Below the pieces are notes generated by a model. It saw only the letters and a program-made list of their open reading frames with translations, did no database searches and was not told where the DNA came from. Shown piece by piece: positions 1 to 64,000 of a stretch of 64,000 nucleotides of DNA (positions within the stretch are counted from its first letter, which is position 1; each line of letters starts with the position of its first letter). The position numbers and the translations under genes were made by a program. The DNA comes from Thermotoga sp. SG1 (lineage in GTDB: Bacteria > Thermotogota > Thermotogae > Thermotogales > Thermotogaceae). The stretch is from NCBI RefSeq assembly GCF_002865985.1, contig NZ_LNDD01000003.1, positions 186,001 through 250,000 of the forward strand. The letters are read 5' to 3'.

Positions 1-722
1 ACGAGTCCGTGAACTCTGTGAAACTCAGGTTTTCCTTCCGTGAAGTTTTGGCGAACATCTTTCAGAACTACGTGGATGCCTGGAACGCTGCTCCTTTTCC
101 GAGGTACTACTTCAACACCTTCTTCGTTGCCTCTTCAACGACCATCCTTGAAGTGATCACCGCTTCCCTTGCCGCATATGCCTTTTCCTGGATGGTCTTT
201 CCAGGAAGGGATTTCATCTTCGGACTCTTTCTTGCCACGATGATGATCCCAGGGGAAGTCCTTCTTGTTCCCAACTTCATCACTATATCAAAACTTGGTT
301 GGATCGACACCTACTACGCTCTGATCGTTCCTTGGATCGTCAGTGTTTTCGCCATATTTCTCTTAAGACAGCACTTTCTGACCATTCCAAAGGAACTTTT
401 CGATGCTGCGAAGATAGATGGCTGTTCTCACTGGAGGTTTCTCTGGCAGATAGTTGTGCCGCTGAGCAGACCCGCCGTGATCACATCGGCGCTTTTGAAG
501 TTCGTTGGAAGCTGGAACGCTTTTTTGTGGGTTCTGATCGTGACAAACAGCGAAAACTACAGAACACTTCCCGTGGGGCTTCAGGCGTTCAGTTCCGATG
601 TGGGAACACAGTACAACCTCCTCATGGCGGCAGCAACGTTCTCCATTCTTCCTGTGGTGATCCTGTTCATCTTCACACAGAAGTACTTCATACAGGGAAT
701 CGCAAGAACCGGATTGAAATGA
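1..722 (+). CDS. Sugar ABC transporter permease, MalG type (5' end outside window)
   Basis: Inner-membrane permease subunit of a carbohydrate ABC importer. The reading frame stays open to the window edge, so the true start lies upstream; the visible 237 residues from GTG at 9 are shorter than the usual 270-300 for this family. Several hydrophobic segments are visible. The EAA loop, which docks the ATPase, is seen as ELFDAAKIDGCSHWRF followed by a VPLSRP motif. The gene ends 13 bases before a secreted PHP phosphoesterase, suggesting co-transcription. The sugar carried cannot be told from the sequence. Confidence 0.9.
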   Translation, partial: ESVNSVKLRFSFREVLANIFQNYVDAWNAAPFPRYYFNTFFVASSTTILEVITASLAAYAFSWMVFPGRDFIFGLFLATMMIPGEVLLVPNFITISKLGWIDTYYALIVPWIVSVFAIFLLRQHFLTIPKELFDAAKIDGCSHWRFLWQIVVPLSRPAVITSALLKFVGSWNAFLWVLIVTNSENYRTLPVGLQAFSSDVGTQYNLLMAAATFSILPVVILFIFTQKYFIQGIARTGLK

Positions 723-735
723 AGGAGGAGATAGA

Positions 736-2373
736 ATGAAGAAACTCACGGTTTTCCTTCTTGTTCTCTCTTGTGTCGTCTTCGGAGGGGTGTATTACGG
801 AAACCTGCATTCTCACACGTCTTTCTCTGACGGCTCTGGAACGCCTGACCAGGCTTACGAGTATGCCAGAAAATACCTGGACGTTCTTGCGGTGACGGAC
901 CATGCCTACTATTTTGCTCAAAAGATAGACGGAAAGACCAAACCGTACCTGACGAAACTCGCTGCAGAAAGATACACAGAAGATGGAAAGTTCGTTGCCC
1001 TTCAGGGATTCGAGTGGACATCGGGAATTGGCCACATAAACGTGTACGAGTCCCTCGAGTGGATCGACAGAAACCATGAAAGTTCCCTTGAAGGTTTCTA
1101 CAGGTGGCTCGTTGAACACAAAAAACTTGCCCAGTTCAACCATCCCATAAGCACCTTCGGTACTTTCGACTCGTTCAGGTACTTTCCGGAAGCAGACAAA
1201 TACGTGAACCTGATCGAGGTGGGAAACGGGAACTGGTCTTCGGGGGATGTGATAAATCCCGAGATGTACGGAAACTACATCCTCGCCCTCAACAGGGGAT
1301 GGCATCTTGGAGCCACCGTTGGACAGGACAACCACAAACCGAACTGGGGAAGCGCGAACGAGGCAAGAACAGGAATAGTAGCAGATGAGTTGACGTACGA
1401 TTCCATCATGGATGCCCTCTGGAAGAGACACACCTTCGGAAGTGAAGACAGAAACGTTCGAGCCCTTCTAAAAAGTGGCCAGCACCTCATGGGAGACGTT
1501 GTTTTCGTGGACGACTTTTCACCAAAGACCCTGACCATCGAGTATCAGGACACAGAAAAACTCCTATATCTTGCCGTCATCTCTCAGAGCGGAACCGTCC
1601 TAGAGCTCAGACCAAGCACAGAAAGACTGAACCTGACACTTTCAGTCACACCTTCTGACGGTTACGAATGGTACTTCGTCTACATGAAACAGATGGACGG
1701 TGACGAGATCGTCACCTCACCGATCTGGTTTCAGATACCATCTTCTGTTTACGTGAACAGCGTGAGAGTGTCTCCAGAGGAGATCCACGATGGTGAGACC
1801 GCAAAGATCTACTTCGAGATCTACAACGTAACAGATGAGGAAAAGAGGGTGACGCTTTCAATCCTTCTGGACGGTGAAGCGCTCAGGGAGGTTTCACAGA
1901 ATTTCTCCCCGTATCAGGTTAAAAGGTTCGTCGTTCCCACAGAAGCGCTGAAGAAAGGATACCACTGGGTTTCCTTCCTCGTTGATGGAAAGATCGTTCA
2001 GTCTGTGAGTTTCTTTGTCAGAGAAAAACTCAAAGGTGTGATCATGATAGACACCCTCCACGAAAACGACCACCTGGAAAAGCTAAAAGTCCTTGCGGAA
2101 GAGCTGGAAAAGAAAGGCTATCTTGTGAAGTATCCAAAGGTGATGCTGAAAGACCTTTCCGGTGTTGACATACTCATCATATCGACACCAAAGGTGGGTG
2201 GGCTGAGTTTTGCAAAGAAACTCTCTCAAAAAGAGCTGGAGGCCATCAAAAACTTCAGAGGTAAAATATACATCGTGCCGGGTGGTGACGAAGAGTACAG
2301 AAAGATCTATCTGGAACAGATAAAAGGTGAAGTTGTCACGATCGAGGAGTTGAAGAAGTTGCTTGGGGAGTGA
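736..2373 (+). CDS. Secreted PHP-domain metallo-phosphoesterase (CehA/McbA-like)
   Basis: Predicted exported metal-dependent hydrolase. Residues 1-18 form a signal peptide. A PHP domain follows, with the HxH metal site at His25/His27 (NLHSHTSFSDG) and a VTDHAYY motif near residue 55, plus later His residues in FNHP and GQDNH. Residues about 340-430 look like an Ig-like or CARDB-like beta domain. The last 110 residues form a small alpha/beta domain ending in a Lys/Glu-rich helix. The start has a GGAGGAG ribosome site 6 bases upstream. It lies just after an ABC permease gene, so it may act on material linked to sugar uptake, but the substrate is unknown. Confidence 0.8.
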   Translation: MKKLTVFLLVLSCVVFGGVYYGNLHSHTSFSDGSGTPDQAYEYARKYLDVLAVTDHAYYFAQKIDGKTKPYLTKLAAERYTEDGKFVALQGFEWTSGIGHINVYESLEWIDRNHESSLEGFYRWLVEHKKLAQFNHPISTFGTFDSFRYFPEADKYVNLIEVGNGNWSSGDVINPEMYGNYILALNRGWHLGATVGQDNHKPNWGSANEARTGIVADELTYDSIMDALWKRHTFGSEDRNVRALLKSGQHLMGDVVFVDDFSPKTLTIEYQDTEKLLYLAVISQSGTVLELRPSTERLNLTLSVTPSDGYEWYFVYMKQMDGDEIVTSPIWFQIPSSVYVNSVRVSPEEIHDGETAKIYFEIYNVTDEEKRVTLSILLDGEALREVSQNFSPYQVKRFVVPTEALKKGYHWVSFLVDGKIVQSVSFFVREKLKGVIMIDTLHENDHLEKLKVLAEELEKKGYLVKYPKVMLKDLSGVDILIISTPKVGGLSFAKKLSQKELEAIKNFRGKIYIVPGGDEEYRKIYLEQIKGEVVTIEELKKLLGE

Positions 2374-3719
2374 TTCGGTTGAAGAGACTCGGAATCATCG
2401 GCTTTGGTGCGAGTGCGATCGGTTTCATCCACGGCCTCATAGAGAGTGGAAAGATAAACAACTACAGGATCACCATCCTTGAGAGGGGAAAAGATTACGC
2501 CCACAACACCATCTCCGGCGTGAGGATGGACGGAAAGATCTTCATCTCCCACGGCATGGGAGGCGAGATCTACATCCCCCTCGAAATCCAGGCAAAGACG
2601 GTGGAGTTTTACCTGAAGTTTTCTGGCTACAGACCAACCGTTGACAGAAGAGAGGGCCTTGTGAACTATCTGAGATCCTTCGAAAGAGACGGAAAAAAGA
2701 TCGAATTTGGAGAGTCCTTTTCGAGCGAGAAGGTCTACAAACTCTTCTACCACCACGGTTTTGAGCCGGTGAAGTCGTACTTTTTCCATCTGGGAACGGA
2801 CATCCTCAAAGAGACGAACGAGAACATATACAGGCACTTTTCTTCGTTCGAAAACGTCGAATTTCTCTTCGGAGTCACCGCAGAAGACGTGGATTTCGGA
2901 CCACCCCACAGGGTGCACACCGAAAAGGGAGACTTCGAGTTCGACGAACTCGTGATCGCCGTTGGAAGAAGTGGGCACAGACTCATGGAACGTCTCAAGG
3001 AGAAGTACCCACAGCTTGTAAAACCGAACCAGTTCGTCGACATCGGAATCAGATACGAACTTCCAAACCACGTGATGGATCCTTTCTCCGACATGTACGA
3101 GGTGAAGATCCGCTACAGAACAAAAACGGGTTACATCTGTAGGATCTTCTGTCAGAATCCAGCCGGGAAGGTGACACTGGAAAAGTACGAGGACTTCACC
3201 ACGGTGAACGGATACTCGGACAGTCTTCACAAGACGGAGAACACGAACTTTGCCATCCTGGTCACCACGCGCTTTACGGAGCCGTTCAAAGATCCCACGG
3301 GTTACGGAGTGAATCTTGCAAAACTCGCGAACATCCTCGCAGGAGACAGAGAAAAAGTGATCCTTCAAACCTACGGTGATTTCAAAGAGTTCAGAAGAAC
3401 CAAAAGACTCGGAAGGGTCCGTCCCACCTTGGACCCAGAAAGTTACATCCTCGGAGATGCAAACCTCGTGTTCCCTTCGAAGATAAGAGAGTCTCTTGTG
3501 GACTTCGTTGAAAACCTCGACAGGGTGATACCGGGGGCTGCCTACTTCGACAACCTGCTCTACGCGGTCGAGGTGAAATTCTACACCAACAAGTTTCTTA
3601 ACGACGTGGTGGAAAACCTTCACGTCATCGGAGACTGTTCAGGCTGGACAAGGTCCATCCAGTACGCCACATCGATGGGCTACATGAGAGCGATGGGGAT
3701 GAAGATTCAGACCCTGTGA
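2370..3719 (+). CDS. NAD(P)/FAD-dependent oxidoreductase
   Basis: Flavoprotein dehydrogenase-like protein. The N-terminus carries a dinucleotide-binding motif (IIGFGASAIGFIHG, a GxGxxxxG variant). The C-terminus has an ENLHVIGDCSGW segment typical of the second FAD contact, with ATSMGYMRA after it, as in the large family of NAD(FAD)-utilising dehydrogenases. A GTG start at 2370 overlaps the upstream stop by four bases. A TTG at 2379 is an alternative with a well-spaced GGGGAG site (2365-2370) and gives MKRLGIIGFG. The substrate is unknown. The gene is probably coupled to the PHP gene upstream. Confidence 0.8.
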   Translation: MIRLKRLGIIGFGASAIGFIHGLIESGKINNYRITILERGKDYAHNTISGVRMDGKIFISHGMGGEIYIPLEIQAKTVEFYLKFSGYRPTVDRREGLVNYLRSFERDGKKIEFGESFSSEKVYKLFYHHGFEPVKSYFFHLGTDILKETNENIYRHFSSFENVEFLFGVTAEDVDFGPPHRVHTEKGDFEFDELVIAVGRSGHRLMERLKEKYPQLVKPNQFVDIGIRYELPNHVMDPFSDMYEVKIRYRTKTGYICRIFCQNPAGKVTLEKYEDFTTVNGYSDSLHKTENTNFAILVTTRFTEPFKDPTGYGVNLAKLANILAGDREKVILQTYGDFKEFRRTKRLGRVRPTLDPESYILGDANLVFPSKIRESLVDFVENLDRVIPGAAYFDNLLYAVEVKFYTNKFLNDVVENLHVIGDCSGWTRSIQYATSMGYMRAMGMKIQTL

Positions 3720-4015
3720 GAGAGGATAGCAAAGAACCCCCACTCTATGAGAAGAACAGAGAAGAAAACAACGAACCCTTCCCAGAAGGTGAACCTGTGC
3801 ACGCCGAAGATATGAAGTACAAGAACGAGGGCTATTGCACAAGAAACAAGCCCGTTAGGAAAACCCTTCCTCACGAGGGCGTTCACTCCCGCGTAACCAA
3901 AGAGCGCCGCAAAGACAAAACCTAGAAACTTTCCAAAGGAAACATCGAAGACGTTGAAGACAGAAAGAAGAATGAGTACTCCAAGGAGTATCAGAACCAT
4001 TCCGAAGAACTTCAA
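3707..4015 (-). CDS. Small integral membrane protein (LiaF-like transmembrane region)
   Basis: About 102 residues with roughly four hydrophobic segments (FFGMVLILLGVLILLSVF, FLGFVFAALFGYAGV, a third around the middle and a fourth near the C-terminus). The N-terminal pattern resembles the transmembrane region of LiaI/LiaF-like proteins; the function is unknown. I chose a TTG start at 4015 because a GGGG site lies 8 bases upstream; ATG at 4021 or TTG at 4042 are alternatives. The 3' end overlaps the convergent oxidoreductase by 13 bases. Confidence 0.6.
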   Translation of the reverse strand: MKFFGMVLILLGVLILLSVFNVFDVSFGKFLGFVFAALFGYAGVNALVRKGFPNGLVSCAIALVLVLHIFGVHRFTFWEGFVVFFSVLLIEWGFFAILSHRV

Positions 4016-4098
4016 ACTCATCACCCCTTCGTCTGCGTTCAACGATATTCTACCATCCCAACATCTGTGTTAGAATTAACTTAAAGGGAGGTAGAAAT

Positions 4099-4554
4099 AT
4101 GTTATCACCAACCGAGAAGCGATATCTTCTTGCGGTCCTCTTGACGCTGGATGAGGGAAGCACAAGACTGAAGAAAGTTTCGGATTTTCTCAAAGTGAAA
4201 ATGCCATCGGCAAAGCAGATCCTCGAAGAACTCGCATCGAAAAAACTGATAAACTACGTGAGAAGGGGCCCCATTTCCCTCACAAAAAAGGGTACAGAAC
4301 TTGCCCAGAAAGAACTGGAGCGTTTCAACAACCTGAAGGAGTTTCTGAAGAAGATCCTGTTCCTCAACGAGGAAGAGGCAGAAAAGGGTGCCTGGGAGAT
4401 CTTCTTCAACCTCGAAGAGAAGATAGCAGACAGGGTCGTCGATTTCATGAACTTCCTCACACACTGTCCTCACATAACGCCCATCTGTATAAAGGGCTTC
4501 AAAGAATATCTGGAAACAGGAGAGTTTCCAACCCTTTGCAGACTCAAAAGGTGA
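4099..4554 (+). CDS. DtxR/MntR-family metal-dependent transcriptional regulator
   Basis: Predicted metalloregulator of iron or manganese genes. Residues 1-60 form a winged helix (LLTLDEGSTRLKKVSDFL and then VKMPSAKQILEELASKKLI as the recognition region). Residues 65-140 are the helical dimerisation domain with likely metal ligands in the HCPHITPIC stretch and a further Cys near the C-terminus. At 151 residues it lacks the SH3-like third domain of DtxR, like MntR. A GGGAGGT site precedes the ATG. The promoter of the following rpsF operon lies inside its last codons. Its targets cannot be seen here. Confidence 0.8.
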   Translation: MLSPTEKRYLLAVLLTLDEGSTRLKKVSDFLKVKMPSAKQILEELASKKLINYVRRGPISLTKKGTELAQKELERFNNLKEFLKKILFLNEEEAEKGAWEIFFNLEEKIADRVVDFMNFLTHCPHITPICIKGFKEYLETGEFPTLCRLKR

Positions 4555-4563
4555 TGGTATAAT
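4535..4563 (+). promoter_or_regulatory. Predicted sigma-A promoter of the rpsF-ssb-rpsR operon
   Basis: A -35-like TTTGCA at 4535-4540 and a perfect TATAAT at 4558-4563 are separated by 17 bases. The promoter overlaps the 3' end of the upstream regulator gene and leaves a 67-base leader before rpsF. Confidence 0.6.
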
Positions 4564-4574
4564 CGTGAGAGTGA

Positions 4575-4630
4575 AATCCCGCTCCACCGAACCGGAGGTG
4601 GGGCCAGATGTCCGAGGGAGGTGAGTTTTT
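4575..4630 (+). promoter_or_regulatory. Possible S6/S18-binding mRNA leader of rpsF
   Basis: CTCCACC (4582-4588) can pair with GGTGGGG (4597-4603), closing an 8-base loop GAACCGGA with a CCG. Leaders of rpsF operons in many bacteria carry an autoregulatory S6:S18-binding element with a conserved CCG in an internal loop. Here only position and general form match; the assignment is an inference. Confidence 0.35.
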
Positions 4631-5014
4631 GTGGCTTACGTGAAGGAGAGGATCTACGAAAGCATGTTCATCATCGCTCCAAACGTACCAGAAGAAGAGA
4701 GAGAAAAACTCGTCGAAAGAGTCAAGGGAATCATCGAAGAGAGAGTCAAGGGAAAGATCGACAAGGTCGAAAGAATGGGCATGAGGAAGTTCGCCTACGA
4801 GATCAAAAAGTTCAGCGAAGGAGACTACACGGTGATCTACTTCAGGTGTGACGGACAGAACCTTCAAGAGTTGGAGAACTTCTACAGAGTAATTCCTGAG
4901 ATCATCAGATGGCAGACCTTCAGAAGGTTCGACCTGGAAAAGAAAGAGAGGAAGGCTCAGAGGGAAAAGGTAGCATCTGAGACCTCCGAGGGTAAAGGAG
5001 GAACCGAAGCCTGA
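4631..5014 (+). CDS. rpsF: 30S ribosomal protein S6
   Basis: Small-subunit protein that pairs with S18 on the 16S central domain. The N-terminal strand RIYESMFIIAPNVPEEERE and the EFYRVIPEIIRWQTFRRF segment are characteristic. A charged C-terminal extension (EKKERKAQREKVASETSEGKGG) follows the roughly 100-residue core. The start is GTG at 4631 with GGGAGGTGAG upstream. It is the first gene of the conserved rpsF-ssb-rpsR operon and overlaps ssb by a single base. Confidence 0.97.
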   Translation: MAYVKERIYESMFIIAPNVPEEEREKLVERVKGIIEERVKGKIDKVERMGMRKFAYEIKKFSEGDYTVIYFRCDGQNLQELENFYRVIPEIIRWQTFRRFDLEKKERKAQREKVASETSEGKGGTEA

Positions 5015-5442
5015 TGTCTTTTTTCAACAGGATCATCCTCATTGGAAGACTCGTAAGAGACCCTGAAGAAAGATACACCCTGAGTGGAACACCCGTCACC
5101 ACCTTCACGATAGCGGTGGACAGAACCCCGAGAAAGAACGCACCCGACGACACCCAGACAACGGACTTTTTCAGGGTGGTGACCTTTGGAAGGCTTGCGG
5201 AGTTCGCAAGAACGTACCTCACCAAGGGAAGGCTCATCCTCGTTGAAGGCGAAATGAGAATGAGAAGATGGGAAACTCAGACCGGAGAAAAGAGGGTCTC
5301 TCCAGAAGTGGTTGCGAACGTCGTGAGGTTCATGGACAGAAAGCCTGTCGAGATGCCCAGCGAGGACATGGAAGAAAAACTGGAGATTCCAGAGGAAGAT
5401 TTCACCGATGATACCTTCAGTGAAGACGAACCACCATTTTGA
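5014..5442 (+). CDS. ssb: Single-stranded DNA-binding protein
   Basis: Coats single-stranded DNA in replication and repair. The N-terminal OB fold starts with [20 protein letters not shown] and runs to about residue 105. A short acidic linker leads to the C-terminal tip [11 protein letters not shown], the hook that recruits partner proteins. The ATG overlaps the rpsF stop (TGATG). Its 142 residues fit a bacterial homotetrameric SSB. It lies between two ribosomal-protein genes in the classical order. Confidence 0.97.
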
Positions 5443-5456
5443 GGGAGGTGTGTGCT

Positions 5457-5684
5457 GTGGCTTACAGAAGAAGGAGAAAGAAGGTCAAAAAGTGCAGACT
5501 CTGTGAAATGAAATTGGATTACGTTGACTATAAAGACACAAAGCTCCTCAGTGAGTTCCTCACAGACAAGGCAAAGATCATCCCAAAAAGACTCACCGGA
5601 ACGTGCGCCAAGCATCAGAGAATGGTGAAGGTGGCCATCAAGAGGGCAAGACAGATGGGACTACTTCCTTACCTGAAGATATAA
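5457..5684 (+). CDS. rpsR: 30S ribosomal protein S18, zinc-binding type
   Basis: Partner of S6 on the small subunit. Starting at GTG 5457, with GGGAGGTG at 5442-5449, gives 75 residues beginning [16 protein letters not shown]. Unlike most S18 proteins it keeps likely zinc ligands: CRLC near the N-terminus and a later GTCAKHQRM with Cys and His. The region [32 protein letters not shown] is the family signature. It is the last gene of the operon, followed by a strong terminator. Confidence 0.96.
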
Positions 5685-5691
5685 AACAAAA

Positions 5692-5713
5692 GGGCGCCTC
5701 GGCGCCCTTTTTT
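5692..5713 (+). terminator. Rho-independent terminator after rpsR
   Basis: GGGCGCC (5692-5698) pairs with GGCGCCC (5701-5707), preceded by A-rich sequence and followed by six T residues, so it can end transcription on the plus strand. The A tract before the stem would also give a U tract on the minus strand, so it may serve the convergent DUF1292 gene too. Confidence 0.9.
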
Positions 5714-6051
5714 CATTCCTCATCCTCTTCTTCAAAAAACATCTCTTCGATATCGGGGATACTTTGCTGCCACTTCTCGAAGACCTTTTTCGCCGTTTCG
5801 TATTCTACTCCTTCCAGCATGATGCCTTCGGGAGTCTCGTCTGCTTTGAAGATGTAAACTTCACCGAGGTCTTCTATCATGTCCCTTGCGTCGTTCAGAA
5901 AAACCTCTTCGCAGACCCAAAAGAGATTCCCTTCGTCTTCAACTTCTCCCAGTTTGTGGAAGAACACCTCGTTCCCATCCTGGTCGAACAGGCTGAAGAC
6001 CTCCGTCTGATGTTCATGTTCGTGTTCATGTTCATGCTCGTGCATACTCAT
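5713..6051 (-). CDS. DUF1292 family protein with N-terminal His-Glu repeat
   Basis: Small acidic protein of 112 residues. The start ATG at 6051 has GGAGG 7 bases upstream. Residues 3-14 are a strictly alternating run MHEHEHEHEHEHEHQ, a possible metal-binding tail. The rest matches the DUF1292 pattern (VFSLFDQDGNEVFFHKL, WVCEEVFL, YIFKADETPEG) and ends in an acidic EEMFFEEEDEE. Biochemical function is unknown. It is transcribed divergently from the metallo-beta-lactamase gene. Confidence 0.75.
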   Translation of the reverse strand: MSMHEHEHEHEHEHQTEVFSLFDQDGNEVFFHKLGEVEDEGNLFWVCEEVFLNDARDMIEDLGEVYIFKADETPEGIMLEGVEYETAKKVFEKWQQSIPDIEEMFFEEEDEE

Positions 6052-6164
6052 AGTAAAAACCTCCTTGAAAGAAACTGTGCTCTGAGAAATACTACCATTT
6101 GTGAGAAAGAAAATCAAGTCTCTGGTATAATCTTCTAGAGATCGGACCTTCAGGAGGTTAGGCC

Positions 6165-7040
6165 ATGGAGATAAAACATCTCACAGAAAAGGTTGCCTAC
6201 GTTCCAAACCCTGTGAACATAGGAGTTGTGCGTGCGGAAAAGTCCAGTGTTCTCATAGACAGTGGTATAGACGAAAGCGTTCCAAGAAAGGTTTCACGTC
6301 TTCTGGAAAAGCCTCCTCTTTTTCTCATAAACACCCACTCGCATGCCGATCACTGTGGTGGAAACACGTTCCTGAAAAAGCGCTTTTCCACCCGTGTGTT
6401 TGCTCCAGAACTGGAAAAAGAGATCATAGAAAACACTATACTTGAGCCATTTTACCTCTACGGTGCCTTTCCTCCAGAAGAACTCAGAAACAAGTTTCTC
6501 ATGGCAAAACCTTCAAAAGTCGACGAAACGTTGAAAGAAGGTACTCTCACCCTCGATGGAGTGAAACTTGAGATCGTTTTTCTTCCCGGCCACTCTCCAA
6601 ACCAGATCGGAGTTGCAGTGGAGAACGTTCTTTTTTGTGCCGATTCGGTCTTTTCTGAAGAGGCGATCGAAAAACACAGAATCTTTGTCGTCTACAACGT
6701 AACAGACTTCCTTGAAACCCTCGATTTTCTAGAAAAGACGAACTACGACTACTACGTGCCTTCCCATGGAGAGGTGACACAGAATATCGTTGATCTTGCA
6801 AGGAAAAACAGAAACGTCGTGGAAAACGTCATAAACGAGATTCTCGAGATCCTGAAAACTCCCTTTACCCTGGAGGAGCTGATGAAAAAACTCTTCGACA
6901 GATTCAGTATCACCATTGAAAATCTCACTCAGTACGTACTGTACAGATCAACCGTCCAAGCTTATCTGAGTTTTCTTCTGGATAGAGGAGAGATAGAGAG
7001 AGAATTCAAAGAAAACACACTTTTGTGGAGGAGAGTATGA
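6165..7040 (+). CDS. Metallo-beta-lactamase-fold hydrolase
   Basis: Cytoplasmic MBL-fold hydrolase, 291 residues. The metal motif NTHSHADHCGG (HxHxDH) lies near residue 57. Further metal ligands are in FLPGHSPNQIGV and VPSHGE. The last 70 residues form a helical, wHTH-like domain (ILKTPFTLEELMKKLFDRFSITIENLTQYV), as in LACTB2-like or glyoxalase-II-like proteins. An AGGAGGTTAGG site precedes the ATG. It overlaps the next transporter gene by 4 bases, so the two are likely co-transcribed. Substrate unknown. Confidence 0.85.
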   Translation: MEIKHLTEKVAYVPNPVNIGVVRAEKSSVLIDSGIDESVPRKVSRLLEKPPLFLINTHSHADHCGGNTFLKKRFSTRVFAPELEKEIIENTILEPFYLYGAFPPEELRNKFLMAKPSKVDETLKEGTLTLDGVKLEIVFLPGHSPNQIGVAVENVLFCADSVFSEEAIEKHRIFVVYNVTDFLETLDFLEKTNYDYYVPSHGEVTQNIVDLARKNRNVVENVINEILEILKTPFTLEELMKKLFDRFSITIENLTQYVLYRSTVQAYLSFLLDRGEIEREFKENTLLWRRV

Positions 7041-7753
7041 TGGTTGTGAACTGGCTGTTTCTTTCCCTTGAGTACTTTCTTGGAGTTTTGCTTGTTTTCA
7101 TCACCGTTCGTTTCTTTGGATTGAAGGGAATATACGCCCTTGGGGCAATACTGGTTCTCTACATGAACGTGGCTGTGCTGAAGGCGTACGATCTGCTCCC
7201 TGGTGTTCAAATGTACGCTGGAGTTTTTCTTGGACCATTCTTCATCACACTTGTTGCCATCGTGACAGAGGTCTACGGATACAGGGAGGCGCAGAAACTG
7301 GTTGCCGTTGGCTTCTTCGCACAGGTTGTGTTCCTTGTGGGAATGATCCTTGCTCTCGGATACGTTCCGTCGAACGAGGACTGGGTTCACGAACACATGA
7401 AAGCGCTCTTTCTACCGGTGTGGAGGACTACGATCTTCAGCTGGATTGCCTTCGTTGTATCAGGTGTTTTCAAAGCGCGCTTTCAGGATTTTCTGAAGAA
7501 GACGAGGGGTATTTTTGGAAAACACCTGTGGCTTCGTGACAACGCAGCGACGAAACTTGCTCAACTTGTAGACAACGTGATCTTCTTCTACGGTGCCCTT
7601 ACCGGGTACTTCTCCCTGAGAACGATCACCGTTTTTCTTATCTGGACCACACTCTTTGAGTGGCTCTTCGATTATCTGGACACCTGGGTCGTGGTGAAGG
7701 GCGTGAGGTGGATAACAGGTTTTTATGAAGAAGCTATGACCACGAAAAATTAA
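7037..7753 (+). CDS. Queuosine precursor transporter (VUT/YhhQ family)
   Basis: Membrane protein of 238 residues with six or so hydrophobic segments. The family signatures are VAIVTEVYGYREAQKLV and WLRDNAATKLAQLVDNVIFF. Family members import the 7-deazaguanine precursors (preQ0/preQ1) of tRNA queuosine. ATG at 7037 is preceded by GGAGGAG, and the second ATG at 7040 is also possible. No queuosine synthesis gene is in view. Confidence 0.85.
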   Translation: MMVVNWLFLSLEYFLGVLLVFITVRFFGLKGIYALGAILVLYMNVAVLKAYDLLPGVQMYAGVFLGPFFITLVAIVTEVYGYREAQKLVAVGFFAQVVFLVGMILALGYVPSNEDWVHEHMKALFLPVWRTTIFSWIAFVVSGVFKARFQDFLKKTRGIFGKHLWLRDNAATKLAQLVDNVIFFYGALTGYFSLRTITVFLIWTTLFEWLFDYLDTWVVVKGVRWITGFYEEAMTTKN

Positions 7754-7783
7754 AGATGATCTCTTTTTTTGGGAGTGATTGTT

Positions 7784-8884
7784 GTGAAAGTTCTTGTCAT
7801 TGGATACATGCATTCTCGGGATGACAAAAGGGTCTTCAGAACGGTGCAGGCATTGTCCAAGAAATATGAAGTCATTTACCAGTACAGAACGGAAGAAGAA
7901 GAAACTTCTTTCAAGGAGAATAACATCAAATACGTTTCTGTAAGATGTTTGAATAAAGGAAGTGTTCTACAGAAAGCAGTTGAAAGAAAATCCTTCGATG
8001 AAGAAATATGTCGTCTTATAAAAACCGAAGACTACGATATTATTTATATGCATCATTTTCCTGCTACAAGTCCTTTGAAGCCTTTTCTTATCGCTAAGAA
8101 ACGTGGAAAGAAGATTGTCTACGATGTTCACGAGTACCATCCACAGAATTTTCTCAATACTCTTCCCAGTCCTTTGTACGATCTGAAAGAGTTTGTAATG
8201 TGGAGGATATTTAGAAAACAACTCAAATTGGCTGATCTTTGTATCTTCGTTTCTGAAGAGACTCGAAATGATGTTGTGGCAAAGGCTGGACTGAATCCAG
8301 AGAAAACCTTCATTGTCCCAAATTATGCCTCGTTGAAGATAGAACCTGATCCAGGCAGAAAAAGAAGGGAAATCGTCATGGTGGGAAAAACCCCAAGAGG
8401 TTTTACCCATGAAAAAAGGCTCATAAAAGCGCTGATTGAGAGAGGATTTTCTTTCAGAATAATAGGAATGGATTCAAAAGTTTTCTCTGACGTATCTCAC
8501 ACATACACATCTTTTCTACCATATGAGAGAATGATGGAAGAAATCTCAAGAGGAATGTTCTCACTTGTGTCTTACAGTACGATCGGGAAGGATTACAAAA
8601 ACTATCTGTACGCTTTGCCACACAAATTCTATGATTCTATAGCCGCTGGTACTCCTGTTGTTGTTAAGGAATCTTTCGTATCGATGGCGAAGATAGTTAA
8701 AGAGTTGAAAATAGGAGTTGTCATCGATCCTTCAAATACAGAAGACAGCTTGAGGAAAATAGAAAGCGCTTGTCAAAGATATGAGGAACTACTGGAAAAC
8801 ATCAAAAAACATCAGGATCTATTCATCTGGGACGAGAGGAAAGAAGAAGAATTTCTGAAGAAAATAATCGAGGTAGTTTCATGA
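7784..8884 (+). CDS. Glycosyltransferase family 4-like protein
   Basis: Cytoplasmic GT-B glycosyltransferase of 366 residues. Features are MKVLVIGYMHSRDDKRVFRTVQAL at the N-terminus, KKIVYDVHEYHPQ in the acceptor domain, and the C-terminal donor-binding stretch YALPHKFYDSIAAGTPVVVKES with VIDPSNTEDS. The start is GTG at 7784 with GGGAGTGAT 5 bases upstream. The codons and A+T look richer than those of its core neighbours, so it may be acquired. The sugar and acceptor are unknown. Confidence 0.75.
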   Translation: MKVLVIGYMHSRDDKRVFRTVQALSKKYEVIYQYRTEEEETSFKENNIKYVSVRCLNKGSVLQKAVERKSFDEEICRLIKTEDYDIIYMHHFPATSPLKPFLIAKKRGKKIVYDVHEYHPQNFLNTLPSPLYDLKEFVMWRIFRKQLKLADLCIFVSEETRNDVVAKAGLNPEKTFIVPNYASLKIEPDPGRKRREIVMVGKTPRGFTHEKRLIKALIERGFSFRIIGMDSKVFSDVSHTYTSFLPYERMMEEISRGMFSLVSYSTIGKDYKNYLYALPHKFYDSIAAGTPVVVKESFVSMAKIVKELKIGVVIDPSNTEDSLRKIESACQRYEELLENIKKHQDLFIWDERKEEEFLKKIIEVVS

Positions 8885-8992
8885 AGAAGCGACGTTCCAC
8901 ATAGGATCCATCAAGAACACACGGTGAAATAACCGGAGAAATCGTGATCGTTCTTGCCCATCTTGACTGAGGAGAACCTGAAAAGGAGAAAA

Positions 8993-9865
8993 TCACAGAG
9001 GGAGCGAAAAGTCCAGTTCTTTCAACCGAGAAACAATGTCTTTCTTTTCTACAAGGATCTTCAGTGTCTCAACGACTTTTCGATCCAGTTTTCCCTGAGA
9101 GGCTTCTTTTTCCAGGATCTTCAGTGCTTCAGAAGCAGAGAGCGCCTTTCTGTACGGTCTGTTTTCGATGAGTGCTGAGAACACATCCGCCACCTGAAGT
9201 ATCTTCTGGTGCACGGTGAGATGCTGTGAGGTTAGTCCAAGAGGGTATCCCGATCCATCGCATCTTTCATGATGCGCTGCCGCTATCTTTGTTATATAGT
9301 CAAGGCCCGCTTCCTCCAGAATTCTATAAGTATCCACCACATAATTTCTCATGATGAACATCTCAACCTCGTTCAATTTGCCGGGTTTGTGAAGTATCTC
9401 AAGTGGCACACTGATCTTTCCCACGTCGTGAAGCAGAGCAGCAATGTAAACGAGCCTGGCATCTTCTTCACTCAGCATCTCTTCAGCAAGGATTTTGGAA
9501 ACCTCGGCAACTATGAGGGAATGCTGTCTTGTGTAGATACTTCTCACATCAAGCAGAAAAACCAGGATCTTAGCGAGAGGTTCAAACCCACTGAGAGACA
9601 AAAGCCTTGAAGAGTGAAACCTAGGATTTTCATCCAGAAGGTATACAATGCAGTGATCATAGAGAATTTCCAGTGCCACATGCTTCACCGGTGAAGTTAT
9701 CTCCGGATCTTTCTCTATTCTCTCGGTTGCTTCCTTCAGAAAGTCCACACTCAACTCCTCGGTGTGGTGTTTCAGGTGGATCTGGGAAATCCTGTCAGCG
9801 GCGTTTATGCAGTTTGTAAGTAAAGCGGTTGCTTCATCGAGTTCTTTCAGTTCGTGGTATGGCAT
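8993..9865 (-). CDS. HD-GYP domain segment of a frameshifted HDOD/HD-GYP protein
   Basis: C-terminal part of what looks like one signalling protein. Residues 1-60 (MPYHELKELDEATALLTNC onward) read as the end of an HDOD domain. Residues about 100-280 are a full HD-GYP domain with ALLHDVGKISVP and HHERCDGSGYP, the metal and GYP motifs of cyclic-di-GMP phosphodiesterases. No convincing ribosome site precedes the ATG at 9865. The missing N-terminal part is encoded just upstream in another frame; one base difference near 9870 would join them. Function: probable c-di-GMP hydrolysis if expressed. Confidence 0.7.
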   Translation of the reverse strand: MPYHELKELDEATALLTNCINAADRISQIHLKHHTEELSVDFLKEATERIEKDPEITSPVKHVALEILYDHCIVYLLDENPRFHSSRLLSLSGFEPLAKILVFLLDVRSIYTRQHSLIVAEVSKILAEEMLSEEDARLVYIAALLHDVGKISVPLEILHKPGKLNEVEMFIMRNYVVDTYRILEEAGLDYITKIAAAHHERCDGSGYPLGLTSQHLTVHQKILQVADVFSALIENRPYRKALSASEALKILEKEASQGKLDRKVVETLKILVEKKDIVSRLKELDFSLPL

Positions 9866-10233
9866 ATGATGATACTACATTCTGGGGGTAGAAAATCCGC
9901 AGAGGAAACGAGTGTATAAGAAACTCGAGCGTGTCTGTTTTTTTCATCGAAGACAAGTACGAGTTTTTCCAGGTCCGCAACTCCTCTGAACAGGTCTCTG
10001 AACCTTTTGTGGTTCTTCGTCGATGCAACAAGAACAAGCCCGGTGTCGTGAACCAGCCCGGAGAGATAGGCAAAATCCAGATCCACTGGAAGTGAGAGTT
10101 TTTTTACCATCTCCCTCGTAATTTTTGCAACCTGGATAGAGTGCTTGACAAAATTTCTGTACACGAGGATTCCAAATTGATTGAATATTTTCACGAAAGA
10201 TTCGAGAGGAACCTGAACCGTCAAATTCAACAT
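9847..10233 (-). CDS. HDOD-domain N-terminal segment of the same frameshifted gene
   Basis: 128 residues starting at ATG 10233, with GAGGTG upstream. It carries the HDOD core: HSIQVAKITREMVKKL, then AYLSGLVHDTGLVLV, then RVSYTLVSSADFLPPECSIII. It then runs into CHTTN and a stop, where the family would have a HH-MPYH segment; exactly that is encoded in the next frame from 9865. So the gene is either broken by a one-base indel in a CATCATAT repeat or needs a ribosomal frameshift. Together the two parts would give about 410 residues. Confidence 0.65.
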   Translation of the reverse strand: MLNLTVQVPLESFVKIFNQFGILVYRNFVKHSIQVAKITREMVKKLSLPVDLDFAYLSGLVHDTGLVLVASTKNHKRFRDLFRGVADLEKLVLVFDEKNRHARVSYTLVSSADFLPPECSIIICHTTN

Positions 10234-10312
10234 TTTTCACCTCACTGTAGAGAAGTTTCCAGGACAACTATAAAATTATATAATGATGATATCGAGTTCA
10301 GGGGGGATCAAC

Positions 10313-11323
10313 ATGAAGGTGAAAGTGTCCGGCATGCTTTTTTCACTGATCTCTTTGATACTTTTTGCAAGGGGAACATTTTCCGTTCTGGATTTTTCAG
10401 CGAATAGGTACTATGAAATCCACTACATGCTCGACTCAGAACTTCACACGTGGGTAGGACACGATAACTATGTGGATATCCCGAGAAGTGAGTTTGAACA
10501 GTTGAGGTCTGTGATTCAGCGAAACGAAAGCTATGTTAGAAGTCTGAGACAGAGAATAAGTGACCTGGAACGCCAGAAATCTGAACTCACAGACCAGATT
10601 GAAGATCTTAAAGACCAACTTTCAAACAAAGAACAGACCATAGAAGACCTTCAAAAGCGTGAATCTAACCTGAAAGATCAGATCACAACCCTCACTGCGA
10701 CTGTGTCTTTCCTAGGAGGACTGCTAGAAGAGAAAGATCGAAAAATAGCAAAACTTGAACAGTACATTCTACTCAAGGATCAACATATTTCAAACTTGAA
10801 AGATCAGATCAGTAAACTCAACGACCTGCTCGATACGAAAAACGAAGAGATCACCATTCTTGCTTCACTTGCAAGTGCACCGGCTACGATAACGGAGATT
10901 TTCAGAGAAAACGAGGAACTGAAAAAACGCCTGGAGCTCGCAGAAGCCTCCATAACTGCTCTGGAGGAAGAAATTCAAAGAAAAGATGAGCAGCTCTTCC
11001 AGGCTGAAGCCCAACTGGAACGGATGGATCAACTGAAAACCCTGCTAGAGACCTATGAGAGTTCTTTGACCGCCCTTCAAGAGACTCTGAAGGAAAAAGA
11101 TAAACAGCTGAAGATCCTTTCAGAAATTCTAACCAAGGAAGTTGAAAAAGCACAGGCAGAATCTGAAAAACTTCGGGAAAAATTGAAGAAGGTACTATCA
11201 ATACTCAAATCCCTCAACGACATCCTCAGGGTTCTGAAAGAGGATTTCTCCAGCCTTGAAGCCATCAGCCTTGAAGGTCAGAAAGTAATAGAAGATATCA
11301 GCACAGTTGTGGGAGAAGAATGA
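10313..11323 (+). CDS. Exported long coiled-coil protein
   Basis: 336 residues from ATG 10313, which has a GGGGGG site. Residues 1-25 are a signal peptide or membrane anchor (VSGMLFSLISLILFARGTFS). Residues 26-55 form a short folded region (RYYEIHYMLDSELHTW). Almost all the rest, from about 60 to 330, is heptad coiled coil (repeated LKDQI, LEEK, EELKKRLEL). It may be a periplasmic or toga-associated spacer protein; no family is recognised. A TATAAT at 10279-10284 is a plausible -10. Confidence 0.65.
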   Translation: MKVKVSGMLFSLISLILFARGTFSVLDFSANRYYEIHYMLDSELHTWVGHDNYVDIPRSEFEQLRSVIQRNESYVRSLRQRISDLERQKSELTDQIEDLKDQLSNKEQTIEDLQKRESNLKDQITTLTATVSFLGGLLEEKDRKIAKLEQYILLKDQHISNLKDQISKLNDLLDTKNEEITILASLASAPATITEIFRENEELKKRLELAEASITALEEEIQRKDEQLFQAEAQLERMDQLKTLLETYESSLTALQETLKEKDKQLKILSEILTKEVEKAQAESEKLREKLKKVLSILKSLNDILRVLKEDFSSLEAISLEGQKVIEDISTVVGEE

Positions 11324-11394
11324 ATTAGAACACTTGAAGACAAAAACAATAAAGAAAAGAATTAGTGTTGCAATCACATGAGTTGTGCCAAGGA

Positions 11395-12340
11395 TTATAC
11401 AAAACAGAAGGATCCTCCTTCATTGTGATTTATGGTTGAAAAAGAATAGGAAAAACCAGACTCATCAGGGAATTCATGAGAGACAAAAACAGTGTGTATT
11501 TCCTGGTAAACGCTTTCTCATTCTCCGCGGTTCTTCTTTGAGTCTTATGGAGAAAGAAGTACTTTCTTACTCGAGCCCACTTTATGGAAGGCGCACCGGT
11601 CAGATCAAGATGAAACCCATCAGTTTTGAAGATTTCAAAAAGGTTTACAGTGAATCAGCACTGAATCCTGTGGAACTCTGCTCACTGGTCGGAGGAGTAC
11701 CCAAATACATGGAGTTTCTTTCTGTAGAAAAAGACATCTACGAGACCACTGAACGCAATTTCTTTAACATCAGTTCCTTTTCCATGGGAAACAGAAAACT
11801 CAGAAAGAGCCACCATCATGGAAGTGGCACAACACAAACTCAGTTATTATCTGAGCAGGCTGGTGGACATAGATCTTCTGGAAAGGGAAGTTCCAGTAGC
11901 GGAACGTTCCCCAGAGAAGAGTAAAAGCGGATTGTACAGAATAAAGGATTACTTTCTGGACTTCTGGTTCAAATACGTCTATCCTTACAGGAGTTACATA
12001 GAGATAGGTCAGACAGATTTTGTCATCGATATGGTAAAGAAGACCTTCTAAGAAAGACACGTGAGTTTTGTTTATGAAGATATCCGCGGAGAAAAAGTTG
12101 TAAAGATGAAATAGACATCGTTGGAGTTGACATGGAAAACAGAGTGGTTCTTCTTGGAGAATGCAAATACACAGGCTCGCAGACCGCGATGTTGACCTTT
12201 ACTACAAACTGGTTGAAAAATCCAGAAAATTGTACGTAATTGAAAGACCGCTGTACATCTTCTTTTCTCTCAACGGCTTTACAAAAAATTTTGTTCGCAA
12301 AGCAAAAGAAAAAAACGTACTCCTTTTTGAAGGATATTGA
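11395..12340 (+). pseudogene. Decayed archaeal-type ATPase (DUF234 / COG1672 family)
   Basis: A once complete ATPase is spread over several frames. The P-loop reads YG-stop-KRIGKT at 11431-11460, where TGA at 11437 replaces what is normally an Arg codon. Next comes FEDFKKVYSESALNPVELC with GGVPKYMEFL (11610-11740). A frame change follows, to AQHKLSYYLSRLVDIDLLERE and YRIKDYFLDFWFKYVYP (11818-12050). A third segment near 12095-12340 reads EIDIVGVDMENRVVLLGECKY and ends KEKNVLLFEGY. Order and motifs match the DUF234 ATPase family of archaea and thermophiles. Confidence 0.75.
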
Positions 12341-12347
12341 AAAAACT

Positions 12348-13676
12348 TCAAACCGCGTCGAGCAAAAAGAGATAGGCAGGCAGAACTTTTATTTTCACAC
12401 CATCCAGGGAGAGTTCGGTGTACAGATCCCAGGTTATGAGATATCTTTCGGGCGCAGGATATGGAAACTCCACAAGACCTCTCAGTTCTCTTTCTTTTAT
12501 CTCAGATTCCCTTGAAACGTACGAAACATTGTAGAGCATCAGATCATTTCCTTTTCTACACACAAAGTCGACTTCGTTTTTTTCTTCCCAGTAGTATATT
12601 TCCTCGTACATACTTCTCAGTTTCAGGTAAACCGCATTTTCCAGAAGTCTTCCACGATCGGGGCTGAAAGAGGGGTATATCACATTTCTCAATCCTGTAT
12701 CTATCAGGTAGTACTTCACAGGACTTTTTATGGTTCTTTTGAACGAATGTTCGAACTTTGGAACTTCGAAGCAGAAATAGACTGATTCCAGGTAGGAAAT
12801 GTAGGTGGATATCGTACTTGTGGACGATTTTTTATCGAAGATATCTTCGAAGTACCTCTGCATTTTTCTGATTGAAAACCTGTTACCCACATTTTGGGCG
12901 ATGAATTTCGTCAACGCTTTCAGGAGTTTTAAATTTTCCAGACCGTATCTTGCTGCAACATCTTTAAAAACAATATCTTCTGCGTATTGAGATAGAATTT
13001 TGTTGAAAACCTCTTCTTCATTTGCGCTCATAACCACTTCGGGAAATCCACCGTATGTAAGATAATCCTTCAAGAGGAAAAGATAAACGTTCTTTCTGGA
13101 GATTAAATCGAGCTTGTCTGAAAAACTGTAACCTTTTGCAATTACATACTCTTTGAAGGAAAAAGGAAACAGTTCAAAATCAACATGTCTTCCAGATAGC
13201 AGCGATGCAAGTTCCCCGGAAAGAAGTTTTGAAGACAATCCCGTCACAAAAATGGTCTTCACCACACCGGTGTCTATAACTGTTCGAACCCATCTGTGCC
13301 AGTCTTCGACATTTTGAACTTCGTCTAGAAACAGCAAGGAACTTTCTCCCTGATACACTTCCTCCCTATAAACACCAAGAATGGTTTCAAGCGTTTCAGG
13401 TGTGAGTCTTTCTGAAGAAAAGGCATAGTCTTCAAAATTCACATACAGGAGGCTTTTTGGATCGGTCTCTTTTGAAAACTCCTCCATGAGCTGATACAGT
13501 AGGGTTGATTTCCCAGCCCTGCGTGGCCCTTTTATGACAACAACGCCGCGAAAATCTTTAAAGGGTTTCACCTTTTCAATGCATTCTCTTGGAATTGTCC
13601 TATCCCTTCTTATTCTTCCCCACGGATTCCATCTTAGAAGGACCGTCAGTATTTCTTCACGTGTCAATTTAAACAT
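12348..13676 (-). CDS. AAA+ ATPase with DUF4143 C-terminal domain
   Basis: 442 residues, apparently intact. Walker A is IKGPRRAGKST near residue 48 and Walker B is LLFLDEVQN near 120. A VTGLSSKLLSGELASLLSGRH sensor segment follows, then FPFSFKEY. The C-terminal DUF4143 region contains YISYLESVYFCFEVPKF and a nuclease-like YYWEEKNEVDFVCR. Family function is unknown. The ATG at 13676 has its GGGG site touching it, so TTG at 13667 (spacing 9) may be the real start. Two inverted repeats lie just upstream, overlapping its promoter. Confidence 0.8.
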   Translation of the reverse strand: MFKLTREEILTVLLRWNPWGRIRRDRTIPRECIEKVKPFKDFRGVVVIKGPRRAGKSTLLYQLMEEFSKETDPKSLLYVNFEDYAFSSERLTPETLETILGVYREEVYQGESSLLFLDEVQNVEDWHRWVRTVIDTGVVKTIFVTGLSSKLLSGELASLLSGRHVDFELFPFSFKEYVIAKGYSFSDKLDLISRKNVYLFLLKDYLTYGGFPEVVMSANEEEVFNKILSQYAEDIVFKDVAARYGLENLKLLKALTKFIAQNVGNRFSIRKMQRYFEDIFDKKSSTSTISTYISYLESVYFCFEVPKFEHSFKRTIKSPVKYYLIDTGLRNVIYPSFSPDRGRLLENAVYLKLRSMYEEIYYWEEKNEVDFVCRKGNDLMLYNVSYVSRESEIKERELRGLVEFPYPAPERYLITWDLYTELSLDGVKIKVLPAYLFLLDAV

Positions 13677-13690
13677 CCCCTTTCTCGTTT

Positions 13691-13721
13691 ATTGTAACAT
13701 ATTGACCTACCAGAAGGTCAA
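13691..13721 (-). promoter_or_regulatory. Predicted promoter and operator of the DUF4143 ATPase gene
   Basis: On the minus strand a -10-like TACAAT (plus-strand 13691-13696) is preceded by a hyphenated palindrome TTGACCT-ACCAGA-AGGTCAA (13702-13721), whose far arm supplies a TTGACC -35 with a long 19-base spacer. A bound regulator would cover the promoter. Confidence 0.4.
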
Positions 13722-13731
13722 ATATTCCGAA

Positions 13732-13755
13732 TTTTGACCTACTTGTAGATCAAAA
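13732..13755. repeat. Second inverted repeat upstream of the DUF4143 ATPase
   Basis: TTTTGACCTAC and GTAGATCAAAA flank a two-base centre, with one mismatched pair in the arms. Its TTGACCTAC half starts at 13734, exactly 32 bases from the same word in the first repeat (13702), about three helical turns. Confidence 0.6.
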
Positions 13756-13785
13756 TCTCCAAACTGGTGGGGTTATAATAATCAC

Positions 13786-14103
13786 GAGAAGATCTCTACT
13801 TACTTTTCTTCTCAACAGGCAGCAGAAAAGGCTGTAAAAGCTGTGTTTCAGAGAATGGGAACGCAGGTATGGGGACGTTCCATAGCAGATCCACTCGAAG
13901 AGCTCTCCAGACATTTTGAAATCCCTGAAGAAATCATGGACTATGCCCTCGAACTGGACAAGGCCTATATCCCCACAAGGTATCCGGATGCCCTTCCTTC
14001 CGGCTCTCCCAGAAGCAGGTATTCTAGAATTGAAGCCGAAAGGCTGGTGAACTATGCCGAAAAGATCATCCGGTTCTGCGAAGATCTTCTATCCAGAATA
14101 TAA
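13786..14103 (+). pseudogene. 5'-truncated HEPN-domain protein (partner of MNT)
   Basis: The frame reads EKISTYFSSQQAAEKAVKAV from 13786 and then VFQRMGTQVWGRSIADPLEEL through AERLVNYAEKIIRFCEDL. This is the typical HEPN helical bundle with its QQAAEK motif, but the first 20-30 residues and any start codon are missing before an in-frame TGA at 13735. Translation from GTG 13843 would give only 86 residues. It partly overlaps the MNT gene, as in MNT/HEPN toxin-antitoxin pairs; the toxin half seems lost. Confidence 0.65.
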
Positions 14104-14410
14104 CAAAGAAAAGATCCTGGAGATCATCAGAAAATCCCTCCCACAACTTCTGAAGGAACTTCCTGTGAGACTTGTGGTATTCTTTGGCTCTTATGCGAAG
14201 GGGAACTTCACCGCCTTCAGTGATGTCGATCTTCTTGTCGTGTACGAAGACCCGTTCAGGGAAGACGCTTACAAAATCGTGAAAAAGACCATCAAATTGA
14301 AGGGGCTTGAACCCCATGTTTACTCTCTGAACGAATACAAACAGATGGAAAAGATCATCTCGAAGATGGTCGAGGGCGGAGTAGTTGTTTATAAAAGAAA
14401 TGTGAGTTGA
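14054..14410 (+). CDS. MNT-type minimal nucleotidyltransferase
   Basis: 118 residues from ATG 14054, overlapping the HEPN remnant by 50 bases. The catalytic signature GSYAKGNFTAFSDVDLLVV (GSx10DxD) is intact. In the HEPN/MNT family the nucleotidyltransferase neutralises the HEPN ribonuclease, in studied cases by AMPylating it. Here the toxin partner is truncated, so this may be an orphan antitoxin. No good ribosome site is visible before the ATG; translation may be coupled. Confidence 0.75.
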   Translation: MPKRSSGSAKIFYPEYNKEKILEIIRKSLPQLLKELPVRLVVFFGSYAKGNFTAFSDVDLLVVYEDPFREDAYKIVKKTIKLKGLEPHVYSLNEYKQMEKIISKMVEGGVVVYKRNVS

Positions 14411-14499
14411 TTGTAACAGCATGTTTTTATGTGAGAAAAATGTCCTGTGTTATCCTAAAATTAGGTGTTGGTAATTAATCCATTCAGGGAGGTGTTGAA

Positions 14500-14940
14500 A
14501 TGCCTGATATTGAATTCAAAGTGTCTGCAATTTCTGAAAGTCCGACGAAGACATCCGTCAGAGTCAGAAACTTCACAGTGATCGTCGATGAGCCAGAAAA
14601 ACTCGGTGGCACCGACGAGGGTCCCAATCCGGTTGAATATGTTCTTGCTGCTTTTGCTGGATGTTTGAACGTGGTTGCCCACATGGTGGCAAAGGAGATG
14701 GGGATGAACCTGAAAGGTCTTTCCATTGAGGTTTCAGGAGTTTTGAATCCGGACAAACTTTTTGGAAAAAAGACAGATGAGAGGCCGGGCTATAAACAGA
14801 TCAACGTTATCCTGAAACCCGAAACCGATGCCAACGAAGACACCATAAAAAGGTGGCTCGAATCCATAGAGGAAAGATGCCCTGTAGAAGACACTTTGAA
14901 AAGCCCTGTTCCTGTGGAAATAAAGGTTGAGAAGTCATAA
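14500..14940 (+). CDS. OsmC family peroxiredoxin-like protein
   Basis: Thiol-dependent organic hydroperoxide reductase family, 146 residues. The two family cysteines are present: Cys55 in AAFAGCLNVV and Cys127 in EERCPVEDTL. The N-terminal strands and GPNPVEYVLA lead match OsmC/YhfA-like proteins. A GGGAGGTGTTGAA site precedes the ATG. A GC-rich hairpin follows the stop. It probably protects against oxidants; the in vivo reductant is unknown. Confidence 0.88.
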   Translation: MPDIEFKVSAISESPTKTSVRVRNFTVIVDEPEKLGGTDEGPNPVEYVLAAFAGCLNVVAHMVAKEMGMNLKGLSIEVSGVLNPDKLFGKKTDERPGYKQINVILKPETDANEDTIKRWLESIEERCPVEDTLKSPVPVEIKVEKS

Positions 14941-14951
14941 ACACAACATTG

Positions 14952-14979
14952 GGGCGGTGTAGAACCGCCCTGTTCTGTT
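14952..14979 (+). terminator. Likely terminator after the OsmC-family gene
   Basis: GGGCGGT (14952-14958) and ACCGCCC (14964-14970) form a perfect 7-bp stem with loop GTAGA. The following TGTTCTGTT is only partly T-rich. Confidence 0.7.
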
Positions 14980-14996
14980 AAATCTGTTTCCTGGAA

Positions 14997-15042
14997 TCTC
15001 GACATCCTCGACAGGCTCGACAGACACCGAACAGGTTAGACA
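14997..15042. repeat. TCGACA array, copy a
   Basis: TCGACA occurs at 14999, 15008 and 15017, then a variant TAGACA at 15037, giving the spacing 9-9-20. The same spacing and flanking words recur in copies b (16266) and c (17584), all in the same orientation. It lies just past the 3' end of the ATPase gene at 15048. Confidence 0.75.
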
Positions 15043-15047
15043 GATCG

Positions 15048-16205
15048 TCAGATCTCAATGTACCTGAACTTTCCGGAGATTCTGTAACCTTCCTTTTCAA
15101 CAAGGAGTATCCGCTTTTGAAGGAGTTGATCCATGACTGAGTACGCCGTTGTTCTCTTGATACCTTCCTTCTGTAGCGTTTCTATGATCTTTTCTCTGGT
15201 GTAGACAGATCCTCTCAGGATTCGAATGGCTTTTTTCTGGTTTTCTGTCAGGTTCAAAGTCAGCCCGGTGTACTCCGCTATCGTCCTGTTGATCGTGTTG
15301 ATCAGATCCTCTTTACTCAATCTTTCCTTGTGAATGTTGTCGTAAATCGCTTTGGTCAGTATCCACAGGCCATCTCTTGGGTTTCCATCGGAAAACTCCG
15401 CCACTATATCGAGTACTCCGTCTTCGAGAAGTTCAATGTAGGATCCAAGTCTTTTGATGATCAACTCTTTGATCTCAAGTTTCTTCAGAGGTTCAACAAA
15501 AACGATGTCTTTGAATATGTTTTCTAGATTTCCTGCTTCGTTCCATCTCAGTCTGTCGGCTGCGTATTCTCGATATATCGAAAAGGGAAGAGAAAGTATG
15601 ACGACGAAGTCCTCCATGATGATGAAGTTCTTTATCGAATCTATCACCCTGAGAACGTCTTCCTTCTTCTCCTTGTCCAGTTCGTCTATGATCAGAAGGA
15701 ATTTTCCTTTCTTCTGAACCGTATGTTTTATCAGTTCTCCGAGTTTTTCTCTGGCTTCGAAGAAGTTGAACCTCGGCCTGATCGATTTTTCGTGTGTTAG
15801 ACTGGCGCTCATGCCGAAAGAAACGCCAAGGGAAAAGCCCTTTATGGTTGAAACTTCGTCCGTTATCCACCTTCTAACCTTTTTTGCAAGATCTGACACT
15901 CCCTCTATCTTTTCCAGGACAAACGCCAGACTGTGCAAAAGATCGTAGAGTACGCTCTCCATGGAGTCTCTGAGAGAAATGTTTACTCTGATCGTGAAAA
16001 CCCCTTCTGGATTCACAAAGTTGAGCACCGTCGTTTTCCCGATGCCCGTTTCCCCAGAAACACCCACTATCCCAAAAGGTTGATGAAGTGCTATTGAGTT
16101 CAGATAGTTTATTTCCCTGCTTCTGTTCACCAGATATTCTGATTCACCTTCTCTGAGCGGTCTGTCCACAAGAACACTCAAAAGATCGGCCACTGCTTGC
16201 TTCAC
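15048..16205 (-). CDS. P-loop ATPase with C-terminal winged helix (Orc1/Cdc6-like layout)
   Basis: 385 residues, GTG start at 16205 with AGGGGTGATT upstream. Walker A is VSGETGIGKTT near residue 50 and Walker B is FLLIIDELDK near residue 170. Sensor-like GNPRDGLWIL follows near 275. The last 90 residues form a winged helix (LTENQKKAIRILRGSVYTREKIIETLQKEGIKRTTAYSVMDQLLQKRIL). The ATPase-plus-wHTH order recalls archaeal Orc1/Cdc6 and STAND-type regulators, but no closer identity can be claimed. TCGACA arrays flank the gene on both sides. Confidence 0.7.
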   Translation of the reverse strand: MKQAVADLLSVLVDRPLREGESEYLVNRSREINYLNSIALHQPFGIVGVSGETGIGKTTVLNFVNPEGVFTIRVNISLRDSMESVLYDLLHSLAFVLEKIEGVSDLAKKVRRWITDEVSTIKGFSLGVSFGMSASLTHEKSIRPRFNFFEAREKLGELIKHTVQKKGKFLLIIDELDKEKKEDVLRVIDSIKNFIIMEDFVVILSLPFSIYREYAADRLRWNEAGNLENIFKDIVFVEPLKKLEIKELIIKRLGSYIELLEDGVLDIVAEFSDGNPRDGLWILTKAIYDNIHKERLSKEDLINTINRTIAEYTGLTLNLTENQKKAIRILRGSVYTREKIIETLQKEGIKRTTAYSVMDQLLQKRILLVEKEGYRISGKFRYIEI

Positions 16206-16240
16206 AGAATCACCCCTGCGTTATTTTCTGTTTTATTTAG

Positions 16241-16246
16241 ATTATA
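16241..16246 (-). promoter_or_regulatory. -10 element of the wHTH ATPase gene
   Basis: A perfect TATAAT on the minus strand, about 36 bases before the GTG start. No good -35 is present; the TCGACA array b begins where a -35 would be, which suggests regulator-dependent control. Confidence 0.4.
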
Positions 16247-16265
16247 CTACAAACTCCTATTACTA

Positions 16266-16426
16266 TCTCGACATCGTCGACAAACTCGACAAACACTGGA
16301 GAGGTTCGACAAACTTCAGAAGACACTTTCAGAGAGCAAGTAGGTTTTAACGCGTGGGTATTTATCAATCGTAATCGATAAATTCGTACGATTTTATCGA
16401 ATGAAATAGACAAAATCGTACAAACA
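16266..16426. repeat. TCGACA array plus palindrome pair, copy b
   Basis: TCGACA at 16268, 16277, 16286 and 16306 (spacing 9-9-20) is followed by a CACTTTCAG word and by two TTATCGA-type 20-base palindromes at 16362-16381 and 16394-16413, 32 bases apart. The block aligns along its whole length with copy c at 17584-17745. It lies between the leftward ATPase gene and the rightward antitoxin/PIN operon. Confidence 0.75.
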
Positions 16427-16530
16427 GGTAGGCAGTGGCTTTTTGACTTGTCCATGAGTCAAATTCAATCCACGGCCTCTCTAATAGGCTTCTACTTAAG
16501 GAACCAGTCATCTCAGAACAAACGTTTTAT

Positions 16531-16559
16531 TTGACATATTGTAGGACATATCGTATGAT
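16531..16559 (+). promoter_or_regulatory. Sigma-A promoter of the antitoxin/PIN operon
   Basis: TTGACA (16531-16536) and TATGAT (16554-16559) are separated by 17 bases. A GACATAT direct repeat 12 bases apart (16533 and 16545) sits in the promoter and could be the antitoxin's own operator. Confidence 0.8.
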
Positions 16560-16577
16560 ATTAGCGGAGGTGATAAT

Positions 16578-16856
16578 ATGCGCTTTGTTTCAAGTAGAGA
16601 TATCAGGAACAATCCGGCCGTGCTCTGGAAAGACAACGAAACAGTTATCACAGTTAATGGAAAGCCAAAGGCTATCGTCATGAAAATCGATGGAGATCCA
16701 AAGGAAATTCTGGATTTCATAGAAAAGATAAGAGTTCAAATGGCTGTTGAGAAATTACGTATGTTTTCACTGGAAAAAGGATTGAACAAGCTATCAGAAG
16801 ATGAAATTGAAGAGATAATAAGAGAGGCAAAAAATAGAAATGAAAGTAGTCGTTGA
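16578..16856 (+). CDS. Phd/YefM-like antitoxin
   Basis: 92 residues. The N-terminal half (MRFVSSRDIRNNPAVLW, then ETVITVNGKPKAIVMKI) matches the DNA-binding fold of Phd/YefM antitoxins. The C-terminal half is helical and charged and would wrap the toxin. GGAGGTGAT precedes the ATG. It overlaps the PIN gene by 17 bases, the usual antitoxin-first order. Expected to repress its own promoter; target repeats are noted there. Confidence 0.8.
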   Translation: MRFVSSRDIRNNPAVLWKDNETVITVNGKPKAIVMKIDGDPKEILDFIEKIRVQMAVEKLRMFSLEKGLNKLSEDEIEEIIREAKNRNESSR

Positions 16857-17244
16857 CGCAAATGTTTTGGTATCTGGAATTATAAATCCATATGGTAAAC
16901 CTGCCCATATTCTTAATCTTGTTCTGGATGAAAAGCTAATACTTTGTATTGATTCCAGAATATACAGTGAGTATGAAAGGGTTCTTCTAAGTCCAAAGTT
17001 TTCTTTTCCTAGGGAACATGTGAGAACGCTCTTGGATTTTGTAAAAAGAAAGTCTGTTTTTGTAATTCCATCACCCCTCGGAGTGGATCCACTCGACGAG
17101 TTCGATCTTCCCTTTTTGGAAGTTGCTTTTTCAGCAAAAGTACCTATCGTAACAGGAAACAAAAAACATTTCGAAAACGTGAAGGGAATAGAAATATACA
17201 CTCCTTCTGAATTCATTGAGAAGTTCATTAGACACACTCTTTGA
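16840..17244 (+). CDS. PIN-domain toxin (VapC-like, COG1569)
   Basis: Predicted endoribonuclease toxin of 134 residues. The acidic PIN residues are visible: Asp6 in VVVDANVLVSG, a Glu in SRIYSEYERVL, and acidic residues in LDEFDLPFLEVAFSA, with VTGNKKHF before the last strand. It overlaps the antitoxin gene. RNA target unknown. Confidence 0.82.
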   Translation: MKVVVDANVLVSGIINPYGKPAHILNLVLDEKLILCIDSRIYSEYERVLLSPKFSFPREHVRTLLDFVKRKSVFVIPSPLGVDPLDEFDLPFLEVAFSAKVPIVTGNKKHFENVKGIEIYTPSEFIEKFIRHTL

Positions 17245-17249
17245 AAGGA

Positions 17250-17560
17250 CCTTTCTCATTCAGGATATCTCACTTGAGAAGAGCTTCTGTCCACCATCAG
17301 AGGAAACTCGTTATTCCAGTTGGCTGAATAGTGTCACTTTTTGAATAGATGTTTCCTGAATCTACTCAACAACGTTTTTTTCCTTATTTTTCGCTTTCTC
17401 CTTCGTAGACGTTTTTTTTGTACCGGAAATACATTACCTCCTGAAATGTCTTCTCAGGCGTTCTTTGAGTTTTCCGTGCCCTATATAGACGATTTTTTTA
17501 TTTTTGTCTGTCATACACACCGAATTGGTACTTGTTCAATCTTTTTTTCCTCAAAATGGC
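17250..17560 (-). pseudogene. Decayed GIY-YIG-type nuclease fragment
   Basis: No open gene is present, but minus-strand frames carry nuclease-like text. LNKYQFGVY near 17515-17545 switches frame to MTDKNKKIVYIGHGKLKERL and RRHF, which together recreate the GIY-x9-YIG spacing and the following Arg-rich helix. Downstream, HLFKK-stop-HYSANWNNEFPLMVDRSS reads to 17250. Several stops and frame shifts interrupt it. This is my reading by eye and needs a profile search. Confidence 0.4.
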
Positions 17561-17583
17561 GTATAAATATAAGCATGGTTTCA

Positions 17584-17745
17584 TTTCAACATCGTTGACA
17601 GACTCGACAAGAACCGGACAGGTTTGACAGACTTTGGAAGATACTTTCAGTGAACAGATTCGTTTTTAAAGTGTAGGTATTTATCGAACATATTCGATAA
17701 ATTCGTACGCTTTTATCGAATGTATTCGATAAATTCGAACGGTTT
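17584..17745. repeat. TCGACA array plus palindrome pair, copy c
   Basis: Half-sites TCAACA (17586), TTGACA (17595), TCGACA (17604) and TTGACA (17624) keep the 9-9-20 spacing. Near-perfect palindromes TTATCGAACATATTCGATAA (17681-17700) and TTATCGAATGTATTCGATAA (17713-17732) follow, centred 32 bases apart. It lies directly before the promoter of the decayed ATPase gene. Confidence 0.8.
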
Positions 17746-17747
17746 GA

Positions 17748-17753
17748 TATAAT
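17748..17753 (+). promoter_or_regulatory. -10 element of the decayed DUF4143 ATPase gene
   Basis: A perfect TATAAT just after the second palindrome of copy c. The -35 position (17725-17730, TTCGAT) falls inside that palindrome, so a bound protein would block or replace the -35. Confidence 0.45.
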
Positions 17754-17779
17754 AAATAGTGAGAATCATGATACAGGGA

Positions 17780-19022
17780 GTGATCCGATTGCGGATAGAC
17801 GAACTTTATCTCATGAACCCGTGGTGGCGCTCTCCAGAAGAAATATATGTCGATTAGGAATATCAGGACTTTTGAAAAGAGCACATTCAAATACTATCCG
17901 GAAAAATTCTTTAGGGAAATACTAGAAGAAAAACCGGGTATATATACCATCAGAGGCCCTCGCCAGATAGGAAAAACCACATTTCTTAAGCTCTACATCA
18001 AAAAATTGATCGAGGATGGTGTGAAACCATCTAATATATTCTTCTTCACGTGTGATGGGATAGGTGATAGATTCGATTTGATAGAAACTGTGAGAGCCTT
18101 CTTTCAAATGTTCGAAGGAAAACCGGGAGAGATCAGGTATATCTTCATTGATGAAATAACCACCATTGAAGACTGGCAGAAATCGCTGAAGTACTTTGTA
18201 GATATCGGTTTGCTCGACAATTTCCTCGTTATTCTCAGTTGAAAAAAGACGATAGAAGAAATTCTCACGATCTCTACCAGTGAGCCGAACAGGTGTGCCT
18301 TATAAACGCCTTCTTGAAGGAGCATTTTTTAAAGTATCTGAACACAGGAGGTTTTCCAAAGGTAATAGACGACAAACGTGTATAAAGACTTCATTCTCGG
18401 AGACGCAGAAAAATATCTAAGGGCAAGAACAAACTTGCTGGAGATATTCAGAAAACTTCCAGACATCGTTGGTCAGAGATTTTCCTGGAACTCCTTGGTT
18501 GACGTTTTCACAGGTACCGTGGAAAGTGTTGATACGATTCAGAAGTACTTCGAATATCTGGGTTACAGTTTTATACTCATGAACGTCTTCTTCATCGACA
18601 TTTCCAAGAAAACCATCAGACCCAAAAAGCAAAAAAAGACTTACCCAATTGATAAAGTGATCGCCGATATAATATCTGACATAAGTGGGAAAACAATCGA
18701 ACTTCCACAACTCATAGAAATGTTCACACTGAGGCATCTTTTGAAAGATTCTGATCTCTTCCATCACGGCATGAATCTTTACGATGGTCCGTTTTTCTGG
18801 TATTCGGATCGGGGAAACAAGATCGATTTCGTCTACAACCATGAAGGAACGCTGATACCAGTTGAAGTGAGATACCAAAGCAGAATAAGCAGATTCGATT
18901 ATACTGGGATGAAAAGAGTATTCGGCAGAGGAATTCTCATCACGGAGGATAGCGTCTTCAAAGATGAAGGCATTGTGGGAATTCCCACCTGGTTGTTTCT
19001 GGCTGTGATCGAAACCACTTGA
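17780..19022 (+). pseudogene. Broken AAA+ ATPase with DUF4143 domain
   Basis: Same family as the intact ATPase at 12.3-13.7 kb. The start (GTG 17780 or TTG 17789) reads IDELYLMNPWWRSPEEIYVD and hits TAG; the frame from 17847 continues NIRTFEKSTFKYYPE with Walker A RGPRQIGKTT and Walker B IRYIFIDEITT. A stop at 18240 ends the ATPase part. Degraded sequence follows to 18377, then a long frame (18378-19022) holds YIQ-like YFEYLGYSFILMNVFF and the nuclease-like FWYSDRGNKIDFVY. At least two frame breaks make it non-functional. Confidence 0.8.
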
Positions 19023-19286
19023 GGCTTTTCACCGGCGTTGCGAAAACAAAATGAGAAATATTCTTGTGAAGTATATTCCTTACTGATCCTAATCAAGCAA
19101 TTTTGTCATCAGAGACGACATAGACAGGCTTGTAAAGAACATTTCCCATTGCGGGCTTAGGTTTGATAGCATAGTGAGGTTTCAGATTTCTGCCAGGGCT
19201 TTTCTGGGAAGTTGTATTTTTCTTTTCCTAAAACCAGTGTTTGTGCCAAAAGAAACAGAGATCACTCTGGATGGTTCTAAAAATAA
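19023..19286. other. Gene-free spacer
   Basis: 264 bases between the broken ATPase and the large helicase, both ending here. No open gene is seen; a short plus-strand frame ending VPKETEITLDGSKNN near 19270 could be the tail of a lost gene, but this is weak. Confidence 0.4.
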
Positions 19287-22200
19287 CTAGTGTTCATGAG
19301 CGAGCTTTTTGCTTTCTTTTTTAGTTGATTGGAGAGATTCAGTGATATCCTTTAATACTTTTTCTTGATCTCTGTACCATTCGATTGTCCATATTCTTTT
19401 TATTGACCAACCAAGGCGTTGGAGCACCTTAAACTTTAGTACTTCTCTATCAAAAGCATCTTGAATCAAAAAATGATTCTTCCCATCGTGTATGATTCCC
19501 ATTACATATCCCTCGGAATTTTCAGAATCTCTTACGCCGATACTCACTTGACAGAGCCCCATTCCTATGTTGGTATCTAGCGACAGACCTTCGTTGCTCA
19601 AACGCTGGGCTATTACAGAAGGAAGTACGTCTTCAAACTTTTCTATAGAATGATCAAATTCAAGATGACAGTTTTGTTCAGCATATCTCAGATAATTCTT
19701 CAATGCCATTACTCCTCGGTTTTCAGGATTTACCCTGGAAAGATCATCGGAGCGTAGGCTGGTTACCAATATGATCTGATAGCGAGCCCTCGTGACAAGG
19801 ACATTAAATCTTCTCCATCCTGCTTCATGGTTTAGTGGACCAAAGTTATAAAACAAATCCCCAGAAGGAGTCTTTGCATAACCAATGCTGATAACAATTG
19901 TGTCTCTTTCATCGCCTTGAACATTTTCGAGGGATTTTACAAAGAACGGCTCATTGGACTTTTCAAATAGAATGTTTCTGAGTTCAGGGAATTCTTCCAA
20001 ACGTCTGTACAGAAGATCTTCTATCAGATCTCTTTGAGAAATGTTCATCGTAACCACTCCGATAGAACGCTCGGAAAACTTTTGGAGATGCTCAATTACT
20101 ATGTCTACTACTCTTTGAGCTTCCATAAAATTAACTCGTCGTCCTGAACGCTCCCAGACCCCGTTCTCGACGTAAACAAGTTTTACACCTTGATGGGGAC
20201 TTTTAGTTTTGGGGGATGGAAACGTTATCAATGGATTGTCGTTATAGAAGTAGTGGTTTGAGAATGCTATTAACTGCTCGTCCCTACTGCGGTAGTGCCA
20301 CTTCAAATATCCCTGTTTGAACATTTGAGGTAAGGCAATGCATTCATCCAAAAAAGATTCAAGAGGTTCTTTTTCATCCGATTCATCATCCGATTCATAG
20401 TAAGATTTGAAAAAACTAGTTGGAGGTAGTTGCTTTGGATCCCCTGCAACAACTATTTGTTTACCTCGCACTACTGCGGGTATTGCTTCAGGAGTTCTCA
20501 ATTGGGAAGCCTCATCGAATATCACAATATCAAAGTAGTTTATGAACCTTTCTAAGTCAAGAAAAGAAGCAACAGATAAAGGACTCATGAGCATACATGG
20601 TTTGATTAATCTAAGAACATCCGACACTTCCAAGAAAAATTTTCTTATGGGTTTGTGTCTCCTTCTTTTTTGAATTTCCCTCATCAATATCTGCATTTGT
20701 TTCGTATACTCTGAATTTTCAGGATTATTCATCACCCTTTGAAATTTTTGTGCAACCGAGGATTTTATATAATTCACCCAGCTTTTTCTGAGGGATTCCT
20801 CAGTTTTTTGCAGTACTGATATGACCTTTTCGTATTCTCTACTTTGAAATCTACTGAGAAATTCATCATGAGCACATGTGTGATCTATCCACTGTTTGTA
20901 GAAACTTTTTTCAAAAAGCCGCCGAATGTTCTTCACATGTTCTTTTTCAACACTCCGAATGAAAGTTCCCAATCCCATACTTTCTAGATCTTGGATCACT
21001 TCTTGAAGTTGTACCCACTCATATAGTTTTGATTCGTTATTTATTAAATGATCGATCTTTTGAAGAAGTTCTCTCAAGGGAACCTCTTTGAAGGTCATTC
21101 CATTCATAAACCCTTCCGGCCACAACTTGTTCATGGCCTCCATGATTTTCTTCAATTGGGAGTCTTCAAGGATTTCAATGGCTTTAGAAATGAATTCTTT
21201 TGATTCTTCATCGAGTATCAGATCGCCTTTGAGTATTGTTCTCGATACTTTTCCCCTAATCTCCAGCGTTATCTTTAACTTTTCCAAAAGAGATTCTATT
21301 TCTACATTTGTATCCATAATGTATTCATCAGGCGAGACCTCTTGATTGGAAAATTTTTCTTTGAGTTCATTGAATTTCGCTTCTCCGTCCACTATGTTTC
21401 TGACGATGTCATAAAGACGTTTGATGTTCTCGAAGTTATGAGGATACTTGAGGCTATTGTTTACAAACTTAATCCATTTCCAGTAAGATGGCTTCAACAC
21501 CCTCGTCCAACTCTTGAGGAAGTACTCCATTGGTTGGAGGATTTCTATCATCTCCTCGATTGGTTTTTCGGTGTGCTGGTAATATTTTTTCATCAATATT
21601 TTTTGCTTACGGTAGAGCTCAAAAAGTTGCTTGAGCATGGAAAGGGTTTTGATGTCAACTTTAAACCACTTGGCTGGTATAATATCAACTTTTCTTAAAG
21701 ATTTTAAAAGAGAGAGTATTTTCTGAAAGTCGTTAAAACATAAACCGTCTATATCAGAAAAACCTGCTTTTTCGAGCAGTTGTTTTACTTTTTCAAGATT
21801 TATCTTTATGTATCCTAGCATTTCTATTGTCTTCGAGGGATAAGTAAGTGCGTCTTTGAAGAATTTATATCCTTTCCAAGGATGTTGAGATTCATTCACG
21901 TAAACATCAGCAAGTTGCTCCAGTTTTTCCAAGGTTTGGAGGTACTTAGCGAGTTCCTCTTTAGAAGTATTCGCTATTAATGAGTCGTTCAAAGAAAAGT
22001 GTACCGATGGGTAGTCTTTCAATTCTTCTAGTTTGGATATTGCATCGTAAACGGATATACCGAGAGGGCGATCCGTTCGATGAAGGGAATTTAATGAATC
22101 ATTCAGCAGATCTTTCAAATGTTTGAATTGATTCAACAATTCTATGGGTTGTCCGACATCCTGGAGATTTTTAAGAAAATCGATTGTTTTTCTTAGATCT

Positions 22201-23297
22201 TCCATTAACTCTAATTTGGACTTTTTGGTATTATGGACTTCAAGGCAGAATTTTTCCAAGCCTATGCTTTTTAATCGATTGTAGACAACATCGAGGGCAG
22301 CTTTCTTCGCACTTACGAAAAGCACTGTTTTATCACGTGCCAATGCATCTGCTATGATATTGGCAATGGTTTGACTTTTTCCTGTTCCAGGGGGACCGTG
22401 TACTACCAGATTTTTTCCTTCTCTCACCAGTTTTAAAATTTCTCTTTGGCTTGAATCAGTTTCCAAAACAGGCACCAAAGGGACGGTGTGTTCTGTCTCG
22501 GCACTGTTTTCACCTCTGAAAGGCGGTAATACTCTTGAAAGAGCCATTATTAGGGGATGCTTCAATGCTTCTTCGTTTTGTAACATGTTTCCTAAGTCGT
22601 TGTACAAGATGAACATTTCTGGGTTCAAGACAACAAGCCAGCTTTGAGAGAGTATTCTCCAGATGGTGAATTGTGTTTTCAAAGTTTTCATGTGTTCAAG
22701 AATCCTTTCGAGGTCGATGGATTTTACTTCACTGATTTCTGGTAATGGAAGTTTGTATTTTTCACGAAACAACAGCTCCAAGGCAGGATTGAACAAAACG
22801 TCCTCTCCGATAAAATTTATTTTGAGCACTTGATGTGTATGTTTACTTCTCTCAAACTCGCAGGGTACCATTACTAAAGGAGCCGAGAGATGTTGAACAG
22901 GAAAATCGGGGTCGTTCCATTCTAAGATTCCAAAAGTCATGAATAACGTTACAATGCCCTTCTCTTCCATGGAAAGTCTTGATAAGGTGTACAGTCTGTT
23001 CATTTTTCTTCGGATCTCTTCTATATCTCCTTCAAAACAAATCTCTCCATGATCTTTTAGGGTGTATTCCTCGAGATTATAATCGTAAACAATGACGGGA
23101 AGTTTCATACTTTTGCCTTTTTTGACCAGCATATTGAAGAGGGTTGTAACATCTGGATGCTTGACCAAAAGTTTTGAGGTTCGACCTCGCGTTATCGTCA
23201 AAAGAGGATTTGAAAGGCTAAAATCCAACAGCTTTTCTCTCCACCTTTGGATTTGAGCGAAGATGTCCTGTGCTACCCCACTCCATTTTCCCCCCAT
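19287..23297 (-). CDS. Large DUF4011-type superfamily 1 helicase (Hhe-like defence protein)
   Basis: 1336 residues. The N-terminus (KLLDFSLSNPLLTITRGR) is the DUF4011 signature. Walker A is VHGPPGTGKSQT near residue 300. A long helical insertion runs from about 370 to 870. Helicase motif II is IVIFDEASQLRTPEA near 930, followed by VAGDPKQLPPTSFF, and late motifs are in LENVQGDERDTIVISIGYA and FNVLVTRARYQIILVTS. The last 100 residues resemble the MTES_1575/Vsr-type endonuclease region (LQRLGWSIKRIWTIEWY), though the usual acidic residues look altered in GIIHDGKNH. The layout is that of the Hhe anti-phage protein. No strong ribosome site is seen. Confidence 0.8.
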   Translation of the reverse strand: MGGKWSGVAQDIFAQIQRWREKLLDFSLSNPLLTITRGRTSKLLVKHPDVTTLFNMLVKKGKSMKLPVIVYDYNLEEYTLKDHGEICFEGDIEEIRRKMNRLYTLSRLSMEEKGIVTLFMTFGILEWNDPDFPVQHLSAPLVMVPCEFERSKHTHQVLKINFIGEDVLFNPALELLFREKYKLPLPEISEVKSIDLERILEHMKTLKTQFTIWRILSQSWLVVLNPEMFILYNDLGNMLQNEEALKHPLIMALSRVLPPFRGENSAETEHTVPLVPVLETDSSQREILKLVREGKNLVVHGPPGTGKSQTIANIIADALARDKTVLFVSAKKAALDVVYNRLKSIGLEKFCLEVHNTKKSKLELMEDLRKTIDFLKNLQDVGQPIELLNQFKHLKDLLNDSLNSLHRTDRPLGISVYDAISKLEELKDYPSVHFSLNDSLIANTSKEELAKYLQTLEKLEQLADVYVNESQHPWKGYKFFKDALTYPSKTIEMLGYIKINLEKVKQLLEKAGFSDIDGLCFNDFQKILSLLKSLRKVDIIPAKWFKVDIKTLSMLKQLFELYRKQKILMKKYYQHTEKPIEEMIEILQPMEYFLKSWTRVLKPSYWKWIKFVNNSLKYPHNFENIKRLYDIVRNIVDGEAKFNELKEKFSNQEVSPDEYIMDTNVEIESLLEKLKITLEIRGKVSRTILKGDLILDEESKEFISKAIEILEDSQLKKIMEAMNKLWPEGFMNGMTFKEVPLRELLQKIDHLINNESKLYEWVQLQEVIQDLESMGLGTFIRSVEKEHVKNIRRLFEKSFYKQWIDHTCAHDEFLSRFQSREYEKVISVLQKTEESLRKSWVNYIKSSVAQKFQRVMNNPENSEYTKQMQILMREIQKRRRHKPIRKFFLEVSDVLRLIKPCMLMSPLSVASFLDLERFINYFDIVIFDEASQLRTPEAIPAVVRGKQIVVAGDPKQLPPTSFFKSYYESDDESDEKEPLESFLDECIALPQMFKQGYLKWHYRSRDEQLIAFSNHYFYNDNPLITFPSPKTKSPHQGVKLVYVENGVWERSGRRVNFMEAQRVVDIVIEHLQKFSERSIGVVTMNISQRDLIEDLLYRRLEEFPELRNILFEKSNEPFFVKSLENVQGDERDTIVISIGYAKTPSGDLFYNFGPLNHEAGWRRFNVLVTRARYQIILVTSLRSDDLSRVNPENRGVMALKNYLRYAEQNCHLEFDHSIEKFEDVLPSVIAQRLSNEGLSLDTNIGMGLCQVSIGVRDSENSEGYVMGIIHDGKNHFLIQDAFDREVLKFKVLQRLGWSIKRIWTIEWYRDQEKVLKDITESLQSTKKESKKLAHEH

Positions 23298-23364
23298 CTT
23301 TTTTCTAAAATTGTATCACCCCGAGTGGGTTGTGATGGTCTTCTGAAAAGTATGAATAACTGTG

Positions 23365-23850
23365 TCATCTCCTTATTTTTGAAACAAGATCCTTTACAAT
23401 TGCCAGTTCCTTTCTGTAGAGGAACAATACAAAGAGGATTCCAACAAAAGAGAGAACAACGGGTAAATACCCTTTCGAAAAGGTTCCAAAGAATGCCACA
23501 GTGGAGATGAGAAGAACCCCCGTGTAGATCTTTTTCAGATTAAAACCAATCGGATACAGTTTCTCGGCTATGAGTGTTCTGAGGGTGAAGAAAAGGACAT
23601 ATGAAAGACCCGTTGATATGGCAGCTCCTTTCGCACCAAAGTACGGCACAAGAAGCTGGTTCCCTACAAAATTAGCTATGGCGGAAACACCTGTCACGAC
23701 AATGTGCCAGTAAGTCTTCTTGGTGAAGTTGATCCCAAGAACGGTAGTTTCAGATATCATGTACATGACAGGCTGGAGGATCAGAAACGGTACGACAAAA
23801 GAAGCTTCTCTGTAACTTCTTGTAAAAACAAATGGTTTCTCTGACTTGCT
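23365..23850 (-). pseudogene. C-terminal remnant of a polysaccharide flippase (Wzx-like)
   Basis: The frame is open from a TAA at 23851 and reads SEKPFVFTRSYREASFVVP, then ISETTVLGINFTKKTYWHI and about five membrane segments, ending KELAIVKDLVSKIRR. This is the last third of a Wzx/MATE-type exporter; the first two thirds are gone. It is not a copy of the intact flippase next door, so it probably marks replacement of an older exporter gene. Confidence 0.65.
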
Positions 23851-23881
23851 TTATGCATGAATAGCGCTGAAGTATGGACAC

Positions 23882-25141
23882 TCATTTTTTTGTTAGTCTC
23901 AAGAAGGCATACAAATTTATCGTTGACGATAGGATAAATACAGACACGGTTGCGAACGCTGCACCTATCACCCCGTAATTCAAAATGAGTAAAATGTCCA
24001 ATATAATATTGCTGAACCCAGTTACTATCGAATTTATCAGATTTATCTTCACTTTCCCAAGAGAGGCTATAAAATTCCCCAATGGTATCCTAAAAGTTGC
24101 TGCAAAGAAGTAGCCAATCATGAGGATCTTCAGGATAATAGCACTGTCGGAATACTTATTTCCGAATAGAAGATGGGTGATGTGGTCACCGAACAATATG
24201 AACAGGACAACTATCAACGAATTTAAAACAGCTAATGCTTTAAGAAATTGAAATGCCTTTTTCCTAACCCATAACTTATCATCTGATTTTGTTGCAAAGT
24301 ATGGATAAAAAAACGTTATCAAAGCTGCCGGAATGAAATTCAAATTGTACGGTATGAGTGTACCCACCTTGTAAGAAGCAAGAACATCAGCCTTACCTAA
24401 TATTTGTCCAACTAAGAATGTGTCTATCAGATACAAGAATTGCGACATAACATTTGACAAATTCGCTACTATTGAAAATTTCACAATTTCTTTCTTTAAA
24501 CCGTTATCTAAACTGACTTTTTCTTCCGATATCCTAGGAATTAATCTTTTCGAGATCAATAAGCTTAGAAGTATCACGGCGTACTCTGAAACTACAAGTC
24601 CCCAAACATTCATAAAAGGAATTGTCAAAAGAATGAAGAGAAGATATACGGCGGCGTAGGAAAATGTCAGATAACCATATACCTTCGCACGCTTCCGGGC
24701 TCTAATATATTGTATGGTAACGTTATAGAAGATTCTTACTGGGGGGACAAAACTTATCCCGATCAGGTAAAGACGAGCCGAAGGGAATTTTAAAGGTGCA
24801 AAGAGAGCCATCATTAGTGTGATAAACGAAATTAACAAGTTCACATAACCGCCGAAGCGTTTCCCGAATTTAAGGATCAAAAAACTTCTCTTTTCATCTT
24901 TTTCCTTTGCGCAGTATTGTATGACACCAGAAGCTATTCCAAGCCCGTCGAAAAGAAGTATCAAGGAATAAATATTGTACGCATAGTTCCAAACGCCGTA
25001 TTGATCCTTATCCACCAACCTTGCCACAGCTATTGATGACAAGAACCTAAGAACTTTGTAACTTAAATCACCTACAAATACGTGCAGCAGGCCTTTTCTG
25101 ATCAGATTTGTTGTCGTTTCAAGCAAGTTTTTCATTTTCAA
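23882..25141 (-). CDS. Polysaccharide flippase, Wzx family
   Basis: Integral membrane protein of about 420 residues with some 12-14 hydrophobic segments, expected to flip lipid-linked repeat units across the inner membrane. The N-terminus GLLHVFVGDLSYKVLRFLSSIAVARLVDKDQYGVWNYAY is typical of the family. TTG at 25141 lies 7 bases from a GGAGG site; ATG at 25135 is the alternative. It overlaps the asparagine-synthase-like gene by about 20 bases, so it is in the same operon. Confidence 0.85.
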   Translation of the reverse strand: MKMKNLLETTTNLIRKGLLHVFVGDLSYKVLRFLSSIAVARLVDKDQYGVWNYAYNIYSLILLFDGLGIASGVIQYCAKEKDEKRSFLILKFGKRFGGYVNLLISFITLMMALFAPLKFPSARLYLIGISFVPPVRIFYNVTIQYIRARKRAKVYGYLTFSYAAVYLLFILLTIPFMNVWGLVVSEYAVILLSLLISKRLIPRISEEKVSLDNGLKKEIVKFSIVANLSNVMSQFLYLIDTFLVGQILGKADVLASYKVGTLIPYNLNFIPAALITFFYPYFATKSDDKLWVRKKAFQFLKALAVLNSLIVVLFILFGDHITHLLFGNKYSDSAIILKILMIGYFFAATFRIPLGNFIASLGKVKINLINSIVTGFSNIILDILLILNYGVIGAAFATVSVFILSSTINLYAFLRLTKK

Positions 25142-26855
25142 AATACATCCTCCAAGCTGCAAGCAACGTCAAAACTTGGGTTTTTTCTATTGCGTTTCCC
25201 TTTTCAAACAACTCGACGCACATGGTTTTCACTTTATCATTCTTGATCAAATGAACGTTTTGTTCGTAATACTTTTCCATGAAACTTTTCAATTCATTGT
25301 TTGTCCTGTACCAATAGTCAAATGGGTTCATATGCCACTTACTGTTCATGGCTCCACCTTTGAAAATCTTGAGGAATATTTTCCTTGGCAAGGTTTTTAT
25401 AGGTAGCTTTCTTCCTAAGATTTTGATGCTAACATCCGTTATTCGTGCTTGTATTTTTTCCCAAACATATTTTGCGGCTTCGGGATACTTTTTCAGTATC
25501 CATTTCTTGTAAATTCTATGATCGTACCTATATTTGAGTGGTATTCGTAAACAGTAAGAGAAAAAGTCCGGATCCAAGAAAGGCGAGACCACCTCTGTAT
25601 ATTGTTGAACCGGTAAGTTGCCAGTTAACATACCATTAAATGCACGACCATAGAACAAGAAAACTTCTACATTTGGATAGTTTTTTTTCAAAAACCTTTG
25701 CTCATCTTTTCGAATTAATCTCTTAGAATATGCACCTGCACCTGGGAAGTATTGTTCATTGGGGTTTTCAGAAGTGTAATAGGTTCCCAAAATAACATCT
25801 CCAATTTGCCCTGTATGATACAATCCATACTTCTCAAAATTGATCTTGCTTACCGCATGATTCACATGGGCTGCTCCAGAATAAAGCACGTTTCCATAGT
25901 TTATCCTAACCATATCTTCTACGGTATCTATAAGATACAGTCCATTGTCCAGAGAGAAAAACACCCAATTGTGCTTTAAATCAGAAGTTATTGCCTTTGC
26001 AACTTTTTCGTCTATATAGTTGCTCTGGGAAAAAGTTACGTTTAACTGGTCGGTGTAACCAAGCGTGTGCGCCACCCAAACTGTCATCCTTGAATCGAGC
26101 CCTCCGCTGAGTGAGGATATGTGTTTGTATCCGTACTCTCTGTCCTTTTCAAACTCTAGTTTAACTGCTTTTCTGAACAACTTGTCTATATTCTCTATTA
26201 TCTCTTCCTCTGTTTGTGTATAATCTGGTGTGTTATCCACTTCGAAATACCGGACAATAGAGAAATTACCATTTTCTATCTTCATATAACATCCTGCGGG
26301 TAGTTTTCTTATTTGCTTGATAATTGTATAATCCTCAAGCATATACCCATACGTTAAAAGGAAATATGCTCCCACTTCGTTGATAGTATATTCAATCCCG
26401 CAGTTTCTCATGTACTCAACTATCCATGGCATTTCTGAAGCAAACACGATCCTATCTTCAAGTTTCAAATAAAAAATTTGCTTGTCCCCAAAGTGGTTTG
26501 TATATACAATCCACTTATTGGCTTTTTTGTCGCAAAACAATCCTGAGAAACTACCCTTGAACTCGGCAAAAAAACTTTCGCCATTCTCTTTGTACATTCG
26601 CACTATTGCATCCTTCAAATTAGATACTCTGTACTTCTCTATAAGTTGCAGAGAATTCAGTATGACCCCTTCGGTTAAAACGATATACCTATCATCTTCA
26701 TGGAAAACCTTATCATTTTCAAATTTTCTGATTGTTCTTCGTTCAATATAGTAATTTTGCCCTTCAATAATTTCTGTAATTAACTTCTCATCATTTGCTT
26801 TACCAAAACACTTGTTCAACTGATTCTTGCCAATCTCTCCTAAAAAACCTGGCAT
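25119..26855 (-). CDS. Asparagine synthase-like protein without the glutaminase Cys
   Basis: 578 residues with the two-domain AsnB layout. The N-terminal Ntn-hydrolase-like domain begins MPGFLGEIG, where active family members have MCGF, so the Cys nucleophile is replaced by Pro and ammonia release from glutamine is unlikely. The synthetase domain has the PP-loop SSLSGGLDSRMTVWVAH near residue 255 and probably adenylates a carboxylate. A strong AGGAGGAG site precedes ATG 26855. In a polysaccharide operon it may amidate a uronic acid; this is inference. Confidence 0.8.
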   Translation of the reverse strand: MPGFLGEIGKNQLNKCFGKANDEKLITEIIEGQNYYIERRTIRKFENDKVFHEDDRYIVLTEGVILNSLQLIEKYRVSNLKDAIVRMYKENGESFFAEFKGSFSGLFCDKKANKWIVYTNHFGDKQIFYLKLEDRIVFASEMPWIVEYMRNCGIEYTINEVGAYFLLTYGYMLEDYTIIKQIRKLPAGCYMKIENGNFSIVRYFEVDNTPDYTQTEEEIIENIDKLFRKAVKLEFEKDREYGYKHISSLSGGLDSRMTVWVAHTLGYTDQLNVTFSQSNYIDEKVAKAITSDLKHNWVFFSLDNGLYLIDTVEDMVRINYGNVLYSGAAHVNHAVSKINFEKYGLYHTGQIGDVILGTYYTSENPNEQYFPGAGAYSKRLIRKDEQRFLKKNYPNVEVFLFYGRAFNGMLTGNLPVQQYTEVVSPFLDPDFFSYCLRIPLKYRYDHRIYKKWILKKYPEAAKYVWEKIQARITDVSIKILGRKLPIKTLPRKIFLKIFKGGAMNSKWHMNPFDYWYRTNNELKSFMEKYYEQNVHLIKNDKVKTMCVELFEKGNAIEKTQVLTLLAAWRMYFENEKLA

Positions 26856-26940
26856 AATTTTATCTCCTCCTACTAATGATTCACAAATTTTCCATGCTGG
26901 ACATAGGAACAAACAAAACCTTCTCTTCGATTGAACCTTG

Positions 26941-28134
26941 CTATCCCATCTGATGGTAGATTTCTATCTCCCTTTTCACAATCTCTTCCCACGTAAATCC
27001 TTTTGCTCTTTCTATCAATTTGTTTCTATCGTATCCTTTTTTCAAAACATCAACCACTCTTTTTGCGAATCTCTCTTCGAAGTTTTCGCCTTCTTTTACA
27101 ACGTATTCATCAAAACCTATTGCTTCTGGGATTCCTCCACTGCTACTTCCAATCACGCACGCTCCACAGGCCTGGGCTTCAATGCAAACAGCCCCAAATC
27201 CCTCATTCCTGCTTGGAAGAACCATCACATCCATTGCGTTCATATACTTTGCAACCTCTGTCTGTGGCACTCTTCCGGCAAAAACAACATCGAGTCCTTT
27301 CATCTCTTTCAGTATTTTATCTCTCAGTGTTCCATCTCCAACGATTATGAATCTTGTGTTTGGGGGTTCTTTTGCTATCTTTCCAAATATCTCAGGAAGT
27401 TTATCTGCTCTTTTTATGGGGATAAGGTTTCCAACAAAGCCCACGTAGTAGGTGTTTTCTTTGTATATTCCAAGTTCTTTTCTCACGGTGTCTTTATCCA
27501 TTGGTTTGAACACATCTGGATCGTATCCGTTTGGTATCACAACAGCGTTCTGTCCAGAGTAACCGAACGATTTTGCCTTCTCAAGAAGTGCTTTGCTTAC
27601 AAAGATGCATTTTGAGGCGTTTTCAAGAGTTTCTAGGTAAATATCTCTCACATCGTGTCTTTTCATGTTTAAATTTATATCACTCCCATGGAGTGTCACA
27701 ATGTAAGGAATCTTCCAGATCTCAGAAAGCTTCTTTGCAACAACACCAGCCGGTGCAGGAAGATACATCCCGTGTGCATGGATGATATTGTGTTTTGGAA
27801 ACTCCCGAGAAATCTGTTCAGCGAACTGGTCTGTGAAGTTTTCGAGTACTTTTTTCACTGTCGAGAATTTCTGAAGCGCTACATCAAAAAGCCCTCTTTC
27901 CACAAAAACAGGTTTGAAAGACACCCCTTCCAGTTCTTCAAGGGGTACTTCAAAAGGTTTGTGTAGAAGGCGTCTTAGAAGACTTAGAAGTCTTCCCTTA
28001 TCTTTGAACGCCAGTGAAACGACTGTGAAGTCAACACCGAGTTTTTGGTACTCTTTCAGCCTTTTGATTATGAAGATACCTGAGTTTGGGTTTTCTTTTG
28101 TTGGGAAAAGGTTGGTGAGGATAAAAGACCGCAT
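26941..28134 (-). CDS. Glycosyltransferase family 4
   Basis: About 397 residues, GT-B fold. MRSFILTNLFPTKENPNSGIFI starts the acceptor domain; HAHGMYLPAPAGVVAKKL and VTLHGSDIN follow. The donor domain has VGNLIPIKRADKLPEIF and the retaining GT4 motif SRNEGFGAVCIEAQACGACVIGSSSGGIPEAI (ExxxxxGxxxE type). GGAGG lies about 16 bases before the ATG at 28134, so a TTG in between is possible. Builds the surface polysaccharide; donor sugar unknown. Confidence 0.88.
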   Translation of the reverse strand: MRSFILTNLFPTKENPNSGIFIIKRLKEYQKLGVDFTVVSLAFKDKGRLLSLLRRLLHKPFEVPLEELEGVSFKPVFVERGLFDVALQKFSTVKKVLENFTDQFAEQISREFPKHNIIHAHGMYLPAPAGVVAKKLSEIWKIPYIVTLHGSDINLNMKRHDVRDIYLETLENASKCIFVSKALLEKAKSFGYSGQNAVVIPNGYDPDVFKPMDKDTVRKELGIYKENTYYVGFVGNLIPIKRADKLPEIFGKIAKEPPNTRFIIVGDGTLRDKILKEMKGLDVVFAGRVPQTEVAKYMNAMDVMVLPSRNEGFGAVCIEAQACGACVIGSSSGGIPEAIGFDEYVVKEGENFEERFAKRVVDVLKKGYDRNKLIERAKGFTWEEIVKREIEIYHQMG

Positions 28135-28164
28135 TTTTAAGAACAAAACACCTCCTAATAGCAA

Positions 28165-29220
28165 CTATGACTGTAAAATTATCTCTGTGATTTTTTCACA
28201 AGCATCCCCATTTCCATACAAATTTTTGGGGTAGTTGGTCTTATCATCTTTCATCACAACATCAAAGAGATTTTCTTCATCTGCCAGTCTGTTCCAGCCC
28301 GCTTCGACCAGTTCTCTCCAGCCCGTGTCCAGCATCACCACAACCGCCTGCTTTCTGGCAAAGTACGCTTCTTTCTGAAGACCACCGCTGTCTGTTACCA
28401 CCTTCCAGCATCTCTTCACAAGGCCCATCAGGTTCAGATAGTCCACAGGATCTATCACTTCGAGCCCTTCAAGAAGTCTCTCAAGTCCAAATTCTCTCAC
28501 CCTTCTTTTCGTTCTGGGATGAATCGGAAAGACGACTCTTTTTTCTCTGGAGACTTTTTTCAGATGAGAGAGGATCTTTTCCAGTTTCACGGGGTCGTCC
28601 ACGTTGAAATCCCTGTGGAGTGTGACAAGAAGGTAGTCGTTTTCTTTCAAGTTCAACTCTTCAAAAACATCGTATCTGAACCTGTCTTCCATTTCAAGGA
28701 AAAGGTCGTACATCACATCACCCACGAAATAAACTTCCTCTGTAATTCCTTCTTTTCTCAGGTTTTCCACGGCAAGTTCACTTGGACAGAAAAGAATCTG
28801 AGAGACATGGTCTGTGACGACTCTGTTTATCTCTTCTGGCATGTCCTTTGGTTTCTGCCTGATTCCTGCTTCAACGTGGGCAACGGGTATCTTCAGTTTT
28901 GCAGCAACGAGAGCCCCGGCAAGTGTTGTGTTCGTGTCACCGTAGACGAGAACAAGATCCGGTTTTTCCTTCAAAAGGACCTTCTCGAACTCTATCATGA
29001 TCTTTCCGGTCATCTCAGCGTGTGTTCCAGATCCTACGTTGAGGTTGTAGTCTGGTTTTCTGATCTGTAAAACCTCAAAGAACACGTCCGACATGTTGTA
29101 GTCGTAGTGCTGTCCGGAGTGAACGAGTACTTCTTTGATCTCCTTTTCTTTGAACCTTCTGTGAAGCACCGCTTCTTTTATGATCTGAGGTCTTGCTCCA
29201 ACTAGCGAGAGTACTTTCAT
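28165..29220 (-). CDS. wecB: UDP-N-acetylglucosamine 2-epimerase
   Basis: Interconverts UDP-GlcNAc and UDP-ManNAc, supplying ManNAc-type sugars to the polysaccharide. The 351 residues show VLSLVGARPQIIKEAVLHRRF at the N-terminus, HSGQHYDYNMSDVFFE, YGDTNTTLAGALVAAK, HVEAGIR and the C-terminal SGGLQKEAYFARK, all signatures of the non-hydrolysing epimerase. GAGGTGACCAA precedes the ATG. Confidence 0.93.
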   Translation of the reverse strand: MKVLSLVGARPQIIKEAVLHRRFKEKEIKEVLVHSGQHYDYNMSDVFFEVLQIRKPDYNLNVGSGTHAEMTGKIMIEFEKVLLKEKPDLVLVYGDTNTTLAGALVAAKLKIPVAHVEAGIRQKPKDMPEEINRVVTDHVSQILFCPSELAVENLRKEGITEEVYFVGDVMYDLFLEMEDRFRYDVFEELNLKENDYLLVTLHRDFNVDDPVKLEKILSHLKKVSREKRVVFPIHPRTKRRVREFGLERLLEGLEVIDPVDYLNLMGLVKRCWKVVTDSGGLQKEAYFARKQAVVVMLDTGWRELVEAGWNRLADEENLFDVVMKDDKTNYPKNLYGNGDACEKITEIILQS

Positions 29221-29224
29221 TTGG

Positions 29225-29305
29225 TCACCTCATTTCCATGATCTTTTCAACAAGTGGTTTCATTTTGATTTTCCAGCTCAGGTGTTCTTCAGCGTATTTT
29301 CTCAT
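29225..29305 (-). pseudogene. 3' stub of a lost glycosyltransferase
   Basis: The frame MRKYAEEHLSWKIKMKPLV-EKIMEMR-stop looks like the last 26 residues of a GT4 enzyme, whose tails often read ...LSWxxKxxxL. It is fused abruptly to the 3' end of the next gene upstream at about 29305. It marks the left edge of an insertion or exchange. Confidence 0.5.
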
Positions 29306-30597
29306 ATGTTTTTAACCACTTCTACAATAGCTTCTTCAAGTCTAACAGCAAGGTTTTGATACAAATATTTCTTAATTACTTTCCTACGGGCTGACATATT
29401 TATCTTTAAATCTTCTTTTTGCGAAAGTTCGATCAAATATTTTGCCATTTCAGATATTTGTGATTTGTGGAAAACCTTTGATACACCATCGCTTTCGATC
29501 TCATCTCTCATTTCCCAATCATGCGGTGCTAGTACAATTATTGGTTTTCCTGAAGCAAGGTATTCATAAACTTTTCCAGTTCTTATGGATCTACCGATTT
29601 TTTCATCATCCCCCGTATATGCAATCAACAACAAGATATCTGATTCTCTTTGTAGCTTTATAGCTTGATCTCTTTCAACAAGGCCATAATCTTTGAGAAT
29701 ATTCATTATTCCTCTTTTATAAAATTCTTTTTTTACTCTGGTGCTGTGAAACCCAGCATAATTAAATATAAATTTAGTGTTTGGAGAAGTCAATTTTGCT
29801 TCTTTCAAAGCTTCTGTGAAGTAGGAAATTTCAATAGTTTCTGGGTGTAAACTACCAGTATAAGAGATTGTTAATGAATTTTTTGTCTTTTTTATAGAGA
29901 ATTCATCAGAATACAAATTACTCAAATCACCATCATATCCGTTTGGTAAAAACAAAACCTTTTTTTGAGTTAATCTTTCGTAATCTTGTTTCATCTGATG
30001 AGTGACAACTGTTACAACATCAGCAGGTTTTAGAATTTCCTTTGTTGTTGATTTAAAAATTCCAAGCCTTGAAATCATTGATTCATGAATATTGAATGAT
30101 GGATCTCTAAAATCAGCTATCCAGATTAGATTTTTATGTTTTTGCTTGAACCAGTTGCCAAGCCTTATTGAAAACCACGGATCGTAAGTTGTTATGAGTA
30201 TGTTTATTTCATTAGTTGAGAGATGTTTTGAAATTTCATTTTTGTAAGATCTATAATCATGATAAAGCATTCCTCCAGAAGATATAGGAAAAAATCTTTC
30301 CAATAAAACCCTTGCTTCTGCTTTTATTCTATGTTGAATTGAGTTTTCCAGGAATTCACCTGTATTTGTCTTCATGTCTAAAAAGGGATTTCTTCGATAG
30401 TATTTCAAAGGAATTTCGACTAATTTTGCTTTGCCTATGTCGAAAGATCTTTCCCTAATAGGTTCTTTAAAAGAACTTGTGATCAATGTCACTTTATGAT
30501 TTAAAGAAAGATATTTTGACAGTTTTTCCCATCTAATGGATGCTATATTAGACCACCTTGGTGAATAAGGACAAACAACGATAATATTGAAACTCAT
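29302..30597 (-). CDS. Glycosyltransferase family 4
   Basis: 431 residues, GT-B fold. IIVVCPYSPRWSNIASIRWEKLSKYL starts the N-terminal domain. IADFRDPSFN and VVTHQMKQDYERL mark the middle. The C-terminal domain has YTGSLHPETIE and RSIRTGKVYEYLASGKPIIVLAP. A clear AGGAGGTGTTGTT site precedes the ATG. The gene is much richer in A+T than wecB next to it, suggesting recent transfer. Confidence 0.85.
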   Translation of the reverse strand: MSFNIIVVCPYSPRWSNIASIRWEKLSKYLSLNHKVTLITSSFKEPIRERSFDIGKAKLVEIPLKYYRRNPFLDMKTNTGEFLENSIQHRIKAEARVLLERFFPISSGGMLYHDYRSYKNEISKHLSTNEINILITTYDPWFSIRLGNWFKQKHKNLIWIADFRDPSFNIHESMISRLGIFKSTTKEILKPADVVTVVTHQMKQDYERLTQKKVLFLPNGYDGDLSNLYSDEFSIKKTKNSLTISYTGSLHPETIEISYFTEALKEAKLTSPNTKFIFNYAGFHSTRVKKEFYKRGIMNILKDYGLVERDQAIKLQRESDILLLIAYTGDDEKIGRSIRTGKVYEYLASGKPIIVLAPHDWEMRDEIESDGVSKVFHKSQISEMAKYLIELSQKEDLKINMSARRKVIKKYLYQNLAVRLEEAIVEVVKNI

Positions 30598-30850
30598 AAC
30601 AACACCTCCTAATATTTTTCACTATTAGGGTTTTCTCTTATCTGTTCAGTATTCAGATTGAATTATCTAGATTTAAATGGTCACTTCAAAATTTATGGAT
30701 TCAATTTCCATACAAAGGCGATAATCATCAACTTGCTGTGAAAATTATTTCACACAAGTCCCAATCTTTTTTTCACCATATTTATGGAGATGACTTATTT
30801 AAATATTAATCTTCTCAAAAACATATAAATACGTTTTGAAACAAAAGGTT

Positions 30851-31818
30851 TTAAGAAAAATTATGAGCTTTCTGAGGGTGTTTATCAATGTCTTTTCTTA
30901 TTTCCAAAACATTCTTTAAGATCTCATCTAAATCCACTGACAAGGAGATTATTTTCCCGGTTTCTTCTGGCCTTACAAACTCCAAAAAACTACCTATGTC
31001 ATTGGCTATAACAGGTGTTCCAAACATGTAAGCTTTTGGTAAAACACCGCTTTGAGTTGACCTTCTATAGACATTCCAAATGCAAAAACTTTCTTTATAG
31101 GCTCGGTTTATTTCAGAATTTGGAAGAGGTCTTCCATGGGCAATTCTTAGAACCTGTTTCTTCACCATTTCCTGTAAAAGTTTGTCTTTTTTAATAGTCT
31201 GCTTAGATCGGTGCAAGTCGCTATTTGGAATTTCACATCTACTCCCTGTTTGTAGATATACTTTATCAATTTAATGTAAATATCAAAAGCATGCCCCTTC
31301 ACAGCATGTCCTATGTAGGAGAAATATTGTTTCTTTGTGATATCTATTCCTTCATCCAGTTCATCATCGAACAACAGTGGAACCATAATGACATTTTCAT
31401 TGTATTTGATATCTTTTCTTTATTCTTGTATAGGTTCAATGCATAATTCGAAGGTACAATTACAAGATCTGATTGCTTGAGCAATCTTGACGAGAAAAAG
31501 TGCGCGGCTGTTGATTTCAATGCTTGTTTTATACCTTCCCTTAGATACTGTCTAAAACTTTCCTATGGTTCGTGATAAAGGTAAATAATTTTTGAACCTT
31601 TGCTTTTTAAAACCTGTGCGCATTTATGATTGATTGTGGAGACGTTAATAAACAAGATAGCTTCCGGGTTCCCAGTAGGTATCTTTTGTTATTGTTTTGT
31701 ATTCTTTATGCAGCCAGAGAACCACGTCATATCCGATCTCGTGGAATAATTTGGCATAGGCAACAATATGGGATAAATGTCCTGGCGAAAATTTAAGAGA
31801 AGTTACTACTGCTTTCAA
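30851..31818 (-). pseudogene. Broken glycosyltransferase gene
   Basis: The gene starts at TTG 31816-31818, with an AAAGGGGG site, and reads LKAVVTSLKFSPGHLSHIV then AKLFHEIGYDVVLWLHKEYK. The middle reads SDLVIVPSNYALNLYKNK. Next come MVPLLFDDELDEGIDITKK with YFSYIGHAVKGHAFD, and finally LPKAYMFGTPVIANDIGSFLEFV to 30851. At least three frame breaks separate these parts. Order and motifs fit a GT4 enzyme. Confidence 0.7.
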
Positions 31819-31844
31819 TTTGATTTATCCCCCTTTTTCATATG

Positions 31845-33020
31845 TCATAGGAATATCATCGCTATCAATAACCACAGATGTCTCCAATGCAAACTGTCGA
31901 TAAATAAGGAGTTTACAAATTGACCCAAAAGAATGGGTATGAAAATTTTCCTGTAATAAGATTTTCTAACCGCATATACAACAAGACTGATAAATACCAC
32001 AAAAGTTATTAAACCAAATATTCCTCTCTCTCCTATATACCTGGCAAATAGAGAATGCGTTGCCATTTTTGCGAATTCCTCATAATTTCCTGGTCCAATT
32101 CCAAAAAACAAACTATAGACACTATAATTCATGATGTCTATGAATTCTTTTTGAGCTGAGAAACGCTCTGCATCGTAGGATTGTAATCCTAATCTACCGG
32201 TGAAGAAATCATATAGATTTATATCAAGTACATTTATATTTTTGGAAATCTCCAGAAAAATCGCAAAAAAGAGCCCGATGATAATAAAGAAGATTGCTAT
32301 TTTTCTTCTTGCTTTGCGATATGGTATTAACATGAGCATTAAAGCGACTATTGATATAAAAAGGTTCAACCATGCGGCTCTTGAAAATGTAAGAAACACT
32401 CCTCCACTAAAGAAAGTAAATAGGATAAGATCCCAAATACTCTTTCTTTGTTTCGAGAAAAAGAGAAAGAGATAGTAGATTGCTACTGGCACCAAAAAAG
32501 GTCCTAAAACATTAGGATCTTTGAAGAATCCCTTCAACCTAATGCCGAAACGTATTATTTCTATTCCAAAAAAACTTAACTTGCCAGTACCATACGCAAA
32601 AAGGCCTGCAAAAATGTTAATGGCACCAGCAAAAGCCCACGCTTTCATTAGGGAATCGAACAGATAATTTTTGTTTATAATGTTTTTGACTCGATAGCCA
32701 AGCGATGCCAGAACAAAGAAGAAGAGGAATAAGTAAATATCTATTATAAAAAATCTAGGATTGAAAAACCCTTGTATTAAACCAAAATACGTTGAAACAA
32801 GCATAGGTATGAACAAAAGAAAGAACATTGATACTGTTCTCCACGTAGTTGAAAATCCAATCAACAATATTGGAGCAAATAAAGCAAATACGATCTCTGC
32901 AGGACTTGGTTCTATGAATACAAACCCGCTTAAAAATGTGTAGAGTATAATAAACATGAAATAAACTTTTGCGGAAAACATGTCGAATGTGTTGACTTTC
33001 CTAATTGATAAGCTTTTCAT
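31845..33020 (-). CDS. Wzy/O-antigen-ligase-like polymerase
   Basis: 391 residues, hydrophobic throughout with about 10-12 membrane segments. The motif GFFKDPNVLGPFLVP and the later LTFSRAAWLNLF plus the periplasmic region FSAQKEFIDIM...FGIGPGNYEEFA are typical of the O-antigen ligase / Wzy family, which joins lipid-linked repeat units in the periplasm. The start ATG at 33020 overlaps the upstream stop. A+T-rich like its neighbours to the left. Confidence 0.82.
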   Translation of the reverse strand: MKSLSIRKVNTFDMFSAKVYFMFIILYTFLSGFVFIEPSPAEIVFALFAPILLIGFSTTWRTVSMFFLLFIPMLVSTYFGLIQGFFNPRFFIIDIYLFLFFFVLASLGYRVKNIINKNYLFDSLMKAWAFAGAINIFAGLFAYGTGKLSFFGIEIIRFGIRLKGFFKDPNVLGPFLVPVAIYYLFLFFSKQRKSIWDLILFTFFSGGVFLTFSRAAWLNLFISIVALMLMLIPYRKARRKIAIFFIIIGLFFAIFLEISKNINVLDINLYDFFTGRLGLQSYDAERFSAQKEFIDIMNYSVYSLFFGIGPGNYEEFAKMATHSLFARYIGERGIFGLITFVVFISLVVYAVRKSYYRKIFIPILLGQFVNSLFIDSLHWRHLWLLIAMIFL

Positions 33021-34147
33021 CAATCGATCACTTCCCTATAGGTAGATGCATAGTTTTTTATGAATCTGTCGTATAATTCTTCATAACTGTGATTTGTGAC
33101 ACCTTTTCTATCCAGTTCATCAAGTATCTTGAAGAGATTCAACACAATCTCTTCTTCTTTCGAATAAATCTCGTCCGTCAATTCACTCACACATCCTACA
33201 TCCGTACTCACAACAGGAACACCTTGGTTCAATGCCTCAAGTACCACAAGTGGCATTCCTTCAGAATCGGAAGTGAGCAAAAACACATCAAAATCAGCCA
33301 TGAGCTCTACTGCGTCTTTTCTAAAGGGAAGAAAGTACACCTTCTTTGCCACATTTGGATGTTCATCGAGCCATTCCTGCACAAGTTTTCCGTAAATATC
33401 ATCCACTACACTTCCTCCGATCCATACAAAGACAACATCATCTTTTTCTTTAAGAACCAATCTTGCCACTTCGAGAAATCTGAGAGGATTTTTTGGTGGA
33501 TCGAGTCTTGCCACGTTTCCTATTATTTTTATGTTTTCTGGTATGCTAAGTTCTTTTCTCAGTTTTCCCTTAGGCGCAGGTGGCTGAGGAATTAAAGCAT
33601 TTGGGATGATAACGTACTGTGAATCTTTTCCTATCTTCCACTCTTTGGCCTTCAGAAGGTCTCTGTGACATAACAAAACTATCTTATCGCAGAATTTCGC
33701 TGCGAACCTTTCAGCGAGGATAAGGAACTTTCTTTTTAGGCCTCTGTACTGTTCCACTCCCCACCATCCGTGAACTGTGTAAATTACATTTTTTACTCCT
33801 GATGTTTTTGCTGCCATTCTTCCAAGAAATCCAGCCTTTGAAGAATGACAGTGAACCACATCGTACTTTCCAGATTTTATAATTTTTCTGATCTGTAGAT
33901 AAGCTTTCAAATCTTTCAGAGGAGAGATTTCTCTCACCAGATCAGGAATAACATGTACTTTTATGTTCAGCTTCTTCAGCTCTTCTATCAACTGGCCATT
34001 TTCCGGACCACACGCAACTTCAACTTCAAACTGATCTGGGTAGTACTTTTTCAAACCGTAGACTATGGAGTAGAGTACTTTTTGGCCGCCTGCCCAGTCT
34101 GATCGTGTGATCAACTGCAAGATCTTTATTTTGCCCCTCTTCTCCAT
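33020..34147 (-). CDS. Glycosyltransferase family 4
   Basis: 375 residues. The N-terminus ILQLITRSDWAGGQKVLYSI and VVHCHSSKAGFLGRMAAK are typical of GT4 enzymes acting on lipid-linked sugars. The donor domain has GNVARLDPPKNPLRFLEVA and LLTSDSEGMPLVVLEALNQGVPVVSTDVG. GGAGG lies 7 bases before the ATG. It overlaps the sugar transferase gene by 22 bases, so it likely adds the second sugar to the lipid carrier. Confidence 0.9.
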   Translation of the reverse strand: MEKRGKIKILQLITRSDWAGGQKVLYSIVYGLKKYYPDQFEVEVACGPENGQLIEELKKLNIKVHVIPDLVREISPLKDLKAYLQIRKIIKSGKYDVVHCHSSKAGFLGRMAAKTSGVKNVIYTVHGWWGVEQYRGLKRKFLILAERFAAKFCDKIVLLCHRDLLKAKEWKIGKDSQYVIIPNALIPQPPAPKGKLRKELSIPENIKIIGNVARLDPPKNPLRFLEVARLVLKEKDDVVFVWIGGSVVDDIYGKLVQEWLDEHPNVAKKVYFLPFRKDAVELMADFDVFLLTSDSEGMPLVVLEALNQGVPVVSTDVGCVSELTDEIYSKEEEIVLNLFKILDELDRKGVTNHSYEELYDRFIKNYASTYREVID

Positions 34148-35352
34148 AACACAGCCTCCACTGTTTGAAGAATGATCCTGAGGTCTAGAAAGATGTTTCT
34201 GTTTTTCACGTACCAGAGGTCGTAACTGAGTTTCTTTTTCACTTCTTCCAGATTGGATGAATACTTGTACATGAGTTGAGCCCAGCCGGTGATACCAGGT
34301 TTTACTTTGTGCCTCAGGTGGTAGAAGGGAATTTGCTTTTCGAAGATCCTGACAAATTCTTCCTGTTCAGGCCTTGGTCCAACAACACTCATGTCTCCTC
34401 TAAGAACGTTTATGAACTGAAGGACTTCATCGAATCTGAGCGGTCTGATGAATCTTCCCACTTTCAGTATTCTGTCTTTTTCCTGATCCACAAATTTCGG
34501 TGAGTCCTTTGGTACGTTCCTCATGCTGCGAAACTTCATCATCGTGAAGACTTTTCCATCTTTCCCCACTCTCTTTTGTCTGAAGGCCACAGGCAATCCA
34601 TCTTCCAGATATATAATTATAGCAACCACAAGCATGATGGGTGAGAACACAGCGAGTGCCACAAGGGAAACGACGATGTCTAGAATTCTCTTTGACGGTG
34701 AGTCATCGCTTACGTTGTCAAAGGCAACTTCGTAGTACTCTCTGAACTTTTCCAGGACTTTCAGAGGGATTCTTTTGAGTGTTCTTTCCACAAGGTTTGG
34801 AAGGTACTCAACACGGTTGATGTTCACCTTTTTCAGAACATCTTCGAACTCTGGATCTGCTAGAAGGACTCCATCGTAATGGGTAACTTTTCTTTTCAGG
34901 GTTTCAACGGTTGGGTTTATGTACTCTGCAAAGCGGTACTTTCCCATCGTTTTTTCTTCTATCTCTTTCAAAATGGGCTCTATTTCTTCCTTTTTTCCCA
35001 CAACAAGGAACGTTTTCGTGGGCTGGTTTTTGATGAGGAGTTTTCCAAAAAGGGTGTTTATAGGAGGGATCAAAACGACGGAGATCAAAAAGTTGTAGAA
35101 GAAGTTGTATCGAGTGATGTCTTTTTCGAAGAGGGGATAGAAGAAAAGAACCAGTATAAAAGAAAAAATGGTGCCAACAGTTGTTCTTATGAGTTGTTCG
35201 TTGTAGTTTTGAACATTTTCAAGGTCGTAGAGCCTGAAGGCAAAGAAAGAAAGGGTCATACAAAGCGAAAGGAGGATTCCCACGTACCAGTTAAAAAAAG
35301 GGAGGTTGAGTGCAAAAAGCACTACAAGATCGAAGACGATCAGTTGATACAA
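34126..35352 (-). CDS. Polyprenyl-phosphate sugar-1-phosphate transferase (initiating transferase)
   Basis: Starts repeat-unit synthesis by moving a sugar phosphate to undecaprenyl phosphate. The N-terminal half has four to five membrane segments and a CoA-binding-like region. The C-terminal catalytic domain (about 220-408) shows PIMLVVAIIIYLEDGLPVAF, RQKRVGKDGKVFTMMKFRSM and VGPRPEQEEFV, the WbaP/PglC core motifs, and PGITGWAQL. TTG at 35352 is 9 bases from a GGGGGG site; an earlier TTG at 35376 is less likely. Confidence 0.92.
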   Translation of the reverse strand: MYQLIVFDLVVLFALNLPFFNWYVGILLSLCMTLSFFAFRLYDLENVQNYNEQLIRTTVGTIFSFILVLFFYPLFEKDITRYNFFYNFLISVVLIPPINTLFGKLLIKNQPTKTFLVVGKKEEIEPILKEIEEKTMGKYRFAEYINPTVETLKRKVTHYDGVLLADPEFEDVLKKVNINRVEYLPNLVERTLKRIPLKVLEKFREYYEVAFDNVSDDSPSKRILDIVVSLVALAVFSPIMLVVAIIIYLEDGLPVAFRQKRVGKDGKVFTMMKFRSMRNVPKDSPKFVDQEKDRILKVGRFIRPLRFDEVLQFINVLRGDMSVVGPRPEQEEFVRIFEKQIPFYHLRHKVKPGITGWAQLMYKYSSNLEEVKKKLSYDLWYVKNRNIFLDLRIILQTVEAVLWRRGAK

Positions 35353-35378
35353 AGCACTCGCCCCCCCTGAATTCAAAG

Positions 35379-35789
35379 TTATTCAATACAGGTGTAAACA
35401 TCCAGACACTTTTTTGCGTACATCGGATCTGTTGCGTATCCCATTTCCTGAAGAAGTTGAAAATACAACCTGGGGTTCTTTCTTTTTGCCCAGGCTTTAT
35501 TATAACACTCTTTTATCAGAATCAGGTATGCGATCATACTGTTTTCTGGACTGACAAAGGATTGAAACGTGTCGATCGTCTTCACACCGTCGAATTCTTT
35601 CGTCTGTGCTGTGACAGCGCCTTCTAGCCAGGAAAGTTTCTTTATTCCAAAGAGGTTGTTTCCCACCACGTGCTTTCCCCATCCTGTCTCGAGTGCAGAC
35701 TGGGCAAGGAGGATCTTTCTGTCTATTCCTGTGAGTCTTTCCAGAAGAAAAGCGGTCTCGCCGAATCTTTCGAGAAACTTTTCTTTCAC
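35379..35789 (-). CDS. Glucosaminidase-domain peptidoglycan hydrolase (FlgJ-like)
   Basis: 136 residues made of one glucosaminidase domain: [29 protein letters not shown] (catalytic Glu in ALETGWG), [22 protein letters not shown] and ATDPMYAKK are family motifs. There is no signal peptide, so release would need another route. GTG start with GGAGGTGACA. It is set off from the four small genes upstream by a terminator at 35803-35828 and sits before the sugar transferase gene. Confidence 0.85.
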
Positions 35790-35802
35790 ACTGTCACCTC
35801 CA

Positions 35803-35828
35803 GAAAAAAGCGGGGAAGACCCCCGCTT
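35803..35828 (-). terminator. Intrinsic terminator between the sigma-like gene and the glucosaminidase
   Basis: On the minus strand GAAGCGGGG, a short loop and CCCCGCTT are followed directly by a run of T. The stem overlaps the stop of the upstream gene, and the glucosaminidase ribosome site starts 4-5 bases after the T run. It could act as an attenuator. Confidence 0.85.
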
Positions 35829-36202
35829 CAGTTCTGTATTATCTCTTCATCGTCCAGATCCTTTGGATGTTGTGGTTTTTTGAGGTACTCCGGCTTCAGT
35901 ATGCTGAAGGGAAGATCACAGCAGTGGGGAGGAGTTTTGCCCGCTATGATGTCGTTCATCTTTCTGTTTATGATGCACTTGAAGTAAGGTTCGAATTCTC
36001 CCCTGTCTTTGTTCCATGTTCTGTAGGCGTAGCAGAACAGATAGCATATCGTCTGATAGAGGTCTTCGAAGGAAAGAATCTTGTAGTCGTACTTTCTGAA
36101 GAAATATTTTGCCTTCTTTTGTAGATCGCTTTCGTGCTTTTGAAAGAGAGATTCCAGTGAGAGATCCTCGTCGCTGGTTCTCTTGAGGTTTCTTCTAACC
36201 AT
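35828..36202 (-). CDS. Small sigma-70 region 2-like protein
   Basis: 124 residues. [71 protein letters not shown] matches the helical layout of sigma region 2 in small alternative sigma-like proteins, including the DLYQ core-binding style motif, but no region 4 is present. ATG start at 36202, overlapping the preceding gene by 8 bases. It may control its own cassette or be a phage-type regulator; unproven. Confidence 0.5.
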
Positions 36203-36428
36203 GATTCCACACCCGATCGTTGAAGAAGTCCACTACGAAGTCTATCGCATAATCTAGAATGTGTTCGAAGATGTCATCGTCGAAGGAAAGATCGATTCCA
36301 AAGTCGTCGAAGAGGCTGAAGACGATCTCTTTCACCTCTTCTTTTTTGGCCTCACCGTCCCCCGGTCTTTCGACCAGGGAGACGGCAAGAGGAAGGACGT
36401 CCTTCAAAATTGGAAGTATCGCCATCAT
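36195..36428 (-). CDS. Small acidic protein of unknown function
   Basis: 77 residues. A hydrophobic N-terminus (MAILPILKDVLPLAVSLVE) precedes a charged linker (GDGEAKKEE) and a very acidic helix region (FDDFGIDLSFDDDIFEH). GGGAGG precedes the ATGATG. I do not recognise it; the hydrophobic-plus-acidic form recalls small holin-accessory or phage proteins, but that is a guess. Confidence 0.55.
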   Translation of the reverse strand: MMAILPILKDVLPLAVSLVERPGDGEAKKEEVKEIVFSLFDDFGIDLSFDDDIFEHILDYAIDFVVDFFNDRVWNHG

Positions 36429-36446
36429 ACAGACGCCCTCCCTTCG

Positions 36447-36656
36447 TCACTGGATGAGATCGAAGAATTCGTTTGAGTTCGTCTCCACTATAACTGCTCT
36501 GTCGATCGCGTATCCTTCCAGAACCTTTGAGTCAAGGAGTGTCTGCATGGCCGATTGAACCTGTTCTGCTGTGAGGCCTTCCACGGGGTCGTTGACGATG
36601 ATCCTTTTTCTTCTGTTTTCAGTTTCGTTGTAGAAATCCAGATAGAGCCTCTTCAT
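36447..36656 (-). CDS. DUF2922 family protein
   Basis: 69 residues (LYLDFYNETENRRKRIIVNDPVEGLTAEQVQSAM then KVLEGYAIDRAVIVET). The pattern of an N-terminal beta strand, then LTxxxVxxxMxxLLxS, is that of DUF2922, usually encoded next to DUF1659 genes in Firmicutes. Function unknown. A GGAGGTGATGTGGT site precedes its ATG. Confidence 0.7.
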   Translation of the reverse strand: MKRLYLDFYNETENRRKRIIVNDPVEGLTAEQVQSAMQTLLDSKVLEGYAIDRAVIVETNSNEFFDLIQ

Positions 36657-36670
36657 ACCACATCACCTCC

Positions 36671-36865
36671 TCATATGGTTTCGTACGTGACGAGTTGAGC
36701 GGAGACGTAGGTGTAGTTCGTGAGAGAGTCGAGGGCGTTCACTGCGTTTGCAAGGTCCTGTGCCGTTGCGTTTGGACTCACGGAGATGGTCTGCCTTCTT
36801 GTCACAGGATCTCCGTTTTCGTCCACTTCTCCTGTTGCCCAAAGGATTCTGAGAGCCTTCTCCAT
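36671..36865 (-). CDS. DUF1659 family protein
   Basis: 64 residues (MEKALRILWATGEVDENGD then TRRQTISVSPNATAQDLAN and YTYVSAQLVTYETI). The pattern fits DUF1659, a short beta-rich protein of unknown role. AGGAGGTG precedes ATG 36865. It is the first gene of the small cassette and its leader holds a perfect palindrome. Confidence 0.7.
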   Translation of the reverse strand: MEKALRILWATGEVDENGDPVTRRQTISVSPNATAQDLANAVNALDSLTNYTYVSAQLVTYETI

Positions 36866-36891
36866 GGTAACACCTCCTGAGAGATTTTTGA

Positions 36892-36905
36892 GGACTGCGC
36901 AGTCC
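36892..36905. repeat. Perfect 14-bp palindrome in the leader of the DUF1659 gene
   Basis: GGACTGCGCAGTCC, 27 bases before the start codon. It could be an operator or an mRNA hairpin. Confidence 0.6.
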
Positions 36906-37027
36906 CTCCATATTTTATAGTCCGTGCTTTCCACCCAGACTGTGTAACGATAATGTTAGAATAAAAAACCAATTTGATGTATTCAACATATTAGTGAATA
37001 AAAGTAGCATGGCGAACGATCTATCTG

Positions 37028-37056
37028 TGCCAATTTTGTCCGTTCTGGAGTATAAT
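37028..37056 (+). promoter_or_regulatory. Possible promoter of the polysaccharide export genes
   Basis: TATAAT at 37051-37056 with a poor -35 (TGCCAA, 37028-37033) at 17 bases. The start codon of the SLBB gene is 32 bases on. Confidence 0.35.
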
Positions 37057-37087
37057 CTTTTCAGAAAAGAGAGAAGGAGGGAATTCG

Positions 37088-40072
37088 ATGAAGAAGGTTC
37101 TGTTTGCAGCGTTCCTTCTGATGGCGGCACTTCTTCTTTCCTACAGCATCAGAAAGGGAGATGTTTTGAGGGTCGAGGTTGTGGGGTATCCAGACCTCAC
37201 AAGAGACTGCACCGTCGACATCGAGGGTGCGATCACCTTTCCCTACGTGGGACGGGTGAAGGTAGAAGGTCTCAATGTTGAAGAGGTGATGAAGCTTCTG
37301 GAAGAGAAACTCTCTTTCAGTTTTTCTGAGCCAAAAGTTGTCGTGTCTCTTCTTAAAATCGCACCGAGAAGCGTCTACATCTCAGGTGTTGTGAACAGGG
37401 CCGTGGACATGGGAATGGAAGATCTCACCGTCTCAAAACTTCTTTCTCTTCTCAACAGCACAGTCGATCTTTCTTCTGTCGATCTTTCCTCGGTGAAGGT
37501 GGTAAGAAACGGAAAAGTCTACACGCTCGATCTTTCTTCTCTTCTGTGGGGAGAGATACCGGAGAAGGACATCGTGCTCCAGGAAAACGACCAGGTCATA
37601 CTGCCAGAAAAGTCCTACACGGACTTTGTGAAGATCGTGGGGGCCGTAGCAAAACCCGGGATTTATCCCTTCAAAAAGGGAATGACCCTTGTTGATCTTC
37701 TTGCGGTGGCCGGCGGTACAACACAGGAAAGTTCTGGAAGGATCGTCGTTCTATCTGGAAAAGAAACGCTTGAGGTTTCAGAGAAGGAGATCTATCAGAA
37801 AAACGTCCCTCTGAAACCCGGTGACACGGTGCACGTTCAAAAGTTAGATGAAAGGTTTGCCTACATTGTGGGAGCAGTTGCAAGGCCAGGAATGTACACG
37901 TTTTCTAAAGAAGAGTCCCTCACACTCAAAAACCTTGTGGCAAAGGCCGGGGGTCTTTCCATCGACAAAAGGTTCATCGAGAAAGTTCTCATCACAAGAG
38001 ATGGAAGAACGCTTGAGTACGACCCGGACGTTCTGGACGAAAACATCGAAATAAAAGTCGGCGATGTGGTTGAGATAAAGAAGTTCGAAAAGACAGAAGT
38101 CTACGTTTCCGGGTATGTTTCAAGGCCTGGAGTCTATGAGATCTCTCCGAAAGAAAACGTGACACTGGAAAAGCTCCTCTCCATGGCAGGGGGTATCAAA
38201 GGGACTCTGGAAGAGGTCGAAAGCATCGTCGTGACAAGAGAGGCCAGTGTGATCACACTCTCTCCGGACAGACTGGACTTTTCTGTAAAGCCCGGAGATG
38301 TTGTGAACGTGAAAGAGTTCATTCCGAAAAAAGCTTACATCCTAGGATACGTGAGAAATCCGGGGCTTTACACCTTCGGAAAGAGCGAAGCGTTCACCCT
38401 GAGAAACCTCATAGCAAAAGCGGGTGGCTTTGTCGATGAGAGCCAGGTCGTGTCCGTGAAGGTGGAAGGAAAGGAATACTTCACAGATGAGATCGTGAAA
38501 GAAGACATCGCTCTTGAAGATGGCGTGTTCGTCTACGTGGAGAGGTACACCGACAGGTTCGTCTACATGGTGGGAGACAACGTCTCAAGGAACGGAAAGA
38601 TGAGTTTTGAGAAGGAAGAGCCCTTCACGCTCTCGACCGCCCTTAAAAAGTACGGAATCGAGGACTTTTCTCTGATAAAGGGTCTTTCTCTTTTGAGGAA
38701 TGGAAAGGAGATGACCTTCGATCCGAAGAAGATACTTACAGAGGACGTTCCCCTCGAAAAGGGCGACACGGTCCTTGTGAGAACGGTTCAGACAAAGAGG
38801 ATCTACTTCACCGGTGACGTGTACGGCTACGTTGACTTTGCAAAAGACGAGGACATCACACTGGAGAAGGCACTTGCAAGGTTTGGGAAGGTTCAGAGAA
38901 AGTACGTTTCAGGTTTGAAGGTGATCGAAGATGGAAGGGTTCAACAGTTCGACGAACTTGTAGATGTTCCGCTCGAAGACGGTGCGGTCGTTGAGATTGA
39001 TCTGAAAGAGTCGATCAGAGTCTACGTGGACGGCTTTGTGAGAGCACCTCAAATGGTTATGTTCGAGGTGGACGAAGCGCCACTTCTTGACAGGGCGATC
39101 GTGAAGGCAGGAGGATACAGAGAGGACGCGCTCTTTGAGGCAGGAAACATAACGGTTCTGCGAGACGGCCATGAGATCACCGTTCCAAAAGAGCAGGCAA
39201 GCTCCTTCGAACTCGAAGATGGAGATCTTGTCTTTGTGAGGTACAGAGAGAAAACCCACGTGTACGTCTTTGGTGAAGGGATCACGAACACGCTCGTCAC
39301 CTTCGAAGACGAAGAGACTCCTACTCTGAGAAGCGTTCTTGGAAAAGTCGGCGGTGTGAAGAGCACAGGCTCTGAGAGAATCGTCGTTGTGAAACCAGAC
39401 GGAGAAAAGAAAGAGGTGAACTACGAGGACGTGATAGAAACAGGTGGCCCCGTCCTTGAAAGCGGCAGTGTGGTCTTTGTTCCGCTTGAGACAGAAAACT
39501 TTGCCTACGTGGTCGGAGAGGTGGCACGTCCAGGAGCTTACGAGCTCAAAGGAGACGTAACCCTTCTGAAACTGATCGCACAGGCAGGGGGCCTGAGCAA
39601 CTGGGCTCTGAGAACGAAAGTGGTCCTGAGAAGGGGAGAAAAAGAGTTCACCTACGACTTCACCAACATAGAAGAGGTTCAGAACGTGAAGGTGGAGCCA
39701 GGTGACGTGGTGTACGTTCCGCCCGTTGAGACAAATTACGTGTACGTTCTTGGAAACGTGAGAAATCCGGGTATTGTGAAGGTGGACAAGTACTCGACCG
39801 TGTTCGATGTGGTGATGAGGGCAGGTGGATTCACAGACAGGGCGGCGACAAACAGGACCTTTCTCTTCAAAGGTGGTCCTCAGGGAGAGGTGACAGTCTG
39901 CGATCTGTCCGGGGTGCTATCTGGAAAGGGAGGCGGAGTGAACCCGAGTGTTTCACCGGGTGACGTAGTCTTCGTTCCAGACAACCCACTCATACAGGTG
40001 ACGGAGGCACTCTCTATAGTGAACACCATATTCAACACAGTCAAAAACGTCAAAGACGTGATGGGGTGGTAA
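37088..40072 (+). CDS. Wza-like polysaccharide export protein with about eleven SLBB-type repeats
   Basis: 994 residues. Residues 1-19 are a signal peptide. Residues 20-95 are the Poly_export domain (IRKGDVLRVEVVGYPDLTRDCTVD...VEGLNVEEVMKLLEEKL). Then SLBB-like units repeat about every 75-80 residues, each with a strand such as YIVGAVARPGMYTF, YVSGYVSRPGVYEI, YILGYVRNPGLYTF, YVVGEVARPGAYEL or YVLGNVRNPGIVKV and a xLLxxAGG helix. I count about eleven, some diverged (YFTGDVYGYVDFA). Wza itself has two. A long periplasmic tube or spacer reaching the toga is plausible. GGAGG precedes the ATG. Confidence 0.85.
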   Translation: MKKVLFAAFLLMAALLLSYSIRKGDVLRVEVVGYPDLTRDCTVDIEGAITFPYVGRVKVEGLNVEEVMKLLEEKLSFSFSEPKVVVSLLKIAPRSVYISGVVNRAVDMGMEDLTVSKLLSLLNSTVDLSSVDLSSVKVVRNGKVYTLDLSSLLWGEIPEKDIVLQENDQVILPEKSYTDFVKIVGAVAKPGIYPFKKGMTLVDLLAVAGGTTQESSGRIVVLSGKETLEVSEKEIYQKNVPLKPGDTVHVQKLDERFAYIVGAVARPGMYTFSKEESLTLKNLVAKAGGLSIDKRFIEKVLITRDGRTLEYDPDVLDENIEIKVGDVVEIKKFEKTEVYVSGYVSRPGVYEISPKENVTLEKLLSMAGGIKGTLEEVESIVVTREASVITLSPDRLDFSVKPGDVVNVKEFIPKKAYILGYVRNPGLYTFGKSEAFTLRNLIAKAGGFVDESQVVSVKVEGKEYFTDEIVKEDIALEDGVFVYVERYTDRFVYMVGDNVSRNGKMSFEKEEPFTLSTALKKYGIEDFSLIKGLSLLRNGKEMTFDPKKILTEDVPLEKGDTVLVRTVQTKRIYFTGDVYGYVDFAKDEDITLEKALARFGKVQRKYVSGLKVIEDGRVQQFDELVDVPLEDGAVVEIDLKESIRVYVDGFVRAPQMVMFEVDEAPLLDRAIVKAGGYREDALFEAGNITVLRDGHEITVPKEQASSFELEDGDLVFVRYREKTHVYVFGEGITNTLVTFEDEETPTLRSVLGKVGGVKSTGSERIVVVKPDGEKKEVNYEDVIETGGPVLESGSVVFVPLETENFAYVVGEVARPGAYELKGDVTLLKLIAQAGGLSNWALRTKVVLRRGEKEFTYDFTNIEEVQNVKVEPGDVVYVPPVETNYVYVLGNVRNPGIVKVDKYSTVFDVVMRAGGFTDRAATNRTFLFKGGPQGEVTVCDLSGVLSGKGGGVNPSVSPGDVVFVPDNPLIQVTEALSIVNTIFNTVKNVKDVMGW

Positions 40073-40073
40073 T

Positions 40074-41276
40074 GTGAGGAAGAGTTTCTTTCTGATTTTT
40101 CTCCTTCCGGCGGTCTTCCTTGCTGCCGGAAGGGTCTCTTTTGACCTGTTCTACGAGAACGGGTTCAGGTGGACTGGAAAGTTACAGGAGAGTCTGTTTC
40201 TGGATGAAAATTGGCGCTTCAACTTCGAAGTTGGTGTAGGGAAAGGCTATGGAATCGTTCACACGGGGATCATAGACGAACTCAAAAAGTTTGTGGAGTT
40301 CTACTACTTTCCAGAAGCGTTCATTTCTGGAAAGATCGGGCCTTTTGAGATGAAAGCGGGTATCCTCAACGAAGAAAGAGGCCCAGGGATCGACAAACTC
40401 TTTCTTGATGATAACTCACGCTTTTACGGCTTTCCCGGTGTTTCTTTGAAGTACTCGAAGGACAACTGGTATGTGGAATCTCTCTGGCTCAACATAAACG
40501 ATGAGAAGAGTTTCAACTACAGAACGGTTGTGTTCGATCTTGGACTGTTGAAGATCGCCTACGAGGATGCCGTGGTGTATCTGAACGAGGTGTTCAACCC
40601 GTACTACTTTTTCGTTCCGCTTCCAACGATCGCCATACAGGAGATATGGCAGTTCCAGGAAGGTGCGCCCTGGAGGGATGAAAGCAAAAACGCAAACGCC
40701 CTCATGGGAGGATGGGTCGAGTTCAACTTCGGCTCAGGAAGGGTTTATTTCGAAGCTTTGATAGACGACATGAGTCTGAACAGGCTTCTTGGAACAGGAA
40801 GCTACCTGAATCCGGACAAGATCGCCCTTCTTCTTGGAGGAGAGTACAGAACTGGTACATGGAAATTCTATGGGGAAGTCTCAGGAGCGAGCGCGTACAC
40901 GTTCGAAAGGACGGCAGAGGATCTTCCCTACGAGTACACCTATTTTGACACGGGAGAGATCGAAGAGAGGATGATCGGATACAAGTACGGTGAGAACTCA
41001 TTCTCCCTGAAACTTGGTGTGAGAAGGTTCCTTGGATGGTGCACGCTCGATGTGATGTACCACTATCTTGTCTATGGAGACAGAACACCAGAGACACCAT
41101 GGCATGGAGAAGAGATGCCACCAGATACGAAATGGCTCATCGGAGATCTCACAGAAGAACACACGCTGAAGGCTTCTCTTGGTACTTTCTATGGAGAGTT
41201 CGGTGGGAGTTTGAGCATCTGGTGGAGCAGTTTGAATGGAATCGGAGCGGAGGTGAAGGCCGAAGTTGCATTCTGA
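40074..41276 (+). CDS. Predicted outer-membrane beta-barrel protein (capsule assembly Wzi-like)
   Basis: 400 residues. The N-terminus MRKSFFLIFLLPAVFLAAGR is a signal peptide. The rest alternates polar and aromatic residues in strand-like stretches (WRFNFEVGVGKGYG, WYVESLWLNIND, GRVYFEALIDDMSLN, TWKFYGEVSGASAYT) and ends in AEVAF with a C-terminal Phe, the barrel end signal. Context and the FYGFPGVSLKYS...EALIDDM pattern suggest the Wzi group, but this is not firm. GTG start 1 base after the previous stop. Confidence 0.6.
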   Translation: MRKSFFLIFLLPAVFLAAGRVSFDLFYENGFRWTGKLQESLFLDENWRFNFEVGVGKGYGIVHTGIIDELKKFVEFYYFPEAFISGKIGPFEMKAGILNEERGPGIDKLFLDDNSRFYGFPGVSLKYSKDNWYVESLWLNINDEKSFNYRTVVFDLGLLKIAYEDAVVYLNEVFNPYYFFVPLPTIAIQEIWQFQEGAPWRDESKNANALMGGWVEFNFGSGRVYFEALIDDMSLNRLLGTGSYLNPDKIALLLGGEYRTGTWKFYGEVSGASAYTFERTAEDLPYEYTYFDTGEIEERMIGYKYGENSFSLKLGVRRFLGWCTLDVMYHYLVYGDRTPETPWHGEEMPPDTKWLIGDLTEEHTLKASLGTFYGEFGGSLSIWWSSLNGIGAEVKAEVAF

Positions 41277-41883
41277 AAAGATAGAAAACATCGTCTTCGA
41301 CCTCGGAGGGGTTTTGATCGATTGGAGACCGTGTGAGTACCTTGTGGAGTCCTTCCCAGAGGAAGTGGCGCAGGTCCTCGAAAGGGAGATCTTCAGACAC
41401 GAGGACTGGAAGAAGATGGACAGGGGGGTTCTTTTAGAGAACAAGCTCTGGGAGAAGAAAAAGAAAGAACTTTCTGAGTACAGAGAGTACATTGAAAGAC
41501 TAGAAAGAGAGGTTCCACAGCTTCTAAAGCCCATCGAAGAGAACGTGAAAGTCGTTCCCGTTTTGAAGAAAAAAGACTTCAAGCTTTACATTCTTTCGAA
41601 CTACGGGCGGATTTACTTTGAGATGGTGAGGAAAAAGTACGATTTCTTCGACTTTTTCGATGGGATGGTGATCTCTTCACACGTTGGTTTTATAAAGCCA
41701 GAAAAGGAGATCTATCTTGAACTGATCAGAAGATACGGGATCGTGCCGAAAGAGAGTCTTTTCATAGATGACTTGAAAGAGAACGTGGAGGCAGCAAGAA
41801 GACTGGGGTTCAAAGTGGTTCATCTTGAAGAGCCATCCAGGTTGAAAGAGGTTCTAGCTGAAACGCTCGGCATCGAACTGTGA
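41266..41883 (+). CDS. HAD-family hydrolase
   Basis: Cytoplasmic phosphatase of 205 residues. Motif I is VFDLGGVLIDW near residue 10, motif II is LYILSNYG, the Lys motif is GFIKPEKEIY and motif IV is SLFIDDLKENVEAAR. The LGGVL form places it with the YihX/haloacid-dehalogenase-like subgroup. It starts at TTG 41266 inside the barrel gene, with GGAGGTG 12 bases upstream. A sugar phosphate substrate would suit the context; not shown. Confidence 0.85.
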   Translation: MHSEKIENIVFDLGGVLIDWRPCEYLVESFPEEVAQVLEREIFRHEDWKKMDRGVLLENKLWEKKKKELSEYREYIERLEREVPQLLKPIEENVKVVPVLKKKDFKLYILSNYGRIYFEMVRKKYDFFDFFDGMVISSHVGFIKPEKEIYLELIRRYGIVPKESLFIDDLKENVEAARRLGFKVVHLEEPSRLKEVLAETLGIEL

Positions 41884-41894
41884 GGGGGATGCTC

Positions 41895-43316
41895 ATGAAA
41901 AAAAGTCTCGTTTTTTTCCTTCTTTTTCTTTCCTGTCTTTTTTTCTCAGAGTCCCTCACCACAAAGCTGTCACCGCAGTTTGTCCACGAGTATCTTGAAA
42001 AGGGGAAGGCACTACCTGGGGTTCTTCCTGTGCCATCTGGTGAGAAAGAAAACAAAATTTCTCTTGAGATTTCGCCTGTTTTTTATTTTGGGGACTTCGA
42101 AGGGAAAACGAAAACGGGCTGGTTTGTTCTCTCCGATCCTCCCTGGGAGAATTTCTACCTGTACGAGAACACCCCACCACTTTTGAATGTTCTTGTGGAA
42201 GGAAACGTGGAAGATCTTTCATTCTACACCGAGATTCCTTTCAACAACAACTACAACTATTTTTACACAGAATCTCTGAATAACATCCCTCCCTTGTGGA
42301 AGGAATTAGCAAGCCCCGACTCGAACTTTCCCTATACCGCTTACGGGGTGTACGATGGTGACTCTTTTTATCTGATCGCTGGAAGGTCGAAGATCAGATG
42401 GGGAAGCTCTGAATTTCCCGTTGCCATATCGGATGTGAGTCCTTATTTTAATCATTTTACGTTTTCTACGAAAGGGAAAATGCAGTACACATTCCATCTT
42501 GTCTCGATCAATCCGGTTTTGACAAAGAGCGAGTGGGAAAAACAGAGCACTTTTGTTCCGGTCAACGCGGATCCTCTTTCTCCTTACACAGAAAAGGTGA
42601 AGACCCTGGCAGCACACCGATTGGACTTTCATCTTGCAGAAAGTCTAAGGCTCGGCGTGGGAGAGCTCACGATGATCGGTGGAAAATACCCTGATCTTTT
42701 TGTTGTGAGTCCCTTTTCAATCTGGCACAACAACTACAACGAAGGTTACACGAACTCGATGGCCTCTTTGGATTTCTCCTGGGTTCCAGAGAAGGGTTTT
42801 GAGCTTCACGGGGAGTTCGCACTCGACGATCTTGTGGGAACAACGGAAAATGAGTCAAAACCAACGGCCTATGCGTTCAACGTTGGATTGAGGAAGGCGT
42901 TTTCCATCGGACCTTTGAATGGTGTCTTTGGTGTGGAGTACGCCCTTGCCACAAGGTTTGTCTACAACACGTTTCTTCCGTACCTGAAGTTCAACAACAG
43001 GATCGTTTATCTTACAAATCTACCATCTTCAAGAACGATCGTTGACTATCCGATCGGTTTTGCTTTCGGGCCAGACTCAAGGCTTTTGAACGTGTCTTTT
43101 GATCTTTTCAAGGAAAACTTCTGTCTTGAAACGGATCTTTTCTACCTTGTGAAAGGACCAAACACGCTGTACACGGAGTATCCGACGATGGAGGAGGGAG
43201 AAACGAAAACAGTTTTCGGGGCAAGTTTGAGGGGAAAAGTCAGGCACATAAATTTTTCTCTTTTTTTCTCAGGTGATGAATTTCTTGCAGGTCTTGGGGT
43301 TGAATTTGGTTTTTGA
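41895..43316 (+). CDS. Predicted outer-membrane barrel, capsule assembly Wzi-like
   Basis: About 473 residues starting at ATG 41895 (GGGG 8 bases before; GTG 41880 and ATG 41889 are alternatives). The signal peptide is KKSLVFFLLFLSCLFFSES. The remainder has many amphipathic strands. The stretch AAHRLDFHLAESLRLGVGELTMIGG and then IWHNNYNEGYTNSMASLDFSW fits the Wzi/CapsAss pattern of a conserved HR-x-E core. It ends in LGVEFGF with a C-terminal Phe. Probably anchors or exports surface polysaccharide. Confidence 0.65.
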   Translation: MKKSLVFFLLFLSCLFFSESLTTKLSPQFVHEYLEKGKALPGVLPVPSGEKENKISLEISPVFYFGDFEGKTKTGWFVLSDPPWENFYLYENTPPLLNVLVEGNVEDLSFYTEIPFNNNYNYFYTESLNNIPPLWKELASPDSNFPYTAYGVYDGDSFYLIAGRSKIRWGSSEFPVAISDVSPYFNHFTFSTKGKMQYTFHLVSINPVLTKSEWEKQSTFVPVNADPLSPYTEKVKTLAAHRLDFHLAESLRLGVGELTMIGGKYPDLFVVSPFSIWHNNYNEGYTNSMASLDFSWVPEKGFELHGEFALDDLVGTTENESKPTAYAFNVGLRKAFSIGPLNGVFGVEYALATRFVYNTFLPYLKFNNRIVYLTNLPSSRTIVDYPIGFAFGPDSRLLNVSFDLFKENFCLETDLFYLVKGPNTLYTEYPTMEEGETKTVFGASLRGKVRHINFSLFFSGDEFLAGLGVEFGF

Positions 43317-44728
43317 AGGGAAGGAGAAAATTGAGATATCTTCTTTTGATTGTGATGTCTGCTCTTTTTCTTTCTGGATGTGTGCCGGAGATCTACACGC
43401 AAACGTCCACACCTTCCACAATAGTGGCGGGTGGTGAAACGCACATTGCTGGAAGGTACGCTTTTGTGGACGTTCAGGTGCTTGACGAGTACAGTCTTCC
43501 CGTCTCAGGCACAGATGTTTCCTTCTATGTGAATGGTGCTTTCCTTGGAGAAGCAACCACCGACACAAACGGTGTTGCAAAAATAGGTTTTTTCTCCCCA
43601 ATGGAGAAAACTTACACATTCACAGCGATGGTGGGTGGTGTGAGCAGGTCTTTCTATGTAAATTTCACGAGACCAGAATGGCTTTTCATCGTGTGGATGG
43701 CAGCAGACAACAATCTTTATTACTATTCTACGGACGATCTCTCTGAAATGCAAAATGCAAGTGAAAGCGTTTCTGTAGTCGTTGTCTACGATGGGGCAGA
43801 AATCGGAGATGGGATACTGGTGCTCGATGAGAGTGGAAACTGGCAGGCTGTTGCCGGAACGGTGGGAATAGATTTCAACAGTGGATCATATATAAATCTG
43901 GAAGCCTGGCTCGAGACGATTCTCAACCAGTTTGATGCTGATCATTACGCTCTTGTGATCTGGGATCACGGGAGTGCGTGGATCGGTGATTCATATTACA
44001 TCTCAACGAAGTCGATCGGAGTCGATGAATCTCAGGGAACGGCAATTGCTGTAGCAGACCTGAGAAAAGCCCTTGAAAACGCCCTTTCTGGAAGAAAACT
44101 CGACATCCTCGGGTTTGACGCGTGCCTCATGGGATCTCTCGAGGTGATATACGAACTCAGAAACACAGCAGATTACATCGTGGCATCGAGTTTCAACGAG
44201 CCAGGTAAAGGTTGGGACTACTCCTTTCTTGGTGAGATAGCGCCAGGTAACACACCACTGGACGTGGCAAGGATGATAGTTGATAGTTACAGGGAGTATT
44301 ATTCTCCGTATGACTCTTACCGCCAGATTGGATTGAGTCTTTCGGTGTATGACACCTCGCAGTTGGAAAGATTCGTACAGGAACTGGATACATTCACCTA
44401 CGATTTGGAAAATAATCTGACGAAAGTTGATGAGGTTTATGCCAATACTGTGAAAGTTTACGAAGATATCAATGGTCCTGTACTCATCGATCTTGGAGAT
44501 TTCATAGATAAATGGGTCTCATCAAAAATCACTCTTACTCCAGATCTGAGCTCTGTTGTCGTTTATTCTTACGGTGAAATAGCCGGTCAAACACTTTCTT
44601 TTCCCATCAGTATCTTCATGCCAGAAAGCATGGATTGTTATTTGGACTACCAGCCGGATTATCAGACACTTTCCTTTTCAACCGACACTCAATGGGACGA
44701 ATTTTTAGAATCATGGCTTAATCAATAA
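43313..44728 (+). CDS. Clostripain-like (C11) peptidase lipoprotein
   Basis: 471 residues. A lipobox LFLSGC lies near residue 23, so it is a lipoprotein. Residues about 35-120 form an Ig-like domain (AFVDVQVLDEYSLPVSGTDVSFYVNG). Residues 125-460 are a C11 peptidase: FIVWMAADNNLYYY, catalytic His in LVIWDHGSAWIG and Cys in ILGFDACLMGSLEV. The TTG at 43313 overlaps the upstream stop; TTG 43331 with AGGAG is an alternative. The last gene of the plus-strand operon, followed by a terminator. Confidence 0.85.
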   Translation: MKGRRKLRYLLLIVMSALFLSGCVPEIYTQTSTPSTIVAGGETHIAGRYAFVDVQVLDEYSLPVSGTDVSFYVNGAFLGEATTDTNGVAKIGFFSPMEKTYTFTAMVGGVSRSFYVNFTRPEWLFIVWMAADNNLYYYSTDDLSEMQNASESVSVVVVYDGAEIGDGILVLDESGNWQAVAGTVGIDFNSGSYINLEAWLETILNQFDADHYALVIWDHGSAWIGDSYYISTKSIGVDESQGTAIAVADLRKALENALSGRKLDILGFDACLMGSLEVIYELRNTADYIVASSFNEPGKGWDYSFLGEIAPGNTPLDVARMIVDSYREYYSPYDSYRQIGLSLSVYDTSQLERFVQELDTFTYDLENNLTKVDEVYANTVKVYEDINGPVLIDLGDFIDKWVSSKITLTPDLSSVVVYSYGEIAGQTLSFPISIFMPESMDCYLDYQPDYQTLSFSTDTQWDEFLESWLNQ

Positions 44729-44732
44729 AAAA

Positions 44733-44754
44733 GGCGGCTTAATGCCGCCTTTTA
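44733..44754. terminator. Bidirectional terminator
   Basis: GGCGGC (44733-44738) and GCCGCC (44744-44749) with loop TTAAT, flanked by A run on the left and T run on the right. It serves the peptidase gene and the convergent Wzz-type gene. Confidence 0.9.
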
Positions 44755-46677
44755 TCTCACATACGTTGAATTCTTTTTTGTCAGTCCGTTCAAGATGAAA
44801 CCGTCTATCTTCTTCAGTGAGTGAAGCATCTTCAAGTCTTCAGCGAGGGTGTGTTCGAGTCTGACAACGATGTAGACTGTGTCGCTTTTTTCTGCTATCG
44901 GAAGAAATTCCGGTGTTCTTTTCAGCGATGGAGCGTCTATTACAATCCTGTCGTAGCGCTCTTTCAGTTCTTCGAGAACGTCGGGATTTTTCAGAAGGTC
45001 GAAAATGTCTTTTCTGTCGAAAGCGCCCTCCACTTTTTCTTCTGTAAGGAGTAACACCTTTTCTTTTTTTGAGAGCAGCTTTGCCATGTATCTCGCGACT
45101 GTGCTCACTCCTGCACCATCTTCGAGGGCTGTGATGAAGAGGACTTTTCCTGATTTCACAGCGGAAATTCCAAGGGCTTTTTCTATCACCTCTTCGTTCT
45201 GTGTTAGTGGAACTCTTGCAACGATTTTTTCCAGGCCAAGGAAGTATTCTGCCTCACTTTCAGACTTGATCCTTCTGTCTGAGAGCTCGGCAAAGAAAAC
45301 GGCGAGGATCCCAAGGAAGATTCCGAGAACACCTCCAATCGCGAGTGTGAGTTTCTTGTTGGGTTTTGTCGGGCTCAAAGGTGGTACCGCCCAGTCTATG
45401 ACGTTCGCGTTGGCAGTGATGGCGGCTTCAGAGATGAGAGACTCGTATTTTGCTTGAAGAAGTGTAGTGTAGATCGTTTCTTTTACCTTGTAGTCTCTTT
45501 CAAGTTCTATCAGTTTCTGCTCAAGTTCTGGAAGCTTGGAAAGTTCTTTGTCCAGATCTTCGTAGAGCTTCTTGAAGGCTTCGTACTGGGTCTGGTAGAG
45601 GATCCTTTCAGATTCTGCCTTTATGAGATTGCTCAGGGCTTCTTCGTATATGGGATGCCCTGTTTTTTTCACTTGGGAGGTGAGGAGTCTTTCGAGTTCA
45701 GTTTTGAGTTGTTTTTGAGTTTCCTCAAGCTCTGCCTTCTTCTGTACCACCGCCGGGTTTGTCTCTGTGTAACGCTCCATGAGACCGGCAAGTTCTATCT
45801 GAATGTTGATCAGTCTGTTTTTGAGTTGGGAAATGATCGGATCGAAGGTGATGCTGTCTCTGATCTGTTCGATTTCGATATCGAGATCTTTGAGTTCTTT
45901 TGAGAAGAACTCAAACTGTTTCTGTGCAGCCTCCATGGCGATTCTGGATTCTTCCATCTTTTGTAGAAGAGAAGAGTAACGCTCTATCAGGGCTTCCATT
46001 TGAGCTTCAACAGAGTATATCTTGTTCTGTTCTTTGAAGACCTTGAGTTTGCTCTCTGCTTCTTTTAATTCCTGTTCTACCTTTGGAATTTGCTCTTCAA
46101 GGAACGCTTTTTTTGCACCAAGTTGTGTCTTTGCGATGCTTTCACTTATCTTGACATAATTTTCGACGATTCTGTTTGCCACCTCGGCGGCAAGTTTCGG
46201 ATCACGCCAAGTGAACTTGACTTCCAGTATGTTTGAATTCTTCACCGGTTCCACCGTTATCAGTTTTTCCACCATGTAGTTGTAGAGGGAGAGTTTCAAT
46301 TCGCTCTCTGTGAGACCGTTCTCTTTTGCCTTTTCTATGTCCTTTTCGTCGAGGAGTTTGTGGACAAGATCGAGTTCGTCGATCACGGCCACGATGTTTC
46401 TTCGAGAGAGCATGATCTCGATTTCATCTTCGATGGCACTTCCACCCGAACCGAAAAGACTAGATAGTCCTCCAAGAAGTCCTTCGATGGAAAGACCAAG
46501 GCTCATTCCTTTCTGTGTTGAGACTTTCACCTTCGCGGAGGCTTCGTACTGAGGTGTTGCAAGCAGAAGATAAACACCCGTTGCAAAGACTGTAAGAACA
46601 AGAACGATCCAGAAAAGTTTCGATCTTCTTTTGAACATCAAAAGAATGTCTGAGAGTGTGAGTTCTTTTTCTTCCAC
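44752..46677 (-). CDS. Wzz-type chain-length regulator with degenerate tyrosine-kinase domain
   Basis: 641 residues from GTG 46677 (GGGAGGG upstream). The N-terminal Wzz domain has a membrane helix (LFWIVLVLTVFATGVYLLLA); residues 160-430 are long coiled coil with a GNVR-type end (VKETIYTTLLQAKYESLISEA) and a second helix. The C-terminal domain resembles BY-kinases, but Walker A reads LEDGAGVST with Val in place of the catalytic Lys, and Walker A' is LLLTEEK, not LLIDxDxR. It likely works as a structural co-polymerase without kinase activity. Confidence 0.85.
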   Translation of the reverse strand: MEEKELTLSDILLMFKRRSKLFWIVLVLTVFATGVYLLLATPQYEASAKVKVSTQKGMSLGLSIEGLLGGLSSLFGSGGSAIEDEIEIMLSRRNIVAVIDELDLVHKLLDEKDIEKAKENGLTESELKLSLYNYMVEKLITVEPVKNSNILEVKFTWRDPKLAAEVANRIVENYVKISESIAKTQLGAKKAFLEEQIPKVEQELKEAESKLKVFKEQNKIYSVEAQMEALIERYSSLLQKMEESRIAMEAAQKQFEFFSKELKDLDIEIEQIRDSITFDPIISQLKNRLINIQIELAGLMERYTETNPAVVQKKAELEETQKQLKTELERLLTSQVKKTGHPIYEEALSNLIKAESERILYQTQYEAFKKLYEDLDKELSKLPELEQKLIELERDYKVKETIYTTLLQAKYESLISEAAITANANVIDWAVPPLSPTKPNKKLTLAIGGVLGIFLGILAVFFAELSDRRIKSESEAEYFLGLEKIVARVPLTQNEEVIEKALGISAVKSGKVLFITALEDGAGVSTVARYMAKLLSKKEKVLLLTEEKVEGAFDRKDIFDLLKNPDVLEELKERYDRIVIDAPSLKRTPEFLPIAEKSDTVYIVVRLEHTLAEDLKMLHSLKKIDGFILNGLTKKNSTYVR

Positions 46678-46703
46678 GTCTTTCCCTCCCTGGTGTGTTC
46701 TGT

Positions 46704-47549
46704 TCATATTCTATCAAAGGTGATCGGAATTTTTCTTCTGTATTTCTCTGAAAGCTCCAGTATCTTTCTCACCCTCTCTACTTTCTCAGGATCTTCATCT
46801 GAGAGGTCCTCATTTTTTTCGAGCTTCATCAGAATACGGTCGAGTTCCATGTAGCTCATGCCAAACGCCATCTCGTCTGTGACACCGGGGATGAGATCTG
46901 GGGAGGGAGGGTTCTTCAGGATCTTTTCTGGAACGTTCAGCTCTTTTGCTAGCTCAAACACCTGGGTTTTGTACAGGTGCATGATGGGTTCTATATCGAC
47001 TGCCTCGTCTCCCCATTTCACGTACAGGCCTGTCAGGTACTCTGTTTTGTTCGTTGTTCCCACAACGGCGTATCCCCTCTTTTCTGCTTCAAAGTAGAGA
47101 AGACACATTCTGACCCTGTGCTTTATTCTGTAGTAGGCAAGGCCCTTTAAAAACTCTTCAGATCCGTCGTTTTTGAGATCATCGAGGAAGGGATCTTTTG
47201 AGAGTGTGTTCCATCTGTTCATAACGTATCTTTTCACCACAGACTCTGGAAAGAAAAGTTTTGGAGGAAAAAGTTTGTAGACACCGATCTTTCTCAAAAT
47301 GGGTGTGATCGATCTTTTTCTGTACTCGACCCCGAGTGTTTCACAGAGATCTATGGCATCCTTCACCGAATCTTTCGAGGAGTCTCTCTCAGGGAGAACG
47401 AGCGCAAAGACTCTGTCTTTTCCCAGCGCCTGAACACACAGTGAAAGAACAACGGTAGAATCCACCCCACCGCTCACACCAACGACGGCTCCTCTGTAGT
47501 TGTATTCTTTTATTTTTTCTTTTATGAAACCGATGAGGCTTTCTTTCAT
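46704..47549 (-). CDS. nadE: NAD synthetase, ammonia-dependent type
   Basis: Converts deamido-NAD to NAD. 281 residues from ATG 47549 with AAGGGTGACC upstream. The ATP PP-loop VVGVSGGVDSTVVL is near residue 22. GTTNKTEYLTGLYVKWGDEAVDIEPI and KNPPSPDLIPGVTDEM are the NadE signature. It lacks a glutaminase domain. It has a helical insertion around residues 100-140 relative to the shortest NadE proteins. Core gene between the polysaccharide locus and the next block. Confidence 0.92.
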   Translation of the reverse strand: MKESLIGFIKEKIKEYNYRGAVVGVSGGVDSTVVLSLCVQALGKDRVFALVLPERDSSKDSVKDAIDLCETLGVEYRKRSITPILRKIGVYKLFPPKLFFPESVVKRYVMNRWNTLSKDPFLDDLKNDGSEEFLKGLAYYRIKHRVRMCLLYFEAEKRGYAVVGTTNKTEYLTGLYVKWGDEAVDIEPIMHLYKTQVFELAKELNVPEKILKNPPSPDLIPGVTDEMAFGMSYMELDRILMKLEKNEDLSDEDPEKVERVRKILELSEKYRRKIPITFDRI

Positions 47550-47603
47550 TGTGGTCACCCTTTGGGATTTTAACATGTAGAATATGTGAGTGGGGGGATT
47601 TAC

Positions 47604-48134
47604 ATGACGGTTTTGATCATCGTAATTCTCATCATCGTTGTTTTTATCCTGACAAGGAACCTTCTGAAAATGTCACGCGAGATCCAGGAACTCAGGGGAA
47701 AAATTGAGAGCAACGCTATGAAAATGTTTGAGGAGTGGAAGAAGAGCGAGTGGGAACTTCAGAGAAGAGTTCTTGAGGCAAATTTGAAAAGAGAATACGA
47801 AGTGAAGTTTCAGGAGTGGAAGATGGAAGAGGAGAGAAGGATCAGAGAGGATGCTATCAGCAAAAGCAAAAGTGTGATAATGGGTCAGGTTACAGAGCAC
47901 CTGATACCTTTCTTCCCGGAATTCAGATACAATCCAAAAGATGCAAGATTTATAGGAACTCCAGTGGATTTTGTGGTCTTCGATGGTCTGAGTGAAGGAA
48001 ACTTGAGAAGGATAGTGTTTGTTGAAGTCAAGACGGGAAAAACGGGAAATCTGAACACCAGAGAAAGACAGGTAAGGGACGTGGTGGAAAAAAGAGAGGT
48101 TTACTGGGAGAAATTACATTATCGCGGAGAGTGA
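47604..48134 (+). CDS. Holliday-junction-resolvase-related membrane-anchored nuclease-like protein
   Basis: 176 residues. The first 15-18 residues form a membrane helix (TVLIIVILIIVVFILTRNLL). A coiled coil of about 70 residues follows (IQELRGKIESNAMKMFEEW). The C-terminal half has a PD-(D/E)xK pattern: FIGTPVDFVVFDG and IVFVEVKTGKTGNL, then RERQVRDVVE. This fits the Endonuc_Holl (PF10107) type. Role unknown. Start ATG 47604 with GGGGGG. Confidence 0.75.
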   Translation: MTVLIIVILIIVVFILTRNLLKMSREIQELRGKIESNAMKMFEEWKKSEWELQRRVLEANLKREYEVKFQEWKMEEERRIREDAISKSKSVIMGQVTEHLIPFFPEFRYNPKDARFIGTPVDFVVFDGLSEGNLRRIVFVEVKTGKTGNLNTRERQVRDVVEKREVYWEKLHYRGE

Positions 48135-48138
48135 TCCC

Positions 48139-48621
48139 ATGTTCGTTGGCTTTGGATACGACAGACATCCACTCGTTGAGGGAAGAAGGCTGGTCCTTGC
48201 GGGGGTGGAGATAGACTCCCCCGTTGGAAGCCTCGGGCATTCCGACGGAGATGTTCTCTCACATGCGATCATAGACGCTCTTTTTGGTGCAAGCGGTTTT
48301 GGTGACATAGGAGCGTGGTTTCCGGAGACAAAAGAATACAAAGACGCAAACAGCCTGGATCTTCTGAAAAGAACAGTGAAGATTCTGGAGGAGAGAGGGT
48401 TCAGTGTGGTCAACGTGGACGCGACGGTGATGGTATCTGTTGTGAAACTTTCTTCCTACAGAGAAGAGATAGTGAAGAACCTGAAAAATGTGTTGAAAAC
48501 AACCCACGTGAACGTGAAGTTCAAGAGCGGAAACACGCTGGGATTTGAAGGAGAAGGGAAAGGGATCTCTGCCTGGGCTGTGTGTCTTGTGGAGGAGAAA
48601 AGATGTACGAAGAGTACATAA
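48139..48621 (+). CDS. ispF: 2-C-methyl-D-erythritol 2,4-cyclodiphosphate synthase
   Basis: Fifth-step enzyme of the non-mevalonate isoprenoid pathway. Metal ligands are in GFGYDRHPL (Asp8, His10) and HSDGDVLSHAIIDALFGASG (Asp, His). The C-terminal VKFKSGNTLGFEGEGKGISAWAVCL corresponds to the usual ATTxExLGFxGRGEGIAA stretch with an unusual SGNT. 160 residues, normal length. It overlaps the next gene by 19 bases. Confidence 0.93.
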   Translation: MFVGFGYDRHPLVEGRRLVLAGVEIDSPVGSLGHSDGDVLSHAIIDALFGASGFGDIGAWFPETKEYKDANSLDLLKRTVKILEERGFSVVNVDATVMVSVVKLSSYREEIVKNLKNVLKTTHVNVKFKSGNTLGFEGEGKGISAWAVCLVEEKRCTKST

Positions 48622-49001
48622 GGGCCTGGGTAGAGAGAAAAAAGAAAGAAGAGGAAAAGATGAAATTGCTGGCTCAGAGGGCTCTTGAAGAGGCAAAGAA
48701 GGTCACCAGTGTGCTGAGAGAAAAGTACGGTGTAAAAAGGGTGGTTCTTTTTGGCTCTCTTGCGAAGTATTTGAGAGGGGCAGAAGAGTTCACTGAGCGA
48801 TCCGATATCGATCTTGCGGTGGAAGGCCTTCCGAAAGAAGCGTACTTCAGGGTGCTCTCTGAGATCAACAGGCTCTCTGAGTTCGAGATAGATCTGATCG
48901 ATCTTGAAGGATGTCCAGCGTTTCTCAGGAACCTGATCGAAAGGGAGGGAATGGAGATTGAAGGGAGAACAGATTCTCTCACTGATAGCGGAGATAGATG
49001 A
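48603..49001 (+). CDS. MNT-type nucleotidyltransferase (antitoxin)
   Basis: 132 residues from ATG 48603 with GGAGGAGAAAAG. After an N-terminal helix of about 35 residues, the nucleotidyltransferase core appears as VVLFGSLAKYLRGAEEFTERSDIDLAVEG. It overlaps the HEPN-type gene by 44 bases. Likely the neutralising half of an MNT/HepT toxin-antitoxin pair. Confidence 0.8.
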   Translation: MYEEYIRAWVERKKKEEEKMKLLAQRALEEAKKVTSVLREKYGVKRVVLFGSLAKYLRGAEEFTERSDIDLAVEGLPKEAYFRVLSEINRLSEFEIDLIDLEGCPAFLRNLIEREGMEIEGRTDSLTDSGDR

Positions 49002-49446
49002 TCTTTTAAACGCTCTCAATGTGGTTGTAAAAGAGATAGAAGAGAAAAAGAGGGAATTTTCGGATAAAGAACCAGATCAGTTCATCTTGAGGGCGCTCGG
49101 TAGCCTTCTTCATGATTTCTACACGATCATAGAAGATATTTTTGAACTGATATCTTCGGAGATGAACGGAGTGAGGCTGGACAGTTATAACTGGCACAGG
49201 AGGTTACTGAACAAAATGACGCTCGAGATACCGGGGCTTCGCCCTGCCGTGATTTCAAAAAGTCTCAAAGAAATGCTGGACGAATATCTGAGATTCAGAC
49301 ATGTTTTCAGAAACGTGTACGGTTATCTTCTGGAATGGGAGAGGATGAAACCTCTTCTGGAAAAAGCAGGCGATGTTTACGAGCGCTTCGAAGAGGAAAT
49401 AGAAAGATTCAAAAACTTTCTGAGAGAACTTGCCGGAAAAATGTGA
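48958..49446 (+). CDS. HepT-like HEPN ribonuclease toxin
   Basis: 162 residues, wholly helical. The motif RFRHVFRNVYGYLLEW carries the HEPN R-x(4-6)-H type residues, and the segment NWHRRLLNKMTLEIPGLRPAVIS is typical of the longer HepT-like family. TTG start with GGGAGGG 9 bases upstream. Expected ribonuclease, controlled by the MNT partner. Unlike the damaged pair at 14 kb this one seems complete, with antitoxin first. Confidence 0.78.
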   Translation: MKGEQILSLIAEIDDLLNALNVVVKEIEEKKREFSDKEPDQFILRALGSLLHDFYTIIEDIFELISSEMNGVRLDSYNWHRRLLNKMTLEIPGLRPAVISKSLKEMLDEYLRFRHVFRNVYGYLLEWERMKPLLEKAGDVYERFEEEIERFKNFLRELAGKM

Positions 49447-49447
49447 T

Positions 49448-50218
49448 CTAGGGCACTCTTCCTGTGGGATTTCTCTTTCCGTTCAGAACGTCTTGAGCGA
49501 TCTTTAAAAGCCACTCTTCATCCGAGAAGACAAGCACCCCGCCACCCCACGGATCGTTCACGCTGATTTTCTTTTTATCTTTATCCAGAAGGACCACGGA
49601 ACTTTCCAGAACTTTCCTTCTAAGACCCTCGTAGTCTATCTCTTTTTCGTAGAACCAGGAGAATTTCAACGGTCTTCCCACAAGAACGTTTCCTTCCGTG
49701 TCAATGACGAGTGTTGTGGTGTAGCCGAGTTTTTTCAGATACTCGTACTTTTCCATGTTTTCTACCATCACAGGGTAGGTGGCCTTTCTTGTGACAAGAG
49801 AAATGATAACCTGATCGTTGACAGGCCCTGCTGCGTTGAAGACAGGAACGACACCGGCTATGGAGAGGCCTTCTGCAAGAAGGGAGAGAATCTGTGCGGT
49901 GATGTATGGGGAGGTGGAAACCTTCAGAAGGGGATCGGGATCTATTCTTCTCAAAACATCGAAACTTCCAAAGACGTAGTAAGAAACCCCCTTTTCTTTC
50001 AGGATCTTTCCCACGGCGATTCCCACATCCCTTGAAAGATTCAGATTTCCAGAACTTCCAAGACAAAGAAGGGAGATGCCCTTCAAGATGTTCTGAAGAG
50101 GAACGTTCGCCGCTACAAAACCACTGGCACTCTCTGATATCTCATTCATCAAAACAATCTGTGGAAATGCGCTCAAGAACGTGAGACACACCAGAATCGT
50201 TGTTAGTGAGCGTGACAA
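49448..50218 (-). CDS. Possibly exported protein resembling part of a GH3 N-terminal domain
   Basis: 256 residues from TTG 50218; ATG 50149 would avoid a 77-base overlap with the upstream HAD gene but lose a possible signal peptide (TTILVCLTFLSAFPQ). A stretch GIAVGKILKEKGVSYYVFGSFDVLRRIDPDPLLKVSTSPYITAQILSLLAEGL recalls the GH3 barrel pattern. The catalytic Asp motif is not seen, so an active glycosidase is doubtful. Not assigned further. Confidence 0.45.
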   Translation of the reverse strand: MSRSLTTILVCLTFLSAFPQIVLMNEISESASGFVAANVPLQNILKGISLLCLGSSGNLNLSRDVGIAVGKILKEKGVSYYVFGSFDVLRRIDPDPLLKVSTSPYITAQILSLLAEGLSIAGVVPVFNAAGPVNDQVIISLVTRKATYPVMVENMEKYEYLKKLGYTTTLVIDTEGNVLVGRPLKFSWFYEKEIDYEGLRRKVLESSVVLLDKDKKKISVNDPWGGGVLVFSDEEWLLKIAQDVLNGKRNPTGRVP

Positions 50219-50948
50219 TGTCCGATGCCTCCTTCACCTTTTCTATGGCGTTTCCCATTGCAACACGAAGGCCGGCTTCTTCGAACATGAACAGGTCGTT
50301 CTCGTTGTCACCGAAAACGACGATCTCTTCCTTTTTCCAGTTCATCCTCTCCCTCAAAAACCTCAGTGCCTTTCCCTTGTCCACGTTCTTTGGAACGATC
50401 TCAAGGTACGTCGGAAAAGACTTGAAGACCTTCACCACATCTTTGAACCTTTCAGAGAGGATCTCTTTCAGTTCGTCGAGTCTTTCTGGAGTGTCGATGA
50501 GAAGAATCTTCGTCGTTCCCACCTTTGAGACGAGATCAAAAAGATTCGGTTCAACACGATAGTCAACACTGGAGTGTTTTGCGTAACTTCTTATCTCCTC
50601 GTTATCCTTTTCAGAGTAGAGAACATCATCTATGTAGGCTTGCCAGTGAACGTTGAACGACTTTATGTACTCCACAACCTTCTTTGCCACCTCAGGTGGG
50701 ATCTTCTCGTTCAGAACGACTCCCTCGTCTGGGAGATAAACCATCGCACCGTTGTAGGCGATCGTGGGAAAGGTTCTTTTGAAGTATCTTTTCTCCACGT
50801 TCAGTGTGGAAACGAGCATTCTTCCGCTTGCAAAGACAACGTGGCACTTTTTTGAGATCTTCTCGATGGCCGCTTTGTCTTTTTCTGAGATCTCCAGGTT
50901 GTCGTTGAAGAGCGTTCCGTCCAGGTCAAAAACGAACACCCTGTACAA
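50142..50948 (-). CDS. Cof-type HAD phosphatase
   Basis: 268 residues. Motif [13 protein letters not shown], motif II VVFASGRM, Lys motif near VDKGKALRFL and motif IV VVFGDNENDLFMFEEAG are intact, with an alpha/beta cap between. The sequence resembles T. maritima TM0651 as I remember it. Such proteins dephosphorylate sugar phosphates or nucleotides; the physiological substrate is unknown. It overlaps both neighbours. Confidence 0.9.
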   Translation of the reverse strand: MYRVFVFDLDGTLFNDNLEISEKDKAAIEKISKKCHVVFASGRMLVSTLNVEKRYFKRTFPTIAYNGAMVYLPDEGVVLNEKIPPEVAKKVVEYIKSFNVHWQAYIDDVLYSEKDNEEIRSYAKHSSVDYRVEPNLFDLVSKVGTTKILLIDTPERLDELKEILSERFKDVVKVFKSFPTYLEIVPKNVDKGKALRFLRERMNWKKEEIVVFGDNENDLFMFEEAGLRVAMGNAIEKVKEASDIVTLTNNDSGVSHVLERISTDCFDE

Positions 50949-51786
50949 AGTATCCCCTCCAGATTCTGTTGAACTCTTCCTCGAAAGATTCTACGTACTC
51001 TCTGTTACTCGTTTTGAACATCACCTCCACATTTCTGTGAAACCCGCTCTCTGTGAAGTTGGCAGATCCCGTGATCAGGACCTTCCCATCAACGATCAGA
51101 AACTTGTGGTGCATGAGAGGCTCTTTCACTTCGAGAACGTGGAAGGTTTCAAGGGGAAGTTCCCTGAGTCTTGAGGACTCGAACCACTCGTCCGTGATGA
51201 TGTAGATCTTCACTCCACGGGAGGAGAGAAACTTCAGTGTGGCGAAGACGTCTTCGTCCGTAAAGGCGTAACTGCAAAGAAGAACGTACCTTTTTGCCTT
51301 CCAGAGGGTGTCGAGAACGATTTTTTCACCGTCAATCGCTGGTATGAGGAAGAATTCTCCTTCTTTTGTTCTGAGTTGAATCTGTGGTTTTCTCCCAAAA
51401 ACGAGCCAGTCGTATATCTTCTCGAAGAAGTTCGCTATCTCTTTCGAGTGAAACACGATGAGGTTGTTCAGATGTTCTTCAAGACTCGACCTGTTGAAGT
51501 TCGCAGAGCCGAAGATCACCGTTTCGTGGTCGAGTACGATGAACTTCGAGTGAAGAAGCCCATCTGAGATGTGAACGAAGGCACCTTCTACAGGAACTTC
51601 TGTGGCCATCCTGGGTCTCTTCAGGCCGAGGTAGTTCGGGTCGATCGAGTAGGCAACGATCGTCACCTCACTTGCAGACGCCAGGTGTGAGACGACAAGA
51701 AAAGAAAGGTCATCCACCGTGCTGAAGTAGACCTGTGAAAGAAGGACTTCACTCAGAAGAAGAAACGGAAGAAGGAGTCTTTTCAA
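50926..51786 (-). CDS. Phospholipase D-superfamily protein with two HKD motifs
   Basis: 286 residues. The N-terminus [18 protein letters not shown] is a signal peptide. The two catalytic motifs are [21 protein letters not shown] and [21 protein letters not shown] (HxKx4D each), so one chain forms a full active site. The first half has an insertion before HKD1 that is shorter than in most bacterial PLD nucleases. Substrate could be phospholipid or DNA. It overlaps the HAD gene and miaB. Confidence 0.85.
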
Positions 51787-53080
51787 CCCAGACCACCTTT
51801 CCGTAGAGGGGCCCTGCAGTGATCTTCTCCACTTTCACGTCCGCAAAGCGTCCTATCATCCACTCTTCACCTTCAAAGGCTATGATCTTGTTTCTGATGT
51901 CTCGACCGTAGAAGAGGCCGTTCTTCGCCTGTGCCTCGACGATGATGCGCACCGTCTTTCCCCTGTATCGCTCGTTGAGTTTTCTGTTGATCCTCTTTTG
52001 AAGGTTCATGAGAAACTGCATTCTTCTCACTTTCTCTTCGTAGGGTACGTCGTCTTTGTAGTATTTCCACGCCACCGTTCCCTCGCGTGGGGAGTAAATG
52101 GCAAGGTTCAGTCGTTCAAACTGTGCCTTTTCCACAAGATCAACCGTCTCCATAAAGTCTTCTTCCGTTTCCGTGGGAAAGCCCACGATGATGTCGCTGC
52201 TGATCGCAACGTCTGGAACTTTGGATCTGATCTTTTCAAGGAGGGCAAGGTATTCTTCTTTCGTGTACCTTCTGTTCATGAGTTTCAGGATTCTGTTGCT
52301 TCCAGACTGAACAGGAAGATGAACGGACTTTGCCACTTTAGGATTTTTTGCGATCACCTCTATGAGTTCATCGGAAAAGTCCGTTGGATAGGAGGTGAGA
52401 AACCAGATTCGCTCTATTCCTTCGATCTTCGAAGTTTCTTCGAGGAGTCTTGCAAGAGACGTTCCATCCTTCAGATCTTTTCCGTAGGCGTCCACGTTCT
52501 GGCCGAGGAAGGTGACTTCACGGTAGCCCTGTTTTGCGAGTTCTTTCACCTCTTCGAGTATGTCCTCCATGGGTCTGCTTTTTTCCCTGCCACGCGTGTA
52601 GGGAACGATGCAGTAGGTACAGAACCTGTCACAACCGTGGATGATGGTGATCCATGCGTGGTGTCTACTCGTTCTTATCCTTGGAAGTTCGTGGGTGTAC
52701 TCGTTCAGATGGTCTTCAAAGAGCGCCACCTTTTCTCCTTCAAGTGCTTTTTTGACAGCCTCTGTCACCTTCGGAATGGCACGGGTTCCAAGGACGAAGT
52801 CTGCTCCTCTCTCCAGGAGTTTCTCTCTTTCTTTTTCTGCGACACAGCCCGCAACGCCAACGACGAGATTTCTTTTCTTTTTCAGTTTCAGGATCTGTCC
52901 TAGTTCACTGTAGGCCTTCTCCTCGGATTTTTTCCTCACCGCGCAGGTGTTTATAATGACCACATCCGCCTCCTCTGGACTGGAGGCGGGGGCGAAGCCC
53001 TCTTTCATGAGAAGACCAGCCATCGTTTCCGAGTCGTTTTCGTTCATCTGACAGCCAAAGGTCTTTATGTGGAATTTCAT
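51749..53080 (-). CDS. miaB: tRNA-2-methylthio-N6-dimethylallyladenosine synthase
   Basis: Radical-SAM methylthiotransferase that modifies A37 in tRNAs reading U-starting codons. 443 residues: the N-terminal UPF0004 domain carries [11 protein letters not shown] and the Cys motif; the radical-SAM cluster is CDRFCTYC near residue 150, followed by [12 protein letters not shown]; the C-terminal TRAM domain has [11 protein letters not shown] and [15 protein letters not shown]. Core gene with ATG at 53080. Confidence 0.96.
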
Positions 53081-53126
53081 GTTCGACCTCCCAGTTTGCC
53101 CGGACTAATTAGATTATACCAGAAGG

Positions 53127-53148
53127 AAAAACCCCGCCGGAGCGGGGT
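53127..53148 (-). terminator. Terminator after speE
   Basis: ACCCCGC and GCGGGGT pair around a CGGA loop. On the minus strand a TTTTT run follows. Confidence 0.9.
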
Positions 53149-54039
53149 TCATATCAGGCCAAGCTCTTTTTTCACGAAGTTTGGAAGAGCAAAGGACGCC
53201 ACGTGGATCTCTTCGTTGTAGTACTTCAGCTCTTTGCCGAACTTTCTCACCTTTTCCGGGTCGAAGTCCTTTATCGGGTCTATTCCTTTGGAAGCAAAGG
53301 TGTAGGACCACATACCGGAGGGGTAGGTGGTCATGAAGCCAAGGTAGACCCTTGCAATCGGGAAGACCTTGCTGATCCTCTTGTAGGCGAGTTTGAACCA
53401 GCCGATGTCGTAGAACGGGTCTTCCGTCTCGGCTGAAAAGACTCCGTTTTCTTTCAGTGCATCGTAACAGGCTTGGTAGAACTCTTCTGTAAAGAGGTGC
53501 CCGCCCTGACCCGCCGTCGGGTCCGTGGAGTCTATGATGATGACGTCGAACTCGTTCTTGAATTTCCTCACGTATTCAGCTCCGTTTGCTATCACGATTT
53601 CTGCTCTGGGATCGTCGAAACTGCAGGAGGTCTGTTTCAGGTACTTTCTGGCTGCCTCTATGACGAGACCATCGATTTCACAGAGGATCGCTTTTTCCAC
53701 ACTGTCGTGTTTCAAAACCTCCCTGAGCGTTCCCCCGTCTCCTCCCCCGATGATGAGCACCTTCTTCGGATTGGGATGAAGGAACATGGGAACGTGTGCG
53801 AGCATCTCGTGGTACATGAACTCGTCTTTCTCCGTTGTCATCGTGATACCATCGAGAGCAAAGACCACACCAAGATCGGGGTTTTCGAAGATGTCTATTC
53901 TCTGGATATCACTCTGTCCAGAATAAAGCACACGATTCATCTTCATAAAAAGTCCCACGTTGTTTCCGGTGTAGTACTCGAAGTACCACAAGTGCTGTCT
54001 TGGTTGAAGTTCTCTTTCCAGTTCCTTCAATTTACACAC
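53149..54039 (-). CDS. speE: Spermidine synthase-type aminopropyltransferase
   Basis: Moves aminopropyl groups from decarboxylated SAM to putrescine or longer amines. 296 residues. The N-terminal hairpin LQPRQHLWYFEYYTGNNVG and the Rossmann motif VLIIGGGDGGTLRE are clear, with the DSTDPTAGQGG catalytic/donor loop near residue 173. It is encoded 5 bases after speD, forming a two-gene polyamine operon, and closes with a terminator. The TTG at 54030, well spaced from GGAGG, is an alternative start. Confidence 0.96.
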   Translation of the reverse strand: MCKLKELERELQPRQHLWYFEYYTGNNVGLFMKMNRVLYSGQSDIQRIDIFENPDLGVVFALDGITMTTEKDEFMYHEMLAHVPMFLHPNPKKVLIIGGGDGGTLREVLKHDSVEKAILCEIDGLVIEAARKYLKQTSCSFDDPRAEIVIANGAEYVRKFKNEFDVIIIDSTDPTAGQGGHLFTEEFYQACYDALKENGVFSAETEDPFYDIGWFKLAYKRISKVFPIARVYLGFMTTYPSGMWSYTFASKGIDPIKDFDPEKVRKFGKELKYYNEEIHVASFALPNFVKKELGLI

Positions 54040-54043
54040 CTCC

Positions 54044-54436
54044 TCAGACGGTGGCTTTGTGTGGCGAGTCCTCCGGAATTCCTATCTCGTCGTACCTGCC
54101 TCTTTCGTGTTCCACAACGTGCACTCTCTTTGCTTTGAGGACTTTTTTCAAGTGATCGAACGCCTTCCATGGATCGACGTCCTCTCCACAGGTGAACAGA
54201 TCGATCGCAGCGTAACCGTACTCTGGCCAGGTGTGAATGGTTAGGTGGGATTCGGAGATCACCACCACACCACTCACCCCGTAGGGGAGGAACCTATGAA
54301 ACGTTGATGTGACTATCGTTGCTCCACTTTCATAGGCTGCCTGTTTCATCTCTTGCTCTATGAGTTGTACGTTGTCGAGAATCTCCTTTTCACATTCGTA
54401 AAATTCCGCCACCAAGTGCCTTCCCAAGCTCTTCAT
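54044..54436 (-). CDS. speD: S-adenosylmethionine decarboxylase proenzyme
   Basis: Makes decarboxylated SAM, the aminopropyl donor for SpeE. 130 residues from ATG 54436 (GGGAGGG upstream). It self-cleaves to give a pyruvoyl group: Ser63 lies in SESHLTIHTWPE, with His68 and Cys83 in place. The short bacterial/archaeal (class 1B) form. Co-transcribed with speE. Confidence 0.96.
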   Translation of the reverse strand: MKSLGRHLVAEFYECEKEILDNVQLIEQEMKQAAYESGATIVTSTFHRFLPYGVSGVVVISESHLTIHTWPEYGYAAIDLFTCGEDVDPWKAFDHLKKVLKAKRVHVVEHERGRYDEIGIPEDSPHKATV

Positions 54437-54461
54437 ATGAATCCCTCCCCTCTGAAGATTT

Positions 54462-54992
54462 TCAGTCAATCATGATCCAGAGTAACACCGCCTTCTTTTT
54501 ACCCGGATTCTTCACATAGTGTTTCTTGTCCGCCCTGTAGTAAAAGCAGTCTCCTTCTTTCAACCTGTACCTTTTGCCGTCGAGATAGAGATCGATCTTT
54601 CCCTGTATCACAAAACCGAACTCCGATCCTTCGTGGTACGATTCTTCCTCCGTCTGAGCACCGGGCTCGAGCGTTACCAGTATTGGATCTATTTCTTTGT
54701 CCTCCACACCGCTCATCAGAATCTCGCTCTTCACACCCTCAGGCTCGTCGTAGACCGGAACTCTCTCCTCTTTTTTGAACACAACTCTTTCCTCTTCAAA
54801 GTCGGAAAAGAAGTGCTTCAGATCGGTTCCCAATGCCTCGAGGATTCTCTCGAGTGTGTCTATCGATGGTGATGTTTTATCCGACTCAAGCTGCGATATG
54901 AAGCTTCTTGAAAGATCTGTTCGCTCTGCGAGTTCTTCCTGTGTGAGCCCTCTCGAGAGCCTGAGTTTTTTGAGTTTTTCACCGATCTTCAC
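54462..54992 (-). CDS. XRE-cupin regulator (PuuR-like)
   Basis: 176 residues from GTG 54992 with an AAGGGG site. Residues 1-65 form an HTH (LRLSRGLTQEELAERTDLSRSFISQLESDKTSPS). Residues 95-175 are a cupin (EGSEFGFVIQGKIDLYL, EGDCFYYRADKKHYVKNP), expected to sense a small ligand. Located 25 bases before speD, it probably regulates polyamine synthesis, and a 22-bp near-palindrome in its leader is a natural operator. Confidence 0.85.
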   Translation of the reverse strand: MKIGEKLKKLRLSRGLTQEELAERTDLSRSFISQLESDKTSPSIDTLERILEALGTDLKHFFSDFEEERVVFKKEERVPVYDEPEGVKSEILMSGVEDKEIDPILVTLEPGAQTEEESYHEGSEFGFVIQGKIDLYLDGKRYRLKEGDCFYYRADKKHYVKNPGKKKAVLLWIMID

Positions 54993-55007
54993 AAAATTCT
55001 CAACCCC

Positions 55008-55029
55008 TTTGACCACTATAGTTGACAAA
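55008..55029. promoter_or_regulatory. Candidate operator of the cupin regulator
   Basis: TTTGACCACTATAGTTGACAAA matches its reverse complement at 18 of 22 positions (counted by eye). It lies in the transcribed leader, 16-37 bases before the GTG start. Confidence 0.5.
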
Positions 55030-55051
55030 TTTGTTCAGTATCACAGACATT

Positions 55052-55079
55052 ATTATACACACCCCCTCTTTGCTGTCAA
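55052..55079 (-). promoter_or_regulatory. Sigma-A promoter of the regulator-speD-speE operon
   Basis: On the minus strand TTGACA (55079-55074) and TATAAT (55057-55052) are separated by 16 bases, both perfect consensus. Confidence 0.88.
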
Positions 55080-55130
55080 GGTTAATTTTGTGTTGCATAA
55101 ATTAACTAAAAGTTACAACAAAAAAGGACA

Positions 55131-55146
55131 AAAATCGTTCGATTTT
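55131..55146. repeat. Inverted repeat upstream of the rubrerythrin operon
   Basis: AAAATCG, TT, CGATTTT. It lies about 60-75 bases upstream of the TATAAT at 55208-55213 that precedes the oxygen-defence genes. Confidence 0.45.
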
Positions 55147-55262
55147 CTTATGGCGATGAAGAGTTTCCGACAAAAGATTAAGATCAAAATTCAAAACCAT
55201 TACAATTTATAATTATGTGGTAAAATGACAATGGATCAACCGAGGTATTGGGAGGTGAAAGC

Positions 55263-55775
55263 ATGAGGGAGATGACAAAGAAATTCCTCGAGGATGCCTT
55301 CGCAGGAGAGAGCATGGCCCACATGAAATATCTGATCTTCGCAGACGAGGCAGAGCAGAGGGGATTGAAGAGGCTTGCAAATCTTTTCAGAGCGATCGCT
55401 TATGCTGAGTTCGTCCACGCAAGAAATCACTACAGAGAGCTTGGAAAGATCTACAAAGAGATGGCGGAGAACGTTCAGCAGTGTATCGACGGTGAGACCT
55501 TCGAGATCAAGGAAATGTATCCTGTCTACAACACCGTTGCCCAGTTTCAGCAGGAAAAGGGAGCAGAAAGAAGCACAAAATTTGCCTGGGAGGCAGAAAA
55601 GATCCACGCGGAGATGTACAAGAAGGCAAAAGAACTCATCGAGAAGGGAGAAGACTACCCCGCTGAGAAGGTCTACATCTGTCCTGTCTGTGGGCACACG
55701 GTTGAGGGAGAGCCACCAGAAAAGTGCCCGGTCTGCGGAGCACCGAAGAGCGCTTACAGAGAGTTTTCAGTCTGA
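55263..55775 (+). CDS. Rubrerythrin
   Basis: Non-haem iron peroxidase, 170 residues from ATG 55263 (GGGAGGTG). The four-helix diiron domain has EDAFAGESMAHMKYLIFADEAE, then AEFVHARNHY, and later EKIHAEMYKKAKE, giving the Glu and His ligands. The C-terminal rubredoxin-like site is CPVCGHTV with CPVCGAPKS. It works with the superoxide reductase and rubredoxin downstream to detoxify oxygen species in an anaerobe. Confidence 0.93.
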   Translation: MREMTKKFLEDAFAGESMAHMKYLIFADEAEQRGLKRLANLFRAIAYAEFVHARNHYRELGKIYKEMAENVQQCIDGETFEIKEMYPVYNTVAQFQQEKGAERSTKFAWEAEKIHAEMYKKAKELIEKGEDYPAEKVYICPVCGHTVEGEPPEKCPVCGAPKSAYREFSV

Positions 55776-55787
55776 AGGAGGGATAGT

Positions 55788-56183
55788 ATGAAACTTTCTG
55801 ATTTTATCAAGACGGAAGATTTCAAAAAGGAAAAACACGTTCCGGTCATAGAGGCACCCGAGAAGGTGAAGAAGGAAGAGGCGGTTCAGATCACGGTCAC
55901 TGTGGGAAAGGAGATTCCTCATCCCAACACAACGGAGCACCACATCAGGTGGATCAAGGTCTTCTTCCAGCCAGATGGTGACCCTTACGTCTACGAAGTG
56001 GGAAGGTACGAGTTCAACGCACACGGAGAGTCCGTTCAGGGGCCGAACACTGGTTTTGTCTACACAGAACCCGTTGTCATGACTGTGGTAAAATTGAACA
56101 GATCGGGTACTCTACTTGCCTTATCCTTCTGCAACATACACGGTCTTTGGGAGTCCAGTAAAAGGATCACTGTCGAAGAGTGA
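55788..56183 (+). CDS. Superoxide reductase (neelaredoxin type)
   Basis: 131 residues, one-iron protein without the desulforedoxin domain. Iron ligands are in EIPHPNTTEHHIRWIKVFF (His) and LSFCNIHGLWESS (Cys and His). The N-terminal Glu of the active site is in the KGxxE-like region. It reduces superoxide to peroxide with rubredoxin as donor. 12 bases after the rubrerythrin gene. Confidence 0.93.
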   Translation: MKLSDFIKTEDFKKEKHVPVIEAPEKVKKEEAVQITVTVGKEIPHPNTTEHHIRWIKVFFQPDGDPYVYEVGRYEFNAHGESVQGPNTGFVYTEPVVMTVVKLNRSGTLLALSFCNIHGLWESSKRITVEE

Positions 56184-56192
56184 GGTGAGTCC

Positions 56193-56354
56193 ATGAAGAA
56201 GTACAGATGCACGCTCTGTGGTTACATCTACGATCCAGAGAAGGGGGATCCTGACAGCGGGATCGAACCCGGAACACCCTTTGAAGAACTGCCGGATGAC
56301 TGGGTCTGTCCACTCTGCGGAGCTTCGAAGGAAGATTTTGAACCTGTAGAGTAG
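56193..56354 (+). CDS. Rubredoxin
   Basis: 53 residues; too short for routine gene finding but clear. Cys6 and Cys9 ([12 protein letters not shown]) with Cys39 and Cys42 ([11 protein letters not shown]) bind one iron. GGTGAG precedes the ATG 9 bases after the previous stop. It is the electron carrier for the superoxide reductase and rubrerythrin of the same operon. Confidence 0.96.
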
Positions 56355-56370
56355 TGTGGAGAGTCTCACA

Positions 56371-56404
56371 GAGAAAGGGGAGGGAAAACCTCCCCTTTCT
56401 CTTT
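56371..56404 (+). terminator. Terminator after the rubredoxin gene
   Basis: GAGAAAGGGGAGG (56371-56383) and CCTCCCCTTTCTC (56389-56401) form a perfect 13-bp stem with a GAAAA loop. The following bases are TTT then C. Confidence 0.85.
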
Positions 56405-56503
56405 CCCCACGGCCCGGCGGGCTCGGGCGGGATACGAATGAACAATCACGCTATAATAATACCATAAAATAGTGAAACAATTCAAAAAAATGGAGGGGGA
56501 AAT

Positions 56504-57295
56504 ATGATCGGCTTTCTCACAGACTGGGGCCTGAAAAGCCACTACGTGGGGGTCGCAAAGTCGGTTATCAAGAGGATAAATCCGTCTGCCGAGATCATAG
56601 ACATCACACACGAGATAGAACCCTTCAACGTGAGAAAGGCGTCCCATGTACTCTATCGAGCGTCACTGGATTTCCCTCCCTCCACGGTGTTCCTCGTTGT
56701 TGTCGACTACGGTGTGGGAACCGCAAGGAAAGCGATCGTCATGAAGACAAAGAACGATCTTTTCTTCGTCGCTCCCGACAATGGTGTTCTCACGGTTGTC
56801 GCTGAAGAGTACGGGGTTTCTGAGATCAGAGAGATAGAAAACAAAGAACTCTTCTACAAAAAGAATCCTTCCTTTACCTTCCACGGAAGAGATATCTTCG
56901 CTCCCGTTGCGGCACACCTTGATATGGGACTTCCGATGGAAAAGGTAGGGGAGAGACTTCTCTCGTACGAGATTTTGAAGATGAAGAAACCCACTCTGAA
57001 GGAAAACTGTGTGATCGGCGAAGTTGCCGTTTTGGACACCTTTGGGAACGTCTCAACGAACATTTCCTTCGAGATGTTCATGAATCTTGGAGTGGACTTC
57101 GACGACGTGGTGAGAGTGAAGACTGGAAAGAGAGAGTACAAGGCGACCGTCACAAGGGCCTTCGGTGATGTGGAAAGAGGAGAACTTCTTGTTCACCCCG
57201 ACAGCGCCGGCTTTCTCGAAGTGGCGGTGAACATGGGAGATGCAAGCAAAGTGCTTTCTGTGAAAGAAGGAGACGAGATAGAGATATGCAGATGA
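56504..57295 (+). CDS. SAM hydrolase / SAM hydroxide adenosyltransferase (DUF62)
   Basis: 263 residues. The N-terminal IGFLTDWGLKSHYVGVAKSVIKRINPSAEIIDITHEIEPF is the family signature (LTDxG...YVG). VDYGVGTARK, the FFVAPDNGVL loop and FHGRDIFAPVAAHL follow. The C-terminal domain is a small beta fold (VAVLDTFGNVSTNIS). Such enzymes split SAM to adenosine and methionine. GGAGGGGG precedes the ATG. Confidence 0.9.
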   Translation: MIGFLTDWGLKSHYVGVAKSVIKRINPSAEIIDITHEIEPFNVRKASHVLYRASLDFPPSTVFLVVVDYGVGTARKAIVMKTKNDLFFVAPDNGVLTVVAEEYGVSEIREIENKELFYKKNPSFTFHGRDIFAPVAAHLDMGLPMEKVGERLLSYEILKMKKPTLKENCVIGEVAVLDTFGNVSTNISFEMFMNLGVDFDDVVRVKTGKREYKATVTRAFGDVERGELLVHPDSAGFLEVAVNMGDASKVLSVKEGDEIEICR

Positions 57296-58221
57296 GGAAG
57301 GTGCTTTTAGAAGCAAGAAACGACTTTCTTTCTCTTCTCAGAAGAAGAAACTGGAAGGAGAAGGATCTGAAGGTCTTAAAGGGGATCTTTCTTGGAAGGC
57401 TCTCCAAAGTGGACGTGCCGGTTGACATCTTCGAACTTGCTGTGAGAAAGGCGCTGAAAGGGGATCTTTCTTTTGCCTCGAAAATCCTGGGAGTCGATGA
57501 GGTGGACGTTCTTGAGATACTCTTTTGGCACTCTCCAAAGAAGTTTCCCCTTCCTTCAGAGAATCTCAAAAGGATTTTGAAGACAAAAAACGTCGATGAA
57601 TTCATCCAGAAGGCGAATTTTCTCAGGGTGAGGCTCGGAAAAAGAGATTTCTTAGATCTTTACCTTCATCTGGAAGATGCCGAAGAAGAGGTGGAAGAAA
57701 ACAAAGAGACGGATATTTTAAAACACATCGAGAAACTCTCGCTTGAGGAGTTGAGTGAAGAGAAGGTGAAGGAGTTGAGAAGTCTCTACAGGATTTTGCC
57801 AACCTCTGAGAAGAGTAGGATTGAATCTCTGAGGGTTCATCCTTACGTTGTTGCGTCTGTTGTGAGAAAACCCGTCTGTCCTATCGTTCTCGATGGGAGC
57901 AACCTCCTGTGGAGGGGAAACCTCTCTGTTTCGTACATCTACAGGATCTTTGAGAAACTTTCCATCTTCGAGGAGTTCTTCTTTCCCTACATGATCGTCT
58001 TCGACAGGAACGCAGAGTTCGTTCTTCCCGTTTCGGAAAGAGAGAGATTCAGAAGGTGGAAGGAATCACCGAACGTTTTCTTCGAGTCTCCCGCGGATCG
58101 TCTGATCGTGTCTCTTGCGATCTCCATGGGAGCGGTCGTTCTGAGTGGAGACAAGTTCAGGGAGTACGAACTTTCCGGGAGGGTTAGACTGATCACTCCG
58201 GAGGAGATAGAAAAGGGGTGA
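57286..58221 (+). CDS. Predicted NYN/Zc3h12a-type ribonuclease
   Basis: 311 residues. The N-terminal 190 residues are helical and charged with no recognised domain. The C-terminal 120 residues carry a PIN-fold nuclease pattern: PIVLDGSNLLWRG, FEEFFFPYMIVFDRNAEF, VFFESPADRLIVSLAISMGAVVLSGDKFREY. These match the NYN/Zc3h12a group (acidic residues DG, D, AD, D). It overlaps the SAM hydrolase gene by 10 bases. Target RNA unknown. Confidence 0.7.
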   Translation: MQMRKVLLEARNDFLSLLRRRNWKEKDLKVLKGIFLGRLSKVDVPVDIFELAVRKALKGDLSFASKILGVDEVDVLEILFWHSPKKFPLPSENLKRILKTKNVDEFIQKANFLRVRLGKRDFLDLYLHLEDAEEEVEENKETDILKHIEKLSLEELSEEKVKELRSLYRILPTSEKSRIESLRVHPYVVASVVRKPVCPIVLDGSNLLWRGNLSVSYIYRIFEKLSIFEEFFFPYMIVFDRNAEFVLPVSERERFRRWKESPNVFFESPADRLIVSLAISMGAVVLSGDKFREYELSGRVRLITPEEIEKG

Positions 58222-58234
58222 GAGAACTCACCCC
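58215..58234. terminator. Bidirectional hairpin between the nuclease and acpP genes
   Basis: GGGGTGAG and CTCACCCC pair around AGAA. It overlaps the last codons of both convergent genes; the flanking T or A runs are weak. Confidence 0.55.
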
Positions 58235-58473
58235 AATTTCTTTTCGATGTAACTGACTATGTCACCCACCGTCGAGATCTTCTCAAGGTCTGCATCGTCC
58301 ACCTTCACACCGAACTCGCTCTCAAAGTCCATCACAAGATCGACGAGGTCAAGAGAGTCCGCTCCAAGATCGTCTATGAGTTTTGCCTCTTCTGTGACCT
58401 GTGCTTCGTCCACTCCCAGTTTCTCTGAGATTATGCTCTTCACTTTCGAAAGGATCTCCTCTCTGCTTGCCAC
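58228..58473 (-). CDS. acpP: Acyl carrier protein
   Basis: 81 residues from GTG 58473 (GGGAGGTGG). Ser40 in LGADSLDLVDLVM takes the phosphopantetheine arm. The acidic helix II and LISTVGDIVSYI-like end fit fatty-acid ACP. No fatty-acid synthesis genes are adjacent. Confidence 0.95.
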   Translation of the reverse strand: MASREEILSKVKSIISEKLGVDEAQVTEEAKLIDDLGADSLDLVDLVMDFESEFGVKVDDADLEKISTVGDIVSYIEKKLG

Positions 58474-58506
58474 TTTTCCACCTCCCTTTAGAAGTGTCAA
58501 AACAAA

Positions 58507-60069
58507 TTATAGCACAATCACATCATCCAGTAGGACTCTCTCTTTCCAGCGTTCAACGAACCAGTTCGGGTTCAGTGTGTGAACGGGTACGATGTAGTCT
58601 GGTTTCAGATCGTTCAAGATCGCCTCCAGACTTTTCGGTGAAACGTGGCCTGAGGCGTGGAATTCTTTTGTGAAGATCACACTCCCGTTGCGCTCCTTCA
58701 GACCGAACGGTTTTATGTTGAAGTACCTGAGCCAGTTCATGAAACGCCTTGCATCGATTTCCTGCTCTTCCGTGTAGGCCTCGCTGGTGGAATGGATGTA
58801 GACGGCACCGTTCAGTACTTTTTCGTCTAGATCTAGGATGTGTGGAAAATCCCAGTAGCCGGAAACGAGGGCGTATTCATCAGGAGAGTGGTTTATCTCA
58901 TCGGGAGGTATGAGGATACCCTCGCTTTTTGCCCTGATGAGTGCCTCTTTTTCCAGGTTTATGTAGGTCAGTTTTCCGGGGTGGTACACCCTGATGTGGC
59001 TTTTCTCCTCTTCAGAAAGTTTCCAGAGTGGCTCCACGCGTTCCATCTCGATGAGGTAGGCGTAGTCTTTTGGCATGAGAACGAGTTTTCTGTTGTTTTC
59101 CAAGCAGACTTTCAGGAAGGTGAAGAGTCTTTCGAGGTGTCTGATCGGAAAGTCAACGAGGATAAGCTTTTTTGTTTCTTTGAACACTTTCATGGCGTTG
59201 TCAAACACGTCTTTTTCTGTGTTCTCCACGTTCTCTTCTCTTGCCAGCCTTGTTCCTTCCACGATGAGAACAAGGGGGCGTTTGTCTTTCAATCTTTCGA
59301 AGAAACGAGACGTTCTTAGAGAAAGTGAGAGTCTTTTCTCCCCGAGTGTGTCGAGCCAGTATTTTTCTTCTTCCGGCGTCTCAGGACCCGTTCTGAAATC
59401 ACCGGTGTAGGCAAGCCAGAATCCATCCACCTTCACCACAAGACCGGCTGCACCGATCACGGAGTGATAGACGGGCTCGACGAAGAGATCATCCTTCCAG
59501 AGAGCGCTCATTTCAACCGTTCTGTAACCATCGAGTTCGGTTTTTTCCGGAAAAGAGATATACCTTGTAAGTTCTTCTGCGTTCTTCGATTTTACACTCA
59601 CCGTGAGGTCCGGCCTGATACCGTTTTCCACGTCTTTCTCCGATGCCTTTTTTCTCTTTTTTCCGGAGAGTTGTGTCAGGACACTTTGGTTGCTCGTGTT
59701 CACGCTGGCACTCATCACGGCGAACGTTTCCTTCGACATGAGGAGTGGGATCTTCTCATCTATGAGGCCGACCATTCCGGTGTGGTCTGCATGGGCGTGG
59801 CTCAAAAAGAGAAAGGAGTGGTTCACCGGATCTTCGAACCTTCCGTCGAAGAGGTCTTCTCTGTAGATGTTCAGGCGGGGGACCATGTTGAGTTTCAAGA
59901 GGTCCTGGAGGATCCTTCCCGTTCTTGGGTTCAGAAATTCTTCAAAGAACTCCCCCCATCTGGAGAAGTTGAGACCGAAATCAAGAAGGAACGCATCGTT
60001 TTCAGAGTCAACCACCCTGATCTTGTTTCCCCCGATGTTTCTGTGGCCGTCGAGTATCTCTATTCTCAC
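58507..60069 (-). CDS. Metallo-beta-lactamase/beta-CASP-like ribonuclease-type protein
   Basis: 520 residues from GTG 60069 (GGGGGG site 5 bases upstream). The zinc motif SHAHADHTGMVGLI is near residue 90; AYTGDFRTG and the C-terminal HASGHVSPKSL and PVHTLNP give further RNase J/CPSF-like motifs. The N-terminal IGGNKIRV...LDFGLNFS is the first strand. The beta-CASP insertion contains VLIVEGTRLAREEN. It differs from typical RNase J by a long insert around residues 120-160. Probable RNA nuclease. Confidence 0.8.
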   Translation of the reverse strand: MRIEILDGHRNIGGNKIRVVDSENDAFLLDFGLNFSRWGEFFEEFLNPRTGRILQDLLKLNMVPRLNIYREDLFDGRFEDPVNHSFLFLSHAHADHTGMVGLIDEKIPLLMSKETFAVMSASVNTSNQSVLTQLSGKKRKKASEKDVENGIRPDLTVSVKSKNAEELTRYISFPEKTELDGYRTVEMSALWKDDLFVEPVYHSVIGAAGLVVKVDGFWLAYTGDFRTGPETPEEEKYWLDTLGEKRLSLSLRTSRFFERLKDKRPLVLIVEGTRLAREENVENTEKDVFDNAMKVFKETKKLILVDFPIRHLERLFTFLKVCLENNRKLVLMPKDYAYLIEMERVEPLWKLSEEEKSHIRVYHPGKLTYINLEKEALIRAKSEGILIPPDEINHSPDEYALVSGYWDFPHILDLDEKVLNGAVYIHSTSEAYTEEQEIDARRFMNWLRYFNIKPFGLKERNGSVIFTKEFHASGHVSPKSLEAILNDLKPDYIVPVHTLNPNWFVERWKERVLLDDVIVL

Positions 60070-60439
60070 GGAATCCCCCCAGAAGAGAAAAAAGTTCGAA
60101 GGGATCAACACAAAAGAGACAACTCTTCACCCCAAGATCACTGGCACCGAAACCTTCTATTCCTTCAAAATAAGATGATAACACACCCGCTATCTTTTCC
60201 TCCAGTCTTTTTCCATGGAACATGATAAGTCCTGCGATCTTTGCATGATCAAGGAGGTAGTCTATGTGCCAGTGTTTTTTCTGAGGTCCTAAGAAATAAC
60301 GGGGGATCCTCTTTGAGAATCCCCCCATTGCAGATCCAACGTAGGTGTAGTAGCCCGGTTTCAGGTGTGATGTTTTCTTTCCATGTTTCAAAGAAACACT
60401 TTTTTCGAGTTTTAGAAGCAGAATGTACGTTCCCTTCAC
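60008..60439 (-). CDS. DUF123 / GIY-YIG-like nuclease
   Basis: 143 residues, starting at GTG 60439 that overlaps the cysK stop. It matches DUF123: YILLLKLEKS, KPGYYTYVGSAMGGFSKRIPRYF, HWHIDYLLDHAK. The GIY-YIG halves are seen as GTYILLL and YYTYVG. The C-terminal tail of about 25 Arg/Gly-rich residues (RENRDTRRPQKHRGKQDQ) overlaps the start of the next gene by 62 bases and may be unconserved. Confidence 0.75.
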   Translation of the reverse strand: MKGTYILLLKLEKSVSLKHGKKTSHLKPGYYTYVGSAMGGFSKRIPRYFLGPQKKHWHIDYLLDHAKIAGLIMFHGKRLEEKIAGVLSSYFEGIEGFGASDLGVKSCLFCVDPFELFSLLGGFRENRDTRRPQKHRGKQDQGG

Positions 60440-61311
60440 AGGATGCTCAGATACCTTTCTGCGTGGTCGGGTGCAACGGTCACAACCCTGGCGTCCTTTC
60501 CAAGTCTTTTTGCTACCTTCAAAGCAGCGGCAACGTTCGCACCAGAAGAAATTCCAACAAGAAGGCCTTCCTTTTTCGCAAGGTACTTTGCCATCTCAAA
60601 GGCTTCTTCGTCTTCGACGGTGATCACTTCATCTATCACAGATCTGTCAAGGATCTTCGGGATGAATCCTGCTCCTATACCCTGTATGGCGTGTTTTCCG
60701 GGCTGACCACCCGAGAGAACAGGAGATTTTGCTGGCTCCACCGCCACAATCTTCACCCTGTCTCCGAAGAAAGTCTTCAGGACCCTTCCAACGCCACTGA
60801 TCGTACCACCTGTTCCCACCCCCGCAACGAAGGCATCTATCTGATAGTCCATCTGTCTCAAGATCTCAGGTCCGGTTGTGAGCTGGTGGGAGTAGACGTT
60901 GTAGGGGTTTTCAAACTGCTGAAGCATGTGTGCCCCCGTCTCCTGTGCGATCTCTTTTGCCTTCTCTATGGCCCCCTTCATTCCAAGGTCTCCCGGGGTG
61001 AGAACGAGTTCTGCTCCGAGCATCTTCAGGACCTTTCTTCTTTCCAGACTCATCGTCTCTGGCATCGTGAGGATCACACGATGTCCTCTTTTTGCACCGA
61101 TCATCGCTATGGCGATTCCCATGTTTCCACTCGTTGGCTCCACTATTCCGTTTTTGAGAAGACCTCTTCTTTCTGCATCGAGGATCATGAAGAGAGCCGG
61201 TCTATCTTTGACACTACCTCCTGGATTGTTTTTCTCCAGTTTCAAGAATATCCTCGAGTCCACCGAATCCAGTCTCACTATAGGAGTGTTTCCTATCAGT
61301 CTTTCCATCAT
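60436..61311 (-). CDS. cysK: Cysteine synthase (O-acetylserine sulfhydrylase)
   Basis: Makes cysteine from O-acetylserine and sulfide. 291 residues from ATG 61311 (GGAGGAGGG upstream). The PLP Lys is in NNPGGSVKDRPALFMI; the substrate loop is PTSGNMGIAIAMIG; the PLP phosphate loop is GVGTGGTISGVGR. It overlaps cysE by about 98 bases, so the two are tightly coupled. Confidence 0.94.
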   Translation of the reverse strand: MMERLIGNTPIVRLDSVDSRIFLKLEKNNPGGSVKDRPALFMILDAERRGLLKNGIVEPTSGNMGIAIAMIGAKRGHRVILTMPETMSLERRKVLKMLGAELVLTPGDLGMKGAIEKAKEIAQETGAHMLQQFENPYNVYSHQLTTGPEILRQMDYQIDAFVAGVGTGGTISGVGRVLKTFFGDRVKIVAVEPAKSPVLSGGQPGKHAIQGIGAGFIPKILDRSVIDEVITVEDEEAFEMAKYLAKKEGLLVGISSGANVAAALKVAKRLGKDARVVTVAPDHAERYLSIL

Positions 61312-61885
61312 CGCAGAGATCCCTCCTCCATTTGACGATTTTCGCCGGTACACCTACGACAACCGCTCCGTCGGGGACATCTTCTAGAACGACGGCGTTT
61401 GCGCCGATAACCGCGTTGTTTCCCACCTTTATCGGGCCGAGGATCTTCGCTCCCGTTCCTATCATTACGTTCTCACCGATGTCAGGATGTCTCTTTCCAG
61501 CGCAAGGTTTTTTCGTTCCCAAGGTCACTCCGTGGTAGATGAGGGTTCCTCTTCCCACCGTTGCGGTGCTTCCTATGACCACTCCGATTCCGTGGTCTAT
61601 CACCACACCTGGTGCGATCTGGGCAGCCGGATGGATGTCCATGGCGAACAGAACACGGATAAAGTAGTAGATGATGTAGGCGAGGACCTTCAGTTTCCAT
61701 TTGTAAAAGAAATGGGCGAATCTGTACCACATGAGACCCTGGAAGGAAGCGTAGAAGAAGAACACTTGGAGTTTACTTTCTGCGGCGGGATCGAGCTTGA
61801 GGTACATCTCAAGATCCTCTGAGATGTGCCTGAAAACGTTTACAAAGTCCCTGAAGAACTCACCCACTTTCCTGAACAGCTGCAT
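61214..61885 (-). CDS. cysE: Serine O-acetyltransferase
   Basis: Supplies O-acetylserine to CysK. 223 residues: the N-terminal helical domain is followed by left-handed beta-helix hexapeptides (IHPAAQIAPGVVIDHGIGVVIGSTATVGRGTLIYHGVTLG), the catalytic His in IDHG and IYHGVTLG, and GVPAKIVK. The C-terminal 25 residues lie in the region shared with cysK. A good ribosome site is not obvious. Promoter predicted 45-75 bases upstream. Confidence 0.93.
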   Translation of the reverse strand: MQLFRKVGEFFRDFVNVFRHISEDLEMYLKLDPAAESKLQVFFFYASFQGLMWYRFAHFFYKWKLKVLAYIIYYFIRVLFAMDIHPAAQIAPGVVIDHGIGVVIGSTATVGRGTLIYHGVTLGTKKPCAGKRHPDIGENVMIGTGAKILGPIKVGNNAVIGANAVVLEDVPDGAVVVGVPAKIVKWRRDLCDDGKTDRKHSYSETGFGGLEDILETGEKQSRR

Positions 61886-61929
61886 CCCGATGCCATGTCC
61901 ACCACCTCCAGATTCGTTTGTTCATACAA

Positions 61930-61958
61930 ATTATACCAACCTAATTGTTAAGAACAAA
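61930..61958 (-). promoter_or_regulatory. Predicted promoter of the cysE-cysK operon
   Basis: On the minus strand a -35-like TTTGTT (61958-61953) and a perfect TATAAT (61935-61930) with a 17-base spacer. Confidence 0.6.
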
Positions 61959-61995
61959 GAAACATCTACATCACAAAAAGGTGAAGGTGTTCACT

Positions 61996-62023
61996 TTGTC
62001 ACGAAAACCCTTGGTAGTATATT
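61996..62023 (+). promoter_or_regulatory. Predicted promoter of tatD
   Basis: TTGTCA (61996-62001), 16 bases, TATATT (62018-62023). Just upstream GTGAA-GGTG-TTCAC (61981-61994) is a short inverted repeat. Confidence 0.65.
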
Positions 62024-62046
62024 AACACGTGGGGAGGGTGATTTCA

Positions 62047-62808
62047 ATGGTGGATACGCACACGCATCTTCATTTCCATCAATTCAACGACGACAGAGAA
62101 AGCATCATTTCGAGATTCGAAGAGGATGGAATCGATTTTGTTGTGAACGTGGGAGTGGATCTGGAAGACTCAAGAAGAAGCCTTGAAGTTGCAAAACTCA
62201 GCGACAGAATCGTCTGTTCGGTAGGAGTTCATCCACACGAGGCGAAGAATGTACAGGAAAACTTTGTAAAGGAACTCGAAGTTCTTGCTAAAGAGGAGAA
62301 GGTCGTTGCCATCGGTGAGACGGGTCTTGACTTTTTCAGGAACATCTCTACTTCTGAGGACCAAAGGAGGGTCTTCATCGAACAGATAGAGCTTGCACGA
62401 TTGTTCGATCTTCCTCTCATCGTTCATGTGAGAGAAGCATACGAGGAGGCCTACAGGATACTCTCAGGTGAAAAACTTCCAGAAAAAAGAGGGGTGATCC
62501 ACGCTTTTTCTTCGAACTACGAGTGGGCAAAAAGGTTCATCGATCTTGGGTTTCTCCTTGGAGTAGGAGGGCCTGTGACGTATCCGAAGAACGAGTCTTT
62601 GAGGGAGGTTGTGAGGAAGGTGGGTCTTGAACACATCGTTCTGGAGACGGACTGCCCCTTCCTCCCACCTCAGCCGTACAGAGGAAAAAGAAACGAGCCA
62701 AAGTATCTGAAATACGTTGTAGAGACGATCGCAAACGTACTGAACACATCTTTCACGGTTGTAGAGGAAAGAACAACAGAGAACGCCGTAAGGCTTTTCA
62801 AGGGGTGA
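62047..62808 (+). CDS. TatD-family metal-dependent DNase
   Basis: 253 residues from ATG 62047 (GGGAGGGTG). Metal and active-site motifs are VDTHTHLHF, IGETGLDFFRNIS, HVREA, IHAFSSNYEW and LETDCPFLPP. TatD proteins are 3'-5' exonucleases and D-aminoacyl hydrolases with a role in DNA repair. It lies 4 bases before the aminotransferase gene. Confidence 0.94.
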   Translation: MVDTHTHLHFHQFNDDRESIISRFEEDGIDFVVNVGVDLEDSRRSLEVAKLSDRIVCSVGVHPHEAKNVQENFVKELEVLAKEEKVVAIGETGLDFFRNISTSEDQRRVFIEQIELARLFDLPLIVHVREAYEEAYRILSGEKLPEKRGVIHAFSSNYEWAKRFIDLGFLLGVGGPVTYPKNESLREVVRKVGLEHIVLETDCPFLPPQPYRGKRNEPKYLKYVVETIANVLNTSFTVVEERTTENAVRLFKG

Positions 62809-62812
62809 GAGA

Positions 62813-63946
62813 ATGATACCACTCTTTGATCTCACAAGGCAGTACATGAGAATAAGGGGAGAGGTTCTGGATGCGATAGACAGGACGATTTCCTCGGGCA
62901 GGGTGATACTGGGGGAGAACGTGAGAAGGCTCGAGGAAGAAGTGGCGGATTTCGTTGGAGTGAAGCACGGAATAGGTGTTGCAAGCGGAAGCGACGCTCT
63001 TCTCATTGCACTTCAAGCCATGGGAGTTGGAACGGGAGATGTGGTTGTCACAACGCCTTACACGTTCTTTGCCACAGCGAGCGCCCCCTACAGGCTCGGA
63101 GCCAGAGTGATCTTTGTCGATGTGGAAGAGAGCACGTTCAACATGGATCTGAATCACCTTGAACACGTGTTGAGAAAAGAGAAAGTGAAAGCAGTTATAC
63201 CGGTACATCTTTTTGGAAGAACGATGGATCTTGAGGCGCTGAGTTTTTTGAAAGAAAAATACGGCGTGATGGTCCTCGAGGATTGTGCCCAGTCCTTTGG
63301 ATCAGAATGGAGGTTTGAAAACGGTGAGATAAGAAAGAGTGGTTCTGTTGGCGATGCTGCGATCTTTTCCTTTTTTCCCACAAAGAACCTTGGAACCTAC
63401 GGTGATGGTGGAATGATCGTGACAGACAATGATCGGATCGCAGAAGAGTGCAGAATGTTGAGGGTGCACGGTGCAAGGAAAAAGTACTTCCACGAGAAGG
63501 TGGGGTACAACTCAAGGCTCGATGAGATACACGCTGCGATCCTGAGAGTGAAGTTCAGGTATCTTGAAAAGTGGACAGAGGAAAGGCTGAGAGTGGCGAA
63601 AACTTACCAGAGACTGTTTGAGGAAAGAGGTCTTCCTGTGATCTATCCCGGAGTGGAGGAGAAAGGTTTCAGATACCACGTGTTCCACCAGTACGTCGTT
63701 CTGCTCGAAAACGAAGAAACAAGAGACAGGGTGAGGAAAGGTCTCTCGGAAAGAGGAATCCAGACGGCCATTTATTATCCGCTTCCTCTTCACCTTCAAA
63801 GGTGTTTCAGTGACCTGGGTTACAAAGAGGGAGATTTCCCTGTGGCAGAATCACTTTCGAAGAGAAGTCTTGCCCTTCCCATGTTTCCAGAACTCAGCGA
63901 TGAAGAGATAGAAGAGGTTGTCAAGACGGTGGAAATGTTCATCTAG
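62813..63946 (+). CDS. DegT/DnrJ/EryC1-family aminotransferase
   Basis: 377 residues. PLP-dependent sugar aminotransferase fold: GVASGSDALLIALQAMG, TTPYTFFATASAP, VLEDCAQSFGS, FFPTKNLGTYGDGGMIVT with the catalytic Lys, NSRLDEIHAAILRVKF and HQYVVLLE. Members aminate nucleotide-linked keto-sugars, so it may feed the surface polysaccharide. Start ATG overlaps nothing; a weak GGGGTGAGAG site precedes it. Confidence 0.9.
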   Translation: MIPLFDLTRQYMRIRGEVLDAIDRTISSGRVILGENVRRLEEEVADFVGVKHGIGVASGSDALLIALQAMGVGTGDVVVTTPYTFFATASAPYRLGARVIFVDVEESTFNMDLNHLEHVLRKEKVKAVIPVHLFGRTMDLEALSFLKEKYGVMVLEDCAQSFGSEWRFENGEIRKSGSVGDAAIFSFFPTKNLGTYGDGGMIVTDNDRIAEECRMLRVHGARKKYFHEKVGYNSRLDEIHAAILRVKFRYLEKWTEERLRVAKTYQRLFEERGLPVIYPGVEEKGFRYHVFHQYVVLLENEETRDRVRKGLSERGIQTAIYYPLPLHLQRCFSDLGYKEGDFPVAESLSKRSLALPMFPELSDEEIEEVVKTVEMFI

Positions 63947-64000
63947 GTGAGGTCCTTCACCACCCTGAGTGTGGCCTTTGCAACGGCCTTCAGAAAGTCT
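63943..64000 (-). CDS. 3' end of a minus-strand gene cut by the window edge
   Basis: The visible frame ends FLKAVAKATLRVVKDLT then TAG, overlapping the aminotransferase stop. Only 18 residues are visible, so identity cannot be given. Confidence 0.4.
   Translation of the reverse strand, partial: DFLKAVAKATLRVVKDLT

Follow-up and report, generated by a model that had tools for sequence, protein, structure and literature searches.

The window analysed here is a 64,000-nucleotide stretch of the genome of Thermotoga sp. SG1. It carries five consecutive small open reading frames, all on the minus strand, with polysaccharide genes downstream, which bears out a preliminary description that had placed five genes at the head of a polysaccharide operon. 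The first gene (36671..36865, with its start at 36865) encodes a DUF1659 protein (PF07872, E=6e-13, 48.8 bits). It is followed in transcription order by genes for a DUF2922 protein (36447..36656; PF11148, E=9e-15, 54.9 bits), a 77-residue protein, p77 (36195..36428), with 78 homologues in Thermotogota loci, a sigma-70 region-2 protein without region 4 (35828..36202; PF04542, E=3e-6, 27.5 bits) and a glucosaminidase with a GH73-type domain and no signal peptide (35379..35789; PF01832, E=1e-22, 81.3 bits). The next gene of the operon, on the same strand, encodes a Bac_transf initiating sugar transferase (34126..35376; PF02397, E=2.5e-64), whose longest frame would start 2 bp after the glucosaminidase stop, and further polysaccharide genes follow. 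Divergent from the cassette, a plus-strand gene (37088..40072) encodes an SLBB polysaccharide-export protein with Poly_export and SLBB domains; its eight SLBB_2 and six SLBB matches are above the usual few.

The preliminary description had also assigned a strong ribosome site to each gene. Good Shine-Dalgarno sites can be read from the sequence for four of the five, but that of the sigma-like gene is weak; this gene instead shares its first 8 nt with the end of p77, an arrangement suggestive of translational coupling. Within the cassette leader lies a perfect palindrome, GGACTGCGCAGTCC (36892..36905), which is unique in the genome, is kept in most Thermotoga and shows a paired A-T to G-C change in L123; it is a candidate operator or leader hairpin. 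Scans for promoters and terminators gave matches at chance level only. Selection was estimated from six Thermotoga genomes together with one sister genus. Within Thermotoga, omega was 0.02-0.13 for DUF1659, DUF2922 and p77 (0.02-0.12 for DUF1659 alone), and DUF1659 gave 0.43 against the sister genus. Values for the glucosaminidase were 0.06-0.16 and those for the sigma-like gene, where calculable, 0.12-0.33. The cassette genes are thus under purifying selection and are not chance open reading frames, a reading that was dropped on account of this selection.

Both DUF proteins exceed the curated cut-offs of their families (48.8 versus 24.1 bits for PF07872 and 54.9 versus 25.5 bits for PF11148). 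Profile-profile alignment of DUF1659 with DUF2922 (hhalign) gave a probability of 94.7% and E=6e-8, and judging from this comparison the two are distant paralogues; similar comparisons of the pair with the p77 and sigma-like families returned nothing. AF2 models of both proteins are confident (pLDDT 93.6 for DUF1659 and 89.7 for DUF2922) and predict for the pair a strand-strand-helix-strand(-strand) topology, of which DUF1659 has the strand-strand-helix-strand form. A PDB structure search with the two models gave no match below E=0.2, and PDB sequence searches gave nothing usable. The top PDB matches of DUF1659 included phage phi29 p6 (E=0.28, TM about 0.5), which is a lead only, while the best viral (BFVD) match of the DUF1659 model, an uncharacterised phage protein at E=0.004, is too weak for so small a fold. 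In neither DUF1659 nor DUF2922 does any hydrophobic stretch reach the length needed for a signal sequence or a membrane-spanning helix. The Thermotogota are non-sporulating bacteria. A domain-frequency study of 2010 placed DUF1659 among sporulation domains; since the family is present in this phylum, sporulation is unlikely as its general role.

Of 103 Thermotogota genomes searched, 82 gave a DUF2922 match and 61 a DUF1659 match, and both families were also matched in Thermotoga maritima. A look for expression data on the T. maritima homologues yielded none. Several apparent absences of DUF1659 resemble, by eye, divergent copies; in several genera of family f10, for instance, a 66-69 aa protein between p77 and DUF2922 is a putative divergent DUF1659. 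A scan of genome contigs returned Thermotogota only. In this phylum DUF2922 usually comes directly after DUF1659, often with p77 and the sigma-like gene next. Over 94 mapped DUF2922 places, the commonest architectures were DUF1659-DUF2922-p77-sigma (25) and DUF1659-DUF2922 (23), followed by DUF1659-DUF2922-p77 (14) and DUF1659-DUF2922-sigma (10). The glucosaminidase was present at seven of these places, all of them in Thermotoga or one sister genus. The five genes had been taken as one set; the part conserved across the phylum is the DUF1659-DUF2922 pair, to which p77 and the sigma-like gene are often added, and the glucosaminidase is restricted. A tree of the concatenated pair tracks host families, needing 10 label changes where the minimum is 9 and shuffled labels average 45.7, and the cassette therefore appears to be old and mainly vertically inherited in the Thermotogota. 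One of the 10 changes is an apparent horizontal transfer, in which an f3 genome (L075, G079:C16) carries a DUF1659/DUF2922 cassette of the type of f10 genus g32. In one Thermotoga genome (G094), a degraded additional copy of DUF1659/DUF2922 lies close to a different polysaccharide gene (L126:9351-9775).

The link of the cassette to polysaccharide genes is non-random. Bac_transf and PF01832 are each represented by a single gene in the window genome, and both genes are at the cassette. Across the phylum, DUF2922 lies within 10 kb of Bac_transf in 28 of the 67 genomes that have both, where random placement expects 1.4; the 67 genomes are related by descent and so are not independent, and the count is conservative because assembly breaks were scored as misses. 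This proximity spans 12 of 27 genera and four families. Random variation of the neighbours among genomes, named in the preliminary description as a refuting result, was looked for and was not the pattern seen. The remaining immediate neighbours are diverse, with 93 Pfam families among 76 proteins. The cassette is co-directional with Bac_transf in Thermotoga and in genera such as g34 and g35 of f10, divergent from it in f3 (g12/g13) and f10 (g29/g30) and convergent in f2. The link has therefore survived rearrangement, and a pure synteny relic was dropped as an explanation on account of these three orientations.

A wall hydrolase beside an exporter recalls FlgJ, which serves the flagellar rod. 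By analogy, the glucosaminidase could cut a local gap in the peptidoglycan for the polysaccharide exporter, with the small proteins positioning it. The two proteins share the catalytic domain family PF01832 and, on this reading, specialised wall opening, and FlgJ is the best NCBIfam match of the cassette enzyme, which is the only PF01832 protein found in the genome, in a single copy. Further, the sugar transferase runs in the same direction as the cassette in all seven Thermotoga-type loci, and the exporter gene points away from the cassette in the window and in most Thermotoga relatives. However, the match to FlgJ (TIGR02541) reaches 81.8 bits against a cut-off of 193, the cassette enzyme lacks the FlgJ N-terminal part and any export signal, and it is not beside flagellar genes. 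Most Thermotogota cassettes that adjoin sugar transferases have no hydrolase, and polysaccharide genes are absent from the viewed stretches around Bacillota plasmid copies. We consider a wall-opening role of this kind very unlikely. As most Thermotogota cassettes have no adjacent wall hydrolase at all, the hydrolase is not part of the core in this phylum.

The third slot of the cassette is held by p77, which has a hydrophobic N-terminal helix, a VERPGDGExKK motif and a hydropathy of 1.93. Its alignment to the LL-H holin family PF09682 (Phage_holin_6_1; E=0.066, 14.1 bits) is under the curated cut-off of 24.9. Homologues of p77 align to the tail of this profile, positions 51-86, with 14 of 41 at E<=0.1; in contrast to the LL-H holin, the N-terminal helix of p77 is short, and only about half of the homologues pass a simple transmembrane hydropathy limit. 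The identification of p77 as a putative holin is thus weakly supported. Nor is p77 established as a YvrJ protein, because a YvrJ model built here matched essentially nothing in Thermotogota loci (one marginal match). In f10 genus g32, judged by eye, another small protein, with a hydrophobic helix at its N-terminus and a likely coiled coil, takes the third slot, and a small protein resembling a winged helix occupies the fourth.

In the sigma-like protein, PF04542 is matched above its cut-off of 24 and is the only domain found. Region 2 was matched in 26 of 31 homologues and region 4 in five, all with a longer C-terminal tail, and some homologues in the phylum carry a region-4-like HTH tail. The simplest reading is of a small sigma factor that originally had both domains and whose region 4 disappeared in the Thermotoga line. 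A parallel exists in Bacillus subtilis, in which yvrJ, the gene for a protein that occupies the third slot of many cassettes outside the Thermotogota, belongs to the regulon of the split sigma factor SigO-RsoA and is transcribed by it (PMC8103513). Both systems have a region-2-only sigma protein, the Thermotoga copy matching region 2 without region 4. They differ in that no region-4 partner gene is among the five cassette genes and in that several Thermotogota homologues combine region 2 with an HTH tail.

This parallel raises another possibility, in which the sigma-like protein would act on core RNA polymerase as RsoA does and activate the polysaccharide genes, the hydrolase being incidental; the same reading would make DUF1659, DUF2922 and p77 signal-sensing or anti-sigma partners. 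Besides the RsoA precedent (PMC8103513), it draws on the phylum-wide exopolysaccharide link, on the sigma-like gene in most of the fuller cassettes and on the single conserved divergent promoter region with its palindrome. Yet the supposed switch is the fastest evolving gene of the cassette (43-69% identity) and is missing from many cassettes, the cassette encodes no region-4 partner, and the pair outside the Thermotogota accompanies holins and lysins. Such an exopolysaccharide switch is, in our view, rather unlikely.

A link between DUF1659 and DUF2922 beyond this genome had been noted from the outset, and the pair does recur outside the Thermotogota, including on dozens of Bacillota plasmids. 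Downstream of the pair, these plasmids and members of three further phyla typically carry YvrJ or a holin together with a signal-less wall hydrolase. In 32 of 53 non-Thermotogota loci, a YvrJ gene occurs on the strand of the pair no more than 1.5 kb downstream of it. Wall-hydrolase families were matched by 31 of 44 picked neighbours, which is not an unbiased rate as the 44 were chosen as plausible operon members; they comprise Amidase_2 (9), Amidase_3 (7), M15_3 (6), Glucosaminidase (5), M15_4/VanY (2), GH108 (1) and CHAP (1). The lysin slot is thereby filled by wall hydrolases of at least six unrelated chemistries, and the exchange of unrelated lysins in one slot is typical of lysis modules. 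In the G138 phylum, this slot is also filled by a glucosaminidase. A Dp-1 holin, a sigma factor and a CHAP protein stand beside the pair in Aerococcus, and a ComK-like regulator is found near it on plasmid copies. In genus g192 of the G115 phylum, the pair has no lysin and lies beside a DUF4388 protein.

We tentatively favour, as possible if still short of probable, a regulated release device of the holin/endolysin type (type 10-like) with a DUF1659/DUF2922 core, tied to exopolysaccharide in the Thermotogota. It is favoured because a regulator, a membrane-slot protein and an interchangeable hydrolase make up a holin/endolysin layout (PMC9527704) and because yvrJ is transcribed by SigO-RsoA (PMC8103513). 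The window cassette has putative counterparts of these parts: the region-2 protein is of the dedicated sigma or regulator type, and the glucosaminidase, which has no hydrophobic N-terminus and matches a PHROG endolysin at E=2e-28, resembles a signal-less endolysin-type hydrolase. In such a device, the conserved core proteins would probably assemble together and serve as leaderless cargo or as the cytoplasmic partner of a membrane component; they could equally regulate the membrane protein. The small membrane-associating protein of the next slot (p77, or YvrJ or a holin elsewhere) would breach the inner membrane, and the signal-less hydrolase, where present, would open the peptidoglycan. The set would be switched on by a dedicated regulator, either a ComK-like protein or a sigma protein with region 2 and, in some cases, region 4, and in the Thermotogota would serve an exopolysaccharide or biofilm programme. 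Gene order, family membership, conservation, the exchange of unrelated proteins within a slot and the exopolysaccharide linkage are observed, whereas membrane breach, cargo role, sigma activity and any lysis are inferred. Most Thermotogota would have to obtain a lysin from elsewhere or dispense with it, which is the main weakness of the model. The earlier idea of a lysis, secretion or wall-opening module therefore holds up in the context outside the Thermotogota, with YvrJ or holins and signal-less hydrolases, and fits less well in the Thermotogota, where most cassettes have no hydrolase.

Holin/endolysin release loci as such are known. Bcn5-type bacteriocin loci (UviA sigma factor, UviB holin, amidase and leaderless bacteriocin) and TcdR/TcdE-type loci for holin-dependent secretion of clostridial toxins combine a sigma factor, a small holin, an endolysin and a leaderless product in one locus (PMC9527704), an arrangement that the cassette would share on the favoured reading. 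The cassette differs in that its core is a pair of paralogues of about 70 aa rather than a bacteriocin or toxin, in that its membrane slot holds p77 or YvrJ, with the hydrolase often absent in the Thermotogota, and in that the Thermotogota form is chromosomal, vertically inherited across the phylum and exopolysaccharide-linked. We found no paper that covers both DUF1659 and DUF2922 or describes the module, and have not found described a DUF1659/DUF2922 core with exchangeable membrane protein, regulator and hydrolase that is vertical across a phylum and tied to exopolysaccharide. The module unites three uncharacterised families (DUF1659, DUF2922 and YvrJ) and p77 under one testable function, so that the roles of the three families become directly testable in laboratory strains. 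It is also a concrete candidate exit route for leaderless proteins, DNA or thick polysaccharide.

Two further readings start from the same evidence. The pair may be cytoplasmic, antiholin-like gatekeepers that set when the membrane protein acts in an altruistic lysis module, with lysis freeing matrix components, DNA among them, for the biofilm. The constancy of the pair beside changing holin and lysin types and the exopolysaccharide link are in keeping with this; but a gatekeeper should vary together with its holin, whereas the pair stays constant, and most Thermotogota cassettes have no lysin, and the proposal is distinctly unlikely. Alternatively, the two proteins may co-assemble, as its two subunits, into an export or pore-gating structure of a hitherto unknown kind common to the Thermotogota and Bacillota-type phyla, in which the small membrane protein and interchangeable hydrolases release contents or polymers under sigma or ComK-like control as part of exopolysaccharide (biofilm) production in the Thermotogota. 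Taken with all its parts, this structure is unlikely.

A domesticated phage module had also been suggested. The cassette might be what is left of a phage lysis region or of a mobile element, retained by chance; the holin and endolysin families in the wider set, the many copies on plasmids with recombinases and a gut-virome report of the DUF2922 (PF11148) and YvrJ (PF12841) families in viral contigs (PMC11170907) point in that direction. However, the queries run against phage records and viral contigs did not recover the pair, the window cassette is flanked by polysaccharide genes and by no phage structural genes, and the cassette is under purifying selection and vertically inherited throughout the Thermotogota. 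A prophage lysis module is thus not supported, and a phage or mobile remnant is largely contradicted and extremely improbable. The absence of the pair from viruses is not absolute, given the reported viral contigs (PMC11170907). These may themselves be plasmids, because a 19.8-kb Paraclostridium plasmid (L227, NZ_CP079741.1) carries much the same five families, namely DUF2922, YvrJ, an amidase, a recombinase and a Mor activator. Small plasmids of Lactobacillus and Psychrobacillus (L224, L225 and L226) carry the cassette with a tyrosine recombinase, SSB, a 'replication initiation factor' protein and either a LysM protein or an amidase.
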